Of a stretch of DNA of 64,000 nucleotides, positions 1 through 64,000 are shown one piece after another. The notes beneath the pieces were generated by a model. The model had not been told where the DNA came from and searched no databases. It saw only the letters and a list, made by a program, of their open reading frames with translations. The stretch spans positions 1-64,000 of the forward strand of contig VGFU01000007.1 of NCBI GenBank assembly GCA_016868755.1. The letters run 5' to 3'. This DNA comes from Bacteroidota bacterium. Lineage in GTDB: Bacteria; Bacteroidota; Bacteroidia; Flavobacteriales; Schleiferiaceae. Numbering within the stretch: the stretch's first letter is position 1; the number at the start of each line of letters is the position of its first letter. A program made the position numbers and the translations under genes.

Positions 1-880
1 CCACGACCAACGGATTCTCCGCCTCGAGCACGTCCCAGCGGCCGCGAAGCCCAGTATTGGCCACTACCCGCATAAGTCCGCGCCGAATTTGGTGGTCCAA
101 AAGTCGGTGCCGAGCAACCCGAGCGGCCATGATCGCGGTTCGCGCATTCTTTACCTGGTAGTCGCCCTGCAGGTCCGTCGGAAAAACTTCGTCGTGCTTG
201 CCAATCGGGTACACGTAGCAGCGGTCGAGCGAGGCCGCGACCTCCTCAAAAACGGATAGGATTTCAGAATCCGATTCACCAACGATCGCCATCACCTTCG
301 GCTTGAAGATGCCTGCTTTTTCGCGGGCGATGCTGGCGCGGTCCGGACCCAAAAAGGCCATGTGGTCGAGGCCAATGCTGGTGATTACAGACACCAGCGG
401 CGTTACGACGTTGGTGGAATCGAGGCGTCCACCCATGCCCACTTCGACCACGGCGAGGTCCACCCGCGCGTCGCGAAAGGCGGCAAAGGCCATGCCCACG
501 GTGGCTTCAAAAAAGCTCAGGTCGAGCTCTAGAATGTCAGCGCGGTGCGCGTCGACAAAGTCGGCCACCCAGCGCTCGGGGACCAACCGGCCTCCGACGC
601 GAAAGCGCTCGCGTAGGTCGAGCATGTGGGGCGAAGTGTGCAGTCCGACGACCATGCCCGCTTCGTGAAAAATGCTCGCGAGCATATGGCACGTGGATCC
701 CTTGCCGTTGGTGCCCGCCACGTGAATGCAGGGGTAGGCACGGTGGGGGTTTCCGAGTCGTTCAAGCCAAGCCTCGGTCTTGCTGAGGTCGAGTCGGTAG
801 GTTGCTGGGGTGCCGCCCTGGCGTTGAAACATGGGCAGCCGCTGGACGAGCCAGTCGCAGGCCGCGTCAAAACGGTTCAT
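1..880 (-). CDS. folC: Folylpolyglutamate synthase / dihydrofolate synthase (3' end outside window)
   Basis: The frame is open from an ATG at 880 to the left window edge, giving the first 293 residues of a protein usually about 410-430 long. It adds glutamate to folates using ATP, in the cytoplasm. The Mur-ligase-type P-loop AGTNGKGST lies at residues 55-63, followed by HTSPHMLDLRERFRV and, further on, GMGGRLDSTN and ITSIGLDHM, all family landmarks. It lies 3 bases downstream of the chimeric TonB-like gene and is probably the last gene of the exbB-exbD-tonB run; this neighbourhood is common in Flavobacteria. The C-terminal ligase domain is not visible. Confidence 0.95.
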   Translation of the reverse strand, partial: MNRFDAACDWLVQRLPMFQRQGGTPATYRLDLSKTEAWLERLGNPHRAYPCIHVAGTNGKGSTCHMLASIFHEAGMVVGLHTSPHMLDLRERFRVGGRLVPERWVADFVDAHRADILELDLSFFEATVGMAFAAFRDARVDLAVVEVGMGGRLDSTNVVTPLVSVITSIGLDHMAFLGPDRASIAREKAGIFKPKVMAIVGESDSEILSVFEEVAASLDRCYVYPIGKHDEVFPTDLQGDYQVKNARTAIMAARVARHRLLDHQIRRGLMRVVANTGLRGRWDVLEAENPLVV

Positions 881-883
881 GGC

Positions 884-2161
884 TTAAGTCCGCTGAAAAT
901 TGTAGCGAATAGTACCCACCTGAAGTTCAAGGGCCGAGGGGTCACCTTGCCAACGGGTTTTGAGGGCCGCCTCTTCGGCGCGTCGAATCAGGCATTCCTC
1001 GGAGGTCGTCGAGCCCTTTTGGCCTTGGCCGTCGGCGCGCTTTACGACACCGTTGCGATCGACATACACTTTGACGACGACCACGCCTTCACCGTCGCAA
1101 TCGTAGCGTAGCTTGGGGCGTTCTAGGGCGGACCGGGTACCCAATTGGTAATTGCCGCCGCCGGCGCCTCCGCTGCCGTTGCCTGTTCCGCTTCCGTTGG
1201 GGGAACCTTGGTCGCCGCCGCCGGTCGTGCTGCCCTGGCCGCTGCCGGTTCCGCCTTTAGTGCCTCCCGGTTTACCAAATCCTTTGAGGCGGTTGGAGAG
1301 CTCGTTCGACGGCTTGGGTGCCTGCTCGGCGGGCTTTTCGACAGGCTCTTGAACAGGAAATCCCTTCGAATTAAATGCTAAAGATGTTGGTGTGCTCTTT
1401 GATTGAGAAATTCCTCCTCGATGTACTTCATCATCAATATTTTGAAAGCTTCCGAATTGGCCGATGTTATTGAATGCATTGGTTTCAATAATATTTTGAA
1501 AGACAAGTGAATCTTCTCTTATATTGAATTTTACAATAACGTACTTTGACGGACAACAATCTGCATCAGAATTTTCCCACAAGTCTAATTTTAAAACTAA
1601 GCTTGAGTCTGAAATACTTAAAATCTCAGGTTGCCCATTATATCTTGTCTCATAATCATTGATTATATTAAAAGCACGTGGATTTAAGTTAGATATCTTA
1701 TAATTATAATTCTTAAAACTTAACAAATACAGGTCATCCCATACGGCATTCCCTCCGTTTGATACTGTTACGTTTGTAACTAACTTAAAGTCTAGTTTAG
1801 AATTCGTCTCAACTAGTTCCCAGTCATTACAGTTTACCGAGGCAATAAAAGTACGCTCTATTAAGTCTGTTGATAATTGGATATTACTGTAAATGTTGAG
1901 GCTGGAATTCTCATATACTGTGAAAACATCTGAGCTATTTATATCCAAATCTGGATTTCTAAGGATGAATTCATTTGTGAAGAAATCTTTGATTACACTT
2001 ATGGGTATTGAATATTCTTGACTTTTTGAATAGATGTTGACATACTGAGTTTCTTCCGATATATCAATTGAGTTTTGGCTGGAACAACTGAATAATGAAA
2101 TTACAAAAAGAACAGAAAAGGTTCTTATTGTGATTAATTCCAATATTATTGAAGATTTCAC
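884..2161 (-). CDS. Chimeric lipoprotein with a TonB C-terminal domain
   Basis: 425 residues from a GTG start. Residues 1-26 form a lipoprotein signal with lipobox LFSC (Cys26). Residues of about 27-265 are encoded by AT-rich DNA and match no family I recognise; the segment is rich in Asn, Ser and Ile and contains a CC pair. From about residue 266 the protein becomes Pro/Lys- then Gly-rich and ends in a TonB_C domain (about 340-425; RYDCDGEGVVVVKVYVDRNG) almost identical to the C-terminus of the TonB protein encoded just upstream. Unlike that protein it has no membrane helix and should be lipid-anchored, so its topology differs from normal TonB. The start lies 6 bases after the tonB stop, so the two are probably co-transcribed. 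A frameshift or chimera artefact is unlikely because the frame is intact for 1.28 kb. The function of the N-terminal part is unknown. Confidence 0.85.
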   Translation of the reverse strand: MKSSIILELITIRTFSVLFVISLFSCSSQNSIDISEETQYVNIYSKSQEYSIPISVIKDFFTNEFILRNPDLDINSSDVFTVYENSSLNIYSNIQLSTDLIERTFIASVNCNDWELVETNSKLDFKLVTNVTVSNGGNAVWDDLYLLSFKNYNYKISNLNPRAFNIINDYETRYNGQPEILSISDSSLVLKLDLWENSDADCCPSKYVIVKFNIREDSLVFQNIIETNAFNNIGQFGSFQNIDDEVHRGGISQSKSTPTSLAFNSKGFPVQEPVEKPAEQAPKPSNELSNRLKGFGKPGGTKGGTGSGQGSTTGGGDQGSPNGSGTGNGSGGAGGGNYQLGTRSALERPKLRYDCDGEGVVVVKVYVDRNGVVKRADGQGQKGSTTSEECLIRRAEEAALKTRWQGDPSALELQVGTIRYNFQRT

Positions 2162-2167
2162 AAAAAG

Positions 2168-2920
2168 TTATGTTCTGTTGAATTTGTAGCGAATCCAACC
2201 CACCTGAACTTCAAGGGCCTTGGGGTCACTTTGCCAGCGGGTTTTGAGGGCCGCCTCTTCGGCGCGTCGAATCAGGCATTCCTCGGAGGTAGTCGAGCCC
2301 ATTTTGCCTTTGCCGTCGGCGAGCTTTACGACACCGTTGCGATCGACATACACTTTGACGACGACCACGCCTTCACCGTCGCAGTCGTAGCGTGGCTTGG
2401 GGCGCTCGAGCACCGAGCGGTTGCCCAGATCGTAGTCGCCGGGGTTGCCGGTTCGGTCATTGCCGTTGTGGGAACCTAGGTCGCCCCCGCCGGCCGTGCT
2501 GCCTTGGCCGCCCCCGGTTCCGGTGGGGCTGCCGCCCGATTTTTTATTTTTAATATTATCCAGCGCATTCTTTAAGCGTGGGTCTTGGGGCTTATCGGCA
2601 GGTTTTTCCACGGGTTTTTCGACCGGCTTTTTGGGCTTATCGGAAACCGACGGAGCGTCCACGAAATCTTGGGTGGTAACCTCAGATTCGGCTGAAACGG
2701 GTTCTGCGGCCGACGGGGCCTCAGCACCGTCGGGGGCGGCCACGTCGTCGCCCGAGCCGTCTAGCGAATTGCCAAAACTCACGGGGATGCCATACTCGGG
2801 CGGCGGATCTTGGTACGTCAGGCCAAAAAACGCAAAGAACAGCAATAGCACGGCGTGCACCGAGAAGGTGGTCGCAAGCGCCTTGTTGCGGTCTTTTTTG
2901 TCGTGTTTTTGCTGACCCAT
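2168..2920 (-). CDS. tonB: Energy transducer TonB
   Basis: About 250 residues from ATG 2920; an in-frame TTG at 2932 is possible but less likely. It has a short basic N-terminus (MGQQKHDKKDRNK), one membrane helix at about residues 15-35, a Pro/Lys-rich periplasmic spacer (KPVEKPVEKPADKP), a Gly-rich linker and a C-terminal TonB_C domain ending WIRYKFNRT. It should carry proton-motive energy from ExbB/ExbD to outer-membrane TonB-dependent receptors, such as the SusC protein encoded at 18228. It follows exbD by 15 bases. Its last 160 codons are duplicated in the next gene downstream. Confidence 0.93.
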   Translation of the reverse strand: MGQQKHDKKDRNKALATTFSVHAVLLLFFAFFGLTYQDPPPEYGIPVSFGNSLDGSGDDVAAPDGAEAPSAAEPVSAESEVTTQDFVDAPSVSDKPKKPVEKPVEKPADKPQDPRLKNALDNIKNKKSGGSPTGTGGGQGSTAGGGDLGSHNGNDRTGNPGDYDLGNRSVLERPKPRYDCDGEGVVVVKVYVDRNGVVKLADGKGKMGSTTSEECLIRRAEEAALKTRWQSDPKALEVQVGWIRYKFNRT

Positions 2921-2935
2921 AACGGCGTACAAAAT

Positions 2936-3328
2936 TTACTTAGGGTCGGTCGCCAGCACCAACTTCAGTCGGTTGCGGTAGGCGATGTCCATAATCCGCA
3001 CCGTTTCGCCCGTAGGGACCGATTCGTCGGCGCGCAGGATTACCACGACTTCGGGGTCTTGGCTGGCCAGAGTGAGTAGCTGCGTTTCGACCTGGTCCAT
3101 GGCCACGATGTCTTCATTGACGCTCACTTGGAGGTCCTTATTAATGGTGACGGTAATCGAGGCCTTGTTGACACTCTGCGCTTTGCTTTTGGGCAAAATG
3201 ACGTCGAGCGCGCTGCTGGTTACGAGCGTCGACGTGAGCATGAAAAAGATGAGCAAGAGGAACACGAGGTCGGTCATCGACGACATGCTGAACTCCGCGC
3301 TGACCTTGCTGCGGCTGCGTAAGTTCAT
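2936..3328 (-). CDS. exbD: Biopolymer transporter ExbD/TolR family
   Basis: 130 residues from ATG 3328. There is a short cytoplasmic N-terminus, one membrane helix (about 20-38) beginning at the conserved proton-pathway Asp20 (MTDLVFLLLIFFML), then a periplasmic domain. The ending DIAYRNRLKLVLATDPK fits the ExbD family. It forms the proton channel with ExbB and drives TonB. The gene starts 2 bases after the exbB stop and ends 15 bases before tonB. Whether it serves TonB or the Tol system cannot be settled by sequence alone, but the adjacent tonB favours TonB. Confidence 0.93.
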   Translation of the reverse strand: MNLRSRSKVSAEFSMSSMTDLVFLLLIFFMLTSTLVTSSALDVILPKSKAQSVNKASITVTINKDLQVSVNEDIVAMDQVETQLLTLASQDPEVVVILRADESVPTGETVRIMDIAYRNRLKLVLATDPK

Positions 3329-3330
3329 GG

Positions 3331-4044
3331 CTAAAGCGGTTCGTGAAGGAGGTCCAGAAACTCGGTGGCGCTCACCTCCATCTTGTAAATGACGGACTCA
3401 ACCCGCATTACCAAGTAGTTGTAGGCGAAGTAGGCGATGATGCCGACGATGAGGCCCGCCACCGTCGTGGTGAGAGCGACATAGATACCTTCGGCAAGCA
3501 TGTCGACCTGAACACCCGCGCCGGCGTTTGCCATTTCGCGAAACGACAGAATCATACCGATGACGGTTCCGAGGAATCCAATCATGGGCGCTCCGCCCGC
3601 AATCGTCGCGAGGTAGGGCATGTTGCGCTCCAGCTGCTGAATTTCGAGCTTGCCTTGGTTTTCGATTGAGGCAGAAATGTCTTGCAGCGGCTTGCCGATG
3701 CGCTTGATTCCTTTGGCGATCATGCGCCCCACCGGGGTGTCGCTGCGCTCGCAGGTATTTAGGGCGGACTGCATGTTGCCGGCGGCAATGAAGTCCTTGA
3801 TGTCGCGCATGAACTTGTCGTCGAGCTTGTTGGCGCGCTGGATCGCGAGGTATCGGTCGACAAAAAGGTAGACCATGAGCACCGAGAGTGCCAGCATGGT
3901 TCCCATGATGACTTGGCCACCGATGCCCCCGGAGAACATCAGGTCAATAATCGTCATGGTTTTTTCGGTTACCACCGGTTCTGCTGGGAGGGCGCTTGTC
4001 GCGGCCTCGGCAGGCAGTTCACTTTGAAGAAAAGGCACGTTCAT
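3331..4044 (-). CDS. exbB: MotA/TolQ/ExbB proton channel family protein
   Basis: 237 residues from ATG 4044. It has an N-terminal extension, one membrane helix at about 45-66, a cytoplasmic loop with NTCERSDTPVGRMIAKGI, then two further helices (about 140-165 and 185-210). IAGGAPMIGFLGTVIGMI and ALTTTVAGLIVGI are typical of the channel core. It is the proton channel partner of ExbD. First gene of the minus-strand exbB-exbD-tonB-chimera-folC unit. The upstream region (4045-4100) holds a poor match to the Bacteroidota -7 element, TGTATTTG, about 28 bases before the start. Confidence 0.94.
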   Translation of the reverse strand: MNVPFLQSELPAEAATSALPAEPVVTEKTMTIIDLMFSGGIGGQVIMGTMLALSVLMVYLFVDRYLAIQRANKLDDKFMRDIKDFIAAGNMQSALNTCERSDTPVGRMIAKGIKRIGKPLQDISASIENQGKLEIQQLERNMPYLATIAGGAPMIGFLGTVIGMILSFREMANAGAGVQVDMLAEGIYVALTTTVAGLIVGIIAYFAYNYLVMRVESVIYKMEVSATEFLDLLHEPL

Positions 4045-4100
4045 AGGGCACTAAATTCCGAAGACTTCGGAACAAATACAGTGCCGAAGCCCACAAGTTA

Positions 4101-5411
4101 TTAACCGAAGATAATCCAGCGCTGCACGGCATAGACGGCAATGCCCGCCAAGTATCCCAGCAGCGCGAGGAAGGAGATTTTCTTGAGGTACCAACCAAAC
4201 GGAATTTTTTCGAGCCCCATTACTGCCACCCCGGCCGCAGAGCCGATGATGAGGATGGAGCCGCCCGTTCCGGCCGTGAAGGCAAGGTACTTCCAGAAAA
4301 AGTCGTCCTGCGCAAAAAAGGTTCCCGGAACCATGTCGTACATGCCCATGGCAGCGGCCACAAGGGGCACGTTGTCAATAATGGCGCTAAGGACGCCAAT
4401 AATTCCGCCCACCAGATACACGCCCATTTCGGTGGTGGTGTCGAAGGCGGAATCGAGGCCGTTCGCGAGGTCCTTGAGCTGTCCGGCCGTTTGAAGGCTG
4501 GCGACGGCGAGCAAGATTCCGAGGAAGAAGAGGACCGACGGGGTGTCAATTTTGCGAATCACCCCGAGGATACCGAGTTCGCTGCGCACGCTGTCCATTT
4601 TACGTCGGTGCATGAGGTCGGTAACCACCCACATGACGCCGAGGCTGAGCATCATGCCCATAAAGGGCGGAAGGTGGGTCACGGTTTTGAACACGGGTAC
4701 AAACAGAAGTCCGCCGACCCCGACCGCCAGTGCGCGCATTTTCTCACTGGGCATCACCGTGGCGTTGTGCGCGTGCTGGACGTGCGATTCTGGGCGTTCA
4801 AATGTTCCTTTAAGCGTGAAGGTCAGGTAGATCAAGGGGGCGAGCAGCACCGCTACCGAGGGTAATAAGATGAAGCTGATCAGGGTGCCGGTGGACACAT
4901 ATTCGCCAATCCATAGCATCGTAGTGGTAACGTCGCCAATAGGGGACCAGGCACCTCCAGCGTTGGCGGCGATAATGATGATTCCGCCAAAAACCCAGCG
5001 AAGTTGCTGCTCTTTAACAAGTTTGCGGATGAGCGAAACCATGACAATGGAGGTTGTTAAGTTGTCCAGAACGGCGGACAGGAAAAACGTCAGCCAGCCC
5101 AAAATCCAGAGAAGGACCACGGTTTTGTCGGTTTTAATGCGGTCGGTAATCACCGAGAAGCCCTGGTGGGCGTCGACCACCTCGACGATGGTCATGGCTC
5201 CAAGCAAGAAAAAGAGGATGGAGGCGATTTCGCCCACGTGCTCCAGCAGGTGGTGTTCGGCGGTGTGGAGGTCGGCTCCGCCCAAAACGTAGACGGCCCA
5301 GAGCACCACGCCCGTGATGAGGGCCGAGGCGGCCTTGTCGATTTTAATCGAATGCTCAAAGGCGATGGCCGCATAACCGATCACAAAAAGGGCAATCATT
5401 AACGTGTACAT
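4101..5411 (-). CDS. nhaD: NhaD-type sodium:proton antiporter
   Basis: 436 residues from ATG 5411, a very hydrophobic inner-membrane protein with roughly ten to twelve membrane helices. IIIAANAGGAWSPIGDVTTT and the later AIIDNVPLVAAAMG match the paired conserved segments of the NhaD/ArsB ion transporter superfamily, and TAGTGGSILIIGSAAGVAVM follows the second. It should exchange Na+ (and possibly Li+) for protons, helping with salt and alkali stress. It is probably monocistronic. A TACCTTAC match at 5434-5441 lies 22 bases before the start. Confidence 0.93.
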   Translation of the reverse strand: MYTLMIALFVIGYAAIAFEHSIKIDKAASALITGVVLWAVYVLGGADLHTAEHHLLEHVGEIASILFFLLGAMTIVEVVDAHQGFSVITDRIKTDKTVVLLWILGWLTFFLSAVLDNLTTSIVMVSLIRKLVKEQQLRWVFGGIIIIAANAGGAWSPIGDVTTTMLWIGEYVSTGTLISFILLPSVAVLLAPLIYLTFTLKGTFERPESHVQHAHNATVMPSEKMRALAVGVGGLLFVPVFKTVTHLPPFMGMMLSLGVMWVVTDLMHRRKMDSVRSELGILGVIRKIDTPSVLFFLGILLAVASLQTAGQLKDLANGLDSAFDTTTEMGVYLVGGIIGVLSAIIDNVPLVAAAMGMYDMVPGTFFAQDDFFWKYLAFTAGTGGSILIIGSAAGVAVMGLEKIPFGWYLKKISFLALLGYLAGIAVYAVQRWIIFG

Positions 5412-5474
5412 GGGGAATAATGTATAGGCAGTAGTAAGGTAGGGGCCGCAGGTTAATTTATGCTTCCCTTAGGG

Positions 5475-6602
5475 TTAGGTTTTATGCGGCGCTCCGAAAA
5501 TCGTGCCGTCGCAACCGTCGCCTTGCCCTCCAGCGTAGCTCGCGAGCACGTTGGGTTCGCCCCGAAGCCGCAGCAGCCCTAGGTAGGCAAATGCGAGGGC
5601 CTCTTTAGCCTCGAGCACGTCGAGGGGCGCAACGGTCCAGGTCCATTCGGGGCCGTAGGCGGTCAGTCGGCCCACGAGGTCGGTGTTGTGGGCGCCGCCG
5701 CCGCTGAGCAGGGCGGTTCCGGGGGTTGCTGCGGCAGTGCGGAGTCCGTGGACGATGGACCACGCGATGTGGTCGGCGGCTGTGGCCAGGGCATCTTCAG
5801 GTTGATCGGGGCGTTGGGCGTTGAAGGCGGGCCAAAATTCGCGCTCCATCCATTCGCGACCCAGGCTCTTCGGGAAGGGCGCGGCGTAGTAGGGGAGGTA
5901 GCGGATGGAGTCAGCGGCGTCGGGGCCTCCGAGCGGCACGGCCACCCGGCCTCGCGCGGCGTAGGCTCCCCCCGGATCGAATTCGAGCCCGAGTTCAGCC
6001 GCCAAGGGATTGAGGAGGCCGTTGCAGGGTCCGAGGTCGCCCGCGCGGCGCAGCCCGCGGGCGTCGGTCCACGAGGCGTTGGAGAAGCCGCCCAAGTTGA
6101 CGCATACGGCGAAGGAGCCGAAGAGGTCTCGGTCTGCAAGGGGAACGAGCGGCGCGCCTTGGCCGCCGCGGGCCACGCTCGCGCTGCGAAAGTCGCCTAC
6201 GACGGGAACAGGACTTTGGTCAAAAACCGAGGCTTCGTGGCCGATTTGCACGGTGATTCCGCGCTTTGGGTCGTGCTCCACCGTGTGCCCGTGGTGGGCC
6301 ACCGCCTGTGCTCCAAAGGCGTGGCGCCGGTCGAATTCGAGCCACTGATCCTGGCACCATGCGGCAAAGTCGCGGCTGGTTTGGGCCCGATGGGCCCCAC
6401 GGTCGCGGTAGGCGGCGGTCAGACGTTGAGGCCAGAGGGTTCCGCGGTAGGTCCGCGTTTCGTAGGCCAAAATGCGGTAGGTCCACCGGTCGCCAAGGCG
6501 TTCAAATTCCGCCGCGCAGAGGTCTAAGCCGTCGAGCGAAGTTCCCGACATGACGCCCAAGAGGCGAACGGGTCCGTTTGAGGTCCAAATTGGCGGTTGC
6601 AC
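5475..6602 (-). CDS. anmK: Anhydro-N-acetylmuramic acid kinase
   Basis: 375 residues, the normal family length. The signature GVMSGTSLDGLDL is at residues 17-29, with AVAHHGHTVEHDP, FCVNLGGFSNASW-like and ALLSGGGAHN motifs further on. It phosphorylates anhydroMurNAc released from peptidoglycan turnover, converting it to MurNAc-6-phosphate. The GTG start at 6602 is supported by a CACCTTTG element (6607-6614 on this strand) ending exactly 4 bases upstream, the spacing seen at many genes here. It is divergent from the acyl-CoA dehydrogenase gene. Confidence 0.93.
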   Translation of the reverse strand: MQPPIWTSNGPVRLLGVMSGTSLDGLDLCAAEFERLGDRWTYRILAYETRTYRGTLWPQRLTAAYRDRGAHRAQTSRDFAAWCQDQWLEFDRRHAFGAQAVAHHGHTVEHDPKRGITVQIGHEASVFDQSPVPVVGDFRSASVARGGQGAPLVPLADRDLFGSFAVCVNLGGFSNASWTDARGLRRAGDLGPCNGLLNPLAAELGLEFDPGGAYAARGRVAVPLGGPDAADSIRYLPYYAAPFPKSLGREWMEREFWPAFNAQRPDQPEDALATAADHIAWSIVHGLRTAAATPGTALLSGGGAHNTDLVGRLTAYGPEWTWTVAPLDVLEAKEALAFAYLGLLRLRGEPNVLASYAGGQGDGCDGTIFGAPHKT

Positions 6603-6606
6603 CGAA

Positions 6607-6651
6607 CAAAGGTGGGGCTTGCCGGTGTTATTTTTGCCTTATCAACCTTTG
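6607..6651. promoter_or_regulatory. Divergent promoter region anmK / acyl-CoA dehydrogenase
   Basis: On the minus strand CACCTTTG (6607-6614) ends 4 bases before the anmK GTG. On the plus strand AACCTTTG (6644-6651) ends 5 bases before the ATG at 6657. Both resemble the Bacteroidota -7 element TAnnTTTG, and the spacing implies transcripts with little or no leader. No clear -33 TTTG was confirmed. Confidence 0.55.
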
Positions 6652-6656
6652 ATATC

Positions 6657-7811
6657 ATGCATTTTCAGCTTACCGAGGAACACCTCATGATTCAGCAGGC
6701 CGCGCGCGATTTCGCGCAGACGGAACTGCTTCCCGGCGTCATCGAGCGCGACGACCACCAGAAGTTTCCCGCCGAGGGTGTGCGCAAAATGGGCGAACTG
6801 GGTTTCATGGGAATGATGGTGTCGCCCGAGTACCACGGCAGCGGAATGGATACCGTTTCGTATGTGCTGGCAATGGAAGAGATTTCTAAGATCGACGCAT
6901 CGGCCTCGGTTTCGATGAGCGTCAACAACTCGCTGGTGTGCTGGGGACTGGAAACGTTTGGTACGCCCGAGCAAAAAGAAACGTACCTCAAGCCGCTTGC
7001 TGCGGGTCAAGTGATCGGCGCGTTTTGCTTGAGCGAGCCCGAAGCGGGCTCAGATGCTACGTCGCAGAAGACCACCGCCATCGACATGGGCGACCACTAC
7101 CTGCTCAACGGCACCAAAAACTGGATTACCAACGGAAATTCCGCCAGCATTTACCTCGTTATTGCGCAGACCGACGTGGCCAAGGGGCACCGCGGCATCA
7201 ACGCGCTGATCGTTGAAAAGGGTATGCCGGGATTCATCGTGGGCAAGAAAGAAGACAAAATGGGCATTCGCGGCAGCGATACCCACTCGCTGATGTTCAC
7301 GGACGTGAAGGTTCCGAAAGAAAACCGCATCGGCGAAGAAGGATTTGGGTTCAAGTTTGCGATGAAGACCCTGAGCGGCGGACGCATTGGCATCGCCGCG
7401 CAAGCGCTGGGAATTGCAAGCGGAGCCCTAGAGCTCGCCGCCAAGTACGCGACCGAACGCAAGTCCTTTGGCAAGCCCATTGGCGAACACCAAGGGGTGG
7501 CCTTTAAGCTGGCCGATATGGCGACCAAGGTCGAGGCCGCGCGCCTTCTGGTGCTCAAGTCTGCTTGGCTCAAGGATCAAGGGTTGCCGTTTGACAAGGA
7601 ATCGGCGATGGCCAAGCTCTATGCGTCGGAGGTGGCGATGGAAGTGACGACCGAGGCCGTGCAAATTCACGGCGGATACGGTTTTGTGAAGGAGTACCAC
7701 GTCGAGCGTCTGATGCGCGACGCCAAAATCACGCAGATTTATGAGGGTACCAGCGAGATTCAGCGCATCGTGATTTCGCGCGCCGTACTCAACGAGGCCG
7801 CAGGCATCTAA
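6657..7811 (+). CDS. Acyl-CoA dehydrogenase
   Basis: 384 residues from ATG 6657; an upstream TTG in frame at 6597 would add a non-homologous leader and is rejected. It is an FAD-dependent enzyme that introduces a trans-2 double bond into acyl-CoA (short/branched-chain type by general resemblance). CLSEPEAGSDATSQ and WITNG in the N-terminal half match the flavin and substrate region. The C-terminal segment QIHGGYGFVKEYHVERLMRD followed by QIYEGTSEIQR carries the usual catalytic Glu (EGTSE). The gene stands alone and ends at a strong terminator. Exact chain-length preference cannot be read from the sequence. Confidence 0.95.
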   Translation: MHFQLTEEHLMIQQAARDFAQTELLPGVIERDDHQKFPAEGVRKMGELGFMGMMVSPEYHGSGMDTVSYVLAMEEISKIDASASVSMSVNNSLVCWGLETFGTPEQKETYLKPLAAGQVIGAFCLSEPEAGSDATSQKTTAIDMGDHYLLNGTKNWITNGNSASIYLVIAQTDVAKGHRGINALIVEKGMPGFIVGKKEDKMGIRGSDTHSLMFTDVKVPKENRIGEEGFGFKFAMKTLSGGRIGIAAQALGIASGALELAAKYATERKSFGKPIGEHQGVAFKLADMATKVEAARLLVLKSAWLKDQGLPFDKESAMAKLYASEVAMEVTTEAVQIHGGYGFVKEYHVERLMRDAKITQIYEGTSEIQRIVISRAVLNEAAGI

Positions 7812-7837
7812 GCCCTCGCGGTACCTCACAAGCCCAT

Positions 7838-7868
7838 AAAAAAACCCGAGCGCGAGCTCGGGTTTTTT
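7838..7868. terminator. Bidirectional rho-independent terminator
   Basis: The stem CCCGAGC / GCTCGGG (7845-7851 with 7856-7862) has a GCGA loop and is flanked by seven A on the left and six T on the right. It can terminate the plus-strand acyl-CoA dehydrogenase and the convergent minus-strand OmpH-like gene. Confidence 0.9.
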
Positions 7869-7876
7869 GTTTGCGG

Positions 7877-7932
7877 CCGTGGCCGGGTAACGTCCGTGGC
7901 CGGGTAACGACCGGGCAAGGGCCGGGTAACGG
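7877..7932. repeat. Short direct repeats, period about 17 bases
   Basis: CCGTGGCCGGGTAACG occurs at 7877-7892 and again at 7894-7909, and a shortened GGCCGGGTAACG at about 7920-7931. The third copy runs up to the stop codon of the OmpH-like gene. No coding role is apparent. Confidence 0.75.
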
Positions 7933-7933
7933 C

Positions 7934-8506
7934 TTACTTCTTGGCGGGCGCTTCGTCTTTGGCTTCGGGCTTTGGGAGCTTGTTGAGGTACTCGGCCAAC
8001 TTGGTCGTGTAGTCGAGGGCTTCGCTGCCATAGAGCACGTTGGTTTCGTAGATCAGCACTAAGTCGATTTGCTCTTCGCCTTTCATGGCTTCAATGGCTT
8101 TGTCGACCTGCTCTTTCACGGTTTCGTTGATGGCCAGCTCCATTTGCTGAAGTTCGCCGCCCTTTTGCTGCTCGAGCATTTGGTAGCTGTTTTGAATGCG
8201 CTGAAAGTCCATTTGGGCTCGCTCGAGCTCCACCTTACTCAGGCCCGGAGCGGCGCGCTGCAGCACGTCGTACTCGGCCTGAAGGTTTTGCTGGCCGCGG
8301 ACCAACTCGGACTCGGCCTTTTTGGCGGCCTCTTCGTACTTGGCCGACATTTCTTTGTGGTACTCATACAAGTTCACGAGGCTGTCGAGGCGCACGTAGA
8401 CGATGCGGGCGCCGCCTTCGGCGACGGGGGCGGATCCGCCAGACTGGCACGAAAGAGCGCCGGCGGCCAGCAGGGCCGCGGCAGAGAGGGCAATTAATTT
8501 TTTCAT
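7934..8506 (-). CDS. OmpH/Skp family chaperone-like lipoprotein
   Basis: 190 residues from ATG 8506. The signal peptide ends in a lipobox (AGALSC, Cys20). Then come RIVYVRLDSLVNLYEYHKEM, which matches the Skp N-terminal strand, a long charged coiled-coil (about 55-130) and the closing strand IDLVLIYETNVLYGSEALD. Skp holds unfolded outer-membrane proteins in the periplasm; here lipidation suggests a membrane-anchored version. The tail is Lys/Ala/Glu-rich. TACCTTCA at 8512-8519 ends 5 bases before the ATG. Classification is by overall pattern; the exact client range is unknown. Confidence 0.88.
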   Translation of the reverse strand: MKKLIALSAAALLAAGALSCQSGGSAPVAEGGARIVYVRLDSLVNLYEYHKEMSAKYEEAAKKAESELVRGQQNLQAEYDVLQRAAPGLSKVELERAQMDFQRIQNSYQMLEQQKGGELQQMELAINETVKEQVDKAIEAMKGEEQIDLVLIYETNVLYGSEALDYTTKLAEYLNKLPKPEAKDEAPAKK

Positions 8507-8511
8507 GGCCG

Positions 8512-8519
8512 TGAAGGTA
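8512..8519 (-). promoter_or_regulatory. Putative -7 element of the OmpH-like gene
   Basis: TACCTTCA on the minus strand ends 5 bases before the ATG at 8506, matching the short-leader promoter pattern described in the findings. It sits in the 16-base gap after the urocanase stop, so the downstream gene probably has its own start of transcription. Confidence 0.5.
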
Positions 8520-8522
8520 GGA

Positions 8523-10529
<2,007 letters not shown>

Positions 10530-10533
10530 GGCG

Positions 10534-10541
10534 CAAAGGTC
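10534..10541 (-). promoter_or_regulatory. Putative -7 element of hutU
   Basis: GACCTTTG on the minus strand, 4 bases before the ATG at 10529. It is the same octamer and spacing as at the flippase, aroB and nth genes. Confidence 0.5.
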
Positions 10542-10598
10542 GGGCAAAACACCGCTTCGGCACCTTCCAAAGGCATCGTTGGGCCCCGCGCCGGCCGA

Positions 10599-11771
10599 CT
10601 ACTTCACGGGTTCGGTCACCGCCTGGCTGGCGGGGGCCGCAGGCCAAGCTCTCCACGTCAAGGTCCAGCGGGCGCGTTCGCCGTCGTCTTCGCGCAGGAT
10701 CCAGAGGTCGCCGCCGCGTCCGCGCAGCAAGTCGGCCTGGATGAAGTCCCCGTCAAAATCAACCGGGTCCAAGCGGAACGCGACGTTGCGCTCAAAGCGG
10801 AGCGTGTCGTCCGTGCTCACCCAAACTTGGCCGTAGGACTTGGTGTACTGGTACTGTGGGTAGGCGCTGGTCCAGCGGTCGGTAACCGAATCGTGGTGCG
10901 TCCAATGGGGCAGGTAGTGGCTACTGTCGGCCCACTGTTGCCAGCTCGCCAAGACAAAGGGAACCCGGCGGATGTAGGTTTTCCAGGCACCTTGCCCCGA
11001 CCCCAGCGATTCGAGTTCGCGTTCGTCGTCGGTAAAGCGCACGGAATTTCCCGCCACGGCCACCGTCGTGCTGTCCACGGGCGGCAGCTGCACGCGGCCG
11101 CTCGAACGAAGCGGCGTGGCGGTGCTGTCGGGGTAGCGAACCTCGGAACTCTCCAGGCTCCGCGGCCCGTTCCATTGAAACGTAAGGGCGCTGGGGGCCC
11201 CAAAGGCCGAAGCGGCTTCGGCCCCGTACACGATTCCGCCGTCGGGAAGCGCTTCGAGCAGGAATTCGGTAGCGCTGTCAATCCGGCCCGGGCTTTGGTT
11301 GCGGCGCAGGACCTCCTCGAGCAGGAGGTCGCTGGTGGTGATCCACAGGTATTCGTCGGTGCCGGCTGCAGCCCAGCCGTCGCCTTCGTACAGGCTGGTA
11401 CCGTTGTAGGTGCGCACCTCATAGGGCTGGCGCAGTTGGTTGGGCGACCAGCTTCCGCGCGGAGCGGTTAGCATCCACGAGCTTCCCATTTCGCCGGTGC
11501 GGTGCATGCTGAGGAGCGCGCGGCCGTCGGGCCAGCTGTTCACGGCCTGGTGGATAATGCGCAAGCCGCGGTAGGCATCGCCTAGGCTGTCCAAGATTCC
11601 GGCCTGGGAACTGGCGGTTGCGACCGACGGGACGTCGGCCATCCACAAGGCGTTGCCGGCCACGCCGGGACCCATGGGATGGTTGCCGGTGGGTTCGGTG
11701 GCGCAGGCTCCCGCCAGCATGAGCGCGGTCGCAGAACGTGCGGCGCGCACGGCGAAGCAGTTTAGGTTCAT
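10599..11771 (-). CDS. Hypothetical lipoprotein (possibly DUF3352-like)
   Basis: 390 residues from ATG 11771, overlapping the rnhB stop by 4 bases (ATGA). The signal peptide ends in lipobox LAGAC (Cys23). The body is acidic with many short beta-like segments and no catalytic motif I can name. The early region, an ALWMADVP segment followed by an SLGDAYRGL helix and RALLSMHRTGE, resembles the N-terminus of Bacteroidota DUF3352-type lipoproteins from memory, but this is unverified. Last gene of the glycosyltransferase-rnhB-lipoprotein operon. Function unknown; envelope location is likely. Confidence 0.82.
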   Translation of the reverse strand: MNLNCFAVRAARSATALMLAGACATEPTGNHPMGPGVAGNALWMADVPSVATASSQAGILDSLGDAYRGLRIIHQAVNSWPDGRALLSMHRTGEMGSSWMLTAPRGSWSPNQLRQPYEVRTYNGTSLYEGDGWAAAGTDEYLWITTSDLLLEEVLRRNQSPGRIDSATEFLLEALPDGGIVYGAEAASAFGAPSALTFQWNGPRSLESSEVRYPDSTATPLRSSGRVQLPPVDSTTVAVAGNSVRFTDDERELESLGSGQGAWKTYIRRVPFVLASWQQWADSSHYLPHWTHHDSVTDRWTSAYPQYQYTKSYGQVWVSTDDTLRFERNVAFRLDPVDFDGDFIQADLLRGRGGDLWILREDDGERARWTLTWRAWPAAPASQAVTEPVK

Positions 11772-12349
11772 AGGTCGAGGCTTAATTGACTTGGTTTCCA
11801 GGCAAAACTACGGCGGTGCCAGGGGCTGGGGCCGTGCACCTCGAGCGCCGCGCGGTGGCCGGGGCTCGGATAGCCCATGTTGCGGTCCCAGGCGTACTGC
11901 GGAAAGTCCGCGTGGAGCTCACACATGATGCGGTCGCGCTCGGTTTTGGCAAAAATCGACGCGGCCGAAATGCAGGCGAATCGCGCGTCGCCCTTGACTT
12001 CGCAGCGGTGGTTGATGCCTTCGTAGGGCTTGAATCGGTTGCCGTCGACGAGCAGCAGCCCCGGCTTGGGGTTGAGTTGGGCAATGGCTCGGTGCATGGC
12101 GAGGTAGGTGGCCTGCAATATGTTGATTTCGTCGATTTCGGCGGCGCTCGCGATGCCCACGGCCCAATGGCCGCGTGGCAACAGATCCTCGAGTTCGGTG
12201 CGCAGGCGGTCCCGATGGCGGACGCTCAGTTTTTTGGAATCCGTGAGACCGTCCACCGCATAGCGATCGTTCCATATCACGGCGGCAGCGACCACCGGAC
12301 CCGCGAGGGGCCCGCGGCCGGCTTCGTCGACCCCGGCGGTGTACTTCAT
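11768..12349 (-). CDS. rnhB: Ribonuclease HII
   Basis: 193 residues from ATG 12349, which overlaps the glycosyltransferase stop as ATGA. It cleaves RNA in RNA-DNA hybrids and removes misincorporated ribonucleotides. The N-terminal [15 protein letters not shown] carries the first two acidic residues of the active site (Asp8, Glu9). Later GLLLVDGN and [15 protein letters not shown], then the C-terminal [12 protein letters not shown], complete the family pattern. Translation is coupled to both neighbours by 4-base overlaps. Confidence 0.96.
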
Positions 12350-13497
12350 GGCGCTGGGCGCAGGGTTTCGAGGGCGGAGCGCGCGGCGGCGGCACTGCGG
12401 TCCCAGTCGTATCGGGCGGCTTGGGCTAATCCTCGCTGAACCCATTCGTGCGGATCTTCGGTTGCCGCTCGGTAAAGCAGTTCCGCCCACGCGTCGGCGT
12501 CGTCAGGCGCGGCGTATCGGGCGGCGTCGCCAGCGATTTCGGGCATGCAGCTAGCCGTGCTGCTGAGTACCGGACAGCCCGAGGCCATGGCCTCGATCAG
12601 CGGAATTCCGAATCCCTCAAACTTCGAGGGGAAGCAAAACGCCACCGCCCCCGAATACAAAGCGTTCAGGTCGCTGCCTTCGGCGCGACCCACCCAATGC
12701 ACGGCGGGGCCAGCCGTGCGCGACAACTGTTCGAGTTCGGCGTCGCGGTGCAGCGGATTCCCCACCAGCACGAGCTGCTCGGGCCGCTCCGGATGGCGCG
12801 TTTTAAACGTTTGAAACGCGCGAATCAGGGTAGCTACATTTTTTCTTGGGGTGAACGCCCCAACAAACACAAAGTAGGGGTGGCCCCCTGCCCAGCGCCT
12901 GCGGGCTTCGTCGACGTTGGCCAAGGGCTTAAAGTCTTGCTGGGGCGCATTGGGCGTTACGACGATGCGCTCCAGGTCGGCCCCGTAGGTAGCCGCGAGG
13001 TCGTTTTTGGACGTTTGCGACACCGTAAAGAGCAGGTTGGCCTCGGCAACTCCGCGCGACACCACGCTCTGGTAGTACTGGCCGACCCGAGGCGGAATGC
13101 CCTCGGGCTGGTGCACAAAGTTCAGGTCGTGCACGGTCACCGCGAGGGGGAGTCCGCCCAAGCCCACCCGCTTGAGGGCCCGTCGCGACGGCAGTAAACC
13201 GTCGGGAGACCAGTACGCGTCGGCCTTGATGCGGCACAGCAGCCAGGGAACCGATCGCTCGTTCCACAGCTTCCAAAGCCAAGGGTGGCGGGCCGGGAGC
13301 CCCACGACGTGCTTCACTGCTCCGGGGTAGTCAAAGCCCTCGACGTAGCGGTCAAAAAAGAGGTGCACTTCCCAGCCGGGCGTGGCGCACAGCCGCTCCA
13401 GCAGGCGGTGGCTGTACCACCCGGTGCCCTCCAGCGAGTCTGCAAGCAGCCACCGTGCGTTAACCGCCAGTCGAAAAGGTCGGGGGGCATGGGCCAT
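12346..13497 (-). CDS. Glycosyltransferase family 4-like
   Basis: 383 residues from ATG 13497. Upstream in-frame codons to 13536 are rejected because TACTTTTG (13503-13510 on this strand) ends 5 bases before this ATG. It is GT-B fold: [18 protein letters not shown] starts the C-terminal nucleotide-sugar domain, and [20 protein letters not shown] is the donor-binding E-x7-E region. An acceptor segment SPDGLLPS and [13 protein letters not shown] are typical of GT4 enzymes. It probably builds the surface polysaccharide exported by the divergent flippase operon. The sugar used cannot be read from the sequence. Confidence 0.92.
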
Positions 13498-13502
13498 GCC
13501 GC

Positions 13503-13519
13503 CAAAAGTATGACCTTTG
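13503..13519. promoter_or_regulatory. Back-to-back divergent promoters, glycosyltransferase / flippase
   Basis: TACTTTTG on the minus strand (13503-13510) and GACCTTTG on the plus strand (13512-13519) are separated by one base. The start codons are 5 and 4 bases beyond them. The whole intergenic space is 26 bases, so two polymerases could hardly occupy it together. Confidence 0.55.
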
Positions 13520-13523
13520 CCGC

Positions 13524-14783
13524 ATGCCGTATTCATGGTCGCCCCGTTTGGATGCCTGGAAGCTGGTCTTGCGCCGCTCCGGCCTCGTGCTGGCGCTGAA
13601 GGTGGTCGGTGCGCTGGCGGGTTATGCCTTTGCTTACTTGGCGTTGCGCCGGTTGGGTGCGGGCGGATACGGCTACTTCGAGCTGGCGTTTACCGTGCTG
13701 AGCATCGGGTCGGTGGCCGCGAAGTGGGGCTTAGACGGACTGCTCGTTCGCGAGGTTCCCGCCCGCGAGCCGCAAGCCGCCCAGCACTTTATCGACCAAG
13801 CGATGACGGCGTCGCTGATGGGTTCAGTTCTTGTGGGAGCCGTGCTTTGGTTTGCCGCACCCTTCCTGACCGAACACTACGGGGGATTCACGGGCCTATG
13901 GCGGAGTGCCGCGCTGGCCATGCCCGCCTGGACGGCCATGCTTGTTTGGTCCGAAGCCAAGCGCGCCCAGCACCGGTACGTGGCGTTTGGCCTGCTTCAA
14001 AGTAGCATTTTGTTGGGGATCGTGGCCTTGGCCATGGCGCTGCTGCCGGACCTTAATCGGCCCGAGTACGCCGTGGGCGCGTTGGCGGCCGCTGCGGTGC
14101 TGGGGGTGGGTCAGGGATGGCGTCGGGTGCGCAACGTTGAGCTCCGCAGCCTTTGGGCGTTGCGCGGAACCGCCACGGCCATGTTCCTCACCGGCACCCT
14201 GTTCATGGTCATGACGTGGACCGACACCCTTATGCTGGGCTATTTTCTGGATCCAGAAGACGTGGGCGGCTACCGGGTTGCCTTCAAAATCGGAACCCTC
14301 ATCACCTTCGCCCAGTTTGCCATCAATGCCTCGCTGGGGCCCAAAATTTCAGAACTCTGGACCCACGGCCGCCGCGATGAGCTCCAAGATGAGGTGCGGC
14401 GCGTAGCCCTTTTAAATGCCGCGGTCAGTATTCCGGCCTTTCTGGGCATCATGCTGTTTGCGCCTTGGTTGCTGTCGTGGTTTAGCGAGGACTTGGTTCC
14501 GCTCGCGGGGCTCCTGCGCGTCCTGGCACTCGGCCAAGTGGTCAACGCCTTGTGCGGCCCCGTGATGTACTTGCTCAACCTGACGGGCCACGAGCAGTCC
14601 GCCCGGCGCACGATGACCGTTGCCGCCCTCGCCAACGCCGCCGCGAACCTCGCGCTAATCCCGTGGCTTGGATCCACCGGGGCCGCCTGGGCGACGTCGG
14701 GGACCATGATCTTATGGAACGTTTGGGCCCTTGTCGCGGTGCGCCGCAAAACCGGAATACGAAGTCTGGTACTATGGCGTTGA
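13524..14783 (+). CDS. Polysaccharide flippase (Wzx/MATE-like, oligosaccharide exporter)
   Basis: 419 residues, strongly hydrophobic with about 12 to 14 membrane helices, of the polysaccharide biosynthesis/MVF-type transporter group. The N-terminal LALKVVGALAGYAFAYLALRRLGAGGYGYFELAFTV-type pattern (glycine-rich first two helices followed by 'G..GY') and TWTDTLMLGYFLDPEDVGGYRVAF are typical. It should flip lipid-linked oligosaccharide across the inner membrane. The start is set by GACCTTTG 4 bases upstream. Its last 10 bases overlap the sulfotransferase gene, indicating co-translation. Confidence 0.9.
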   Translation: MPYSWSPRLDAWKLVLRRSGLVLALKVVGALAGYAFAYLALRRLGAGGYGYFELAFTVLSIGSVAAKWGLDGLLVREVPAREPQAAQHFIDQAMTASLMGSVLVGAVLWFAAPFLTEHYGGFTGLWRSAALAMPAWTAMLVWSEAKRAQHRYVAFGLLQSSILLGIVALAMALLPDLNRPEYAVGALAAAAVLGVGQGWRRVRNVELRSLWALRGTATAMFLTGTLFMVMTWTDTLMLGYFLDPEDVGGYRVAFKIGTLITFAQFAINASLGPKISELWTHGRRDELQDEVRRVALLNAAVSIPAFLGIMLFAPWLLSWFSEDLVPLAGLLRVLALGQVVNALCGPVMYLLNLTGHEQSARRTMTVAALANAAANLALIPWLGSTGAAWATSGTMILWNVWALVAVRRKTGIRSLVLWR

Positions 14784-15706
14784 ATTCCGTGATTGATGCT
14801 GCGCTAATCGGAGTCCCCAAGTCGGGGAGCACTACGCTTGCCGATTGGCTCAGCGCCCATCCGGGGGTGGCCATGTCACGCATCAAAGAGCCTAATTTTT
14901 ATGCTGCTGAGCTCGATCCAGCTGCGTTTAGTGCGGCTTTTTTGCGCGTATCGCCCGACGCCCCTGCGGACTACTGGGCCCAAGCCGACCCTCTGCCCCT
15001 GCGGCACCAGGCCTTTGTCCGCCAGCCCGAGCACTACACCCGCCTGTGGGCCCACGCCCAACCTGACCTGCTCCGCATGGAGGCTTCGACCAGCTACTTC
15101 TGGAGTGCGTCGGCTGCGCGTGCTCTTCCCCAAGCCAATCCCGGGGTCAAGGCGATAGTGGTCCTGCGCAATCCGGTGGATCGGGCTTTTTCGCACTACC
15201 GAATGGCGCGCAAGTACGGATTGGTGTCGGCGAGCTTTGCTGACGAGTTGGCCCGCGACGCCGCTCGACCCGCCGCCTGGGGTCAAAGCGAGAACCTGGT
15301 AGCCCTTAGCCGCTACGCTGAGTCGATGGAACGATGGATGCGCTCAGGCGCTCAGCTCCATGTCGCGCTGTACGAGCAAGCGTTTGAAGCGCCAGAAGCG
15401 TTTTGGAAGGAGGTGCAGCACTTTTTAGGGCTTGAAGCCGTGCCCTTGCCGCACGCGGAACGGGTGCACGCCGCCCACGACGTGCGCTGGCCCCAACTGG
15501 CTCGCTTTGCGCAGCACCACCCCGTTGGTCGCTGGCTCAGAGAACGACTGCCCGAAGGCCTGAAGCGGAGTGCCCAATCGGCCACGGCCGCCGCCAAGCC
15601 GCTCAAGCTGACATCCGAGGAACGCGCGGCCGCCTGGACCTACTTTGCCGACGACGTGGCGCGCCTCGAAGACCTGCTTGGCAAAAACCTATCTTTGTGG
15701 ACCTGA
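14774..15706 (+). CDS. Sulfotransferase domain protein
   Basis: 310 residues from ATG 14774, inside the end of the flippase gene. Residues of about 9-23 (LIGVPKSGSTTLADW) are the PAPS 5'-phosphosulfate loop, and AIVVLRNPVDRAFSHYRM is the 3'-phosphate-binding segment; together they identify a PAPS-dependent sulfotransferase of the Sulfotransfer_1/heparan-sulfate type. It probably adds sulfate to sugar units of the polysaccharide handled by the neighbouring flippase, chain-length and polymerase proteins. It ends 13 bases before the Wzz-like gene. The acceptor is an inference from context only. Confidence 0.92.
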   Translation: MALNSVIDAALIGVPKSGSTTLADWLSAHPGVAMSRIKEPNFYAAELDPAAFSAAFLRVSPDAPADYWAQADPLPLRHQAFVRQPEHYTRLWAHAQPDLLRMEASTSYFWSASAARALPQANPGVKAIVVLRNPVDRAFSHYRMARKYGLVSASFADELARDAARPAAWGQSENLVALSRYAESMERWMRSGAQLHVALYEQAFEAPEAFWKEVQHFLGLEAVPLPHAERVHAAHDVRWPQLARFAQHHPVGRWLRERLPEGLKRSAQSATAAAKPLKLTSEERAAAWTYFADDVARLEDLLGKNLSLWT

Positions 15707-15719
15707 ATCCCGCTTTACT

Positions 15720-16730
15720 ATGGACCCCAGCTCGCAGAATTTGCTGCTTTTTTTGTTCCGCAACCGCAAGGCGCTGATTGCCGCTCCGTTAATTGCCGCG
15801 GTCGTCGCCGCGGTCGCCTCGGGCCCTTGGTTTATTACGCCGCTTTATGAATCGTCGGTAGTTGTTTTTCCGTCGACGACGAATTCCGCGTCAAAAGCCC
15901 TGCTGCCCCAGAACACCTACCAAGACGAAGACTTTCTCGAGTTTGGCGCCGAAGAACAGGCCGAACAGCTGCTTCAAGTTCTTTCATCAGACGCCATTTT
16001 CGATACAATCACGGCTCAGTTCAACCTAATCGAGCACTACGACCTTGACCCGTCGAGCCGAACCCTTCGCACCGATTTGCACGAAGAGTTCAGCGACAAA
16101 ATTTCGTTCGAGCGCACCCAGTTCATGAGCGTGCGAATCAGCGTGCTTGACCAGGATCCGCAAATGGCCGCCGACATCGCTAACGCCATCGTCGACCTGC
16201 TCGACCGCGTGAAAAGCCGCATCCAACGGGAGCGCGCCGCGGTGGGCTTGAATCTGGTTAAAAACGAGTACCAAAAAATCCGCAAGGAATTGCGCGACAT
16301 GGAAGACGAAATCAAGGCGTTGCGGGGCAAGGGCGTGCACGAGTACGAAGGCCAGTCCATGGTCGTTTCGGAACAGTACGCCACGGCCATTGCCGAGGGC
16401 CGCAGCGACAAAACCATCAAGCAGCTAAAGTCGGTCCTCGACACGCTGGCCAAGTACGGCGGCCGCTACGTGGCCCTTCGCGACGAGCTCCACCTCATGA
16501 AAGAAGAAGAGGTCAAGGTAAAAACTAAGCTTGACCAAGCCCGCGTCGACGCCCAGCAGGTGCTGCCGGCAACGTTTCGCGTGAATGCTGCTGTTCCGGC
16601 AGATAAGAAGAAGTACCCCGTGCGTTGGCTGGTGGTCGTGGTGTCGGCCCTGTCCGCATTTGTTGCAACCATGGTCGTCATTTTGGGCGCCAACACATGG
16701 AAGGAGCTCAAGGAAAAGCTTCCGTCTTAA
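15720..16730 (+). CDS. Wzz/chain-length determinant-like protein
   Basis: 336 residues from ATG 15720. There are two membrane helices, one near the N-terminus (about 20-42) and one near the C-terminus (about 307-330), around a periplasmic domain. YESSVVVFPSTTNSAS lies after the first helix, and a long coiled coil spans about 165-265 (NEYQKIRKELRDMEDEIKAL). This is the polysaccharide co-polymerase layout, without a tyrosine-kinase domain. It should set the chain length of the polymer. Its 3' end overlaps the next gene by 34 bases. TATCTTTG at 15690-15697 might allow internal transcription. Confidence 0.9.
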   Translation: MDPSSQNLLLFLFRNRKALIAAPLIAAVVAAVASGPWFITPLYESSVVVFPSTTNSASKALLPQNTYQDEDFLEFGAEEQAEQLLQVLSSDAIFDTITAQFNLIEHYDLDPSSRTLRTDLHEEFSDKISFERTQFMSVRISVLDQDPQMAADIANAIVDLLDRVKSRIQRERAAVGLNLVKNEYQKIRKELRDMEDEIKALRGKGVHEYEGQSMVVSEQYATAIAEGRSDKTIKQLKSVLDTLAKYGGRYVALRDELHLMKEEEVKVKTKLDQARVDAQQVLPATFRVNAAVPADKKKYPVRWLVVVVSALSAFVATMVVILGANTWKELKEKLPS

Positions 16731-18121
16731 GCGGACGCGCCGGCCGTTGGGCGGCAATCGTCCTAGCGGTTGCCACAGGAACCGCGGTGGCGCTCGAGGC
16801 ATATGCCGTGGCCGCCGTGCCGTTTGCCCTGGCCGTCGTTTTGTGGGCGCTGTACCACATTGAGAGCTTGCTCCTGGCTGTAGTGGCGCTCACGCCCCTT
16901 TCGATCACGCTCAAGGAATCCGACTTCAACCTCGGGCTCAGCCTGCCCGGCGAAGTGCTCTTGGCCGGCCTCACGTTTTTTGCGCTTGTTCGCTTTCTCC
17001 ACCAAGGTCGGGTGCCTTGGCCCATCCTCAAGCAGCCGCTCACGGTGGTCATACTGCTTCAGCTCGTGTGGATGGCGTTCACGGTGCTCTTCAGCGAAAT
17101 GCCCCTGGTCAGCTTCAAGGCTGTGCTGAGTCGGCTGTGGTTTTTGGTGCCGATGTACTTCATGCTGGGAACGGCTTTTGAACGTCCGTGGGCGCGCCAG
17201 CTGGTTTTTCCGCTCTACGCGTTTAGCTTGGCCGTTGCAGCGCTGTGGACGCTGTATGTGCATTCCCAGTACGGATTTTCGAAGGAGACCTCGACCTGGG
17301 TCATGTTTCCGCTTTATAAGGAGCACACCGTGTACGGCATGGCGCTGGCCTTTGTCTTCCCATGGTCCGTGTGGGCACTCACCCGGCCGCAGTCCTTGTT
17401 CTCGCGCTTGGTGCACCTCGGACTTTGGTCCTTGCTGACCGTAGCCTTAGTTTTTTCGTACACGCGGGCGGCTTGGCTGAGTCTGGCGGCCGCTGGTGCC
17501 GTTTACCTGGTGTTTGCGTGGCGGATTTCGGCGCGGCAAATCGCGCTGATTGCGCTGCTCGGCCTTGGCGCCCTGTGGGCCACGCAGGACCAGTGGATTC
17601 GCGTGTTTACCAAGAACGACACGGTCTCGAGCGACAACTTTAGCGAGCACATCCAGAGCGCCTCCAACATTTCGACCGATGCGTCCAACCTCGAGCGGCT
17701 CAACCGCTGGGCTTCGGCGCTACGCATGTGGCAAGAGCGGCCGCATACAGGCTGGGGCTTAGGCACCTACCAGTTTCAGTACGCCCCCTTTCAGCACTCC
17801 TCGCAGCTGACCATCATCTCCACCAACGCGGGCGATTTGGGCAACGCGCACTCCGAATACATCGGCCCTCTTGCGGAGCAGGGCTGGCCCGGCCTTGTGC
17901 TGGTTGCGGCGCTGCTTTTCGTGCTCTTTCGCACCGGATCACGTGCCTACCGACGCATGCCGCAAGGGGAAGACCGCAGCGTGCTTTTAGTCGCGATTCT
18001 GGGTCTGGTCACCTACTGGGTGCACGGAGTGCTTAACAATTTCTTAGACCTTGATAAGGGGGCCGTGCTCGTGTGGATGAGCGCCGCCTTGGTGGCTTGG
18101 GCGGACCGGAGGGAAGGTTAG
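16697..18121 (+). CDS. O-antigen ligase/polymerase family membrane protein
   Basis: 474 residues from ATG 16697, overlapping the Wzz-like gene by 34 bases in another frame. It is very hydrophobic with about 11 membrane helices and one large periplasmic loop. The loop and its flank (RLNRWASALRMWQERPHTGWGLGTYQ) match the O-antigen ligase (Wzy_C) domain, where a 'P..G.G...' segment follows an Arg-rich helix. It could be the Wzy polymerase or a WaaL-type ligase; co-location with flippase and co-polymerase favours polymerase. It is the last gene of the four-gene polysaccharide operon. Confidence 0.9.
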   Translation: MEGAQGKASVLSGRAGRWAAIVLAVATGTAVALEAYAVAAVPFALAVVLWALYHIESLLLAVVALTPLSITLKESDFNLGLSLPGEVLLAGLTFFALVRFLHQGRVPWPILKQPLTVVILLQLVWMAFTVLFSEMPLVSFKAVLSRLWFLVPMYFMLGTAFERPWARQLVFPLYAFSLAVAALWTLYVHSQYGFSKETSTWVMFPLYKEHTVYGMALAFVFPWSVWALTRPQSLFSRLVHLGLWSLLTVALVFSYTRAAWLSLAAAGAVYLVFAWRISARQIALIALLGLGALWATQDQWIRVFTKNDTVSSDNFSEHIQSASNISTDASNLERLNRWASALRMWQERPHTGWGLGTYQFQYAPFQHSSQLTIISTNAGDLGNAHSEYIGPLAEQGWPGLVLVAALLFVLFRTGSRAYRRMPQGEDRSVLLVAILGLVTYWVHGVLNNFLDLDKGAVLVWMSAALVAWADRREG

Positions 18122-18227
18122 ATTGTTCCTTGAGCTCTTGAGTGAGCTTCATGTCATTTTTTATTTTCTTCAATCCAAACGGAAAAAATGACTATCTTGA
18201 GTTCACTTTAACAATTCATTAACACTT
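18122..18227 (+). promoter_or_regulatory. Upstream region of the SusC/SusD operon
   Basis: 106 AT-rich bases with no gene. TATCTTGA at 18193-18200 is an imperfect -7 element 27 bases before the susC ATG, and a T-rich run (about 18153-18172) lies upstream. No strong terminator for the preceding gene is visible. Confidence 0.4.
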
Positions 18228-21200
18228 ATGAAACGCAGAACAACTTTTTTTGCTTTTGTTGCAGCGGCCCTACTGTCCGTGTCTGCCTTTGCGCAGCGCA
18301 CGGTTTCCGGTACGGTCACCGATGCAGCTTCGGGCGAAGCCCTACCCTCGGTATCGGTCCGGGTCAAGGGAACTAATGTAGCTACGGTTACAAATTTTGA
18401 AGGGAAATACTCCATTTCAGCGGCTGACAAGTCAGTAATTGTCTTTTCGGCTGTAGGTTATTCAGGACAAGAAGCTACCGCGACAGGTGCCCAACTGAAC
18501 GTAAAACTCGTACCTCAAGTTACTCGCTTGGATGACGTTGTCGTTACGGCTGGTGGAGTAGCGAAGCAGCGTCGAGCGTTAGGTTTTGGGGTCGAAGAGA
18601 TCAAAGGATCGGCGGTAAAGTCTTCCGGCGAATCCAACATCATTTCGGGTCTTTCTGCGCGCGTCAGCGGGGTCCAAGTGACCAACTCTTCAGGTGCTTC
18701 CGGTGCTGCCTCGTACATTAAGATTCGCGGCAATGCGACCTTCACGTCCAGTGACAACCAGCCGCTAATTGTAGTTGATGGGGTTCCTATCGACAACTCC
18801 ATGACGAATACCGAGGACCTTCGCGCAGGGGTTGCGTATTCCAATCGCGCGATGGATATCAACCCTGACGACATCGAGAACATTTCGGTACTTAAGGGTG
18901 GAGCTGCTGCAGCATTGTACGGAACGCGTGGGGCCAACGGGGTAATCTTAATTACTACAAAAAAGGGCGCTTACGGTCAAGCATTCCGTGTTGACGTGAA
19001 TTCGTCCATGGAGATCACGGAAGTCAACAAGCTTCCTTCACTGCAAACAAAGTACAGCCAAGGGCTTGGTGGGGTGTACCGAGGAGGAACCTCATCTCCA
19101 TTCTCATGGGGCCCGGCCCTTTCAGAACTAGGTTATGATGCGCAAGGAACGATTGTTCAAGATCCCGCGCTATTCGCGGGTCCTGCAGGTGTCACCCCGT
19201 ATGATCAATACGCCTTTTTTAAGCGCGGCATGCGATTGAATAACTCGGTTACGGTATCGGGCGGTACCGACAGGGCAACCTATTACCTCTCAGTTTCGAA
19301 TCTTGCCGACGAAGGAATTATTCCACTTAACCGTTTTGATCGTACGACCGTTCGTATGACAGGATCAGGACAGATTACACGCAAGCTTAAAGCGACTGGT
19401 TCTTTGGCGTACACCTCCTCAGGGGGTTATCGCGTGCAGCAGGGATCCAATATTTCTGGACTCATGTTGGGCCTCCTTCGCACTCCTCCGAGTTTTGATA
19501 ATTCCGATGGATATGAAAAACCAGATGGGACGCAACGCAACTATCGCAACGGTGGCGGATACGACAATCCATACTGGACTGTGAATAAGAACCCATTTCA
19601 GGACAAAGTATCTCGTACGTTCGGTTACGTCCAGATGGATTATGCCCCTTCGGACAAGTTGTTGATCAACTATCGAGTGGGTCTAGATGCCTATAGTGAC
19701 GTTCGTACCCAGATTATGGCCAAATACAGCCGCTCTCTGCCGGTTGGTAGTATTTACAACGACAACTACAATTGGGAGGAGTTGAACCAAGATCTAACGG
19801 CGCGATACACCGACAAGTTTGGCGACCTCGGATTGAGTGCAATGGCCGGATTTAACACGAACCAGCGCCAACTTCGCAACGTTTGGGGATTTGGTTCAGG
19901 ACTAGTAATTCCAGACTTCTACAACATGTCCAACGCCACGAGCCAGCAGACGGGCGAAGGAATTACCCGTCGTCGCATCTGGGGCATGTACGGTGAAGCG
20001 ACCTTGGATTACAAAAGCTATCTGTACTTAACCCTCACCGCACGCAGAGACCAGGCATCGACATTTGGTAATGTGGGTACCACCATTTTATATCCTTCAG
20101 CAAGCCTTGGTCTTGTGATGACGGACGCGCTGAACATTAAGAGCGACGTACTGAGCTTCTGGAAGTTAAGAGCAAGCCAAGCGAAAGTTGGTATTGAGCC
20201 CAGCTTTGCTTCTAACGCTACTTACTTTAACCGAACCTCAGTGGGCTCCGGTTGGGTAACGGGGTTGGACTTCCCATTTATGGGTCAGACAGGGTTCACC
20301 TACAGCAATACTCTAGGCAACGAAGGCTTGACTCCTGAGTTCACGGTAACATCTGAAATTGGTACCGAGTTCCGCTTGTTCAAAGATCGACTGAACCTTG
20401 ATCTCACCTACTACAACCAGGAATCGCGTGACTTGATCATCGCCGTTCCCGTTGCTGGTTCAACTGGATTCACCTCAGCTTTTGTAAATGCTGGTACCAT
20501 GTACAACCGAGGAATTGAACTGGTCGTTGGTGCGGATTTAATAAAGACCGACGATCTTACGTGGAATGCAGGGTTGACCTACACGAGGAACAGGAACAAG
20601 GTTACCGCGCTTGCACCAGGTGTCGACGTGATTTCGCTTCCGTGGGGATTCTTTGGTGCTAACCAACGCCTTATGGTGGGCCAAGCTTACGGAACGCTAT
20701 ACGGTGATGACTGGGAGCGCAACGAAAACGGGACTCCCCTGGTGGACGAGTTTGGTTACCCGATTTACAGTTCGACCGAGGTTGTGGTTGGAGACCCAAA
20801 CCCTGATTTCTTACTGGGCGTAAACAACGACATTCGGTACAAGAATTTCAGCTTTAACATGCTCTGGGACATTCGTCAGGGCGGAGACATCTGGAACGGT
20901 ACACGCGGCGCGTTATACTATTTCGGAACCCATGGCGACACCGAATTGATGATTGACAGCCAAGGAAACGAAGTGGAGCGCGGCGAGAACTTTGTCTGGT
21001 ACGACGCAGTTAGCGGTACGAATGGGGTTTACGCGCCGGGTACGACCATTAATAACGTGGATGTGAGCGGTCAACCGAACACAACGCCCATTTTGCATGA
21101 CTTCGACTCCTACGCTAACGGTCCCTTAAGTGGATTTACTGGCGCATCCCGTCCGTTCATTGAAGATGGAAGCTGGATTCGACTCCGCCAAATTGGGGTC

Positions 21201-21410
21201 AGCTACACATTGCCCGAAAAACTCCTCGCTGGCTCAGGGTTCAAAGGCCTTAGCCTCGGAGTCCAGGGTCGCAACTTGTGGTTGAGCACGCCCTACACGG
21301 GAGTAGACCCAGAAACGAACCTCTCCGGAGCAACGAATAGCCAAGGTGCGGATTACTTCAATATGCCGAATACTAAGGGTTACATCTTCACGCTAAAGGC
21401 AAATTTTTAA
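18228..21410 (+). CDS. SusC/RagA family TonB-dependent outer-membrane receptor
   Basis: 1060 residues. A signal peptide (about 1-22, ending AFAQ) is followed by a carboxypeptidase-like regulatory domain (about 23-105; TVSGTVTDAASGEALPSVSV). Next come a plug domain (about 110-230; ISVLKGGAAAALYGTRGANG) and a 22-strand-type barrel ending KGYIFTLKANF. It should import a nutrient (often glycan or peptide) across the outer membrane with energy from ExbBD-TonB, forming a complex with the SusD-like lipoprotein encoded 12 bases later. The DNA is near 50% GC, lower than its neighbours. The substrate is unknown, as no glycoside hydrolase or regulator lies beside it. Confidence 0.96.
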   Translation: MKRRTTFFAFVAAALLSVSAFAQRTVSGTVTDAASGEALPSVSVRVKGTNVATVTNFEGKYSISAADKSVIVFSAVGYSGQEATATGAQLNVKLVPQVTRLDDVVVTAGGVAKQRRALGFGVEEIKGSAVKSSGESNIISGLSARVSGVQVTNSSGASGAASYIKIRGNATFTSSDNQPLIVVDGVPIDNSMTNTEDLRAGVAYSNRAMDINPDDIENISVLKGGAAAALYGTRGANGVILITTKKGAYGQAFRVDVNSSMEITEVNKLPSLQTKYSQGLGGVYRGGTSSPFSWGPALSELGYDAQGTIVQDPALFAGPAGVTPYDQYAFFKRGMRLNNSVTVSGGTDRATYYLSVSNLADEGIIPLNRFDRTTVRMTGSGQITRKLKATGSLAYTSSGGYRVQQGSNISGLMLGLLRTPPSFDNSDGYEKPDGTQRNYRNGGGYDNPYWTVNKNPFQDKVSRTFGYVQMDYAPSDKLLINYRVGLDAYSDVRTQIMAKYSRSLPVGSIYNDNYNWEELNQDLTARYTDKFGDLGLSAMAGFNTNQRQLRNVWGFGSGLVIPDFYNMSNATSQQTGEGITRRRIWGMYGEATLDYKSYLYLTLTARRDQASTFGNVGTTILYPSASLGLVMTDALNIKSDVLSFWKLRASQAKVGIEPSFASNATYFNRTSVGSGWVTGLDFPFMGQTGFTYSNTLGNEGLTPEFTVTSEIGTEFRLFKDRLNLDLTYYNQESRDLIIAVPVAGSTGFTSAFVNAGTMYNRGIELVVGADLIKTDDLTWNAGLTYTRNRNKVTALAPGVDVISLPWGFFGANQRLMVGQAYGTLYGDDWERNENGTPLVDEFGYPIYSSTEVVVGDPNPDFLLGVNNDIRYKNFSFNMLWDIRQGGDIWNGTRGALYYFGTHGDTELMIDSQGNEVERGENFVWYDAVSGTNGVYAPGTTINNVDVSGQPNTTPILHDFDSYANGPLSGFTGASRPFIEDGSWIRLRQIGVSYTLPEKLLAGSGFKGLSLGVQGRNLWLSTPYTGVDPETNLSGATNSQGADYFNMPNTKGYIFTLKANF

Positions 21411-21422
21411 CAACTACGTGTC

Positions 21423-22772
21423 ATGAAAAAATTATTTTTAATTTCCTTGTTCGCAGCCGGGATCTTCACGGTCTCGTGCACTGATGAATGGCTTGAAGCC
21501 TATAAACTTGACCCCACACGTCCCAGTGATGCGCCAATGAGTACGCTATTGCCCTCGGCGCAAGCTTCGTACGCGTTTGTGCAAGGTGACGTCCTGCCGC
21601 GTCTAACGTCCATTTTTGTTCAGCAAATGACCGGAATTGACCGTCAGTCATTGGCGCATACTCGGTATGCACAAATAGGCGAAGGTGACTTCGACACTCC
21701 GTGGGAGAATGCCTACGCGGGAGGAATGTACGATTTGAAAATCGTTATCGAAAAGGCAAATGCCCTTGATGCTCCAGCATACGCAGGTGTAGCCAAGATC
21801 ATGACGGCCATGTACCTCGGTACGCTGACCGATCATTTTGGTGATATTCCCTATGAAGAGGCACTTCAAGGTTCCGACAATTTCAAACCCGCATTCCAGA
21901 GTCAAGAGCAGATCTATGGGGTAATCGCAACGTTGCTACAGGAGGGCGTGACAGATCTTGACAAGCCAAGTACCCTTAAGCCAACGAGTGACGATTTAAT
22001 CCATCAAGGAGATCTTGCAAAGTGGAAAGCGACAGCCGCTGCTCTAGGCGCAAGGTACTTGAACCACTTGTCGAAGAAGTCGACATATAATCCTGCCAAT
22101 GTAATTGCTGCAGCCAATCTGGCACTGTCGACGGGCGCCACGACGGAAATTCCCTTCCAATCCGAAGCACAGAATCAAAATCCATGGCACCAGTTTACCG
22201 TGATTGATCGCGACGGATACATTTCCCAACATGGAACCATGTTTAATATCATGCGTGCCAAGAACGATCCACGGTTGACGGTTTACCGTTCCTCGGATTC
22301 TGCTTACTTGCCATTCTATGGAGCGGCAACCGCTAAGCTGCCGATCATCACGAATCATGAAGTTCTGTTCATCAAAGCAGAAGCGCTTCAAAGGGCAGGT
22401 CAAACGGCGGATGCGCGCAGTGCTCTCGAAGATGCCATTTTATCGAATATGGCATATTTGGGCGTTAGCGCCACAGACGCGGCCTCTTATGTAGCAACAC
22501 TTCCAGCAACGACCAACCTTGAGTTGATCATGAATGAAAAGTACGTGGCAATGTTCACGCACGTCGAAGCTTGGACCGATTGGCGTCGAACTGGATATCC
22601 TGCAATTTCAGCTCCCTCAGGGGCGAACTTGTCCGATGTTCCGCGCCGGATGCCGTACCCTCAAGGTGAATACCTATACAATTCCGCAAACGTTCCTATG
22701 CCATTGACGTCAACCCCTGACGAGAAGTTTGGGGTTGAGCCTACCTACAGAGTGTGGTGGGATAAGAACTAA
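21423..22772 (+). CDS. SusD/RagB-like nutrient-binding outer-membrane lipoprotein
   Basis: 449 residues. The lipobox is in FTVSC (Cys19), followed by the acidic start TDEWLEAYKLDP. The body is alpha-helical with TPR-like segments. YKLDPTRPSDAPMSTLLPS, MTAMYLGTLTDHFGDIPYEEAL and the C-terminal RRMPYPQGEYLYN match the SusD-like group 2 (SusD_RagB nutrient-binding) pattern. It should act as the surface lid of the SusC channel. A strong terminator follows, so susC-susD form a closed two-gene operon. Confidence 0.95.
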   Translation: MKKLFLISLFAAGIFTVSCTDEWLEAYKLDPTRPSDAPMSTLLPSAQASYAFVQGDVLPRLTSIFVQQMTGIDRQSLAHTRYAQIGEGDFDTPWENAYAGGMYDLKIVIEKANALDAPAYAGVAKIMTAMYLGTLTDHFGDIPYEEALQGSDNFKPAFQSQEQIYGVIATLLQEGVTDLDKPSTLKPTSDDLIHQGDLAKWKATAAALGARYLNHLSKKSTYNPANVIAAANLALSTGATTEIPFQSEAQNQNPWHQFTVIDRDGYISQHGTMFNIMRAKNDPRLTVYRSSDSAYLPFYGAATAKLPIITNHEVLFIKAEALQRAGQTADARSALEDAILSNMAYLGVSATDAASYVATLPATTNLELIMNEKYVAMFTHVEAWTDWRRTGYPAISAPSGANLSDVPRRMPYPQGEYLYNSANVPMPLTSTPDEKFGVEPTYRVWWDKN

Positions 22773-22794
22773 TCCGGGAATCTGATTTGGGAAG

Positions 22795-22827
22795 GCCCCG
22801 TCCGCAAGGACGGGGCTTTTTTTTTTT
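22795..22827 (+). terminator. Rho-independent terminator of the SusC/SusD operon
   Basis: The stem GCCCCGTCC (22795-22803) pairs with GGACGGGGC (22808-22816) around a GCAA loop and is followed by 11 T. Confidence 0.95.
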
Positions 22828-22843
22828 GCGCGCGTTACGGAGG

Positions 22844-22876
22844 TAAAAGAAAACCCGCTGGGAACGCCAGCGGGTT
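22844..22876 (-). terminator. Rho-independent terminator of efp
   Basis: AACCCGCTGG (22852-22861) pairs with CCAGCGGGTT (22867-22876) around a 5-base loop. Read on the minus strand it is followed by a T-rich tail TTCTTTTACC, suitable for ending efp transcription. Confidence 0.85.
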
Positions 22877-22913
22877 GGGGTGCGGGCGCGGTGCCCGATG
22901 CTCTGTGGGGGGG

Positions 22914-23477
22914 TTACTTGGCGCGCTCCTTGTAGGTGCCTTCGGCCGTGTTGATCACGATGCGCTCGCCGGTTTCGACAAACAGCGGGACGCGGATTTC
23001 GGTTCCGCCCTCTACCGTGGCCGGCTTAAGGGTGTTGGTGGCGGTGTTTCCGCGAATTCCGGGCTCCGTGTAGGTCACTTCGAGGATTACTGTTGAAGGA
23101 AGCTCCACCGAAAGGGGGCGGTCCTCATCGGCGTGAAACATTACCATGCACTCCATGCCGTCTTTAAGGAACTGCGGCGCGTTGATCACTTCTTTAGGCA
23201 TGGGAATTTGCTCGTACGAGTCCATGTTCATGAAGTGGTAGCCGTCGGCGTCGTTGTAGAGGTACTGGTAGGTGCGGAACTCAATTTTGATCTCGTCGAG
23301 CTTGGTTCCGCTCGGAAAAGTGTGTTCCAGCACGCGGCCGTCGTTGAGGTTGCGCATCTTCGTGCGTACAAACGCGGCGCCCTTGCCGGGCTTCACGTGT
23401 AGGAATTCGATGATTTGGTACGGCGCGTGGTTGAAGTGAATGCACATGCCGTTCTTGATGTCTGCGGTCGAAGCCAT
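22914..23477 (-). CDS. efp: Elongation factor P
   Basis: 187 residues from ATG 23477, normal length. The N-terminal KOW-like domain carries HVKPGKGAAFVRTKM with the tip Lys32, the position modified in some bacteria. YNDADGYHFMNMDSYEQI and the C-terminal IRVPLFVETGERIVINT...GTYKERAK are classical. It rescues ribosomes stalled on proline runs, relevant here because TonB and other proteins in the window have Pro-rich stretches. TACCTTTG (23494-23501 on this strand) lies 16 bases before the start and inside the end of the ABC gene, so efp probably has its own promoter. Confidence 0.97.
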   Translation of the reverse strand: MASTADIKNGMCIHFNHAPYQIIEFLHVKPGKGAAFVRTKMRNLNDGRVLEHTFPSGTKLDEIKIEFRTYQYLYNDADGYHFMNMDSYEQIPMPKEVINAPQFLKDGMECMVMFHADEDRPLSVELPSTVILEVTYTEPGIRGNTATNTLKPATVEGGTEIRVPLFVETGERIVINTAEGTYKERAK

Positions 23478-23481
23478 ATCG

Positions 23482-24114
23482 CTAAAATTTTGGCAAAGGT
23501 ACGGAATCGCCCTGCGGCGATAAGCCCGATTGGCAGTGGGCCACTTCGACCGCTTGGTGGTTGCTGGCCACAAAAAGCATGCGGGCCGAACCCGGCGCCG
23601 CGTCGAGCTCGGCACCCAGCGTGTCGTGGAACCAGGCCTGGCCCTCGGCGTCAAGGTGGTTGCAGGGCTCGTCGAGCAGCAAAAGGGGTGCTTCGGTGCA
23701 GATGGCTACGGCGAGCAAGAGGCGCTGCCGCTGTCCGCTCGATAGGCTTTTGAGCGGACGCTTCCAAAGGGGGCTTTCGGCGTCGAGGTAGGCCCAGGGA
23801 CTGCGTCGCCAGCGCCGCAGGGAGCCGTGGAGCGCCACCCAATCGCGCCCGGTAGCTTCGAGCGGTGGCTGCACGTTAGGGCCCGCCCAGCTGACCTGCT
23901 GCGCCCAGGTTTCGGCATCGAGAAAAGCGGATTGGAGCGAGCCGACCGACGGCGGCATTTGTCCGCTAAGCAGCTGAAGCACGGTGCTCTTGCCTGATCC
24001 GTTGGCACCGAGAATGGCGATGCGGTCGCTTGGGCCCCATTGTGCGGACCACGGAGCGATGAGCTCGGTACCCGAAATCCGCTTGCCGACGCCGTTCCAG
24101 TGAAGCCCGAGCAT
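23482..24114 (-). CDS. ABC transporter ATP-binding protein (stand-alone)
   Basis: 210 residues, a single nucleotide-binding domain. Walker A GANGSGKST is at about residues 36-44, the signature LSSGQRQRLLLAVA lies in the middle, Walker B is LLLLDEP with the D-loop NHLDAEG, and the switch His is in VASNHQ. The size and features resemble CcmA-like export ATPases. No permease gene is next to it; it sits between lpxA (5 bases upstream) and efp (4 bases downstream). A lipid or cytochrome-c related role cannot be decided from the sequence. Confidence 0.88.
   Translation of the reverse strand: MLGLHWNGVGKRISGTELIAPWSAQWGPSDRIAILGANGSGKSTVLQLLSGQMPPSVGSLQSAFLDAETWAQQVSWAGPNVQPPLEATGRDWVALHGSLRRWRRSPWAYLDAESPLWKRPLKSLSSGQRQRLLLAVAICTEAPLLLLDEPCNHLDAEGQAWFHDTLGAELDAAPGSARMLFVASNHQAVEVAHCQSGLSPQGDSVPLPKF
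23494..23501 (-). promoter_or_regulatory. Putative -7 element of efp
   Basis: TACCTTTG on the minus strand, 16 bases before the efp ATG and within the last codons of the ABC ATPase gene. Confidence 0.5.
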
Positions 24115-24119
24115 GGCGC

Positions 24120-24893
24120 TTACTGCTTGCGCACGATTCCGCGGTCGGAGGCGAGCACGAACTTGATCAGCTCGGTGCGTTCCGGACTCGCGGGCACCTC
24201 GCGTTCGATTTCGCTGACTGCTTGGGTCGTATTAAATCCGCTTTGGTAGAGCAGGCGGTAGGCGTGGTGAATTTCTTCGATGCGGGCGTTGCTGAATCCG
24301 CGCCGGCGCAGCCCAACGGCGTTCACGCCTTCAAACGTGAGCGGTTCGCGGGCCACGGTGATGAATGGCGGAATGTCCTTGCGTACCAGCGAACCACCGC
24401 CTACCATCACGTGGGAACCGATTTTAACGAATTGGTGCACCGCAGAGAGTCCACCTAAAATGGTCCAGTCGCCGATTTCGACGTGCCCGGCGAGGGCGAC
24501 GTTGTTGACCAAGATAACGTGGTCGCCAATGATGCAGTCGTGGGCCACGTGGGCGTAGGCCATCACCAAGCACTCTTTGCCAAGGGTCGTTTTGCCGTAT
24601 GCTTTGGTTCCGCGGTTGATGGTGGCGCATTCGCGAACAATGCAGCCGTCGCCCAAAAAGACTTCGCTGTATTCGCCGCTGAACTTGAGGTCTTGGGGCA
24701 TTCCGCCGACGACGGCGCCCTGGTGGATGCGGCAGTTTTTGCCCAACCTAGATCCGGCCATGACGTGTCCGCCCGACATGATCCAGCTTCCGTCGCCGAG
24801 CACCGTATCGTGTTCAACGACCGCAAAGGCGTCGATGCGCACGTTGCCCGCGATTTTGGCGTCAGGGTGTACTGAGGCTAATGGGGAGATCAC
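24120..24893 (-). CDS. lpxA: UDP-N-acetylglucosamine acyltransferase (lipid A)
   Basis: 257 residues from GTG 24893, one base after the lpxC-fabZ stop. It has a left-handed beta-helix of hexapeptide repeats (about 1-185) followed by a helical C-terminus with GLRRRGFSNARIEEIHHAYR. HQGAVVGGMPQDLKFSGE is the LpxA active-site region, with the catalytic His in AYAHVAHDC. It performs the first acylation of UDP-GlcNAc in lipid A synthesis. It belongs to the HD-lpxD-lpxC/fabZ-lpxA run. Confidence 0.97.
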   Translation of the reverse strand: MISPLASVHPDAKIAGNVRIDAFAVVEHDTVLGDGSWIMSGGHVMAGSRLGKNCRIHQGAVVGGMPQDLKFSGEYSEVFLGDGCIVRECATINRGTKAYGKTTLGKECLVMAYAHVAHDCIIGDHVILVNNVALAGHVEIGDWTILGGLSAVHQFVKIGSHVMVGGGSLVRKDIPPFITVAREPLTFEGVNAVGLRRRGFSNARIEEIHHAYRLLYQSGFNTTQAVSEIEREVPASPERTELIKFVLASDRGIVRKQ

Positions 24894-24894
24894 G

Positions 24895-26271
24895 CTACTT
24901 GTCTTTAGTGATGAGTGCCGTGAATAAGCCCTCGCTGACGAGCTTTTGGCCGACGAAGGCTTCTCCGCGCATTACGACAATACCGCGCCGAATCGGCTGC
25001 GTCAGCGTAAGGTGAAAGTACAGGGTGTCGCCGGGCCCTACCTTGTTCTTGAACTTGACCTCGTCCATTTTGAGGAAGTAGGTAAGGTAGTTTTCGGGAT
25101 CGGGAACCGTGCTGAGGGCAAGGATTCCGCCCACCTGAGCCATGGCCTCGAGCTGAAGTACGCCCGGCATTACCGGCGCCCCGGGAAAATGACCGACAAA
25201 AAACGGCTCGTTCATGGTCACCGCTTTGCTGCCCCAGATGTCGGACTCGCTCATCGAGTGAATGCGGTCGACCAGCATAAAGGGCGGACGGTGAGGCAAA
25301 ATCGACATGATTTTGGTGGCGTCCATAAGCGGTGCCGCGTTGGGGTCAAAAAAGGGCACGGGGTTGGCGGAGTCGATTTGTTCCATAAGGCGCTGGGCTA
25401 GAAGGGTATTGATGCGGTGGCCAGGTTTAAAAATACGAATTTCAGCGGCTACCGGTCGACCCAAGAGTGCGAGGTCGCCGAGCACGTCGAGCATTTTGTG
25501 GGCCGCGGGCTCGGCCGGCATGCGAAAGGGGGTGAGGGGTAAGGCTCCAAGAGCGCTGCTGCGCTCGATCGGCTGCTTGATAAACAGCTCGAGGGCGGAC
25601 CAGTCCGCGTCGTGCAGTTCTCGGTCGATGACCACGATGCCCGCGCCTTCTTGGGCTCCCTGCAGCAGGCCGCGATGGATCATCGGGAGCAGGTGGCTGA
25701 CCAGCGTAAAGGTTCGGGCAGGCGCAACCTGCGCCGCGTAATCGGCGCCGTAGGTAAAATGGCAAACGTTGGTGCCCACGGCTGCAGAGGCGTGGCTCAG
25801 CGCCACCGAATACTGGGGGAGGGCCGCGGGTATGGCTTCTGCCCAAGCGCCCGTCTCGGGGTCTTCGACGCGGACCGCTTCGCGCAGCGCAAAACCGTGC
25901 ATGGGGCCGACGGGATGGCGTCCGGCTTCGAGAATGGCCTCGACCCAGGGTTTGGCCGAACCGTCCAGAATGGGCAATTCGGAGGCGGAGCAGTGAATTT
26001 CGGCGTCGAGGATGCCCAAGCCGAAGAGGGCCGAGAGCAGGTGTTCTGCGGTATGCACCGAGACCTCGCCGTTGCTCAAGGTCGTGCAACGGTCGGTCTC
26101 GCTAACTCGCAACGGATTGATTGCTAAGGCAGTACTCCCTTCGAGGTCGCTGCGCACGAGTTGGTATCCGCTGCCCGCGGCGCCGGGGCGAACCCGAACC
26201 GTGCAGTCTTGGCCGCGGTGGATTCCGCGACCTTGGGCAGTAAATTCTTGATTAAGGGCAAATTGGATCAA
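24895..26271 (-). CDS. lpxC-fabZ: Bifunctional UDP-3-O-acyl-GlcNAc deacetylase / 3-hydroxyacyl-ACP dehydratase
   Basis: 458 residues. The N-terminal 300 residues are LpxC: SVHTAEHLLSALFG holds a zinc His77, and AHKMLDVLGDLALLGRP supplies the second His and Asp. The C-terminal 145 residues are FabZ: ILPHRPPFMLVDRI and the catalytic HFPGAPVMPGVLQLEAMAQ. The fusion is a known Bacteroidota arrangement coupling lipid A deacetylation to fatty-acid synthesis. The TTG start at 26271 overlaps the lpxD stop as TTGA, suggesting translational coupling; no better ATG is near. Confidence 0.97.
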   Translation of the reverse strand: MIQFALNQEFTAQGRGIHRGQDCTVRVRPGAAGSGYQLVRSDLEGSTALAINPLRVSETDRCTTLSNGEVSVHTAEHLLSALFGLGILDAEIHCSASELPILDGSAKPWVEAILEAGRHPVGPMHGFALREAVRVEDPETGAWAEAIPAALPQYSVALSHASAAVGTNVCHFTYGADYAAQVAPARTFTLVSHLLPMIHRGLLQGAQEGAGIVVIDRELHDADWSALELFIKQPIERSSALGALPLTPFRMPAEPAAHKMLDVLGDLALLGRPVAAEIRIFKPGHRINTLLAQRLMEQIDSANPVPFFDPNAAPLMDATKIMSILPHRPPFMLVDRIHSMSESDIWGSKAVTMNEPFFVGHFPGAPVMPGVLQLEAMAQVGGILALSTVPDPENYLTYFLKMDEVKFKNKVGPGDTLYFHLTLTQPIRRGIVVMRGEAFVGQKLVSEGLFTALITKDK

Positions 26272-27200
26272 CCTCGTGCGGACTTTTGGGCTGCAAATAA
26301 ACGGCGGAATTCGCGGGCGTCCACGGCCGGGCTTCCAAGTACTTCGGTTCCCGCCGGAACGGATTTGCCCACGCCGCTTTGGGCGCCGATTCGGGCCCCC
26401 CGGCCGATGCGCAGGTGCCCGGCGATGCCCGCCTGTCCTCCAACCACGACGTAGTCTTCAAGCACGGTGGAGCCGGCGATCCCCACCTGTCCGGCGAGCA
26501 CGCAGTGAGCGCCGATGCGCACGTTGTGTCCGATCTGGCAGAGGTTGTCGATTTTGCAGCCGTCGCCGATGAGGGTTTCGCCGACGACTGCGCGGTCCAC
26601 GCACGTGCCGGCACCCAGTTCGACGCCGTTGCCGATGCGCACGCGCCCTAGGTGCGGGATTTTGGTCCATCCCGGCTGCGCGCCGTGGGGCGGAACGAAT
26701 CCGAACCCGTCAGCCCCCACGACGGCGTTGGCGTGAATGATGCAGTCAGCGCCGACCACGGTACCGGGGTAGAGCACCACACCGGGGTGTAGTACGGTTC
26801 GGGCGCCAACGGTAACGTTCTCGGCGAGGTGAACGCCGGGGTGAACGACTGCGCTAGGGTCGACGCCGTCGGGGCGCTCGGCGGACCATGCCACCGGCTG
26901 AATGCCGCTGCCCAAGATGTGCGCCCAAGCGGCATAGGGGTTGGCCACGCGGACCACAGCACCCGCAAAGCCCTCGGGCCGCAGGGTTTCTAGGGCGGCG
27001 ACGACGGCACTCGCCGAACTTTGCGCCCAGGCCTTGCGGTAGCTTGGGTTGGCGATAAAACTGATTCCGCCCTCGCTACCCGACTCCAGGGTGCAGGCAA
27101 AATGGAGTTCGGCATCAGGTCCCTCGAGTACGCCGCCCAAATCGGCGGCCCACGCCGAGGCGGTGCGGGGAGGCAAGGGGCTCGCCCCTAGCGGATCCAT
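26268..27200 (-). CDS. lpxD: UDP-3-O-(3-hydroxyacyl)glucosamine N-acyltransferase
   Basis: 310 residues from ATG 27200; an in-frame TTG at 27221 is possible. The N-terminal uridine-binding domain (SFIANPSYRKAW) is followed by hexapeptide repeats with NAVVGADGFGFVP and GHNVRIGAHC (catalytic His), then KSVPAGTEVLGSPAVDAREF. It adds the second acyl chain in lipid A synthesis. At 310 residues it is somewhat shorter than the usual 330-345. The start overlaps the end of the HD gene by 13 bases and the stop overlaps the lpxC-fabZ start. Confidence 0.95.
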   Translation of the reverse strand: MDPLGASPLPPRTASAWAADLGGVLEGPDAELHFACTLESGSEGGISFIANPSYRKAWAQSSASAVVAALETLRPEGFAGAVVRVANPYAAWAHILGSGIQPVAWSAERPDGVDPSAVVHPGVHLAENVTVGARTVLHPGVVLYPGTVVGADCIIHANAVVGADGFGFVPPHGAQPGWTKIPHLGRVRIGNGVELGAGTCVDRAVVGETLIGDGCKIDNLCQIGHNVRIGAHCVLAGQVGIAGSTVLEDYVVVGGQAGIAGHLRIGRGARIGAQSGVGKSVPAGTEVLGSPAVDAREFRRLFAAQKSARG

Positions 27201-28441
27201 GGAAGTTCTTTGGGCCAACAAACGAACGGACGGGTGATTACTTGACTATAAACGCTCAACGGAAGGATTTCGGATGCCTGCGTCAACGGAAGTACGGTTC
27301 CGTTGCGCTTTAGAAGCTTAATTTCTTGTTTGTCAGACGCATAGGTTTTGTTGGAAGCCACCCCTTCGAGCACAAAGTGGGCGGAATCTGCGGGCGAAAG
27401 CCCCATTGCCTGGCCAACCGAGACCTCAAGGGCCCGACGGTCGTCGACCGTTAGGGGAGCGTCCAAAAACTTGATGCGAAAGAGTTTGCGCTCGATGATG
27501 CGCCGACTTAGTGCGCTGAGCACCGGGTCGCCGTGGCGCTGCCACTGCTTAATTGCGCTGAGGATGTCGCTGTCGTCGAGCTGGGTAAAGAGTTCGAGGA
27601 GCTCCGGTTCTTCGGTGAATTCGGAGTGGTTGGGGCGGCGGCGAAGCAGGGTGGAAAGCTCCGTTCCGGCAAAAAGCGAATCGCCGCGCTGGGCGAGCAT
27701 CGAGGCCCGTCGCAGCACCTCGACGAGCATGTGTTCGGCGCTGAGCACCGTTTTGTGCATGTAGACCTGCCAGTACATCAGGCTACGGCTCATCAGGAAC
27801 TTCTCGATCGACGTAATCGCCTTGTGCTCCAGAACAAGATGCCCGTCGGCCACGTGCAGCATTTCAAGCAGGCGGTCGCTGTTGATGGCTCCCTCGATGA
27901 CGCCGGTGTAAAAGGCGTCGCGCTTGAGGTAGTCCATGCGGTCCATGTCGAGCTGCGACGAGATGAGTTCGTGCAAAAAGCGCTTGGGGTGGCTGCCTTC
28001 AAAAATGGCGATGGCTTCGTCAAGCGTTCCGCCGAATTCGTCGTTGAGCCGGCGCATAATGAGGCGCGAAACCGTTTCGTGGTGCACCCCGTCGAGCAAG
28101 GTGTGCTCCAGGGCGTGGCTAAACGGACCGTGGCCGACGTCGTGAAGGAGGATGGCGATTTGCGCGGATTCCGCTTCAGACGCGGTGATTTCGACGCCCT
28201 TGCGGGCCAAAACCTGAAGCGCCTTGTGCATGAGGTGCATCGCGCCAAGGGCGTGGTGAAAGCGGGTGTGGTAGGCGCCTGGGTAAACCAAGTAGCTCAG
28301 TCCCAGCTGGCTAATGCGGCGGAGTCGCTGAAAATACGGGTGCTCAACCAGGTCAAAAATCCGCTCCGACGGCAGCGAAATAAAACCGTAGATCGGATCG
28401 TTAAAAAGTTTGAACTTGTTGGTCGCGGGAACGGGCGGCAT
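27188..28441 (-). CDS. HD-domain phosphohydrolase (dGTPase-like family)
   Basis: 417 residues from ATG 28441, chosen because TAAGTTTG (28460-28467 on this strand) lies 18 bases upstream. FKLFNDPIYGFISLP opens the protein. HTRFHHALGAMHLM and AILLHDVGHGPFSHALEH supply the metal-binding His and HD residues, and SSQLDMDRMDYLKRDAFYTG is a further family landmark. It resembles SAMHD1/dGTPase-related hydrolases; the true substrate is not known. The gene is divergent from porX and heads the lipid A operon. Confidence 0.93.
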   Translation of the reverse strand: MPPVPATNKFKLFNDPIYGFISLPSERIFDLVEHPYFQRLRRISQLGLSYLVYPGAYHTRFHHALGAMHLMHKALQVLARKGVEITASEAESAQIAILLHDVGHGPFSHALEHTLLDGVHHETVSRLIMRRLNDEFGGTLDEAIAIFEGSHPKRFLHELISSQLDMDRMDYLKRDAFYTGVIEGAINSDRLLEMLHVADGHLVLEHKAITSIEKFLMSRSLMYWQVYMHKTVLSAEHMLVEVLRRASMLAQRGDSLFAGTELSTLLRRRPNHSEFTEEPELLELFTQLDDSDILSAIKQWQRHGDPVLSALSRRIIERKLFRIKFLDAPLTVDDRRALEVSVGQAMGLSPADSAHFVLEGVASNKTYASDKQEIKLLKRNGTVLPLTQASEILPLSVYSQVITRPFVCWPKELPWIR

Positions 28442-28459
28442 GGAACGAGCTTGAGTACC

Positions 28460-28467
28460 CAAACTTA
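28460..28467 (-). promoter_or_regulatory. Putative -7 element of the HD-lpxD-lpxC/fabZ-lpxA operon
   Basis: TAAGTTTG on the minus strand, a full match to TAnnTTTG, 18 bases before the ATG at 28441 in the 37-base gap to porX. No comparable element is visible for porX itself. Confidence 0.55.
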
Positions 28468-28478
28468 ACCACAAAAAC

Positions 28479-30035
28479 ATGGAAAATTCGCGGATTTTAT
28501 GGGTCGACGACGAAGTAGAGGCACTTCGTCCGCACATTCTCTACTTGGAGGGCCGCGGAATCCAGGTGCTCACGGCCACCAACGCCGCCGATGCGCTGGC
28601 GCTGATCCGCAGCGAATCGCTGGACGGGGTGCTGCTCGACGAGCACATGCCGGGGCCGAGCGGACTCGACGTGCTCCCCCAAATCAAAGCGCTGAAGCCT
28701 GCGCTCCCGGTGGTTATGGTGACCAAAAGCGAAGAAGAAGGCCTGATGACCGAGGCGTTGGGGTCGCAGCTGGCCGACTACCTGCTTAAGCCCGTGCAGC
28801 CGCGCCAAGTCTTGTCAACCCTCACCCGCATTCTGGGTCAGGGAGCGCTGCAGGGCGCACGAAGTGCAAGCCGCTACCAGCAGGAGTTTCGCGAGCTGGG
28901 TGCCCGAATTGCCGACGCCCACGACTGGGCCTCCTGGACCGAAATCTATCGGGAACTTCTGCGCTGGGACCGCGAACTCGCGGGCGGCGAGGCTGAGTCC
29001 ATGCGCGCCATGCTCGACCACCAGCGCGAAGAGGCCAACCGCTTGTTCACGCGGTGGTGGTCCGAGGCCTATCCGCGTCTGCTTCACGACGACGAGTCTC
29101 CCTGCCTGTTCAGCCACCAGCTCCTCGACGTGCGCGTTAAACCCTTGCTGGACCGCGGCGAAAAAGTAGTCATGCTGGTCTTTGACAACCTGCGCCTCGA
29201 CCAGTGGCAAGAGATCCAGTCGCTGATGACGGGCAAGTTCCGCGTCGAATCCGACGATTTGTATGCGAGCATTCTGCCCACGGCTACGCAGTACGCCCGC
29301 AACGCGCTCTTGGGCGGAGCCATGCCTTCGGAACTCGCCAAGCGGCACCCGGACCGCTGGGTGCGCGACGTGCTCGACGCCGAGGGCGGACGAAACAGCC
29401 ACGAAGACTTTTTTTTGGCGCACTGGGCGACCCGCAACGGTCTGGCTACTCCGGGCTACGCGAAGCTGACGCACGCGACCAGCGAGCAGCGCTTCGTGTC
29501 GAAGTGGCGCGAACACCGAGGCAAGTCCCTCGTTGCCGTGGTCGTGAACTTTATCGACCGCATGAGCCACGCCAAGACCGACGAGGTCATTTTGCGCGAT
29601 TTGGCCCGAGACGACCGCGGGTTTCGCAGCCTTACCGCCTCGTGGTGGACGCATTCTCCGCTCCGCGCGTGGGTCGACGATTTGGCGCACGACGGCACCA
29701 CCTTGGTCGTGACCACCGACCACGGCACCGTTACCGTGCGCAAGCCGGTGAGCGTGCGGGGCCCCCGTGAGCTCACGGCCAACCTGCGCTACAAAGTGGG
29801 CCGAGGTCTTGAGTTCAAAGAAAAGGAGGTTGCCCTGGTCGATGAACCCGAGCGCTTGGGGATTCCGGCCACTAACCTGGGCGATAAGGTGCTGTTCGCG
29901 GGGGAGCAAGATTACTTCGCGTACCAGAGCCAGTACCACCACCACGTCGAGAAGTTTGACGGGAGCTACCAGCACGGCGGAATTTCGCTCGAAGAAGTCA
30001 TTGTTCCGTTTGCCGTGCTGCGTCCGCGTGGCTGA
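28479..30035 (+). CDS. porX: PorX-type response regulator with PglZ domain
   Basis: 518 residues. Residues 1-125 form a CheY-like receiver: acidic pair Asp10-Asp11 (WVDDE), phospho-acceptor Asp54 (VLLDEHMPGPSG) and Lys in MVTKSEEEG. Residues of about 190-515 form the alkaline-phosphatase-like PglZ domain, with LVFDNLRLDQWQ and VVTTDHGTVTV as metal-ligand segments. This architecture is that of PorX, which with kinase PorY and a sigma factor controls the type IX secretion system in Porphyromonas. The T9SS cargo at 50631 fits. tsaE follows 12 bases later. PorY is not in the window. Confidence 0.94.
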   Translation: MENSRILWVDDEVEALRPHILYLEGRGIQVLTATNAADALALIRSESLDGVLLDEHMPGPSGLDVLPQIKALKPALPVVMVTKSEEEGLMTEALGSQLADYLLKPVQPRQVLSTLTRILGQGALQGARSASRYQQEFRELGARIADAHDWASWTEIYRELLRWDRELAGGEAESMRAMLDHQREEANRLFTRWWSEAYPRLLHDDESPCLFSHQLLDVRVKPLLDRGEKVVMLVFDNLRLDQWQEIQSLMTGKFRVESDDLYASILPTATQYARNALLGGAMPSELAKRHPDRWVRDVLDAEGGRNSHEDFFLAHWATRNGLATPGYAKLTHATSEQRFVSKWREHRGKSLVAVVVNFIDRMSHAKTDEVILRDLARDDRGFRSLTASWWTHSPLRAWVDDLAHDGTTLVVTTDHGTVTVRKPVSVRGPRELTANLRYKVGRGLEFKEKEVALVDEPERLGIPATNLGDKVLFAGEQDYFAYQSQYHHHVEKFDGSYQHGGISLEEVIVPFAVLRPRG

Positions 30036-30047
30036 CCTTTGCCACCG

Positions 30048-30467
30048 ATGAACACGACCGTTTTGACCCACCCCGACGACTGGCTGAGTTGGGCAGAGGC
30101 CCACCGCGAGGCGCTGAATGGCACCGTAGCCTTGCACGGAGGGATGGGCGCCGGAAAAACTACGGCAGTCGGCTACTGGCTGCGCGTTTTGGGTTCGCAC
30201 GACCGGGCGAGCAGTCCGACGTTTGCGCTGGTGAACGAGTACGCGGCTCCCGCCGGGCCAATCTACCACTTTGATTTGCACCGGTTAGACCGCCCCGAAC
30301 AGGTGGCGGCCATGGGCTTTGAGGACTACGTGGCGAGCGGACAGCCCTGCTGGGTCGAGTGGCCCGATCGGGCGGGCGAATTGCTGCCCGAAACGGCGTC
30401 TGAGGTCCGCATTGAAGTGGGGGAGGATGGCTGCAGAAAGGTTACCTTCGTAGGACCCCACCGCTAA
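30048..30467 (+). CDS. tsaE: tRNA threonylcarbamoyladenosine biosynthesis ATPase TsaE
   Basis: 139 residues from ATG 30048. Walker A GGMGAGKTTA is at 31-40, and SSPTFALVNEY, IYHFDLHRLDRPEQV and GFEDYVASGQPCWVEWPDRAG follow; all are characteristic. It supports t6A modification of tRNAs reading ANN codons. GACCTTTG (30034-30041), overlapping the porX stop, ends 6 bases before the ATG and decides this start over the codon at 30039. Confidence 0.96.
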   Translation: MNTTVLTHPDDWLSWAEAHREALNGTVALHGGMGAGKTTAVGYWLRVLGSHDRASSPTFALVNEYAAPAGPIYHFDLHRLDRPEQVAAMGFEDYVASGQPCWVEWPDRAGELLPETASEVRIEVGEDGCRKVTFVGPHR

Positions 30468-30480
30468 TTCCCCCAGGTTT

Positions 30481-31659
30481 ATGGAAGCCGCCCCCGTGTT
30501 TCAAACCCAAGAAGAACGACTTATGGTCGATGCCAAGGCGCAGCGCCTGCGCATCGGAATCCCCTTGGAATCAACGTGGGCCGAGAACCGGGTTGCGTTG
30601 ACCCCCGAAGGCGTACACCTGCTGGTTTCGCAAGGCCACGAGGTCGTGCTCGAGTCCAATGCCGGGGTGGCTGCGCGCTACAGCGACCGCGAATATGCTG
30701 AGGCGGGGGCCGAGGTAACTACCGACCGCCGGGTGGTGTTTGGCTGCCCCGTACTCGCTAAAGTAGAGGCGCCCAGCGAGGCTGAGTGGCCGCTCATGGC
30801 TCAAGGCCAGGTACTGTTTTCGACCCTTCAGCCGGGCACCCTGTCGGCGCCGTTTCTGGCCGCCCTCAAGGCCAAGCGCTGCACGGCATTTAGCTACGGA
30901 AGCATTTTGGACGAAGAAGGTCGCGCTCCCTTCGTTCGTTCCATGGCCGAAATCGGCGGTGGCCAAGCGATAACCGTGGCTATGGAATACCTTTCGACGT
31001 GGTCCGGCGGCAAAGGCTACGCAATGGGTGCCGTAACGGGGGTTCCGCCCACCGAAGTGGTGATTTTGGGCGCCGGAACGGTCGGCACCACCGCCGCCCG
31101 GTTGGCAACGGCCTTGGGTGCAGCCGTCAAAGTCTTTGACTCGTCCCTGACGCGGCTGCAGCGGCTGCGCGAGCGAGTAGGCGATGTGTACACCTGCACG
31201 CTTCAGCCCCAAATTTTGGCCAAGGCCCTGCGCCGCTGCGACGTCGTCATTGGGGCCCTACGCCCCGTGAACGGCCGCACGCCGGTAGTGGTGAGCGAAG
31301 CCATGGTCGCCGGAATGAAGCCGCGCAGCGTCGTGGTTGACCTGAGCATCGACCACGGCGGCTGCTTGGAAACGAGCGAGGTGACCTCGTGGGACGCTCC
31401 GGTCTACACCAAATTTGACGTTACCCACTTTGCCGTGCCCAACATAGCGTCGCGCGTAGCGCGCACGGCCTCGTTCGCCCTCAACAACCTCACGTCGCCC
31501 TTGCTTCGCGACTTGGCCGATGCGGGCGGCGTCGATGAAGCCTTGCGGGCCAAACCGCACTGGCGCCGGGGCGTCTACCTCTACCACGGTCAACTGACCA
31601 GCGCATCCCTCGCCCAGAGCATGGACCAGCCCTTTACCGACTTGGATTTGCTGCTGTGA
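30481..31659 (+). CDS. ald: Alanine dehydrogenase
   Basis: 392 residues from ATG 30481. PNT-type N-terminal domain: RIGIPLESTWAENRVALTPEGV and pyruvate-binding Lys in LAKVEAPSE. NAD domain: VVILGAGTVGTTAARLATALGA. VDLSIDHGGCLETSE and FAVPNIASRVARTAS are family motifs. It reversibly deaminates alanine to pyruvate. The segment that usually reads LHLA with a catalytic His reads TLQPG here, so that His is absent; I believe related Flavobacteria also carry Gln at this place, but activity should not be assumed. An assignment to the wider Ald/transhydrogenase group is certain. It overlaps the next gene by 4 bases. Confidence 0.9.
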   Translation: MEAAPVFQTQEERLMVDAKAQRLRIGIPLESTWAENRVALTPEGVHLLVSQGHEVVLESNAGVAARYSDREYAEAGAEVTTDRRVVFGCPVLAKVEAPSEAEWPLMAQGQVLFSTLQPGTLSAPFLAALKAKRCTAFSYGSILDEEGRAPFVRSMAEIGGGQAITVAMEYLSTWSGGKGYAMGAVTGVPPTEVVILGAGTVGTTAARLATALGAAVKVFDSSLTRLQRLRERVGDVYTCTLQPQILAKALRRCDVVIGALRPVNGRTPVVVSEAMVAGMKPRSVVVDLSIDHGGCLETSEVTSWDAPVYTKFDVTHFAVPNIASRVARTASFALNNLTSPLLRDLADAGGVDEALRAKPHWRRGVYLYHGQLTSASLAQSMDQPFTDLDLLL

Positions 31660-32030
31660 AAAAGCTCCTTCGGCGCCTGCTGTGGTACGGATTCGGAGTC
31701 GGGTTGGGCGTACTGCTCGTCGGCTTTTTGTTTCGCGACCGCGATTTTGAATGCTCCTACTTTCCCAACGATCGGGTGCTCGCCGAACTTCACCGCAAGC
31801 CGGTGTGCGGCGCGGACTCCACGCTTTGGAACCAGCTAGGGGCCGATTCGGCGGTGCTCCGCGCTTTTTTGACCCTGGGCGAAGTCGATTTTAGCGAAAG
31901 CCAAACGCGCACCCGCCACGACGCTACGGTGCCCGCGTACTGGATCGACGTGGATTTTCAGGACCGCCGTTGGCGCGGACTTTGGGAGGTTCGCCGCGAC
32001 AGCGCGTGGCTCGTTCGCCTTGAGCCCTGA
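31656..32030 (+). CDS. Small single-pass membrane protein (possibly DUF4258-like)
   Basis: 124 residues from GTG 31656, overlapping the ald stop as GTGA. It has a basic N-terminus, one membrane helix (about 8-28), and a soluble part with CSYFPNDRVLAELHRK, LGEVDFSESQTRTRHDA and YWIDVDFQD. From memory this looks like the DUF4258-type proteins often encoded after ald in Flavobacteria; not verified. The coupling to ald suggests a shared role. No catalytic residues are recognised. Confidence 0.85.
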   Translation: MKKLLRRLLWYGFGVGLGVLLVGFLFRDRDFECSYFPNDRVLAELHRKPVCGADSTLWNQLGADSAVLRAFLTLGEVDFSESQTRTRHDATVPAYWIDVDFQDRRWRGLWEVRRDSAWLVRLEP

Positions 32031-32034
32031 GGGC

Positions 32035-33225
32035 CTACCGAAGCGCTTTTCTGCGCGCGGACTCCTTTCGAAGCATCATGAGTTCCCGACCGGTCTGGCC
32101 CGCCACCGAAGTGTTTTCTTCGGCGCGGCGCAGCAAGTAGGGCATAACGTTAACAATCGGTCCAAACGGTAGGTACTTGGCTACGCGAAACCCGTGGTGC
32201 CCCAAAATGAAGCTGATGAAGTCGCTCATACCGTAAAGCTGAGCAAACCACACGGGGGCTTCCTGCGGATTCCACCCCTTTGAAACCAGGATCTCGGCCG
32301 CCAAGCGGGTGCTGTCCTCGTTGTGCGTGCCCACCACGACGGCTGCACGTCCGGGTTGTTCGAGCGTGCCGATGGCGTCGAGCATTAGGCGAAGGCAGGC
32401 ATCGTATTCGGCGTCGGTATGGGCCTTGTCGGGCTGAATCGGCGAAGCATAGCCCATAGCGTTGGCGCGGGCGCGTTCTTTTTCCATGTAGGCTCCGCGA
32501 ACGAGCTTAACGCCGTAGCAGTAGCCGTGGGCGGACGCATGCTCCAGGTCGGCGCGCAGCTGGTCCTGACGACCCACGCGGTAGCACTGAATCGTCGTCA
32601 TCACCACTACGCGGTCGGTGTTGAACTCCATCATGGCCTCGCGGGCCAGCTGATCAATGGCGCCCTGGATCCAGGTCTCTTCGGCATCGATCATGAGCGT
32701 ACGCCCTGATTTGGCGGCGAAATGCGCCATGCGGCGTATGCGAGCGCGAACTTTTTGGAGCTGCTGCGCTTTTTCGGAGGTCAGTTCCGCCCCCAAGCTT
32801 AGGTGCTCGAGCAGGTCGTGGGGCGCAATGCCCGTCATTTTGAACACCCCGAGGCTCAGACCGGGTTCGTGGGCGGCAAGCGCCAGCGTCTGCAGGGCCA
32901 CTTCCACCGTTTGGTCGAACGCGGCGTCGGTGGTTTGGCCTTCAACCGAATAGTCCAAAATGCTGCCCACCTTGGCGTTCCACAGGCGCTGGATGGCGGG
33001 GCGGCTTTCGGCAACCGTTTCGCCGCCGCAAAATTGCCGGAACACCGTTGCGCGTACCAGCCCTTTGACCGGTAGCCGCCACTTCAGGGCCCAAAGGCTC
33101 AGGGCTTTTCCGGCCGAAACCAAGTTGGGCGAAGCGAGCACGCCAAAGATCATGCGGGCACGCCGCAGGTCGGCAGGTGAGGCGTGCTGGAAGGCCAGCG
33201 CGGTATCCGAAAAGTCGAGCTTCAC
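32035..33225 (-). CDS. putA: Proline dehydrogenase
   Basis: 396 residues from GTG 33225. This is a monofunctional FAD-dependent proline dehydrogenase (TIM barrel), oxidising proline to pyrroline-5-carboxylate. LMIDAEETWIQGAID, GVKLVRGAYMEKERARA, VVVGTHNEDSTRLAAE and the C-terminal FGPIVNVMPYLLRRAEENTS are diagnostic. It ends 4 bases from the convergent small membrane protein gene. TATCTTTG (33250-33257 on this strand) lies 24 bases upstream. The symbol follows the PutA proline dehydrogenase domain; there is no aldehyde dehydrogenase part. Confidence 0.95.
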   Translation of the reverse strand: MKLDFSDTALAFQHASPADLRRARMIFGVLASPNLVSAGKALSLWALKWRLPVKGLVRATVFRQFCGGETVAESRPAIQRLWNAKVGSILDYSVEGQTTDAAFDQTVEVALQTLALAAHEPGLSLGVFKMTGIAPHDLLEHLSLGAELTSEKAQQLQKVRARIRRMAHFAAKSGRTLMIDAEETWIQGAIDQLAREAMMEFNTDRVVVMTTIQCYRVGRQDQLRADLEHASAHGYCYGVKLVRGAYMEKERARANAMGYASPIQPDKAHTDAEYDACLRLMLDAIGTLEQPGRAAVVVGTHNEDSTRLAAEILVSKGWNPQEAPVWFAQLYGMSDFISFILGHHGFRVAKYLPFGPIVNVMPYLLRRAEENTSVAGQTGRELMMLRKESARRKALR

Positions 33226-33249
33226 AGAACTAAGGTTTCAAGGTTCGTG

Positions 33250-33280
33250 CAAAGATATGGGCCGACATGCTCGACCTTTG
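33250..33280. promoter_or_regulatory. Divergent promoters, proline dehydrogenase / aroB
   Basis: TATCTTTG on the minus strand (33250-33257) and GACCTTTG on the plus strand (33273-33280) stand in a 59-base intergenic region. The plus element ends 4 bases before the aroB ATG at 33285. Confidence 0.55.
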
Positions 33281-33284
33281 TGGA

Positions 33285-34337
33285 ATGGAACTTCATCCGG
33301 TGCGTGCCCTGGGGCCGACAGCGTGGAACGAGCTCAGCGCGTGGCTGTTGCAGCGCGCGGGATCCTACACTTCGTACCACATCCTTGTGGACAGCACCAC
33401 CCACGAGTGCGTGCTGCCGCGGTTCATGGCCGAAATCGAAGGCCTGGCCGACGCCCACATTCTCGAAGTTGAGCCCGGCGAGGCCTCCAAAGACTTGGCC
33501 CTGGTCGAGCAATTGGCCTTGGGGCTTCGCGACGAAGGAGCGGACCGCCGTGCCCTGCTCATTGCCTTGGGCGGAGGTGTGGTCTGCGACCTCGCCGGCC
33601 TGCTGGCGACACTGTACTTGCGGGGAATTGACCTCGTGCTTGTGCCGACGTCGCTGCTGGCGATGGTCGACGCGGCCTGGGGCGGAAAAAACGGGGTGGA
33701 TTCCGAAGGCACCAAAAACTTACTCGGAACGTGGCGGCCCGAAGCACCCGTCTTTGCCGACGTGCGGGCCCTTGAAACCCTTCCCGACCGCGAATGGCGC
33801 CAAGGCTGGGCCGAGCTGCTGAAGCAAGCTTGGATTGCCGGCGGCGGCCTGTGGCAAACGGCGTCAACGGCTGACTGGACGCAGTCCGCGCTGCTGATGG
33901 CCGAAGCCGCTCAGGTCAAGCTCGAGGTAGTCGCCCAAGATCCCTTCGAACGCGGAACCCGCCGGGCGTTGCTCAACATGGGCCACACGGTCGGCCACGC
34001 CGTGGAAAGCCTGGCACTTGAGGCCCGAGGAACGACCGGACACGGCGATGCGGTCGCCCTGGGGCTATCGGTTGAATCGCGGGTTCTCGACGCCCTTGGC
34101 CGCCCCGGGGCTACCGATCGAGACCTGCTGCGCCGACGCCTCGAGGCTGACTTTGACTTTGCCGAATTCCGCGGTCTTGATTCCCGCGACGTCTGGGCCC
34201 GCATGCAGCACGATAAAAAAAGGCTCGGCGGGCAACTGCGACTGGTTTGGTGCCCCCAGCCAGGCGAGGCCGAACAGGTCGAGGTTTTGACCGAGGCGGC
34301 CTTCATACAGGCTTGGACGACCGATGCGCTCCGTTGA
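33285..34337 (+). CDS. aroB: 3-dehydroquinate synthase
   Basis: 350 residues from ATG 33285; an in-frame ATG at 33267 precedes the promoter-like element and is rejected. It catalyses the second shikimate-pathway step. ALGGGVVCDLAGLLATLYLRG is the NAD site, VPTSLLAMVDAAWGGKNGVD follows, and NMGHTVGHAVES and GHGDAVALG hold zinc ligands. VDAAWGGKNG differs a little from the usual VD.S.GGK.G. It overlaps aroA by 14 bases, so both are probably translated together. Confidence 0.95.
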   Translation: MELHPVRALGPTAWNELSAWLLQRAGSYTSYHILVDSTTHECVLPRFMAEIEGLADAHILEVEPGEASKDLALVEQLALGLRDEGADRRALLIALGGGVVCDLAGLLATLYLRGIDLVLVPTSLLAMVDAAWGGKNGVDSEGTKNLLGTWRPEAPVFADVRALETLPDREWRQGWAELLKQAWIAGGGLWQTASTADWTQSALLMAEAAQVKLEVVAQDPFERGTRRALLNMGHTVGHAVESLALEARGTTGHGDAVALGLSVESRVLDALGRPGATDRDLLRRRLEADFDFAEFRGLDSRDVWARMQHDKKRLGGQLRLVWCPQPGEAEQVEVLTEAAFIQAWTTDALR

Positions 34338-35472
34338 ACTCCCCTACGCCAAAAGCTTAGCGAACCGACAGCTCGTGCTGCGCGCGGTGCGGAACGAGTC
34401 GCTTCCCCTGCCCGACGCACGGTGGAGCGGCGACATGAACGCCATGCTTCGGGTGCTTCAGGCTCCCGCAGGGGCCGACGGAGTTCGGCGCGCCGACGCG
34501 GGGCCCGCCGGCACGGCCTACCGGTTTGGCATGGCCTATTGGGCGGCCCAGCCCGGCGCAAACGTGCTTCTTGTGGCCGAAGAGCGCTTGCGCGAACGCC
34601 CCATAGCGCCCTTGGTGGCGGCCCTTCGTTCCATGGGCGGCCAGCTTGAGCCCGATCCCAGCGGTTGGCGCATTCAGGGCACCCTGCTTCGGGGCGGAGT
34701 CGTCTCCGTGGATGCTCGATTGAGTTCCCAATTTGCCTCGGCCGTCCAGCTGATTTCGACGTGCTGCAGCGCGCCGGTGAAGCTTGAGCTTCCGCTGGGG
34801 GTTGCCAGCGCCCCCTATTTGGCCATGACCCAAGCGCTGATTGAAGGCAGCGCGCCGACTTGGCCGCCTGAGCGCGATTGGTCTGCCGCCTTGGTGTTTT
34901 TGGCCGCCGTGGGCTTGAGCGGAATCCCGATCCGCCTTGAAGGACTCCGCGGCTCGAGCCTTCAGGGCGATGCGCGTTCCGCCCATTGGGGGGCTGAACT
35001 CGGTTTTTCGGTCACGTCAACCGGCGACGAATGCCTGGAAGTTCACCCGGCTCCCTGGACGCGCGAAGCGTGGAATCCCGATTTTGGCGAAACCCCCGAC
35101 CTGGCCATGCCCGCGGTTGTTGCCGCGGCATTGGGCGGACGTCCAGGCCGCGCGACGGGCCTTCACACGCTGAATACCAAAGAATCTCCGCGCTTGGACG
35201 CCACGGTGGCGTTTCTCTCCGCGCTGGGCTGCGGGGTTCGCCACGGGTCGGATTGGATCGAATGGACCCCCGGGGCTGCACCGACCGCGGGATGCGTGGT
35301 GCTCGACAGCCTCCAGGACCACCGGATGGCGTTTTGCGCGGCGCTGGCCTCGCTTCGGTACCCCGTTCAGCTCACGGGCGCCGAGGCGGTGGCCAAGTCG
35401 TTTCCCGACTTTTGGGGGCAGTTTCGCGCAGCTTTTGGCGCGGAACCGCTGCCAGGTCGCACTGCGCACTAA
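34324..35472 (+). CDS. aroA: 3-phosphoshikimate 1-carboxyvinyltransferase (EPSP synthase), divergent
   Basis: 382 residues, shorter than the usual 400-430. Recognisable sites are AKSLANRQL (substrate Lys, Ser and Arg, but the usual Gly-Ser before the Lys is Tyr-Ala), AGTAYRFG, ERLRERPIAPLV (Arg), SSQFASAVQLIS, NTKESPRL, DHRMAFCAAL and KSFPDFWGQF. All main PEP/shikimate-phosphate contacts are present, so function is likely despite drift. It forms a two-gene unit with aroB. Its last 100 bases overlap, tail to tail, a minus-strand gene. Confidence 0.93.
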   Translation: MRSVELPYAKSLANRQLVLRAVRNESLPLPDARWSGDMNAMLRVLQAPAGADGVRRADAGPAGTAYRFGMAYWAAQPGANVLLVAEERLRERPIAPLVAALRSMGGQLEPDPSGWRIQGTLLRGGVVSVDARLSSQFASAVQLISTCCSAPVKLELPLGVASAPYLAMTQALIEGSAPTWPPERDWSAALVFLAAVGLSGIPIRLEGLRGSSLQGDARSAHWGAELGFSVTSTGDECLEVHPAPWTREAWNPDFGETPDLAMPAVVAAALGGRPGRATGLHTLNTKESPRLDATVAFLSALGCGVRHGSDWIEWTPGAAPTAGCVVLDSLQDHRMAFCAALASLRYPVQLTGAEAVAKSFPDFWGQFRAAFGAEPLPGRTAH

Positions 35473-36880
35473 GGCTTGCCGACCATCCGCTGGGGGAGGA
35501 CCGAAGTCGAATGCCCAGTCGGTTGGATTCATCAAGCCAAGCCACGGCAGCTTCAACCGTCGTTCCCGGCCGCCAAAGTCCCATGGGCCCAAGGGCGCGC
35601 GGAAGCACTGCCTCCCGTGCCGTCAGGGCCGCAACCCCGACGTCCCATTGAAGGCGATTTTGCTGCCGGCGCAGCTGCAGGGACGCCCCGTTCGCCCGTC
35701 CCACGTAGATCGTGGCCCTTAAGGTCAATGGGTCTGCGGGGGTACGTCGATCACGTCCAGGCCCGGGGCGCTCGGGTTGGAGTTGGGTGTTCGGCCCAGG
35801 CAGGAATCCGCGAACCTCCAAGTTTTGGCCCATGGACAGCTGCCCCGGGGTCCAAGAAGCGTTTTTTTGGCTATTTGCCCAGCTGGCGGATCGTCCGGAT
35901 GAGGTCTGGGCCAACGTTAGTCGGCCGGCCCACAGCGGCAGCGCCGCGGTGGCGCGGTTCCCGCGCAGCGCTCGCCACGGCGTGGCGCTCGCCGCCGGCC
36001 GTTCCCAGGGCGCATCAATTAACCCATCGATTGGCACCTTGGCTTGAAGCGACCGGGGCGGCGCCGTGTAGCGTTCCCGTTGGGCGCTGACCAAAAGTCC
36101 GCCCGGACCGTACCACGTTCCCGAAACCAGCCACCAACCGCGGGAGCTCCCGCTCACGGCCACGGTGGCGGTCGGACTTCGGAGCAAAACTTCGCCCAAC
36201 GTGCCAAAGGACGGTCCGCGGCTCACGGCCACGCGATCCACCCACCGTGCACAGTCCGGAGCGCCCGACGCAAAGCGTCCCGGATTCAGCGACAGGCCCC
36301 ACGCGTCGGGATGCCAAAACCCGCGAAGCGGGGCATCGTCGCGACTCTTGAGCCCCCAGGGAATTAGGGACCACCGCGAAGTGCTGCTGGTGAATGCGAG
36401 GCGAAGTCCGCTTTGAATGCGCGCACCACCCCAATTCCCGTGAAGGCAATCGCTGCAGTTCCAGCCCCCCGCCACGGCGGGCTCGATCGTTCTCAGGCCA
36501 GACGGCCTGGGCGCCGTCTTGCTGCTGTGGTAAAGCCGCTGAAGCAGTTCCCGCTCCAGGGGGCTCAGGGGGAGGGCCCGCCACTCCGTGCTGTCGCGCG
36601 GCCAGCCAAACTGGGCCTGGTAGCGCTCGAGGGCGAACTGCTGGTCGGGTGCCAAAAACGCCAGAGCTTCGGCAGAGCGGGGTGCTCCGAGTTGCCCCCA
36701 GTGCGTCCAGGACCACCACGCCGAATCGCGCTGGGTATCGGTCCATTGGGGCTGGGTGCTGCGGCACAGCTCCGCCATGAGGACTAGGTCGCTCTGGGCC
36801 AAAAGCTTTGGTGCAGTAGCCGTCGCGAGCAGCAATGCGATGGTGCTGCAGCGCGCTCGGGCGGTAGGCTTGCGGCTCAT
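35372..36880 (-). CDS. Trp-rich secreted protein, probable outer-membrane barrel
   Basis: 502 residues from ATG 36880, which overlaps the upstream gene's stop (ATGA). There is a signal peptide of about 1-29 ending KLLAQ. Trp makes up about 5% (27 by my count). Residues of about 60-115 (LAFLAPDQQFALERYQAQFG, then LPLSPLERELLQRLY) resemble the helix-hairpin-helix region at the start of a Bacteroidota family of HhH-plus-barrel outer-membrane proteins, in degraded form; that comparison is from memory. The remainder has alternating beta-strand patterns. The last 33 codons lie antisense to aroA, so the true C-terminus is uncertain. Function unknown. Confidence 0.72.
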   Translation of the reverse strand: MSRKPTARARCSTIALLLATATAPKLLAQSDLVLMAELCRSTQPQWTDTQRDSAWWSWTHWGQLGAPRSAEALAFLAPDQQFALERYQAQFGWPRDSTEWRALPLSPLERELLQRLYHSSKTAPRPSGLRTIEPAVAGGWNCSDCLHGNWGGARIQSGLRLAFTSSTSRWSLIPWGLKSRDDAPLRGFWHPDAWGLSLNPGRFASGAPDCARWVDRVAVSRGPSFGTLGEVLLRSPTATVAVSGSSRGWWLVSGTWYGPGGLLVSAQRERYTAPPRSLQAKVPIDGLIDAPWERPAASATPWRALRGNRATAALPLWAGRLTLAQTSSGRSASWANSQKNASWTPGQLSMGQNLEVRGFLPGPNTQLQPERPGPGRDRRTPADPLTLRATIYVGRANGASLQLRRQQNRLQWDVGVAALTAREAVLPRALGPMGLWRPGTTVEAAVAWLDESNRLGIRLRSSPSGWSASLSAQCDLAAVPRQKLRETAPKSRETTWPPPRRP

Positions 36881-37521
36881 GGCGCGTCGGGCATAGGGAC
36901 CGGGGCCGCCTCCACCCCAAAGGAATGCTGGAGGATCGCGCCTCCGCCCAAAGTGACCCGAAACCGGGGCCGAGAAAATACCAGGCGCCACCGCCCGAGG
37001 GACGAAGCATATAGGGCCAAGTCCGCGCGTTCGACGCCGACGACCACCTCGCTTTGGCGGGCAGCAAGGTCTTGCCGAAGCTGGGTGCTGAAGGTCCAGC
37101 CCGAAGTCTGAAGTTGGCGCCAGCCAGCGGACCACCGGCCTGCCGTCGGCTGCACGTTCAGGGTCCAGGGTCCCCACGTGGCGCGAAGCAGTACCTGCGG
37201 ACGGCGACGTTCCCAACCCAGCCCCGCCGAGGCCGTCAGGACCTGGGGCCCAAGGCTTTTGGCGTAGGTAGGTGTTCCGAGCTTCAGGGTGGCCATGGTC
37301 CACGCGCCGAATCCCAGTCCGTCGACCTGAATTCCGGCGTTCAGGCGCCGGTGGCGAGCTGCCAGGGTGCCTTGGGTCCATCCCGGCGAGGGGCCCGCGT
37401 GCTGCACCCAGGCGCTCCAGTGTCGCAGCAGGCTCGATTCAAACCAGGGTTCGGTGAGGAGTTGTGCGTGGGCCGGCGGCACGACCCAAAGCGTCACCAG
37501 GGTCAAGAGAAGCTGCTTCAT
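36877..37521 (-). CDS. Trp-rich secreted beta-rich protein
   Basis: 214 residues from ATG 37521, with a signal peptide of about 1-21 ending PAHA. Trp is about 6% (13 residues). The body shows amphipathic beta-strand patterns (VLLRATWGPWTLNVQP, GWTFSTQLRQDL, WRLVFSRPRFRVTLGGG), as in small outer-membrane barrels. CTCCTTTG (37526-37533 on this strand) ends 4 bases before the ATG. It is first of a two-gene unit and is divergent from a sensor kinase gene. No family is recognised. Confidence 0.75.
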   Translation of the reverse strand: MKQLLLTLVTLWVVPPAHAQLLTEPWFESSLLRHWSAWVQHAGPSPGWTQGTLAARHRRLNAGIQVDGLGFGAWTMATLKLGTPTYAKSLGPQVLTASAGLGWERRRPQVLLRATWGPWTLNVQPTAGRWSAGWRQLQTSGWTFSTQLRQDLAARQSEVVVGVERADLALYASSLGRWRLVFSRPRFRVTLGGGAILQHSFGVEAAPVPMPDAP

Positions 37522-37525
37522 GCGG

Positions 37526-37595
37526 CAAAGGAGGGTCATGTCCTTCTGGTGGCGCTGCGTGCAAACGAATGTTTCGGGCTAACGGGCTACCTTAG
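37526..37595. promoter_or_regulatory. Divergent promoters, Trp-rich secreted pair / propeller kinase
   Basis: CTCCTTTG on the minus strand (37526-37533) and TACCTTAG on the plus strand (37588-37595) each end 4 bases before a start codon. The 78-base gap between the genes could hold a LytTR-type operator, but no clear direct repeat is visible. Confidence 0.5.
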
Positions 37596-37599
37596 CTCG

Positions 37600-39957
37600 G
37601 TGCGTGCACTCGCTATTCTGACTCTTGGCTTGGCTGCCGTTCCGCTTTGCGGACAGCGGCTGTCTTTTGCCGTCGACGTGCGGACGGCCGACGCGCAGCT
37701 TCGAGGCCGCGAAGTGCTCGATGTGGCCGTAGGCCCCGACGGCCTTTGGTGGCTGGCTACCCAAGACGAGGGAGTGCTTCGCTACGACGGCGTGGCCGTG
37801 CTCGCGGCGCAGTGGCCGAGCGTTCCGCCCATTGTTTTGGGGGTGGCGCCGCAGCGTCAGGGGGCCTATGCGGCAACCTCTGACGGTTTGTATTGGGTGC
37901 CCCTAGATGGTCCTGCGGTCGCGGTAGACGGCATGTCGGGACCCGTCGTCGACGTCGAGGTCCACGGCGACACCCTTTGGGTGCTGAAGCCCGACGGACT
38001 TTGGACGCGCCGGGGAAGCGGAAGCTTTGCTAAAGAACTGCTTGAGTCGCTTGGCGGGGCCACGCAGTTTGGTCGCCGCGGCACAGCCTGGTGGGTTTCG
38101 TCGTCCCAGGGTCTGTGGGTTCGCGGAACGTCCGGATTTTGGGCGCGCGTTCGCGACCAGGCAGTGCGATCTGCGGCGGTCGACCCGTCGGGCGTTTGGG
38201 CCGAAACCGAGCAGGGGTTGGAGCGCCTAACCGACCAAGGCTGGACGTCGTTGGCCGCGCAGCTCACCGACGCGCAATGGGTGCCGGCACAGGACCCGTC
38301 GTCGTGGTGGCTTGCGAGCCGCGAAGGGCTGTTCTGGGTGGACGACGAGCTGCAGCCCATGTCGGCCTTGGGTGGAACTCCGCTCGACGCAGCCGCGGCC
38401 CTAGCGTCAGACGGCAACGGCGGGCTCCTGCTGGCGGCCCGCGACGGAATGCTGCGAATTCCGCGCCCCGAACAATGGTACGACGTGCGCACCGCGGCCT
38501 ACAATGTGGGGCGCATCGTTTCAGCGGTTCGCTGGGCGCCTGATTGCTTTGCCGTGCTCTCCACGAGCGGACTCGAACTCATTCGCCCTGAGGGCCGCAG
38601 CAAACTCCCGCTTCCTGCTTCTGGCGTTCCTAAAGGACTCCTTGAAATTCCTGGGGGACGCTGGCTGCTGTGCGGAGAATTTGGCGCCCTCGAATGGACG
38701 GGCGGAACGTGGCGTGCTCGCCTCGCCGACTGGGTGCTTGACGCCGGTTGGGTCGGCGGTACGCCGGTGCTTCAAACCACGACCGGTTGGGTTTCGTGGT
38801 CCGACGGAGCCTGGATCAGCTGCCCCCCGCCCAAGGTAGCCCTGCGGCCCCGTACCCAATGGCTTGAGTCAGGCTATGCCTGGAATTGGGGCGAACGCGG
38901 ACTTTTTGTGCGGTCAGCCGGCCGAGGCGTGGCGCCCCTCGGAAGCCCGCGCTGGGTGCTCCGCAGCTGGGAGGTTCACGAAGGCCGCCAAGGGGCTCAG
39001 GTGCTGCTGCGCGTGGCCCGTTTGGGCGACCCGCATGCTGAAGGCCGAAGCTTGCGCTACCGCCTCGACGGCGGGACCTGGATTGACCTCGGTGCGGGCC
39101 GAAGCATCGTACTGACGGGCCTTTCGTCGGGCGACCACCTGCTCGAACTTAATTCTGAACCGCTGCAGCGCTTTCGGCTGGGGGTGCCGCGTCCGTGGTG
39201 GGCTCAGCCCCGTTTTTGGGTTCCGCTGGCCTTGATCCTTTTGGCCGGCGGAGGCACCCTCGGGTTTTTGGGCCTTCGCCGCCGCCGCGAAGCCCGTACC
39301 TGGGCGCGCGAAAAGGCCGAACTCGAGCGCATGGCCTTGCGCTTGCAGATGAATCCGCACTTCACGTTTAACGCCCTCGAATCCATTTCGTCGTTCGTGA
39401 TGGAGCAAAAGCCCCACGAGGCGGTCCAGTACCTCAATCGCTTTGCCCGCCTGATGCGCTACACCCTTGAAAAAGCAGATCAGGAGCGGGTTCCGCTCGG
39501 CGAAGAGCTCGACGCCCTGGCCCACTACGCGGCCCTAGAACAAATGCGCTTTGATCAAAGCTTCGATTACGTGCTCGAAGTCGACGACGACCTCGATCCC
39601 GCTGAGGTGGCCGTTCCGCCGATGCTGCTGCAGCCGCTGGTGGAGAACGCCATTTTGCACGGAATTCGCCCGCTGAACGGACGCCGGGGCCGGTTGACCT
39701 TGCGCGTGCTGCGCGCCGTTGAACCGCAGCGCCTTCGCATTGAGGTAGAAGACAACGGAATTGGCCGCGGCGCAGCCTCCGCCCAACGCACTGGAGATGA
39801 AGGCCAAAAGCGCTCGATGGCGACTAAAATTCTCGGCAGCCGACTCAAGGCCCTGAGCGAAGCAACGGGTAAACCGTTTACCCTGAGCGTAGCCGACTTG
39901 GATGAGGGAACGCGCGTGGTCCTTGCGCTCCCGAACGACGAAGTCTGGGGATCCTAG
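37600..39957 (+). CDS. Propeller sensor histidine kinase, LytS/YehU type
   Basis: 785 residues from GTG 37600. This start gives a clean signal peptide (about 1-22, ending VPLCGQ) and sits 4 bases after TACCTTAG; the frame stays open upstream but has no homology. The periplasmic part (about 23-450) carries two-component propeller-like repeats, such as GLWWLATQDEGVLRYDG, then a Y_Y_Y-like domain. A membrane helix (about 535-560) leads to a His_kinase domain with the phospho-acceptor in LQMNPHFTFNALE (about His587) and an ATPase N-box LVENAILHGI. It should phosphorylate the LytTR regulator encoded 15 bases downstream. The ligand is unknown. Confidence 0.93.
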   Translation: MRALAILTLGLAAVPLCGQRLSFAVDVRTADAQLRGREVLDVAVGPDGLWWLATQDEGVLRYDGVAVLAAQWPSVPPIVLGVAPQRQGAYAATSDGLYWVPLDGPAVAVDGMSGPVVDVEVHGDTLWVLKPDGLWTRRGSGSFAKELLESLGGATQFGRRGTAWWVSSSQGLWVRGTSGFWARVRDQAVRSAAVDPSGVWAETEQGLERLTDQGWTSLAAQLTDAQWVPAQDPSSWWLASREGLFWVDDELQPMSALGGTPLDAAAALASDGNGGLLLAARDGMLRIPRPEQWYDVRTAAYNVGRIVSAVRWAPDCFAVLSTSGLELIRPEGRSKLPLPASGVPKGLLEIPGGRWLLCGEFGALEWTGGTWRARLADWVLDAGWVGGTPVLQTTTGWVSWSDGAWISCPPPKVALRPRTQWLESGYAWNWGERGLFVRSAGRGVAPLGSPRWVLRSWEVHEGRQGAQVLLRVARLGDPHAEGRSLRYRLDGGTWIDLGAGRSIVLTGLSSGDHLLELNSEPLQRFRLGVPRPWWAQPRFWVPLALILLAGGGTLGFLGLRRRREARTWAREKAELERMALRLQMNPHFTFNALESISSFVMEQKPHEAVQYLNRFARLMRYTLEKADQERVPLGEELDALAHYAALEQMRFDQSFDYVLEVDDDLDPAEVAVPPMLLQPLVENAILHGIRPLNGRRGRLTLRVLRAVEPQRLRIEVEDNGIGRGAASAQRTGDEGQKRSMATKILGSRLKALSEATGKPFTLSVADLDEGTRVVLALPNDEVWGS

Positions 39958-39972
39958 GTTAAGTTCGCATTG

Positions 39973-40713
39973 ATGAAGGCCTTACTGCTCGACGACGAAG
40001 CCCCCAGCCGCAAGGCGCTGCGCGGCAAACTAGATTTGTTCTGCCCCCAAGTGCGCGAGGTTTTCGAAGCGTCGACGGTTGACGAGGCCTGGGAGTTGCT
40101 GCTCGGCCACAAGCCCGACCTTCTGTTTCTCGACGTGCACCTCACCGGCGAGCTTGGTTTTGATTTGCTTGAGCGCCTTTCGGTCGACGAGCCCGAGTGG
40201 TCCGGAGCCGTGATTGTGGTCACGGCCCACGACAGCTACGCCCTTCGCGCCTTCAAAGCCAGCGCCGTCGATTACCTGCTCAAGCCCATCGACCCCGAGG
40301 AGCTCGCCCGCGCCGTCAAAAAGGCCTCTGCAGCCTTGCCCTCGGCCCAGTTGGGCGCGCTGGTTGACAACCTCCGCGACCGCGGCGACAAGAAGCTCGT
40401 GATTTCGAGCACCGAAGGCATGCACATTGTGCGCATTACCGAAATCCTGCGCTGCGAGTCAACTTCAAACTACACGCAGTTTTTTATGCGCGGAGGCAAA
40501 AAGCTCCTCGCGTCGCGCACCCTCAAGGATTACGAGTCGATTCTGTCGCCGTACGATTTTGAGCGCGTGCACAAGTCGCACCTTGTCAACATGGACGTGG
40601 TCAAGCGCTACGTGCCCAGCGACGGCGGATACTTGATTCTCGAAGACGATTCCAACGTTCCGGTGGCCAACCGAAAGAAGGACGTGGTGCTGGCGCGGTT
40701 GAAAGCACTTTAG
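39973..40713 (+). CDS. LytTR-family response regulator
   Basis: 246 residues from ATG 39973. Receiver domain (about 1-120): LLLDDEAPSR acidic residues, phospho-acceptor Asp54 in LFLDVHL, VTAHDSYALRAFKA and DYLLKPIDPEEL. LytTR DNA-binding domain (about 140-246): RITEILRCESTSNYTQFFM, RTLKDYESIL and FERVHKSHLVNM. Partner of the upstream kinase; likely targets are the divergent Trp-rich genes or itself. The gene ends at a heptanucleotide repeat. Confidence 0.96.
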   Translation: MKALLLDDEAPSRKALRGKLDLFCPQVREVFEASTVDEAWELLLGHKPDLLFLDVHLTGELGFDLLERLSVDEPEWSGAVIVVTAHDSYALRAFKASAVDYLLKPIDPEELARAVKKASAALPSAQLGALVDNLRDRGDKKLVISSTEGMHIVRITEILRCESTSNYTQFFMRGGKKLLASRTLKDYESILSPYDFERVHKSHLVNMDVVKRYVPSDGGYLILEDDSNVPVANRKKDVVLARLKAL

Positions 40714-40716
40714 CAG

Positions 40717-40748
40717 CTAGTAACTAGTTGCTAGTTACTAGTTACTGG
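40717..40748. repeat. Heptanucleotide repeat, CTAGTTR-type, between convergent genes
   Basis: Consecutive units CTAGTAA, CTAGTTG, CTAGTTA, CTAGTTA and a decayed CTGGTTT follow the LytTR regulator stop. The array enters the end of purE, supplying its TAA stop. The 18-mer at 40724-40741 recurs exactly at 45027-45044. Confidence 0.8.
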
Positions 40749-41242
40749 TTTTCCACCGACTTCGCCATGTCTTCCACGGCGAGGCGCAGCGTTTCTTTGT
40801 AGGCAGCAATTCGAGCGCGGACGGCGAGGTCTGAGGCGCCAAGAATCTGTGCGGCGAGGATGCCGGCGTTGGCTCCGCCGTTGAGGGCCACGGTGGCCAC
40901 GGGCACTCCCTTGGGCATTTGAAGAATGCTGAGCACCGAATCCCATCCGTCGATGGAATTGCTGCTTTTCACCGGAACTCCGATGACCGGCAGCGGAGTG
41001 GCGCTGGCGACCATTCCGGGTAGGTGAGCGGCCCCGCCGGCGCCGGCAATGATCACCTTAATTCCGCGGTCGGCGGCCTGCTGGGCGTATTCGAGCATGC
41101 GCACGGGGGTGCGGTGGGCCGAAACGACCGTGATTTCGTAGGGGATTCCGAGTTCCTTGAGGAGGTCGGCGGCGCCCTGCATTACGGGGAGGTCGCTCTG
41201 ACTTCCCATGATGATTCCTACGTGGGGGGTGTTTGTGCTCAT
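40742..41242 (-). CDS. purE: 5-(carboxyamino)imidazole ribonucleotide mutase
   Basis: 166 residues from ATG 41242. [25 protein letters not shown] (active-site His), [14 protein letters not shown] and [18 protein letters not shown] are diagnostic. It converts N5-CAIR to CAIR in purine synthesis, following PurK. Its start is 2 bases after the purK stop. The last codons and stop lie in a CTAGTTA repeat. Confidence 0.97.
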
Positions 41243-41244
41243 AG

Positions 41245-42414
41245 CTAGTTGGTTTGCGCCGAAACGGCTTTTAGGGCATCGCGGGCGGAGGCAGCGCGGT
41301 GGCGCGCTTCGTCCACACTTTGGCCAACAGCCGTCCAGTGGCCGAGTTTGCGGAACGGACGTGTTTGCGTTTTTCCGTAAAGGTGCAGGTGGGTGCCCGG
41401 AACCGCCAACGCGCGGTCCAAGCCCTCGTAGGCGACAGGTCCACGGTGGCCATCGGCTCCGACCACATTGGCCATCACCGTGGGCTGGCGAAGTGCGGTC
41501 GACCCGAGCGGAAGCCGCGTGGCGCAGCGCAGCAGCTGCTCAAACTGCGAGGTTTCGCAGCCTTCGATGCTCAAGTGGCCGGAATTGTGCGGGCGGGGGG
41601 CCACCTCGTTTACCAGCCACTGCCCGTCGCGGGTGTAGAAGAGCTCGACGGCGAGGAGGCCAAAGATTCCGAGCGACGTGGCCACGCGAAGCGCGAGCTG
41701 CTCGGCCTCCGACAACGCTTCGGCGGGCAACGGGGCGGGGCAGACCACAAATTCAACTTGGTTGGCGACCGGGTGAAACTCCATGGCGACCGGCGGAAAA
41801 ACCGCGGTGCTCCCGTCGGGGTGGCGGGCTACGATGACGCCGATTTCTTCGGCGATTTCAACGAGGGCTTCGGCCACGCAGGGTTGGTCGGGCAGCGCTT
41901 CGAGGTCTTCGGGGCGGCGCAGCACGCTTACGCCAAATCCGTCGTAGCCGCCCTGGGCGACCTTCCAGAAAAAGGGCAACGTCCATCGGCCCTCGTCCAC
42001 GGCGGCCTTAAGCGCTGAAGTGCTATCAAATCGTTCAAACGCTGAGGTGGGAATGCCGTGTGCGGCCCAGTGGTCTTTTTGGGCGCCCTTGTTTTGGATG
42101 ATGCGCAGCGCCGACGAAGGCGGGAAGCACTTCACGCCCTCTGCCTCGAGCTGGGCGAGGGCGTCGACGTTGACGGTTTCAATTTCGATGACGGCGGATT
42201 GGGCCCCCCGCGCAAAATCCAGCACGGTCTGGTAGTCTTTGAAGTCTCCGACCTCAAAGCGGCGCACGCCCCACCGGCAGGGTGCTTCGGCGTCGGGGTC
42301 GAGGGCGCGCACGCCCACGTCCATGCGCAGGGCTTCGGCAAGGAACATTTTGCCGAGCTGTCCGCCGCCCAGCAAGGCGATTTCAAAGTTGGGGTTGGCT
42401 AGGGCTGAACTCAT
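41245..42414 (-). CDS. purK: 5-(carboxyamino)imidazole ribonucleotide synthase
   Basis: 389 residues from ATG 42414, overlapping the SprT-like gene stop (ATGA). It is an ATP-grasp enzyme: [16 protein letters not shown] at the N-terminus, [12 protein letters not shown] as ATP-binding strand and loop, and [25 protein letters not shown] with metal-binding and catalytic residues. It carboxylates AIR with bicarbonate and ATP and hands N5-CAIR to PurE. The terminal AAC-TAG resembles one unit of the heptamer repeat found nearby. Confidence 0.97.
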
Positions 42415-43022
42415 GTGTCGGTGCGAACCGCTTCGGCCAGCGGGTGCACGGCAAAGGTACGGCCGGTTTTTTTCTCGGTGCAGGCGAAGCGTGTGCGCCG
42501 CTTGGGTCCTTTGCGAAACTCCATGCCGTTGGCGAGGCGAAACCAGGCACCCTCAGGAAGCTGTTCGACGCGCAGCTGATCGGAGTCGGCGCGAAGGGCG
42601 CGGAGCAGGTCGGGCGCGGCTCCGCACGAAGCCTTAGGCTTGTGGAGCTGGCGCTGTAGGGCACGGGCCACCGCCGGGCTAAACACCTCAGGCAGCCCGA
42701 TGAAGGGCGCCAGCAGTTCGCGGTAGCGCTTTTGCCATTCCGTTCCGTGGGGCGCACAACCCAGGCCGTCCCAGGCGCGCACTTGGGCGTGCGCCAGCTC
42801 GTGCAGCAGCGTGATTAGCATGGCTTCGGGCTGAAGGTCGCGGTTTAGAAAAATTTTGGCTCCGAGGTCCGCACGCCAACGGTACGAGCCCCACTTGCTT
42901 GCTCGAGGCGGCGTCAGCACAATTTCGCCGCGAAACGCCCGAACGATGCGCGCCGCGTCGGCCTCGGCAGCGGCCGGAATCCGCCCCGCAAGGCGTCGCC
43001 AGTTTCGATCTAGGGCGTCCAC
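42411..43022 (-). CDS. SprT-like zinc metalloprotease domain protein
   Basis: 203 residues from GTG 43022; TAGTTTTA (43028-43035 on this strand) ends 5 bases upstream. The SprT motif LLHELAHAQVRAW holds zinc His74 and His78 with catalytic Glu75, and the third ligand is probably His92 in GCAPHGTEWQ. The C-terminal part is basic (GPKRRTRFACTEKKTGRTFAVHP), like the zinc-ribbon end of SprT proteins but with few Cys. Possibly a protease for DNA-protein crosslinks, as for the Spartan relatives; unproven. It is co-transcribed with purK and purE. Confidence 0.88.
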   Translation of the reverse strand: MDALDRNWRRLAGRIPAAAEADAARIVRAFRGEIVLTPPRASKWGSYRWRADLGAKIFLNRDLQPEAMLITLLHELAHAQVRAWDGLGCAPHGTEWQKRYRELLAPFIGLPEVFSPAVARALQRQLHKPKASCGAAPDLLRALRADSDQLRVEQLPEGAWFRLANGMEFRKGPKRRTRFACTEKKTGRTFAVHPLAEAVRTDT

Positions 43023-43069
43023 GGCCGTAAAACTACGTGAACTAACTTGGTCGCTGCTACCGCAGGACC

Positions 43070-43387
43070 ATGAACCACCTTTTGAACCACGCTTGGGCCC
43101 GCCGCGGGCTGATTCACCTGCCGATCAATGCCGTCCTGACGTGGACGTGGGTCACCCTCTACGAACACGGAACCGAGTGGATGACCGACTACGAGCCGCG
43201 CAGCCTTTCCCCGCTCCTGTGGATGATCTTGTCCCAAACGGGCGTTTCGCTGCTCGTGGCTGAGCGCACCGAGCCCAAATGGCCTCGCGCCGGAAGGCTC
43301 GTCGCGGTTGCGGTCGCCCAATTGGCGATTCCCCTCCTGCTGCTGGGCAGCTACGCCCTGGCGGCGTGGGGGATCACCCTCGATTAA
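43070..43387 (+). CDS. Small multi-pass membrane protein, hypothetical
   Basis: 105 residues from ATG 43070. It has about three membrane helices (around 15-32, 46-63 and 78-100) and a charged centre (AERTEPKWPRAGR). TACCGCAG ends 4 bases before the ATG, an imperfect form of the local promoter pattern. Its TAA stop overlaps the stop of the convergent 34-residue gene. No family is recognised; the frame is supported by hydrophobic periodicity only. Confidence 0.65.
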   Translation: MNHLLNHAWARRGLIHLPINAVLTWTWVTLYEHGTEWMTDYEPRSLSPLLWMILSQTGVSLLVAERTEPKWPRAGRLVAVAVAQLAIPLLLLGSYALAAWGITLD

Positions 43388-43488
43388 TTCCTAAAGTTGG
43401 GGCAGTCGCAGCCGCGGCTGGAACCGCACGATGCCACGGCCCCCGCGCAGGCGAGGGCGAGCATTAAGATCCAAAATCGTCGCTTCAT
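43384..43488 (-). CDS. 34-residue lipoprotein, hypothetical
   Basis: A complete small frame from ATG 43488 to TAA 43384. The sequence begins MKRRFWILMLALACAGAV, continues with ASCGSS, and ends RGCDCPNFRN. It has a basic start, a hydrophobic helix, a lipobox (AVASC, Cys20) and a 15-residue mature part rich in Cys. TACCTTAG (43493-43500 on this strand) ends exactly 4 bases before the ATG, as at the propeller kinase gene, which supports real expression. The two stop codons at this convergent end share two bases. Function unknown. Confidence 0.72.
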   Translation of the reverse strand: MKRRFWILMLALACAGAVASCGSSRGCDCPNFRN

Positions 43489-43492
43489 GCCC

Positions 43493-43511
43493 CTAAGGTA
43501 GCGTACCTTTG
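43493..43511. promoter_or_regulatory. Back-to-back divergent promoters, small lipoprotein / mlaE
   Basis: TACCTTAG on the minus strand (43493-43500) and TACCTTTG on the plus strand (43504-43511) are 3 bases apart in a 29-base gap. They end 4 and 6 bases before the respective start codons. Confidence 0.6.
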
Positions 43512-43517
43512 ATCACG

Positions 43518-44264
43518 ATGCTCAGCGGATTTTTTCGGGGACTCGGTTCCTACTTCCTCTTTCTTGGCGCGGTGTTCCGCCGCCCGGAATCCTGGCGCGA
43601 GTACTTCAAGTCGTTTGTGCGCGAAACCGAGCTGCTCGGCATGAGCAGCATCCCCCTCGTCGTGTTCATTTCGCTCTTCATGGGTGCGGTCCTGACCATC
43701 CAGACGGCAATCAACCTTGACGATCCGTTCATCCCCGACATGTACATCGGTATCGCGGTTCGCGAAGGTATTCTACTCGAATTCGCTCCCACCATCGTGT
43801 CGCTCATCCTTGCGGGCAAGGTGGGGTCCAACATCTCTTCGTCGCTCGGAACCATGCGGGTTACCGAACAAATGGACGCCCTGCAGGTCATGGGCATCAA
43901 TCCCGCCAGCTACCTGGTTCTGCCCAAAATAGGCGCGAGCTTGCTGTTTTTTCCCATCTTGGTCATTTTCAGCATCTTCATGGGGCTGCTGGGCGGATAC
44001 CTCGCAGGCGACTGGCTGCACCTGGTCAATCCCGATGATTTTTTGCTCGGGTACTTTGACGAATTCCAGCCGTACTACGTGGTGTATTCGCTTACCAAAA
44101 CCGTGGTATTCGCCTTCATCATCAGCTCGGTGTCGGCCTGGTACGGCTACCACGTGAAGGGCGGAGCCGTCGAGGTTGGCAAAGCCAGCACCAAGGCGGT
44201 CGTCGCTATGTCGTTCAGCATCATTTTGTTCAACTACATCCTCACGGATGTCATGCTTCAGTAG
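43518..44264 (+). CDS. mlaE: MlaE-family lipid ABC transporter permease
   Basis: 248 residues from ATG 43518; TACCTTTG ends 6 bases upstream and excludes the TTG at 43509. About five membrane helices. LEFAPTIVSLILAGKVGSNISSSLGTM, then MRVTEQMDALQVMGINP, is the MlaE signature, and SAWYGYHVKGGAVEVGKASTKAVV follows. It should move phospholipids between inner membrane and periplasmic carriers to keep the outer membrane asymmetric. The ATPase gene follows 3 bases later; no MCE-domain (MlaD) gene is adjacent within the window. Confidence 0.93.
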   Translation: MLSGFFRGLGSYFLFLGAVFRRPESWREYFKSFVRETELLGMSSIPLVVFISLFMGAVLTIQTAINLDDPFIPDMYIGIAVREGILLEFAPTIVSLILAGKVGSNISSSLGTMRVTEQMDALQVMGINPASYLVLPKIGASLLFFPILVIFSIFMGLLGGYLAGDWLHLVNPDDFLLGYFDEFQPYYVVYSLTKTVVFAFIISSVSAWYGYHVKGGAVEVGKASTKAVVAMSFSIILFNYILTDVMLQ

Positions 44265-44267
44265 GCG

Positions 44268-45026
44268 GTGATCGAGGTGCGCGGAATCAAAAAAGCCTTT
44301 GGCGACCAGGAGGTTCTCAAGGGCATCGACATGGTCCTTCAGCCGGGGCAGTGCAACCTTATCATTGGGTCCAGCGGATCGGGCAAGACGGTCATGCTCA
44401 AGTCCATTGTGGGCCTCATTCAGCCCGATGCGGGCCAAGTCCTGCTCGACGGACGCGACTGGACCGCCATGAAGGAGCGCGACCGCAAGGTCCTGCGCCA
44501 AGAAATGGGTATGGTGTTTCAAGCATCCGCGCTGTTCACCAGCTTGAGCGTCGAAGAAAACGTGCGCTTTCCGCTCGACTTCTTTTCGACGATGTCGGCA
44601 GCCGAAAAAGACCAGCGGGTCGCCTTTTGCCTGGACCGCGTGCGGATTCCGCAGTCGGCCCTAACCAAAAACCCCGCGGAACTCTCGGGCGGAATGCAAA
44701 AGCGCGTCGCCATTGCCCGTGCCATCGTCCTCAATCCGAAGTATTTGTTTTGCGACGAGCCCAACTCCGGCCTCGATCCCGAAACGTCAATCGTCATTGA
44801 CCAGCTGATTCAAGAAATCACCCGTGAATTTGGCATGACCACGGTGGTGAACACCCACGACATGAATTCGGTGCTCGAAATCGGCGACCACGTGGTGCTC
44901 ATGCGCCACGGCTACAAGGTCTGGGAGGGCGCGGGCCCCGACATCCTTCAGTCGACCGACCAAGAAGTCGTGGACTACGTCTTTCGCAGTGCGCTGTTCA
45001 AGCGGGTGCGGTCAGCGCTTAAGTAG
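44268..45026 (+). CDS. mlaF: MlaF-like ABC transporter ATP-binding protein
   Basis: 252 residues from GTG 44268. Walker A is GSSGSGKTVMLK, the signature ELSGGMQKRVAIARAIV, Walker B YLFCDEPNSGLDPETS, and the switch His lies in VVNTHDMNSV. The GMQKR form of the signature is typical of MlaF-type ATPases. It powers the MlaE permease encoded just before it. It ends at TAG 45024-45026, immediately before a heptamer repeat and convergent with kmo. Confidence 0.95.
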   Translation: MIEVRGIKKAFGDQEVLKGIDMVLQPGQCNLIIGSSGSGKTVMLKSIVGLIQPDAGQVLLDGRDWTAMKERDRKVLRQEMGMVFQASALFTSLSVEENVRFPLDFFSTMSAAEKDQRVAFCLDRVRIPQSALTKNPAELSGGMQKRVAIARAIVLNPKYLFCDEPNSGLDPETSIVIDQLIQEITREFGMTTVVNTHDMNSVLEIGDHVVLMRHGYKVWEGAGPDILQSTDQEVVDYVFRSALFKRVRSALK

Positions 45027-45044
45027 CTAGTTGCTAGTTACTAG
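45027..45044. repeat. Heptanucleotide repeat, second locus
   Basis: Units CTAGTTG, CTAGTTA and CTAG(CTG). The 18 bases are identical to 40724-40741. Read on the minus strand the repeat encodes the last residues of kmo (LVTSN) and its TAG stop. Confidence 0.75.
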
Positions 45045-46379
45045 CTGCCTGTCGGCAACCTTCCAAATCTTCGCCAACGTCTCGGGTTGGTCCCAGTTTT
45101 CGGCGATTCCGGGCCACTGCATTACCTCGGCAAACACGCGGTCCATTTGGCGTCCGCGCTCGAGGGCTACCGAGTAGGGAATGTGGCTGAAGGTTACCTG
45201 CGTATAAAGTGGAATCCATTGGTCGGGCCGCTCGGCGTGCAGCTTGGACTCAATCTTTTTGCGGAGCAAAAACTCGGGCTGGCCGGTCAGGTCGCGCATC
45301 TCGATGAAGTTCAGCAGGGCCAGCTCGGCGATGGCGTCGGCGTTGGGCTTGCGCTCGGCCTCAAAGGCGGGGAAGAGGGTCGCGGGATCCTCGCCTAGGG
45401 CGTCCATCATGCGGTTCAGTTCGAAGCAGTCTTCGAATCCCGAATTCATTCCTTGGCCGTAAAACGGAACGATGGCGTGCGAAGCATCACCAAACAAGAC
45501 CACCTTGCCCTTGGACCAGGGCCAGCTGCGTACGATGCCGAGCTTGCTCACGGGGTTTTGGGCCCACTGCTCTTTAAAGTCGGGCATCAGGGCGAGGGCG
45601 TCGGCAAAAAATTCCGCAAAAAAAACCTCGGCGGCCTCCGGCGTGTCCAGCGCGGCGAAGCTCACTAGGCCCTCGTTCGGGAAGAACAACGTCATCGTAA
45701 AGCTGCCGTCGGGGTTGGGCAATCCGATCAGCATGTAGCTGGCGCGCGGCCAGATGTGCAGGGCTTCGCGCTCGATCAGCGACGTGCCGTCGGGTCCGGA
45801 GGGAATCAGCAACTCCTTATATCCGTGGTCAATGACCTGTTCAGTCCATTCCATGGCGCCCTCGGCTTGCAGGGCTTTGCGGATGCCGGAATTGGCTCCG
45901 TCGGTCGAAAACACGGCGTCAAAGCACCCCGAACCTTGGCCCTCGGGGGTGGTCCATTTAATGCGACCTTCGGTGGCGTCGTCGAGATCGGTTTCGTGTT
46001 CGAAGTGCAGGCGCACGTTGGCGTGCTTCTCGGCCTCGGTCATTAGGGCCATATTGATTCCGCCCCGCGAAACCGACCAAATGGCTTGGCCGTGCTCGCC
46101 GTAGGGCTGGGTCGTGATTGTTCCGTCGATGGCGTGCATGACGCGGCGGAACATGGGAATCGCTTCGCGGCGCACGGCCTCCGCTACGCCCACGGCCTCG
46201 AGGGCGCGCCAGCCGCGGTCGCTCAGGGCGAGGTTGATCGAGCGTCCGCCCTTATAGCCGGTGCGGCGCGAATCCGCACGGCGTTCAAAAACGTCAACGT
46301 GGTACCCACGCTGGGCGAGAAACGTGGTCCAAAGGCTTCCCACGAGGCCCGATCCGACGACGGCGGCGTGCTTAGGCAT
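45027..46379 (-). CDS. kmo: Kynurenine 3-monooxygenase
   Basis: 450 residues from ATG 46379. FAD site VVGSGLVGSLWTTFLAQRG, then GYKGGRSINLALSDRG. The second flavin region is VVLFGDASHAIVPFYGQGMNSGFED, followed by FIEMRDLTG and a C-terminal membrane-associated region. It hydroxylates kynurenine with NADPH and O2 in tryptophan breakdown towards NAD. kynU lies immediately upstream (2-base gap), so the pair performs consecutive steps. The last five codons fall in the heptamer repeat. Confidence 0.96.
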   Translation of the reverse strand: MPKHAAVVGSGLVGSLWTTFLAQRGYHVDVFERRADSRRTGYKGGRSINLALSDRGWRALEAVGVAEAVRREAIPMFRRVMHAIDGTITTQPYGEHGQAIWSVSRGGINMALMTEAEKHANVRLHFEHETDLDDATEGRIKWTTPEGQGSGCFDAVFSTDGANSGIRKALQAEGAMEWTEQVIDHGYKELLIPSGPDGTSLIEREALHIWPRASYMLIGLPNPDGSFTMTLFFPNEGLVSFAALDTPEAAEVFFAEFFADALALMPDFKEQWAQNPVSKLGIVRSWPWSKGKVVLFGDASHAIVPFYGQGMNSGFEDCFELNRMMDALGEDPATLFPAFEAERKPNADAIAELALLNFIEMRDLTGQPEFLLRKKIESKLHAERPDQWIPLYTQVTFSHIPYSVALERGRQMDRVFAEVMQWPGIAENWDQPETLAKIWKVADRQLVTSN

Positions 46380-46381
46380 AG

Positions 46382-47644
46382 TTACTGAAGTAAGGATTCA
46401 GCGAGCAGCGCCTCGAGTAGGGCCAGGTCGCGGTAGGATGAGTAAAGCGGAGCCACGGCCATGCGCACGGTTCCGGGCTCGCGCCAGTCGGCGTAGACTC
46501 CGCGGGACACGAGGTAGTCGAAGAACCGGCGGTCCCGACCGACAAACTGCACGGAGACTTGCGAACCGCGGTGCTGGGGCTCGCGGGGGGTCAGCACCTT
46601 GATTTCTTGCCCGGTCTGCGCCGCCACGTGGTCGAGCAGCCCTAGGAGCACGTCGGTCATCGCCAACGACTTGGCGCGGTAGGCGTCGAGGTCGGCTCGG
46701 TCAAAGACGTCGAGGGCGGCGCGCTGGGCGGCCATTCCGAGCACGGGGGCGTTGGACCACTGCCAGGATTCTGCGCTGCGTTCCGGAACGAACTCGGGCG
46801 GCATTTTAAAGCGGCTCGCCTTGTCGTGGCCCCACCAGCCGGCGAGGCGAAAGGTTTCGGGTCCGTGGTGGCGTTCGTGGACGTAGAGTCCGGCGACACC
46901 GCCCGGGCTGGAATTCAGGTACTTGTAGGAGCACCAGGCGGCAAAGTCGACGCCCCAGTCGTGGAGCTTGAGCGGAACGTTGCCCATGGCGTGGGCCAAG
47001 TCCCAGCCGACGAGCATTCCCTGGGCCTGGGCGGCCGTCGTGATCTCAGCGATGGGGTAGGCGCGGCCGGTGAAGTAGTGGACTCCGCCAAGTAAAAGCG
47101 TAGCTCCGCGGCGGCCATGCTCGGCGATGGCCTGAAGTACTTCGTCGGGGGTGGGGGCCCCTTCAGGATCGGTTCCGCGCACTTCAAAAAGCTCGCCGTG
47201 GGCGTGCCACTGCGCCTGGCTGGCGAGGGCGTACTGGTCCGACGGAAAGGCCTTGGCCTCGCACACCAGCAGCGGGCGGTCGGCCGTAGGTCGGTAAAAT
47301 GAGGCGAGTAGGGTGTGGAGGTTGCCGGTGAGCGACCCCATGGCGACCACTTCTGAAGGCTTGGCGCCGGCCAAACGGGCCAGCGAATCGGTCAGTCGCT
47401 CGTGGTAGGGCATCCACGGGTTTGGTCCGTGAAAATGCCCCTCGACTCCGTACTGGCGCCAGCTCAAAAGCTCGGTAGCGAGGGCGGATTCTGTGGCCCG
47501 CGGTTGGAGGCCTAACGAGTTGCCGGTGAGGTAAATAACCTCCTCGCCGTCGAGGGTAGGGAGGTGGAATTCCGCGCGAAGCGGAGCAAGCGGATCGGCG
47601 GCGTCGCGAAGGGCCGCTTCGTTAATGCTGATAAAACGGTTCAT
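46382..47644 (-). CDS. kynU: Kynureninase
   Basis: 420 residues from ATG 47644. It is a PLP enzyme converting 3-hydroxykynurenine to 3-hydroxyanthranilate. YLTGNSLGLQPRAT, then VAMGSLTGNLHTLL, VGWDLAHAMGNVPL (PLP Asp) and CSYKYLNSSPGGVAG (PLP Lys) are diagnostic; KMPPEFVPERSAESWQWSN follows. TACCTTGC (47664-47671 on this strand) lies 19 bases upstream. It is divergent from gcvP and followed by kmo. Confidence 0.97.
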   Translation of the reverse strand: MNRFISINEAALRDAADPLAPLRAEFHLPTLDGEEVIYLTGNSLGLQPRATESALATELLSWRQYGVEGHFHGPNPWMPYHERLTDSLARLAGAKPSEVVAMGSLTGNLHTLLASFYRPTADRPLLVCEAKAFPSDQYALASQAQWHAHGELFEVRGTDPEGAPTPDEVLQAIAEHGRRGATLLLGGVHYFTGRAYPIAEITTAAQAQGMLVGWDLAHAMGNVPLKLHDWGVDFAAWCSYKYLNSSPGGVAGLYVHERHHGPETFRLAGWWGHDKASRFKMPPEFVPERSAESWQWSNAPVLGMAAQRAALDVFDRADLDAYRAKSLAMTDVLLGLLDHVAAQTGQEIKVLTPREPQHRGSQVSVQFVGRDRRFFDYLVSRGVYADWREPGTVRMAVAPLYSSYRDLALLEALLAESLLQ

Positions 47645-47663
47645 AAGGGCTGAACAAGCCTGC

Positions 47664-47693
47664 GCAAGGTAGGTTATACCACTAGTAATTTTG
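47664..47693. promoter_or_regulatory. Divergent promoters, kynU / gcvP
   Basis: TACCTTGC on the minus strand (47664-47671) precedes kynU by 19 bases. TAATTTTG on the plus strand (47686-47693), a full TAnnTTTG match, precedes gcvP by 29 bases. An ACTAGTAAT stretch resembling the heptamer repeat overlaps the second element. Confidence 0.5.
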
Positions 47694-47722
47694 CTCGCTC
47701 AAACGCTTTAATTCAGCCCGCC

Positions 47723-50572
<2,850 letters not shown>

Positions 50573-50593
50573 TTTTTGAAACAGTTTCTGTCG

Positions 50594-50601
50594 TAAATTT
50601 G
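50594..50601 (+). promoter_or_regulatory. Putative -7 element of the T9SS cargo gene
   Basis: TAAATTTG, a full match to TAnnTTTG, 29 bases before the ATG at 50631. TTTG at 50575-50578 is a possible upstream element, although its spacing (15 bases) is shorter than usual. Confidence 0.5.
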
Positions 50602-50630
50602 AAATTCTTCAACGCCAACAAGTGATTAAT

Positions 50631-52643
50631 ATGAAAAAATCTACACTTTTCTTAGGCGCGCTCCTGCTTTCAGGGGGTGTCTTTGCTCAACAAAGCCTGC
50701 GGACTTTGGCTAACGAGCGCACGGTCGACGAGGCTCCGGCCCGCCTGCTCAGCGCCGACGAGTTAGCTAAGTACTACCAAGGCGAAACCGTTATCTGGAC
50801 CGAGACGTTTGCCAACGGCATTCCCTCAACCTGGATGAACTACGGCACCGCCAACGGCACCGCCGATCCCGACGCCAAGTGGGAGTACCGCGGAACGACG
50901 ACGACTCCGTCGAACGCTACGGGTTCACGCGGAGCCTACGCCGGACCTGCTAGCACGGGCCAACTGCCCATCCAGAGCGCGACGGCTGCCAACGGTTTTG
51001 TCGTTTTTGACTCGGACTTCTTGGACAACAACGGGGTTGCGGGTAACTTCTGCGGAACCGGCGCCTTGGCGTGTGCTCCGCACGTAGCCAACCTCGAGAC
51101 GGGTGTGATTAACCTTTTGGGCCACCCCACGGTGGACCTCGTGTTCACGCAGTACTACCGCCGCTTTGCGGGTCCGGGTGGTGTGCAGTCGGTTCCCGCT
51201 ACCTACCTCGACTTCTCGACCGACGGCGGTCAGACCTGGACGGGCAACGTTACCCTGAACTCAGCCATCTCCGTGAACAGCGCCACGCCCCGTAACTCTG
51301 CGGTTGCGGTGAGCATCGGCCAGTACGTGGGCAACCAAGCCAACGTGAAGATTCGCTTCCGTTTTGACGGCGACTACTACTTCTGGCAGCTCGACGACAT
51401 CCAAATCATTTCGACTCCGAAGAACCGCCTCACCTTCACGGTTAATTCAGACGGCGCTCCCCCCCGTGACATCGTGTACGGAGCTAACCAAGAATCCGCT
51501 CGCATGGGCCACATGACCCTCAAGCAAGTGCGCCCGGTTGCGTTTGACGCCAACTGCTTCAACAGCGGTCAAAACGCCCAGACCAACGTTAAGCTTCAAA
51601 TGAAGATTTTCAACAACACGGGAGTCGTTCAAACGATCAACTCTCCAATCATTGCGTCACTTCCTGCGGGGGACACGGCAACGTGGAACCAGCTGAACAC
51701 CTACACTACAAGTTGGACTCCGTCTGCTGCTGGGGTTTACGGTTTCACATACAATCTCCTTTCGGACTCGGTAAACATCTCTTCAGACACTTTGCAGTTG
51801 GTGGTTTCTGACTCGTTGATGTCTCTCGACTTTGGTGACTGGAACAATAGCATTGGTGCGTCATCCAACACCACTCAGTGGGGTGACGGTTCGCAAATGA
51901 CCAACATGCAAGAACTGGTGAACGACGAAATGCTCTTTGGAGCCCGTGTGTACATCAGCGCATCAAGCCAGGCAGGTGCTATTCTCGAACTGAGCGTATA
52001 TGACTCGTCAGGCTTCTTGGGCAGCAGCGGTGGTTGGGATGCCAACAAGCTGGTTGCCTACGGACAGCGCGTGCTGACGTCAGCCGACGTGACGAACGGC
52101 TACGTTCACTTCAACTTCGCCGACACCAATACTGGCCGTGGTGTGATTTTGAACAGCAGCAACATTGGTTACTACTTCAATTTGACGATGTACAACAACC
52201 AAGGTGCGAACACGCTGTTGATCCGCAACGACCAAACGTTTGCCGCTCGTTCAGGCACCAAGTACATGTACCTGGCCGCCTTGGGTAACTGGTATAGTGG
52301 CTACAGCAATTCACTGACCTTTAACAACCTGTGGATTCGCTCAATCAATTGCCCCGCCACGAATGCGGCCAATTGTATGGCTACTAGCGTAGGTGAGAAC
52401 CCGCTGAATGAAGTGGTGGTTGCACCGAACCCAGCATCAGACTACGTGTACGTGAACTTCGGCCTCCTCTTCGGTGAGCACGCCATTGAGATTCTTGACC
52501 TTACTGGCAAGGTGGTTAAGTCAACCAAGGTTCAAGCTGACGCCAATGTGCCAGTGTTTGTGGGCGACCTCGAAAGCGGTCTCTACATGGTGCGCATCGC
52601 AAAAGGCGGAGATGTGAAGACTTTCAAAGTTTCTGTTATCTAA
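50631..52643 (+). CDS. Secreted protein with T9SS type A sorting domain
   Basis: 670 residues from ATG 50631. A signal peptide (about 1-20, ending GGVFAQ) is followed by an N-terminal beta-sandwich region (about 45-260; QLPIQSATAANGFVVFDSDF, then YLDFSTDGGQTWTGNV), as in choice-of-anchor/MAM-like domains. The middle is beta-rich. The C-terminal ~75 residues are a T9SS CTD: VVVAPNPASDYVYVNF, HAIEILDLTGKVVKS, GLYMVRIAKGG and a closing Lys/Val-rich strand. It should cross the outer membrane by type IX secretion. No catalytic motif is recognised. It ends at a strong terminator. Confidence 0.93.
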   Translation: MKKSTLFLGALLLSGGVFAQQSLRTLANERTVDEAPARLLSADELAKYYQGETVIWTETFANGIPSTWMNYGTANGTADPDAKWEYRGTTTTPSNATGSRGAYAGPASTGQLPIQSATAANGFVVFDSDFLDNNGVAGNFCGTGALACAPHVANLETGVINLLGHPTVDLVFTQYYRRFAGPGGVQSVPATYLDFSTDGGQTWTGNVTLNSAISVNSATPRNSAVAVSIGQYVGNQANVKIRFRFDGDYYFWQLDDIQIISTPKNRLTFTVNSDGAPPRDIVYGANQESARMGHMTLKQVRPVAFDANCFNSGQNAQTNVKLQMKIFNNTGVVQTINSPIIASLPAGDTATWNQLNTYTTSWTPSAAGVYGFTYNLLSDSVNISSDTLQLVVSDSLMSLDFGDWNNSIGASSNTTQWGDGSQMTNMQELVNDEMLFGARVYISASSQAGAILELSVYDSSGFLGSSGGWDANKLVAYGQRVLTSADVTNGYVHFNFADTNTGRGVILNSSNIGYYFNLTMYNNQGANTLLIRNDQTFAARSGTKYMYLAALGNWYSGYSNSLTFNNLWIRSINCPATNAANCMATSVGENPLNEVVVAPNPASDYVYVNFGLLFGEHAIEILDLTGKVVKSTKVQADANVPVFVGDLESGLYMVRIAKGGDVKTFKVSVI

Positions 52644-52664
52644 GCCAAAAGGCGCGAAAAGCCG

Positions 52665-52697
52665 AAGCGGCCCGAGGAAACTCGGGCCGCTTTTTTT
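52665..52697 (+). terminator. Rho-independent terminator of the T9SS cargo gene
   Basis: GCGGCCCGAG (52667-52676) pairs with CTCGGGCCGC (52681-52690) around a GAAA loop, followed by seven T. Confidence 0.95.
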
Positions 52698-52756
52698 GCA
52701 TACTGCACTATAAATTCTCGTGCCTTTTGTGGGTTTGGAGCGCGCGAGCGTTGCGG

Positions 52757-53395
52757 TTAAGCTTTTGGCGCTCGCCCATTCAGAACGCTGCGGGTGATGA
52801 AGTCCCGCTCCAACGACCATCCGCGGGCCGGGCTGTATTCGCGCCCGTAGAAAATGATTTGCAGGTGCAATTTGTTCCAGAGCGCCTTGGGAAACAGTTT
52901 TTTAGCTTCTTTTTCAGTTTGCTCCACGCTTTTGCCGCGGGTTAGTCCCCATCGGGTCATGAGTCGATGAATGTGTGTGTCCACGGGGAAGGCGGGAACG
53001 CCAAAGGCTTGACTCATGACCACAGACGCCGTTTTGTGTCCGACGCCAGGCATTGCTTCGAGGGCCTCAAACGATTGCGGAACCTGGCCTCCGTGAAGGT
53101 TGACGATCATCTCCGACAGGCCCTTGAGCCCCTTGGACTTCATGGGAACCAGTCCGCAGGGCCGAATGATCTCGGCAATTTCTTCGACGCTTAAGGCAGC
53201 CATGGCCTCAGGCGTATCGGCTTTCGCAAACAGCGCCGGGGTAATGGTGTTTACGCGGGCGTCGGTACACTGGGCTGAAAGCACCACAGCACAAAGTAAG
53301 GTAAACGGACTGTAGTGGTCGAGCGGTATGGGAGTCTCGGGATACAGCGCTTCGAGGGCGTCCTTGATGTAGGCGGCTTTTTGCTTCTTGGTCAC
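52757..53395 (-). CDS. nth: Endonuclease III-like DNA glycosylase lacking Fe-S cysteines
   Basis: 212 residues from GTG 53395; GACCTTTG (53400-53407 on this strand) ends 4 bases upstream. It excises oxidised pyrimidines. LCAVVLSAQCTDARVN opens the fold, the helix-hairpin-helix is LEAMPGVGHKTASVVM with the catalytic Lys, and PVDTHIHRLMTRWGL holds the catalytic Asp. The C-terminus reads GREYSPARGWSLERDFITRS, where most family members carry four Cys for a 4Fe-4S cluster; none is present. HhH and catalytic residues are intact, so activity is likely. Confidence 0.94.
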   Translation of the reverse strand: MTKKQKAAYIKDALEALYPETPIPLDHYSPFTLLCAVVLSAQCTDARVNTITPALFAKADTPEAMAALSVEEIAEIIRPCGLVPMKSKGLKGLSEMIVNLHGGQVPQSFEALEAMPGVGHKTASVVMSQAFGVPAFPVDTHIHRLMTRWGLTRGKSVEQTEKEAKKLFPKALWNKLHLQIIFYGREYSPARGWSLERDFITRSVLNGRAPKA

Positions 53396-53399
53396 CAAA

Positions 53400-53428
53400 C
53401 AAAGGTCTGATTGCTAGCGTTACCTTAG
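53400..53428. promoter_or_regulatory. Divergent promoters, nth / peroxiredoxin
   Basis: GACCTTTG on the minus strand (53400-53407) ends 4 bases before the nth GTG. TACCTTAG on the plus strand (53421-53428) lies 21 bases before the peroxiredoxin ATG. Confidence 0.5.
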
Positions 53429-53449
53429 AAAACAAATTTTAATCGCACC

Positions 53450-53908
53450 ATGACCCACTTGAACCCTGGCGACCTCGCCCCGAACTTTGAAGCTCAAGAC
53501 CAGCACGGAACCACCGTTTCCTTGAGCCAGTTCGCTGGCAAAAAGGTGGTCCTCTACTTTTACCCCAAAGACGACACTCCAGGGTGCACTGCCGAGGCGT
53601 GCTCGTTTCGCGACGGCCAGTCTGAGCTCATCGCGGCGGGTTATGCGGTGCTTGGGGTGTCGCCCGACAGCGTGAAATCCCACGAAAAGTTCGCTACCAA
53701 GTTTTCGCTCAACTTTTCGCTGCTCGCAGATCCCGATAAAGTCATTTGCCAAGCTTACGGGGTGTGGGGCAAAAAGAAGTTTATGGGCCGCGAATACGAC
53801 GGGGTTCACCGCGAAACGTTTGTCATTGGCGGAGACGGTCGCATCGAGCGCGTGATTACCAAAGTGGACACCAAAGAAGCCACAAAACAAATTCTCGCAG
53901 GGGCCTAA
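53450..53908 (+). CDS. bcp: Thioredoxin-dependent peroxiredoxin, Bcp type
   Basis: 152 residues, normal for Bcp/PrxQ. The peroxidatic Cys46 and resolving Cys51 are in TPGCTAEACSFRDG, typical of the atypical two-Cys class. LYFYPKDDTPG, GVSPDSVKSHEKFA and YGVWGKKKFMGREYDGV are family segments. It reduces peroxides and organic hydroperoxides using thioredoxin. The gene appears monocistronic. Confidence 0.96.
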   Translation: MTHLNPGDLAPNFEAQDQHGTTVSLSQFAGKKVVLYFYPKDDTPGCTAEACSFRDGQSELIAAGYAVLGVSPDSVKSHEKFATKFSLNFSLLADPDKVICQAYGVWGKKKFMGREYDGVHRETFVIGGDGRIERVITKVDTKEATKQILAGA

Positions 53909-54031
53909 AAAGGGCGGAATTCTTATCAACCGCCGTTGCGGCAGCCGTGGCAAGCGCGTACTTTCGTTTAGCCGACGACTGCTCGTGACGGCGCCCCTAC
54001 TTTTGGCCTAAACCATTAATAATTAAGCACT
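53909..54031 (+). promoter_or_regulatory. recA upstream region with -7 element
   Basis: 123 bases without a gene. TACTTTTG at 53998-54005 fits TAnnTTTG and lies 26 bases before the recA ATG. An AT-rich stretch TTAATAATTAAG precedes the start, the usual Bacteroidota substitute for a strong ribosome site. No obvious SOS operator palindrome was seen. Confidence 0.5.
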
Positions 54032-55030
54032 ATGAGTCAAGAACGCGAAGCCAAACTGAAGGCACTGCGCCTCACGATGGAGAAATTAGATAAAACCTAC
54101 GGCAAAGGGGCCGTGATGCTCATGGGCGACAAGGCGGTCGAAGAGGTCGAAGTAATCCCGTCGGGTTCGCTCGGTCTCGATATCGCACTGGGAATTGGCG
54201 GCTACCCCCGCGGTCGGGTGATTGAAATCTACGGACCGGAATCCTCGGGCAAAACGACGTTGACGCTGCATGCCATCGCTGAAGTGCAGCGCAAAGGCGG
54301 AATCGCCGCGTTCATTGACGCCGAGCACGCGTTCGACCGTTTTTATGCGGAGAAGCTGGGTGTCAAGACCGAAGACCTCATTATTTCGCAGCCCGACAAC
54401 GGCGAGCAGGCACTTGAGATTGCCGACAACTTGATTCGCTCAGGAGCAATCGATCTGATCATTGTTGACTCGGTGGCTGCTTTGACGCCGAAGGCTGAAA
54501 TCGAAGGCGAAATGGGCGAATCCAAGGTCGGACTTCACGCGCGATTGATGTCGCAGGCGCTGCGAAAGCTTACCGCTACGATTTCTAAGACGAACTGTAC
54601 CGTCGTCTTCATTAACCAGCTTCGCGAGAAAATTGGCGTAATGTTCGGCAACCCCGAAACGACGACCGGCGGTAACGCCCTGAAGTTTTATGCTTCGGTC
54701 CGCCTGGACATTCGTCGTTCGACGCAAATCAAAGATGGCGACGTGGCCGTCGGCAACCGGGTCAAAGTCAAAGTGGTTAAGAACAAAGTGGCTCCTCCGT
54801 TCCGCACTGCCGAATTCGACATTTTGTACGGAGAAGGTATCAGCAAAGTGGGCGAGATCATCGACCTGGGCGTTTCAACCGATGTCATTTCGAAGAGTGG
54901 CAGCTGGTTTAGCTACGGAGACACTAAGTTGGGCCAAGGCCGCGATGGCGTAAAGGCCATTTTGAAGGACAATCCTGAATTGTGTGAAGAAATTGAAAAC
55001 CAAATCGTTGCGGAGCTTCCTAACGTTTAG
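54032..55030 (+). CDS. recA: Recombinase RecA
   Basis: 332 residues from ATG 54032. [17 protein letters not shown] is Walker A (about 70-77). [32 protein letters not shown] (Walker B region), [22 protein letters not shown] and [14 protein letters not shown] are classical. It forms filaments on single-stranded DNA for recombination and SOS control. The C-terminal tail is shorter than in E. coli RecA. Its last 47 bases also encode, in another frame, the signal peptide of the next gene. Confidence 0.99.
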
Positions 55031-56018
55031 TATCCTTGCGGTCGCCGCGGTCGCATGCAGTCAGGCTCCCGAGCAGGAGGGTGCGGTTGAGGACGCTCGG
55101 CTGGACTCGCTCAATGCCGTGCTTAAGGAAGAGCCTGAAAATGTCTCGGCCCTAGTAGCGCGCGCTGACCTCTATCTTGAGACCAAGAACTTCCCGTACG
55201 CCAAGATGGACGCCATGGCGGCGTTCACCGTAGACAGCACCAACCACGACGCGTTGCGCGTGTTAGGGGATGCGCACTACGTGAGTAACGAAACACGAAT
55301 CTCGCGCGATGCCTGGCAGCGTTGTGCCCAACTTTTTCCCAAAGAAGTGGAGTGCCGCCTCAAACTGGCCGAGCTCTACCAAGTCGTAATGGAGTACGAG
55401 AAGAGCATCAAGGTGGTCGACGAGGTCCTAGCGCTCGCCCCCAACAACGCAACTGCTTACTACATCAAGGGAATCAACATTCGCGACCACAAGCTCGACA
55501 CCAATGTGGCCTTGGCCTACATCCAGAAAGCCATTGATTTGGATCCGAAGTACGAAGAAGCGCTCGATATGGCGGGCGTGCTCCACTCGGCGATGAACAG
55601 CCCCCTCGCAGTGAGCTATTTTGAGCGATTGGCGGAACTCCGTCCAAACGATTTCAATGTGTACTACAAGGTGGGTATGTACCACCTCAATACGCGCAAC
55701 TGGAACTCGGCTATTGAAGCTTTTACGCAAGCCACGCAACTCAATCCAAAGGATGCGGAGAGCTACTACAACTTGGGATTCATACACTTGGAGCTTCAGA
55801 TGTACCGCGAGGCGCGCCAGTACTTTACCCAAAGTATTGAAGCCCGCGCCGTGAACTACCGTGCGCACTATGCTCGAGCCTTCGTCATTGAGCGCTTGGG
55901 CGACCTTAAGGCAGCCGAAGCCGATTACCTCAAGGCACTCGAGTACAATCCGTCGCATGCCCCGTCGCAAGAAGGTCTTGGCCGCGTTCGCGCGGGCTTG
56001 GCCAGCTTCAAGAACTGA
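54984..56018 (+). CDS. TPR-repeat lipoprotein
   Basis: 344 residues from GTG 54984, inside recA in another frame; later in-frame TTG codons near 54993-55010 are alternative starts. The signal ends with lipobox AVAAVAC (Cys25). It is followed by about eight tetratricopeptide-type helix pairs (residues of about 40-340), for example [23 protein letters not shown] proteins are scaffolds for protein-protein contacts; lipidation places this one on a membrane facing the periplasm or surface. It is co-transcribed with recA and followed by oligopeptidase B after 5 bases. Partners are unknown. Confidence 0.9.
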
Positions 56019-56023
56019 TTTCA

Positions 56024-58054
56024 ATGGACCAACCCCGAGTACCAAAGCGGCCCCATTTGCTGGAGCGGCACGACGACCTACGCACCGACGAATACTATTG
56101 GCTTAACGACCGGGAGAACCCCGAAGTGATTGCCTACCTCGAGGCAGAAAATGCCTACCGAGCGCACGAGATGCGTGGGCTTGACCCACTAATCGATTCG
56201 CTGTACACCGAGATGACCGGGAGGCTTGATCCGAACGAGACGTCACTCGCAGTGGAAATGGACGGTTTTTGGTACCAGTCCCGCTTCGAGGAGGGCAAGG
56301 AGTATCCGATTCACGTTCGCTTTGAAGGAGCTGAATCGGGGCCCGAGCAGGTCGTGCTGGACGTGAACGCCCTGGCCGAAGGCCAAGCGTACTGTTCGGT
56401 TGCCTCGATGGTGATGACCCGCGACCACCGACGCATGGCCTATGCCGTGGATTTTGTTAGCCGCCGGCAGTACACGCTGCGCTTTCGCGAGCTGCCTTCG
56501 GGCCAAGAGCACAGCCTTCAGATCCCCGATACGTCGGGTGCCTTTGCCTGGGCCGACGACGGTCAAACGTTTTTTTATGCCACTAAGGACCCCGTCACGT
56601 TGCGGGTGGATAAAATCTGGCGGCATTCCTTGGCCGGGAACGCCGAGCCTGTCCTCGTATTTCATGAACGGGACGAAGCATTCAGCTGTACGGTGTACCG
56701 AGGTAAATCCAAGCGCTTTATCATGGTTTCGACGTCGGCTACCAACGTGGATGAAGTGTGGTACCTCGAGGCGGCGCAGCCGTTGGGAGAATTTCGCTGC
56801 CTGCGCGCGCGGACTCCGGGGCTTGAATACTCCGCAAGCCACCACGGAACCTCGTGGTGGATTCGAAGCAACCTCGACGGGCGCACCAATTTTGCCCTGT
56901 TCCAGGCACCGCTCGACGAGCCCGGAGCATGGACTGAAGTGCTTGCGCACCGCAGCGAAGTGCTGCTCGAGGGCATTGACCTGTTTGACGAATACATGGT
57001 CCGCGAAGAGCGGGAGCAAGGCCTCTTGCGCATCGTGGTCCGACCGTGGAACGAGTCTGCGCACGGTCCAGAGTACGTGATTTCAATGCCCGAAGAAACC
57101 TACACGCTTTACACCGCGTCGAACCCCTCCTCGGCGACCACCATCTTGCGCTTCGTCTACACCTCGTTAACGACCCCGGCTACAACCTACGATTTTGACA
57201 TGGCGACGCGCGAACGAACCGTTAAAAAGGTGCAGAACGTCGTGGGCGGTTACGATGCCCGTCGGTATGCTACGCGCCGGTTGTGGGCTACGTCGGCCGA
57301 CGGAACAAAGGTTCCAATGAGCTGGGTAGGTCCGGCCAACGCCTCGGGGCCGGTTCCGACCCTGCTGTACGGCTACGGCGCCTACGGGATAACGGTAGAC
57401 CCCGCCTTTAGCATCGCGCGTTTGAGCCTGCTTGAGCGTGGAATGGCCTACGCCATCGCCCACATTCGCGGAGGGGAGTATTTGGGCCGGTCGTGGTACG
57501 AACACGGCCGCATGGAGCACAAGCAGAACACCTTCAGCGACTTTATCGCTTGTGGGGAAATGCTGCGCACCGAGGGCTGGGCTTCGCAGCTTTTTGCCAT
57601 GGGCGGAAGCGCCGGTGGACTGCTTATGGGGGCAGTAATCAACCAACGCCCAGATTTGTGGTCGGGCGTGATTGCCGCGGTGCCGTTTGTCGACGTGGTG
57701 ACCACGATGCTCGATGACAGCATTCCGCTTACGACAGGTGAATACGACGAGTGGGGAAATCCCAACGAGCCCGAAGCCTATGCGCGCATGAAGGTCTATT
57801 CTCCTTACGACAACGTGGCGGCTCAGGATTACCCGCCGCTCTTGGTTACGACCGGATTGCACGACAGCCAGGTGCAGTACTTCGAGCCCGCCAAGTGGGT
57901 CGCCCGACTTCGGGATCGCCGCACCAACAACGCCCCGCTGTACCTGTACTGCAACATGGACACTGGCCACGGCGGAGCGAGCGGTCGCTACGCTTCGTAC
58001 CGCGAAACGGCCATGGAGTATGCGTTTTTCTTGAGTTTAGTCGAAGCGAAGTAG
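56024..58054 (+). CDS. ptrB: Oligopeptidase B (S9 prolyl oligopeptidase family)
   Basis: 676 residues from ATG 56024. A seven-bladed propeller domain (about 70-400) gates a C-terminal alpha/beta-hydrolase. LLYGYGAYGITVDPAFS, AHIRGGEYLGRSWYEHG, the nucleophile MGGSAGGLLMG (about Ser530), Asp in TTGLHDSQVQYFEP and His in DTGHGGASGR form the catalytic set. No signal peptide is visible, so it is probably cytoplasmic, cutting small peptides after basic residues. Its last 18 bases overlap the convergent Kdo transferase gene. Confidence 0.95.
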   Translation: MDQPRVPKRPHLLERHDDLRTDEYYWLNDRENPEVIAYLEAENAYRAHEMRGLDPLIDSLYTEMTGRLDPNETSLAVEMDGFWYQSRFEEGKEYPIHVRFEGAESGPEQVVLDVNALAEGQAYCSVASMVMTRDHRRMAYAVDFVSRRQYTLRFRELPSGQEHSLQIPDTSGAFAWADDGQTFFYATKDPVTLRVDKIWRHSLAGNAEPVLVFHERDEAFSCTVYRGKSKRFIMVSTSATNVDEVWYLEAAQPLGEFRCLRARTPGLEYSASHHGTSWWIRSNLDGRTNFALFQAPLDEPGAWTEVLAHRSEVLLEGIDLFDEYMVREEREQGLLRIVVRPWNESAHGPEYVISMPEETYTLYTASNPSSATTILRFVYTSLTTPATTYDFDMATRERTVKKVQNVVGGYDARRYATRRLWATSADGTKVPMSWVGPANASGPVPTLLYGYGAYGITVDPAFSIARLSLLERGMAYAIAHIRGGEYLGRSWYEHGRMEHKQNTFSDFIACGEMLRTEGWASQLFAMGGSAGGLLMGAVINQRPDLWSGVIAAVPFVDVVTTMLDDSIPLTTGEYDEWGNPNEPEAYARMKVYSPYDNVAAQDYPPLLVTTGLHDSQVQYFEPAKWVARLRDRRTNNAPLYLYCNMDTGHGGASGRYASYRETAMEYAFFLSLVEAK

Positions 58055-59233
58055 ACCGCGTTCGCGGACCTGCTGGTCGAGCAGCGCGAGCGCGCCCCGC
58101 TGGCGAATCGCCCAGTTGGCGTTTGGGGCGCGGCGTTCCATTTGGTCAAGCCAGTTGAGCGCCTCGTCGAGGGTGGTGACCGTCTGCGCCACACCGTCGC
58201 GCAGGGCATCTGCTGCTTCCCAGTGGCGGCCAATATGGGGGCCAAACGCAACGGGAATTCCCCACGAGAGGGGCTCGAGGATGTTGTGCAGTCCTTGCGC
58301 AAAGGCGCCGCCCACGAACGCGGCCTGAGCGCCTCCGTACAGTCCAAAAAGACTGCCGAGCTGGTCAACCACAAGTGCACGGGCTTCTTCGAGCTGTTCG
58401 TCGCGGTAGTTCGACCATTCGCTGCTGCGCAGGGCGGGCAAGGGAAGTTTGGCGCGGAGTTCTTCAGCCCTTGAGGGGTCGTGGGGGGCGAAGACAAATT
58501 TCCAGTGGGTGCGGCGCATGAGTACGGGGAGCCACACGGATTCGTCTTCGGGCCAGGAGGAGCCTAGGACAAGGACCGGTCGCGCGTCGGCGAAGCGGGA
58601 CCAGCGTTCCGGAGGGCCTTCTCCGCGCGCGATGCGCGCGGCGGCGGCGTCCATTCGGCCGTCGCCCAGCACGAGGGCGTTGAGCCCAGCCCGCAGGGCG
58701 GGAGCAAGGCCCGAGGGGTGCTGGAGTCCCACAAAGACCGCACGACGCAGCAGGCGCCGATCCAAAACACCAAGGGCTGACCACCATCGGTGGCGCTCAG
58801 GAACGTGCGCAAAGGCCACTGCAAACGGTATGTCCCTTCGGCCTACCTCTCGGAGCATCGTGTGCCAGAGGTCGGTTTGCAGGACGAGTAGGGCCTGGGG
58901 CTGGATCCGCTCGATAAAGCGATGCACGTAGGGGTTGAAGTCGGGGGGCGCGAGGCAGGCTTCGACGCCGGGGGGCGGAGCGTAGCGGGTCCATCCGCGC
59001 AATCCGCTGGGCGAAAAAAACGTCACAAGAACGCGTTTTCCTGAGGCGGACCAGGCGCGAACCAGCGGCTCAAGCATCCAGTATTCGCCCCAAGAGGCGC
59101 CGTGAATCCAAAGGTCAAACGGGCCTTCAGGGGCCGGGGCGAGGCGTCCGGTCCACCATGCGCGGGCAGCTCGGTGGCCGCCCAGTGCGGCGATGTGGCT
59201 CAGGGCCCCAAAAACGACACCGGGGAAGCTCAC
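58037..59233 (-). CDS. waaA: 3-deoxy-D-manno-octulosonic acid (Kdo) transferase
   Basis: 398 residues from GTG 59233, overlapping the upstream gene's stop (GTGA); earlier in-frame codons lie within that gene and are rejected. LWIHGASWGEYWMLEPLV carries the catalytic Glu region of KdtA. VLVTFFSPSGLRGWTRYAP, VLQTDLWHTMLREV, LVLGSSWPEDESV and FVGGAFAQGLHNILEPLSWG (donor binding) follow. It attaches Kdo to lipid A, linking to the lpx genes at 24120-27200. An N-terminal membrane anchor is not obvious. Confidence 0.95.
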   Translation of the reverse strand: MSFPGVVFGALSHIAALGGHRAARAWWTGRLAPAPEGPFDLWIHGASWGEYWMLEPLVRAWSASGKRVLVTFFSPSGLRGWTRYAPPPGVEACLAPPDFNPYVHRFIERIQPQALLVLQTDLWHTMLREVGRRDIPFAVAFAHVPERHRWWSALGVLDRRLLRRAVFVGLQHPSGLAPALRAGLNALVLGDGRMDAAAARIARGEGPPERWSRFADARPVLVLGSSWPEDESVWLPVLMRRTHWKFVFAPHDPSRAEELRAKLPLPALRSSEWSNYRDEQLEEARALVVDQLGSLFGLYGGAQAAFVGGAFAQGLHNILEPLSWGIPVAFGPHIGRHWEAADALRDGVAQTVTTLDEALNWLDQMERRAPNANWAIRQRGALALLDQQVRERGLLRFD

Positions 59234-59991
59234 TGGTAGTAGCGCACCTTGGGTTGGTTGGGCGCGGATTCGTTGGCGGTACTCAGTTTTTGGCCTAGCG
59301 GTAGAAACCAACTGAATTCGGCCCCGAAGAACCCGTCCCAATGCGGGTTGGGCGAGGGCGGATTCGCTCCGTAGTGCGTGCCCCGTACGTCGTGCGTTTG
59401 CGCCAAGCCGGCCCGCAGCGCAAGGCTAAAATTGATGACGTCGTTTGGATCTGCATGGCTGTAGCGCAGCGCTGCCTGAACACCCAGTCCTTGCCGCATT
59501 CGGTCCAAGCCATACACATAAGGTTTGGTGAGCAGCGGAACTCCACCAGAATTGTTGAACCAAATTCGGTGGGAGATGGCGTCCATTCCCAACTCGGCCG
59601 CAAGCGAATGGGCATTGACCATCCAAAGTCGTTGACCGTACCCCAGGGCGGCGCTGCTCCCGCGCCCTTCGAGGCGAATCAGGGCGGGGCTTCCGTCGTT
59701 GCCCATGATGTAGCCGTCTTCGTTCATCAAAAAGCCGAGGATTTGGTTGGTGTTCCGCACTCCGCCGCCAAACCGCGCTCCGTATTCGGCCCAAACGTAG
59801 TCGCGCACGCTAAGGCTGACGTCGCCACGAATGCGGAGCTTGGCGCTGTTGCCGTAGTCCGCCTTCCAAGTCCCCAAGGGTGCTTCGATACTGGGTGCCA
59901 CGTGAATGCGCGCGCGCGGAATTTCCTGGCCCGAAAGCCCCGTTCCGCCCAAACCAACTGCGGCGAACCAAAGTGCAGATAAAATGCGCAT
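59230..59991 (-). CDS. Outer-membrane beta-barrel-like protein, hypothetical
   Basis: 253 residues from ATG 59991, with a signal peptide of about 1-22 ending GLSGQ. Amphipathic strands recur (LRIRGDVSLSVRDYVWAEYG, VQAALRYSHADPNDVINFSL) and Tyr/Trp residues are frequent, as in small barrels. TACCTTCG (59996-60003 on this strand) ends 4 bases before the ATG. Its stop overlaps the waaA start, so it is translated in tandem with Kdo transferase and may serve LPS or the outer membrane. No family is recognised. Confidence 0.82.
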   Translation of the reverse strand: MRILSALWFAAVGLGGTGLSGQEIPRARIHVAPSIEAPLGTWKADYGNSAKLRIRGDVSLSVRDYVWAEYGARFGGGVRNTNQILGFLMNEDGYIMGNDGSPALIRLEGRGSSAALGYGQRLWMVNAHSLAAELGMDAISHRIWFNNSGGVPLLTKPYVYGLDRMRQGLGVQAALRYSHADPNDVINFSLALRAGLAQTHDVRGTHYGANPPSPNPHWDGFFGAEFSWFLPLGQKLSTANESAPNQPKVRYYQ

Positions 59992-59995
59992 GCTG

Positions 59996-60050
59996 CGAAG
60001 GTAGCGCAGGTCTACGGCCTATGCCACGCCCTCGGCATGGGTTACCTTTG
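59996..60050. promoter_or_regulatory. Divergent promoters, outer-membrane protein-waaA / aminotransferase operon
   Basis: TACCTTCG on the minus strand (59996-60003) and TACCTTTG on the plus strand (60043-60050). They end 4 and 6 bases before the start codons at 59991 and 60057. Confidence 0.6.
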
Positions 60051-60056
60051 CGGACT

Positions 60057-61211
60057 ATGCCCCAGCACCTGCCGTTTGATCCGCCTATTCCGATGGTTGA
60101 CCTCGTCGGACAGCATGCGCGCATCCAACCTGAACTCGACCACGCGCTGCTCCGAGCGAGCCATGAGGCCGCCTACATTCAGGGACCCGATGTGGCCGCC
60201 TTCGCCAGCGAGCTCAGCGCCTACCTCGGCGAGGGCGTGTACACGATCCCCTGCGCCAACGGAACCGACGCCCTTCAAATTGCTTTGATGGCTCTGGGCC
60301 TTAAGCCCGGCGACGAAGTGATCACGGCTACGTTTACCTATGTGGCTACGGCTGAGGTGATTGCCCTGCTCGGCCTCACGCCGGTGCTCGTGGACGTCGA
60401 CGCCGACACCTTCGCGCTCAACCTCGACGAAGTTCGCGCCGCTGTCACGCCGCAGACCAAGGCCATTGTGCCCGTGCACCTCTACGGCCAGGGCGTCGAC
60501 ATGGAGTCGCTGCTCGCGCTCGCCGACGAGCGCGGAATCCCCGTGGTCGAAGACACCGCCCAGGCCCTCGGCGCCCGCTACACGTTTAGCGACGGCCAAA
60601 CGCTAGCCCTCGGCACCCTCGGAACCATTGGCTGCACGAGCTTTTTTCCGTCCAAAAACCTCGGTTGCATGGGCGACGGAGGCGCGGTGTTTTCGCGCGA
60701 CGCGGCCCTCGCCGAGCGCATCAAAATGATGGCCAACCACGGCCAAAAAGTCAAGTACCGCCACGACGTGGTGGGCTGCAACAGCCGACTCGACACGCTG
60801 CAGGCGGCGATTCTCAGGGTTAAGCTCCGTCACCTCGACGGTTATGCTGTCGCCCGCCAAGCCGCCGCTGCCCGCTACGACGCGGGCCTCGCCGGCCTCG
60901 CAGGGGTTCAGACCCCCGTGCGCCGATCGGAATCGACCCACGTGTTCCACCAGTACACGCTCCGCGTAGCCGACCAGCAACGCGACGCCCTGGCGGCCCA
61001 CCTCAAGGCCGACGGAATTCCGTCGATGATCTACTACCCGCTGCCGCTGCACCGCCAGCAGGCCTACCAGTCTGCGCGCTACCCCGACGGAAGCTTTCCG
61101 GTAGCCGAGCAGCTCTGCGCCGAAGTCCTCTCGCTGCCGATGCACACCGAGCTGAGCGCCGCCACCCAAGACCGTATTATTCAATCCATCCAAAGCTTTT
61201 TCGCGAAATGA
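60057..61211 (+). CDS. DegT/DnrJ/EryC1/StrS family aminotransferase
   Basis: 384 residues from ATG 60057; TACCTTTG ends 6 bases upstream, so the longer open frame back to 59880 is rejected. It is a PLP enzyme of nucleotide-sugar metabolism. [48 protein letters not shown] and the PLP Lys in [15 protein letters not shown] (about Lys200) are diagnostic; [19 protein letters not shown]-type text follows (RIKMMANHG). It probably makes an amino sugar on a UDP-4-keto or 3-keto sugar. It starts an operon with ugd, overlapping it by 4 bases. Confidence 0.95.
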
Positions 61212-62524
61212 AAATCACCGTAGTAGGAACCGGCTACGTCGGCCTCGTCACCGGAGCCTGCCTGAGCGACGTCGGCATGGACGTCACCTGCGTGGACGTC
61301 AACGAAACCAAAATCGCCAACCTCCACAAGGGCATTTTGCCGATCTACGAGCCAGGCTTGGACGCAATCGTCGCGCGCAACGTCGCGGCGGGCCGCCTGC
61401 ACTTCTCGACCGACCTCGCCCAATCCATTCAGGGATCCGAGGCCGCGTTCATCGCGGTGGGCACGCCTCCGGGCGAAGACGGAAGCGCCGACCTGCAGTA
61501 CGTGCTGGCGGTAGCCGACGGCATTGGTCGCACCATGACCGACTACCTCGTGGTCATTACCAAGAGCACGGTGCCCGTGGGTACGGCTGAAAAGGTGCGC
61601 GGAGCCCTGCGGGCGGCCCTCGATGCACGCGGTTCCAACCTCAGCTTTGACGTCGCCTCCAACCCCGAATTCCTCAAAGAAGGCGCCGCCATCGACGACT
61701 TCATGAAGCCCGACCGCATCGTCTGCGGCGTCGAGTCCGAGCGCGCCCAAGACGTGCTGGCCCGCCTCTACAAGCCCTTCACGCTTAACGGCCACCCGGT
61801 GCTGTTCATGGATATTCCGTCCGCCGAAATGACCAAGTACGCCGCCAACGCCATGCTGGCGACCAAGATTTCGTTCATGAACGACATCGCCAACCTCTGC
61901 GAAATCATGGGGGCCGACGTCAACCAGGTCCGCAAAGGCATCGGTAGCGATCCGCGCATCGGAACCAAATTCATCTACCCCGGCATTGGCTACGGCGGAA
62001 GCTGCTTCCCCAAAGACGTCAAGGCGCTGGCCCGCACCGCCAAGGAGCAGGGCTACATCATGCGCATCCTCGAGGCCGTCGAGGCCGTCAACGATGCCCA
62101 AAAGAGCGTGATGGTCACCAAAATCAAGGCCCACTTCGGCAGCGACCTGCGCGGTAAGCACTTCGCCTTCTGGGGCCTGAGCTTCAAGCCGCAGACCGAC
62201 GACATGCGCGAGGCGCCCTCGGTCGTCATCGCCGAATCGCTGATGGCGCTCGGAGCCACCGTGACCGCCTACGACCCCGTGGCGATCGAGGAGGCCAAGC
62301 ACCAGCTGCAGGACCGCGTGACCTATGCTGCCGACGCCTACCAGGCCCTCACGGGTGCCGACGCCCTGCTGCTCATCACCGAGTGGAGCGAGTTCCGCGT
62401 GCCCAACTGGTCGCGCGTCAAGGATGCCCTGCGCCAGCCTGTGGTGTTTGACGGCCGCAACATTTACAGCGGAACCGAACTGCGCGCCCTCGGCTTCACC
62501 TATTCCGGAATTGGCGTCCACTAA
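61208..62524 (+). CDS. ugd: UDP-glucose 6-dehydrogenase
   Basis: 438 residues from ATG 61208 (ATGA overlap with the aminotransferase stop). [19 protein letters not shown] is the N-terminal NAD site, and [17 protein letters not shown] and [11 protein letters not shown] follow. The catalytic Cys is in [14 protein letters not shown] (about Cys263), and the C-terminal domain contains [18 protein letters not shown]. It oxidises UDP-glucose to UDP-glucuronate, the substrate of the decarboxylase encoded next. The start is firm. Confidence 0.96.
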
Positions 62525-62534
62525 GCCCTCAGTT

Positions 62535-63518
62535 ATGCCCCGCATTCTCATTACCGGCGCGGCCGGCTTCCTCGGATCGCACCTCTGCGACCGCTTCATC
62601 GCCGAAGGCTACGAGGTCGTCGCCATGGACAACCTGATCACCGGCGACCTGCGCAACCTCGAGCACCTTCAGGCGCTTCCGCAGTTTTCGTTCGTGCACC
62701 ACGACGTCAGCACGCACATTCACCTCAACGGTCCGCTCGACTACATCCTGCACTTTGCGTCGCCGGCCTCGCCGATCGACTACCTGAAGATTCCGATTCA
62801 AACGCTTAAAGTGGGTTCGCTCGGAACCCACAACTGCCTCGGACTCGCCCTAGCCAAAAAGGCCCGCATCCTGGTGGCTTCGACCTCTGAGGTCTATGGC
62901 GACCCGCTGGTGCACCCGCAAACCGAGGAGTACTGGGGCAACGTCAACCCCATCGGGCCCCGCGGCGTGTACGACGAGGCCAAGCGCTTTCAAGAGGCCC
63001 TCACGATGGCCTACCACACCTACCACGGTTTGGAGACGCGCATCATCCGCATTTTCAACACCTACGGACCCCGCATGCGCCTGAACGACGGCCGCGTGCT
63101 GCCCGCCTTCATCGGCCAAGCTCTGCGCGGCGAAGACCTCACGGTCTTTGGCGACGGAAGCCAAACCCGAAGCTTCTGCTACGTCGACGACCTCGTCGAG
63201 GGTATCTACCGCCTGCTGCTGAGCGACTACCCGTACCCCGTCAACCTCGGCAATCCCGACGAGATCACCATCCTTCAGTTTGCCGAAGAGATCATCAAGC
63301 TCACCGGAACCGACCAAAAAATCGTCCACCAGCCCCTGCCCAAAGACGACCCCACCCAGCGCCAGCCCGACATCACGAAGGCCCGCGAAATCCTCGGTTG
63401 GGAACCCAAAGTCAGCCGCGCCGAAGGTCTCAAAATCACCTACGACGCGTTCCGCAACCTGCCCGACGACCTGCTCTACAAGCAGGAGCACCGCGACTTT
63501 AAAGCCTACAGCAAGTGA
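62535..63518 (+). CDS. UDP-glucuronate decarboxylase (UDP-xylose synthase type SDR)
   Basis: 327 residues from ATG 62535, 10 bases after ugd; the longer open frame from 62325 overlaps ugd and is rejected. It is an extended short-chain dehydrogenase: [50 protein letters not shown], and [11 protein letters not shown] with the catalytic Tyr/Lys. [17 protein letters not shown] and [13 protein letters not shown] are typical of UXS. It should turn UDP-glucuronate into UDP-xylose (or the 4-keto intermediate). It overlaps galE by 4 bases. Confidence 0.94.
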
Positions 63519-64000
63519 AAACGGTCCTCGTCACCGGAGGCCTCGGCTACATCGGTTCGCACACGGCCGTGGACCTCATTGCCCGCGGCCACCGCGTAGT
63601 CCTCGCCGACAACCTCAACAACACCCGCGCCGAGGTTCTCGACGGAATCGAGGCCATTTCGGGCGTCCGTCCCGAGTGGGTTCAGGTCGACCTGGCCGAC
63701 CGCAGCGCCACCGAGTCCTTTCTGGCTGGCCGCCGCTTCGACGGAATCATCCACTTCGCCGCCCACAAAGCGGTAGGGGAGAGCGTTGCTGAGCCCGTCG
63801 CCTACTACCGAAACAACTTCGATTCGCTGCTCAACCTTTTGGATTACCAGCGCGCCCATCCCCAGTGCGGACTCATATTCAGCTCGTCCTGCACCGTCTA
63901 CGGCCAGGCTGACGCGCTGCCCATTCCCGAGTCCGCCCCCATCAAGCCCGCGGAATCGCCCTACGGCAACACCAAGCAGGTGGGCGAAGAAATCCTGCGC
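63515..64000 (+). CDS. galE: UDP-glucose 4-epimerase (3' end outside window)
   Basis: The frame is open from GTG 63515 (GTGA overlap with the decarboxylase stop) to the window edge, giving 162 residues of a protein usually about 335-345 long. [16 protein letters not shown] is the NAD site, and [31 protein letters not shown] and the catalytic YGNTK follow; all are GalE landmarks. It interconverts UDP-glucose and UDP-galactose and closes this UDP-sugar operon as far as can be seen. Confidence 0.95.

Follow-up and report, generated by a model that had tools for sequence, protein, structure and literature searches.

The operon considered here is located at the start of contig C7 of one uncultured Bacteroidota draft MAG (1.62-Mb, 70 contigs), and the window, that is, the whole 64-kb stretch of DNA that was analyzed, begins with that contig. 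ORFs and synteny place the genes on the minus strand in the order exbB, exbD, tonB, chimera and folC. The two motor subunit genes, exbB (3331..4044, with synteny in 11 relatives of the genus) and exbD (2936..3328), precede tonB (2168..2932), and the chimeric ORF (884..2161) starts 6 bases past the tonB stop codon and ends 3 bases ahead of the folC ATG, 0.9 kb from the contig end. Only the 5′ part of folC is present (1..880), with the first 293 of ~422 codons ended by the contig end; the codons beyond 293 are absent from all other parts of the assembly. The genome has just one PF03544-positive TonB, encoded separately on a different contig (G000:C1:84124-84348), which makes the TonB between exbBD and folC a second, divergent one. 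The relatives used for comparison are MAGs labelled Cryomorphaceae, Schleiferiaceae or Flavobacteriales. Elsewhere in the window, a TonB-dependent receptor plug is encoded at 18591-18944 within an open frame of 1069 aa, and the region 18000-22500 around it has a GC content of ~50%, below that of its surroundings.

The chimeric ORF has 425 codons and a GTG start, and is composed of a lipoprotein signal, an N-terminal part of 31% GC, a Pro/Gly linker and a C-terminal domain of TonB fold. The hydrophobic N-terminus (2084..2161) closes with FVISLFSC at Cys26 (2084-2086) and is followed by CSSQNS; the Phe at position −2 is unusual. Hydropathy and residue inspection thus give a hydrophobic signal, a lipobox cysteine and a single membrane segment, with no transmembrane-like stretch past the signal in the chimera (maximum 19-aa hydropathy 0.63). 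In Bacteroidetes, surface lipoproteins carry an acidic export signal directly after the cysteine (PMC5080379). No such signal was found after the cysteine of the chimera (C-SSQNS, no acidic pair), and its absence makes an outer-membrane lipoprotein on the periplasmic face the likeliest predicted location. The anchor of a TonB, with its SxHxxL-type ExbBD motif, is absent from the chimera and the lipoprotein signal stands in its place. The first-pass annotation had proposed a lipobox at Cys26, a Pro/Gly linker leading into a TonB C-terminal domain and, as their sum, a lipid-anchored TonB C-domain; the first two are present, and the last, without a motor-binding transmembrane segment, is indeed what the ORF encodes.

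An AT-rich, foreign-looking stretch of ~31% GC (1350..2185, minus strand, edges approximate) accounts for the first ~265 codons of the chimera, in which the three codon positions have 34/32/28% GC. The GC content shifts abruptly at both edges to flanks of 53-66%; the remaining window lies at 48-69%, and no other 500-base step in its 64 kb falls below 48%. For a frame to stay open over 265 codons, P is ~3e-10 in random sequence of equal composition; Markov simulations matched it in 0 of 20000 runs, and the other frames reach at most 60 codons. The low-GC part is therefore coding rather than a chance open frame.

LppP/LprE lipoproteins (PF14041) are known from mycobacteria. The second half of this profile finds a weak match in the chimera at 1511..1648, in a stretch containing a CCPS motif (E 6e-5); the score is 23.5 bits against a cut-off of 25, and the match covers profile positions 42-87 of 87 only. 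A genome search gave 25.0 bits, with a match in 1 of 395 Bacteroidota genomes, namely that of the chimera. The N-terminal part resembles the family in being a lipoprotein with a CCPS-containing stretch that weakly fits the second half of the profile, but differs in covering only half of it and in falling just under the cut-off in the library scan. No relative was found among 99 relatives, 396 genomes of the order, phages, plasmids and IMG/VR viral contigs, or in a close-relative scan of 85k GTDB species. The phage and defence families of PHROGs and PADLOC gave nothing significant, solved structures gave no match, and a structure predicted with no alignment was of low quality (pLDDT 35). The weak PF14041 half-match aside, the N-terminal part is an orphan in all collections searched, as its description as unrecognised had anticipated.

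The C-terminal part consists of a Pro/Gly linker (1154..1342, residues 274-336), delimited by comparison with relatives, and a domain (887..1153, residues 337-425) whose modelled fold was compared with TonB domains. The domain scores below curated cut-offs for both TonB profiles (PF03544, 13.7 of 24.6 bits; TIGR01352, 15.5 of 27.1 bits), and the TonBs of relatives at the exbBD-folC locus are likewise divergent; this subgroup carries two almost invariant cysteines. A model built from 31 relatives reached a pLDDT of 86, and the top 12 PDB matches from Foldseek are all TonB/FusB C-terminal domains (probability 0.94-1.00, E 0.005-0.11). The TonB identity of the domain is therefore taken from the agreement of fold and synteny and not from the profile score, and on the modelled structure the assignment to the TonB fold, in a divergent subgroup, holds.

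A comparison with relatives indicates which of the two TonB C-parts belongs to the locus. The order exbB-exbD-tonB-folC, which had been called conserved, is confirmed, but the chimera is no part of it: tonB directly adjoins folC in 25 of 25 relatives of the order in which both genes were recognised. The insert is absent from 11 of 11 genus relatives and no sampled relative has the chimera between tonB and folC, which rules out an extra gene of a conserved operon; a search for the same fusion in related genomes, as had been suggested, accordingly found none. The distance from the tonB stop codon to the GTNGKG motif of folC is 156-171 nt in the 25 relatives, and that from the chimera stop codon is 169 nt. 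The last 160 residues of the chimera are 91% identical to the TonB of G018, the closest relative. Its C-part had been described as nearly identical to the adjacent TonB, yet the identity to that protein is 71% over the whole C-part and 82% over the last ~97 aa, versus 91-95% to G018 across both ranges. Between chimera and G018, dN is 0.01-0.03 and dS is 1-1.9, values that point to strong purifying selection. The upstream TonB is 89% identical to that of G018 up to about residue 94 and 72% beyond, so the gene first taken as the true tonB is so only in its N-half (2639..2920, residues 1-94 from the ATG of MGQQKH), which carries the transmembrane anchor and the SxHxxL-type motif (FSVHAVLL); its C-half (2171..2638), comprising linker and C-terminal domain, is a replacement. 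Taken together, the identities to G018 and the position beside folC indicate that the chimera holds the native tonB 3′ half and that the full-length tonB is a hybrid with a replacement. They also rule out a wholly native upstream tonB of which the chimera tail would be a copy.

The joints between native and foreign parts coincide with a short direct repeat. Two copies of GTCGAAAA, each with A/G-CCCG after it, lie at 2611-2623 and 1330-1342 with a spacing of 1281 bp or 427 codons, and the minus strand of the 4.2-kb stretch has no others. GTCGAAAAACCCG (2611..2623) is the proposed left crossover site and GTCGAAAAGCCCG (1330..1342), which is the same as the native G018 sequence, the proposed right one; a crossover at the GTCGAAAA repeats would explain both junctions. 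The insert between them (~1343-2623) contains the replacement tonB linker and C-domain and the AT-rich lipoprotein ORF, with nothing more recognisable and no integrase, recombinase or other mobility gene. As read from the alignments, then, tonB, elsewhere native, contains a segment of ~1281 bp with GTCGAAAA direct repeats at its bounds; the segment's replacement C-half is joined to the native N-half, so that tonB remains a full-length gene, and the segment's lipoprotein ORF continues in frame into the displaced native C-half, which still adjoins folC. An exact match of 35 bp had pointed to a G011-like sequence (L008) as the source of the replacement linker; the match is no more than suggestive, as L008 also reaches 35 bp, at its longest, in the conserved exbBD part.

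We consider it probable that the locus is the scar of a recombination inside tonB, with the fusion being mostly a tolerated by-product. The segment would have entered by recombination at the short repeat GTCGAAAARCCCG, and homology-facilitated illegitimate recombination is a candidate mechanism. The entering molecule could have been a circular intermediate in a Campbell-type event, as with e14 in icd, or linear DNA taken up by transformation and homologous on one side only. Against this reading stand the lack of a mobility gene in the insert and the uneven divergence of the two copies. The chimera would then probably be expressed along with the rest of the operon, receive its lipid and stay on the periplasmic side of the outer membrane, the lipoprotein carrying a TonB tail that acts at most as a weak, passive binder of TonB boxes. 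A crossover between the direct repeats could remove it again.

The nearest precedent for this layout, by analogy, is prophage e14 in icd of Escherichia coli, which supplies a new 3′ end to the gene and leaves a displaced fragment of 163 bp (PMC6379469). In both cases an insert within a host gene brings a replacement 3′ end, and the original one is displaced as a duplicate fragment. The tonB insert differs in its size of ~1.3 kb, in its single ORF, in the absence of an integrase, in replacing ~470 bp rather than 163 bp, and in the in-frame fusion of the displaced end to cargo. The resulting protein also has parallels. Its linker and C-domain are those of a native exbB-exbD-tonB-folC TonB, in fold as in identity, but it has a lipoprotein N-part instead of the transmembrane anchor and ExbBD motif. 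TonB_C proteins with signal peptides occur elsewhere in the sampled Bacteroidota (L075, L087, L093, L096); one further example from another genome (L107, G435:C9:900-2500) has ~420 aa, a LAGC lipobox, a strong C-terminal PF03544 match and an N-part without a Pfam match. Such proteins share with the chimera a TonB-like domain ending a long protein whose anchor has been replaced. They clear the PF03544 cut-off easily, however, and their N-parts are unrelated to that of the chimera, which arose recently by fusion to the TonB tail of the same cell. As both halves of the story have known parallels, the new part is the in-frame union with a displaced native tail.

Could the fusion have been selected? 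Force transmission by TonB needs the binding of ExbBD through its membrane helix (PMC12204202), and the C-domain of TonB binds receptors by pairing with their TonB box (PMC11658791). Lacking the ExbBD-binding anchor, the chimera would not transmit force; in principle it would keep TonB-box pairing while losing ExbBD binding. A selected outer-membrane lipoprotein could thus act as a decoy or adaptor on TonB boxes or plug domains, and would limit TonB-dependent transport or block phages or bacteriocins that use it. The 18-20 TonB-dependent receptors with plug domains in the genome are possible targets, and the secreted or lipobox-bearing TonB_C proteins of other Bacteroidota count in its favor. 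The frame is intact through both parts and, since the two copies split, the tonB copy has accumulated 10 aa changes in the C-terminal block and the chimera none; an intact frame and an unchanged native C-part are equally expected of a selected fusion. The asymmetry, however, is explained equally well if the chimera domain served in a functional TonB until its recent displacement and the replacement evolved elsewhere in the meantime. Phage and defence families, moreover, gave no match, and the fusion occurs in one genome only. With one genome to go by and no sign that the junction is conserved, a by-product of recombination is rated likelier and is favored over a decoy or adaptor, and we consider the selected protein, its proposed purpose included, unlikely.

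The likeness of the two copies over their last ~73 codons suggests another possible origin, in which the native tonB 3′ half was duplicated in tandem and the copies then diverged. In that case the chimera would keep the ancestral C-domain, that of the full-length TonB would have changed, and the AT-rich lipoprotein ORF would have come between the copies. Indeed, copy 1 (2168..2441) and copy 2 (884..1157) form direct repeats, both on the minus strand, that are 87% identical and include exact stretches of 61 and 53 bp, and their last ~73 codons, with the 61-bp stretch, have common synonymous codons and a dS of 0.16. The linkers, on the other hand, differ by a dS of 0.97 plus indels, which is too much for one recent duplication. 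The contrast between tail and linkers implies a mosaic history of more than one step, and a duplication with these later events is doubtful in our judgement.

An assembly artefact, in which the assembler combined tonB alleles from two strains with an unrelated AT-rich fragment, would fit a locus at 0.9 kb from a contig end, with folC cut, in a draft of 70 contigs, and the 61- and 53-bp exact repeats between the copies can mislead short-read assembly. The lipoprotein-linker junction (~1330-1372), however, is not covered by the exact repeats, so that a misjoin driven by them would not produce the fusion, which moreover is in frame across the junction. We regard an artefact as quite improbable; the product of recombination looks real, in one genome so far. 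Least probable, and very much so, is a cassette for trading TonB tails, reversible through the repeats, which would give tonB a new receptor-binding domain and keep the old one as a lipid-anchored competitor; if true, TonB specificity would be switchable, or agents entering through TonB-dependent receptors would be blocked.

The scar of a recombination inside tonB, as the favored reading, also bears on the working TonB of the cell. The 10 changes in its C-terminal block fall at genus-conserved sites (within 2171-2638), some near the last strand (e.g., T to W, S to K and Q to N), and its receptor preference may therefore now differ. The locus clearly illustrates that an insertion can mend the very gene it enters and, at the same time, turn the displaced end into part of a novel fusion protein. 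Should the fusion prove functional, nature would have provided a test of whether transport is disturbed by a motor-free TonB C-domain tethered to the outer membrane. Should it prove non-functional, it would caution that apparent "lipoprotein-TonB" proteins of draft genomes may arise as by-products of recombination.
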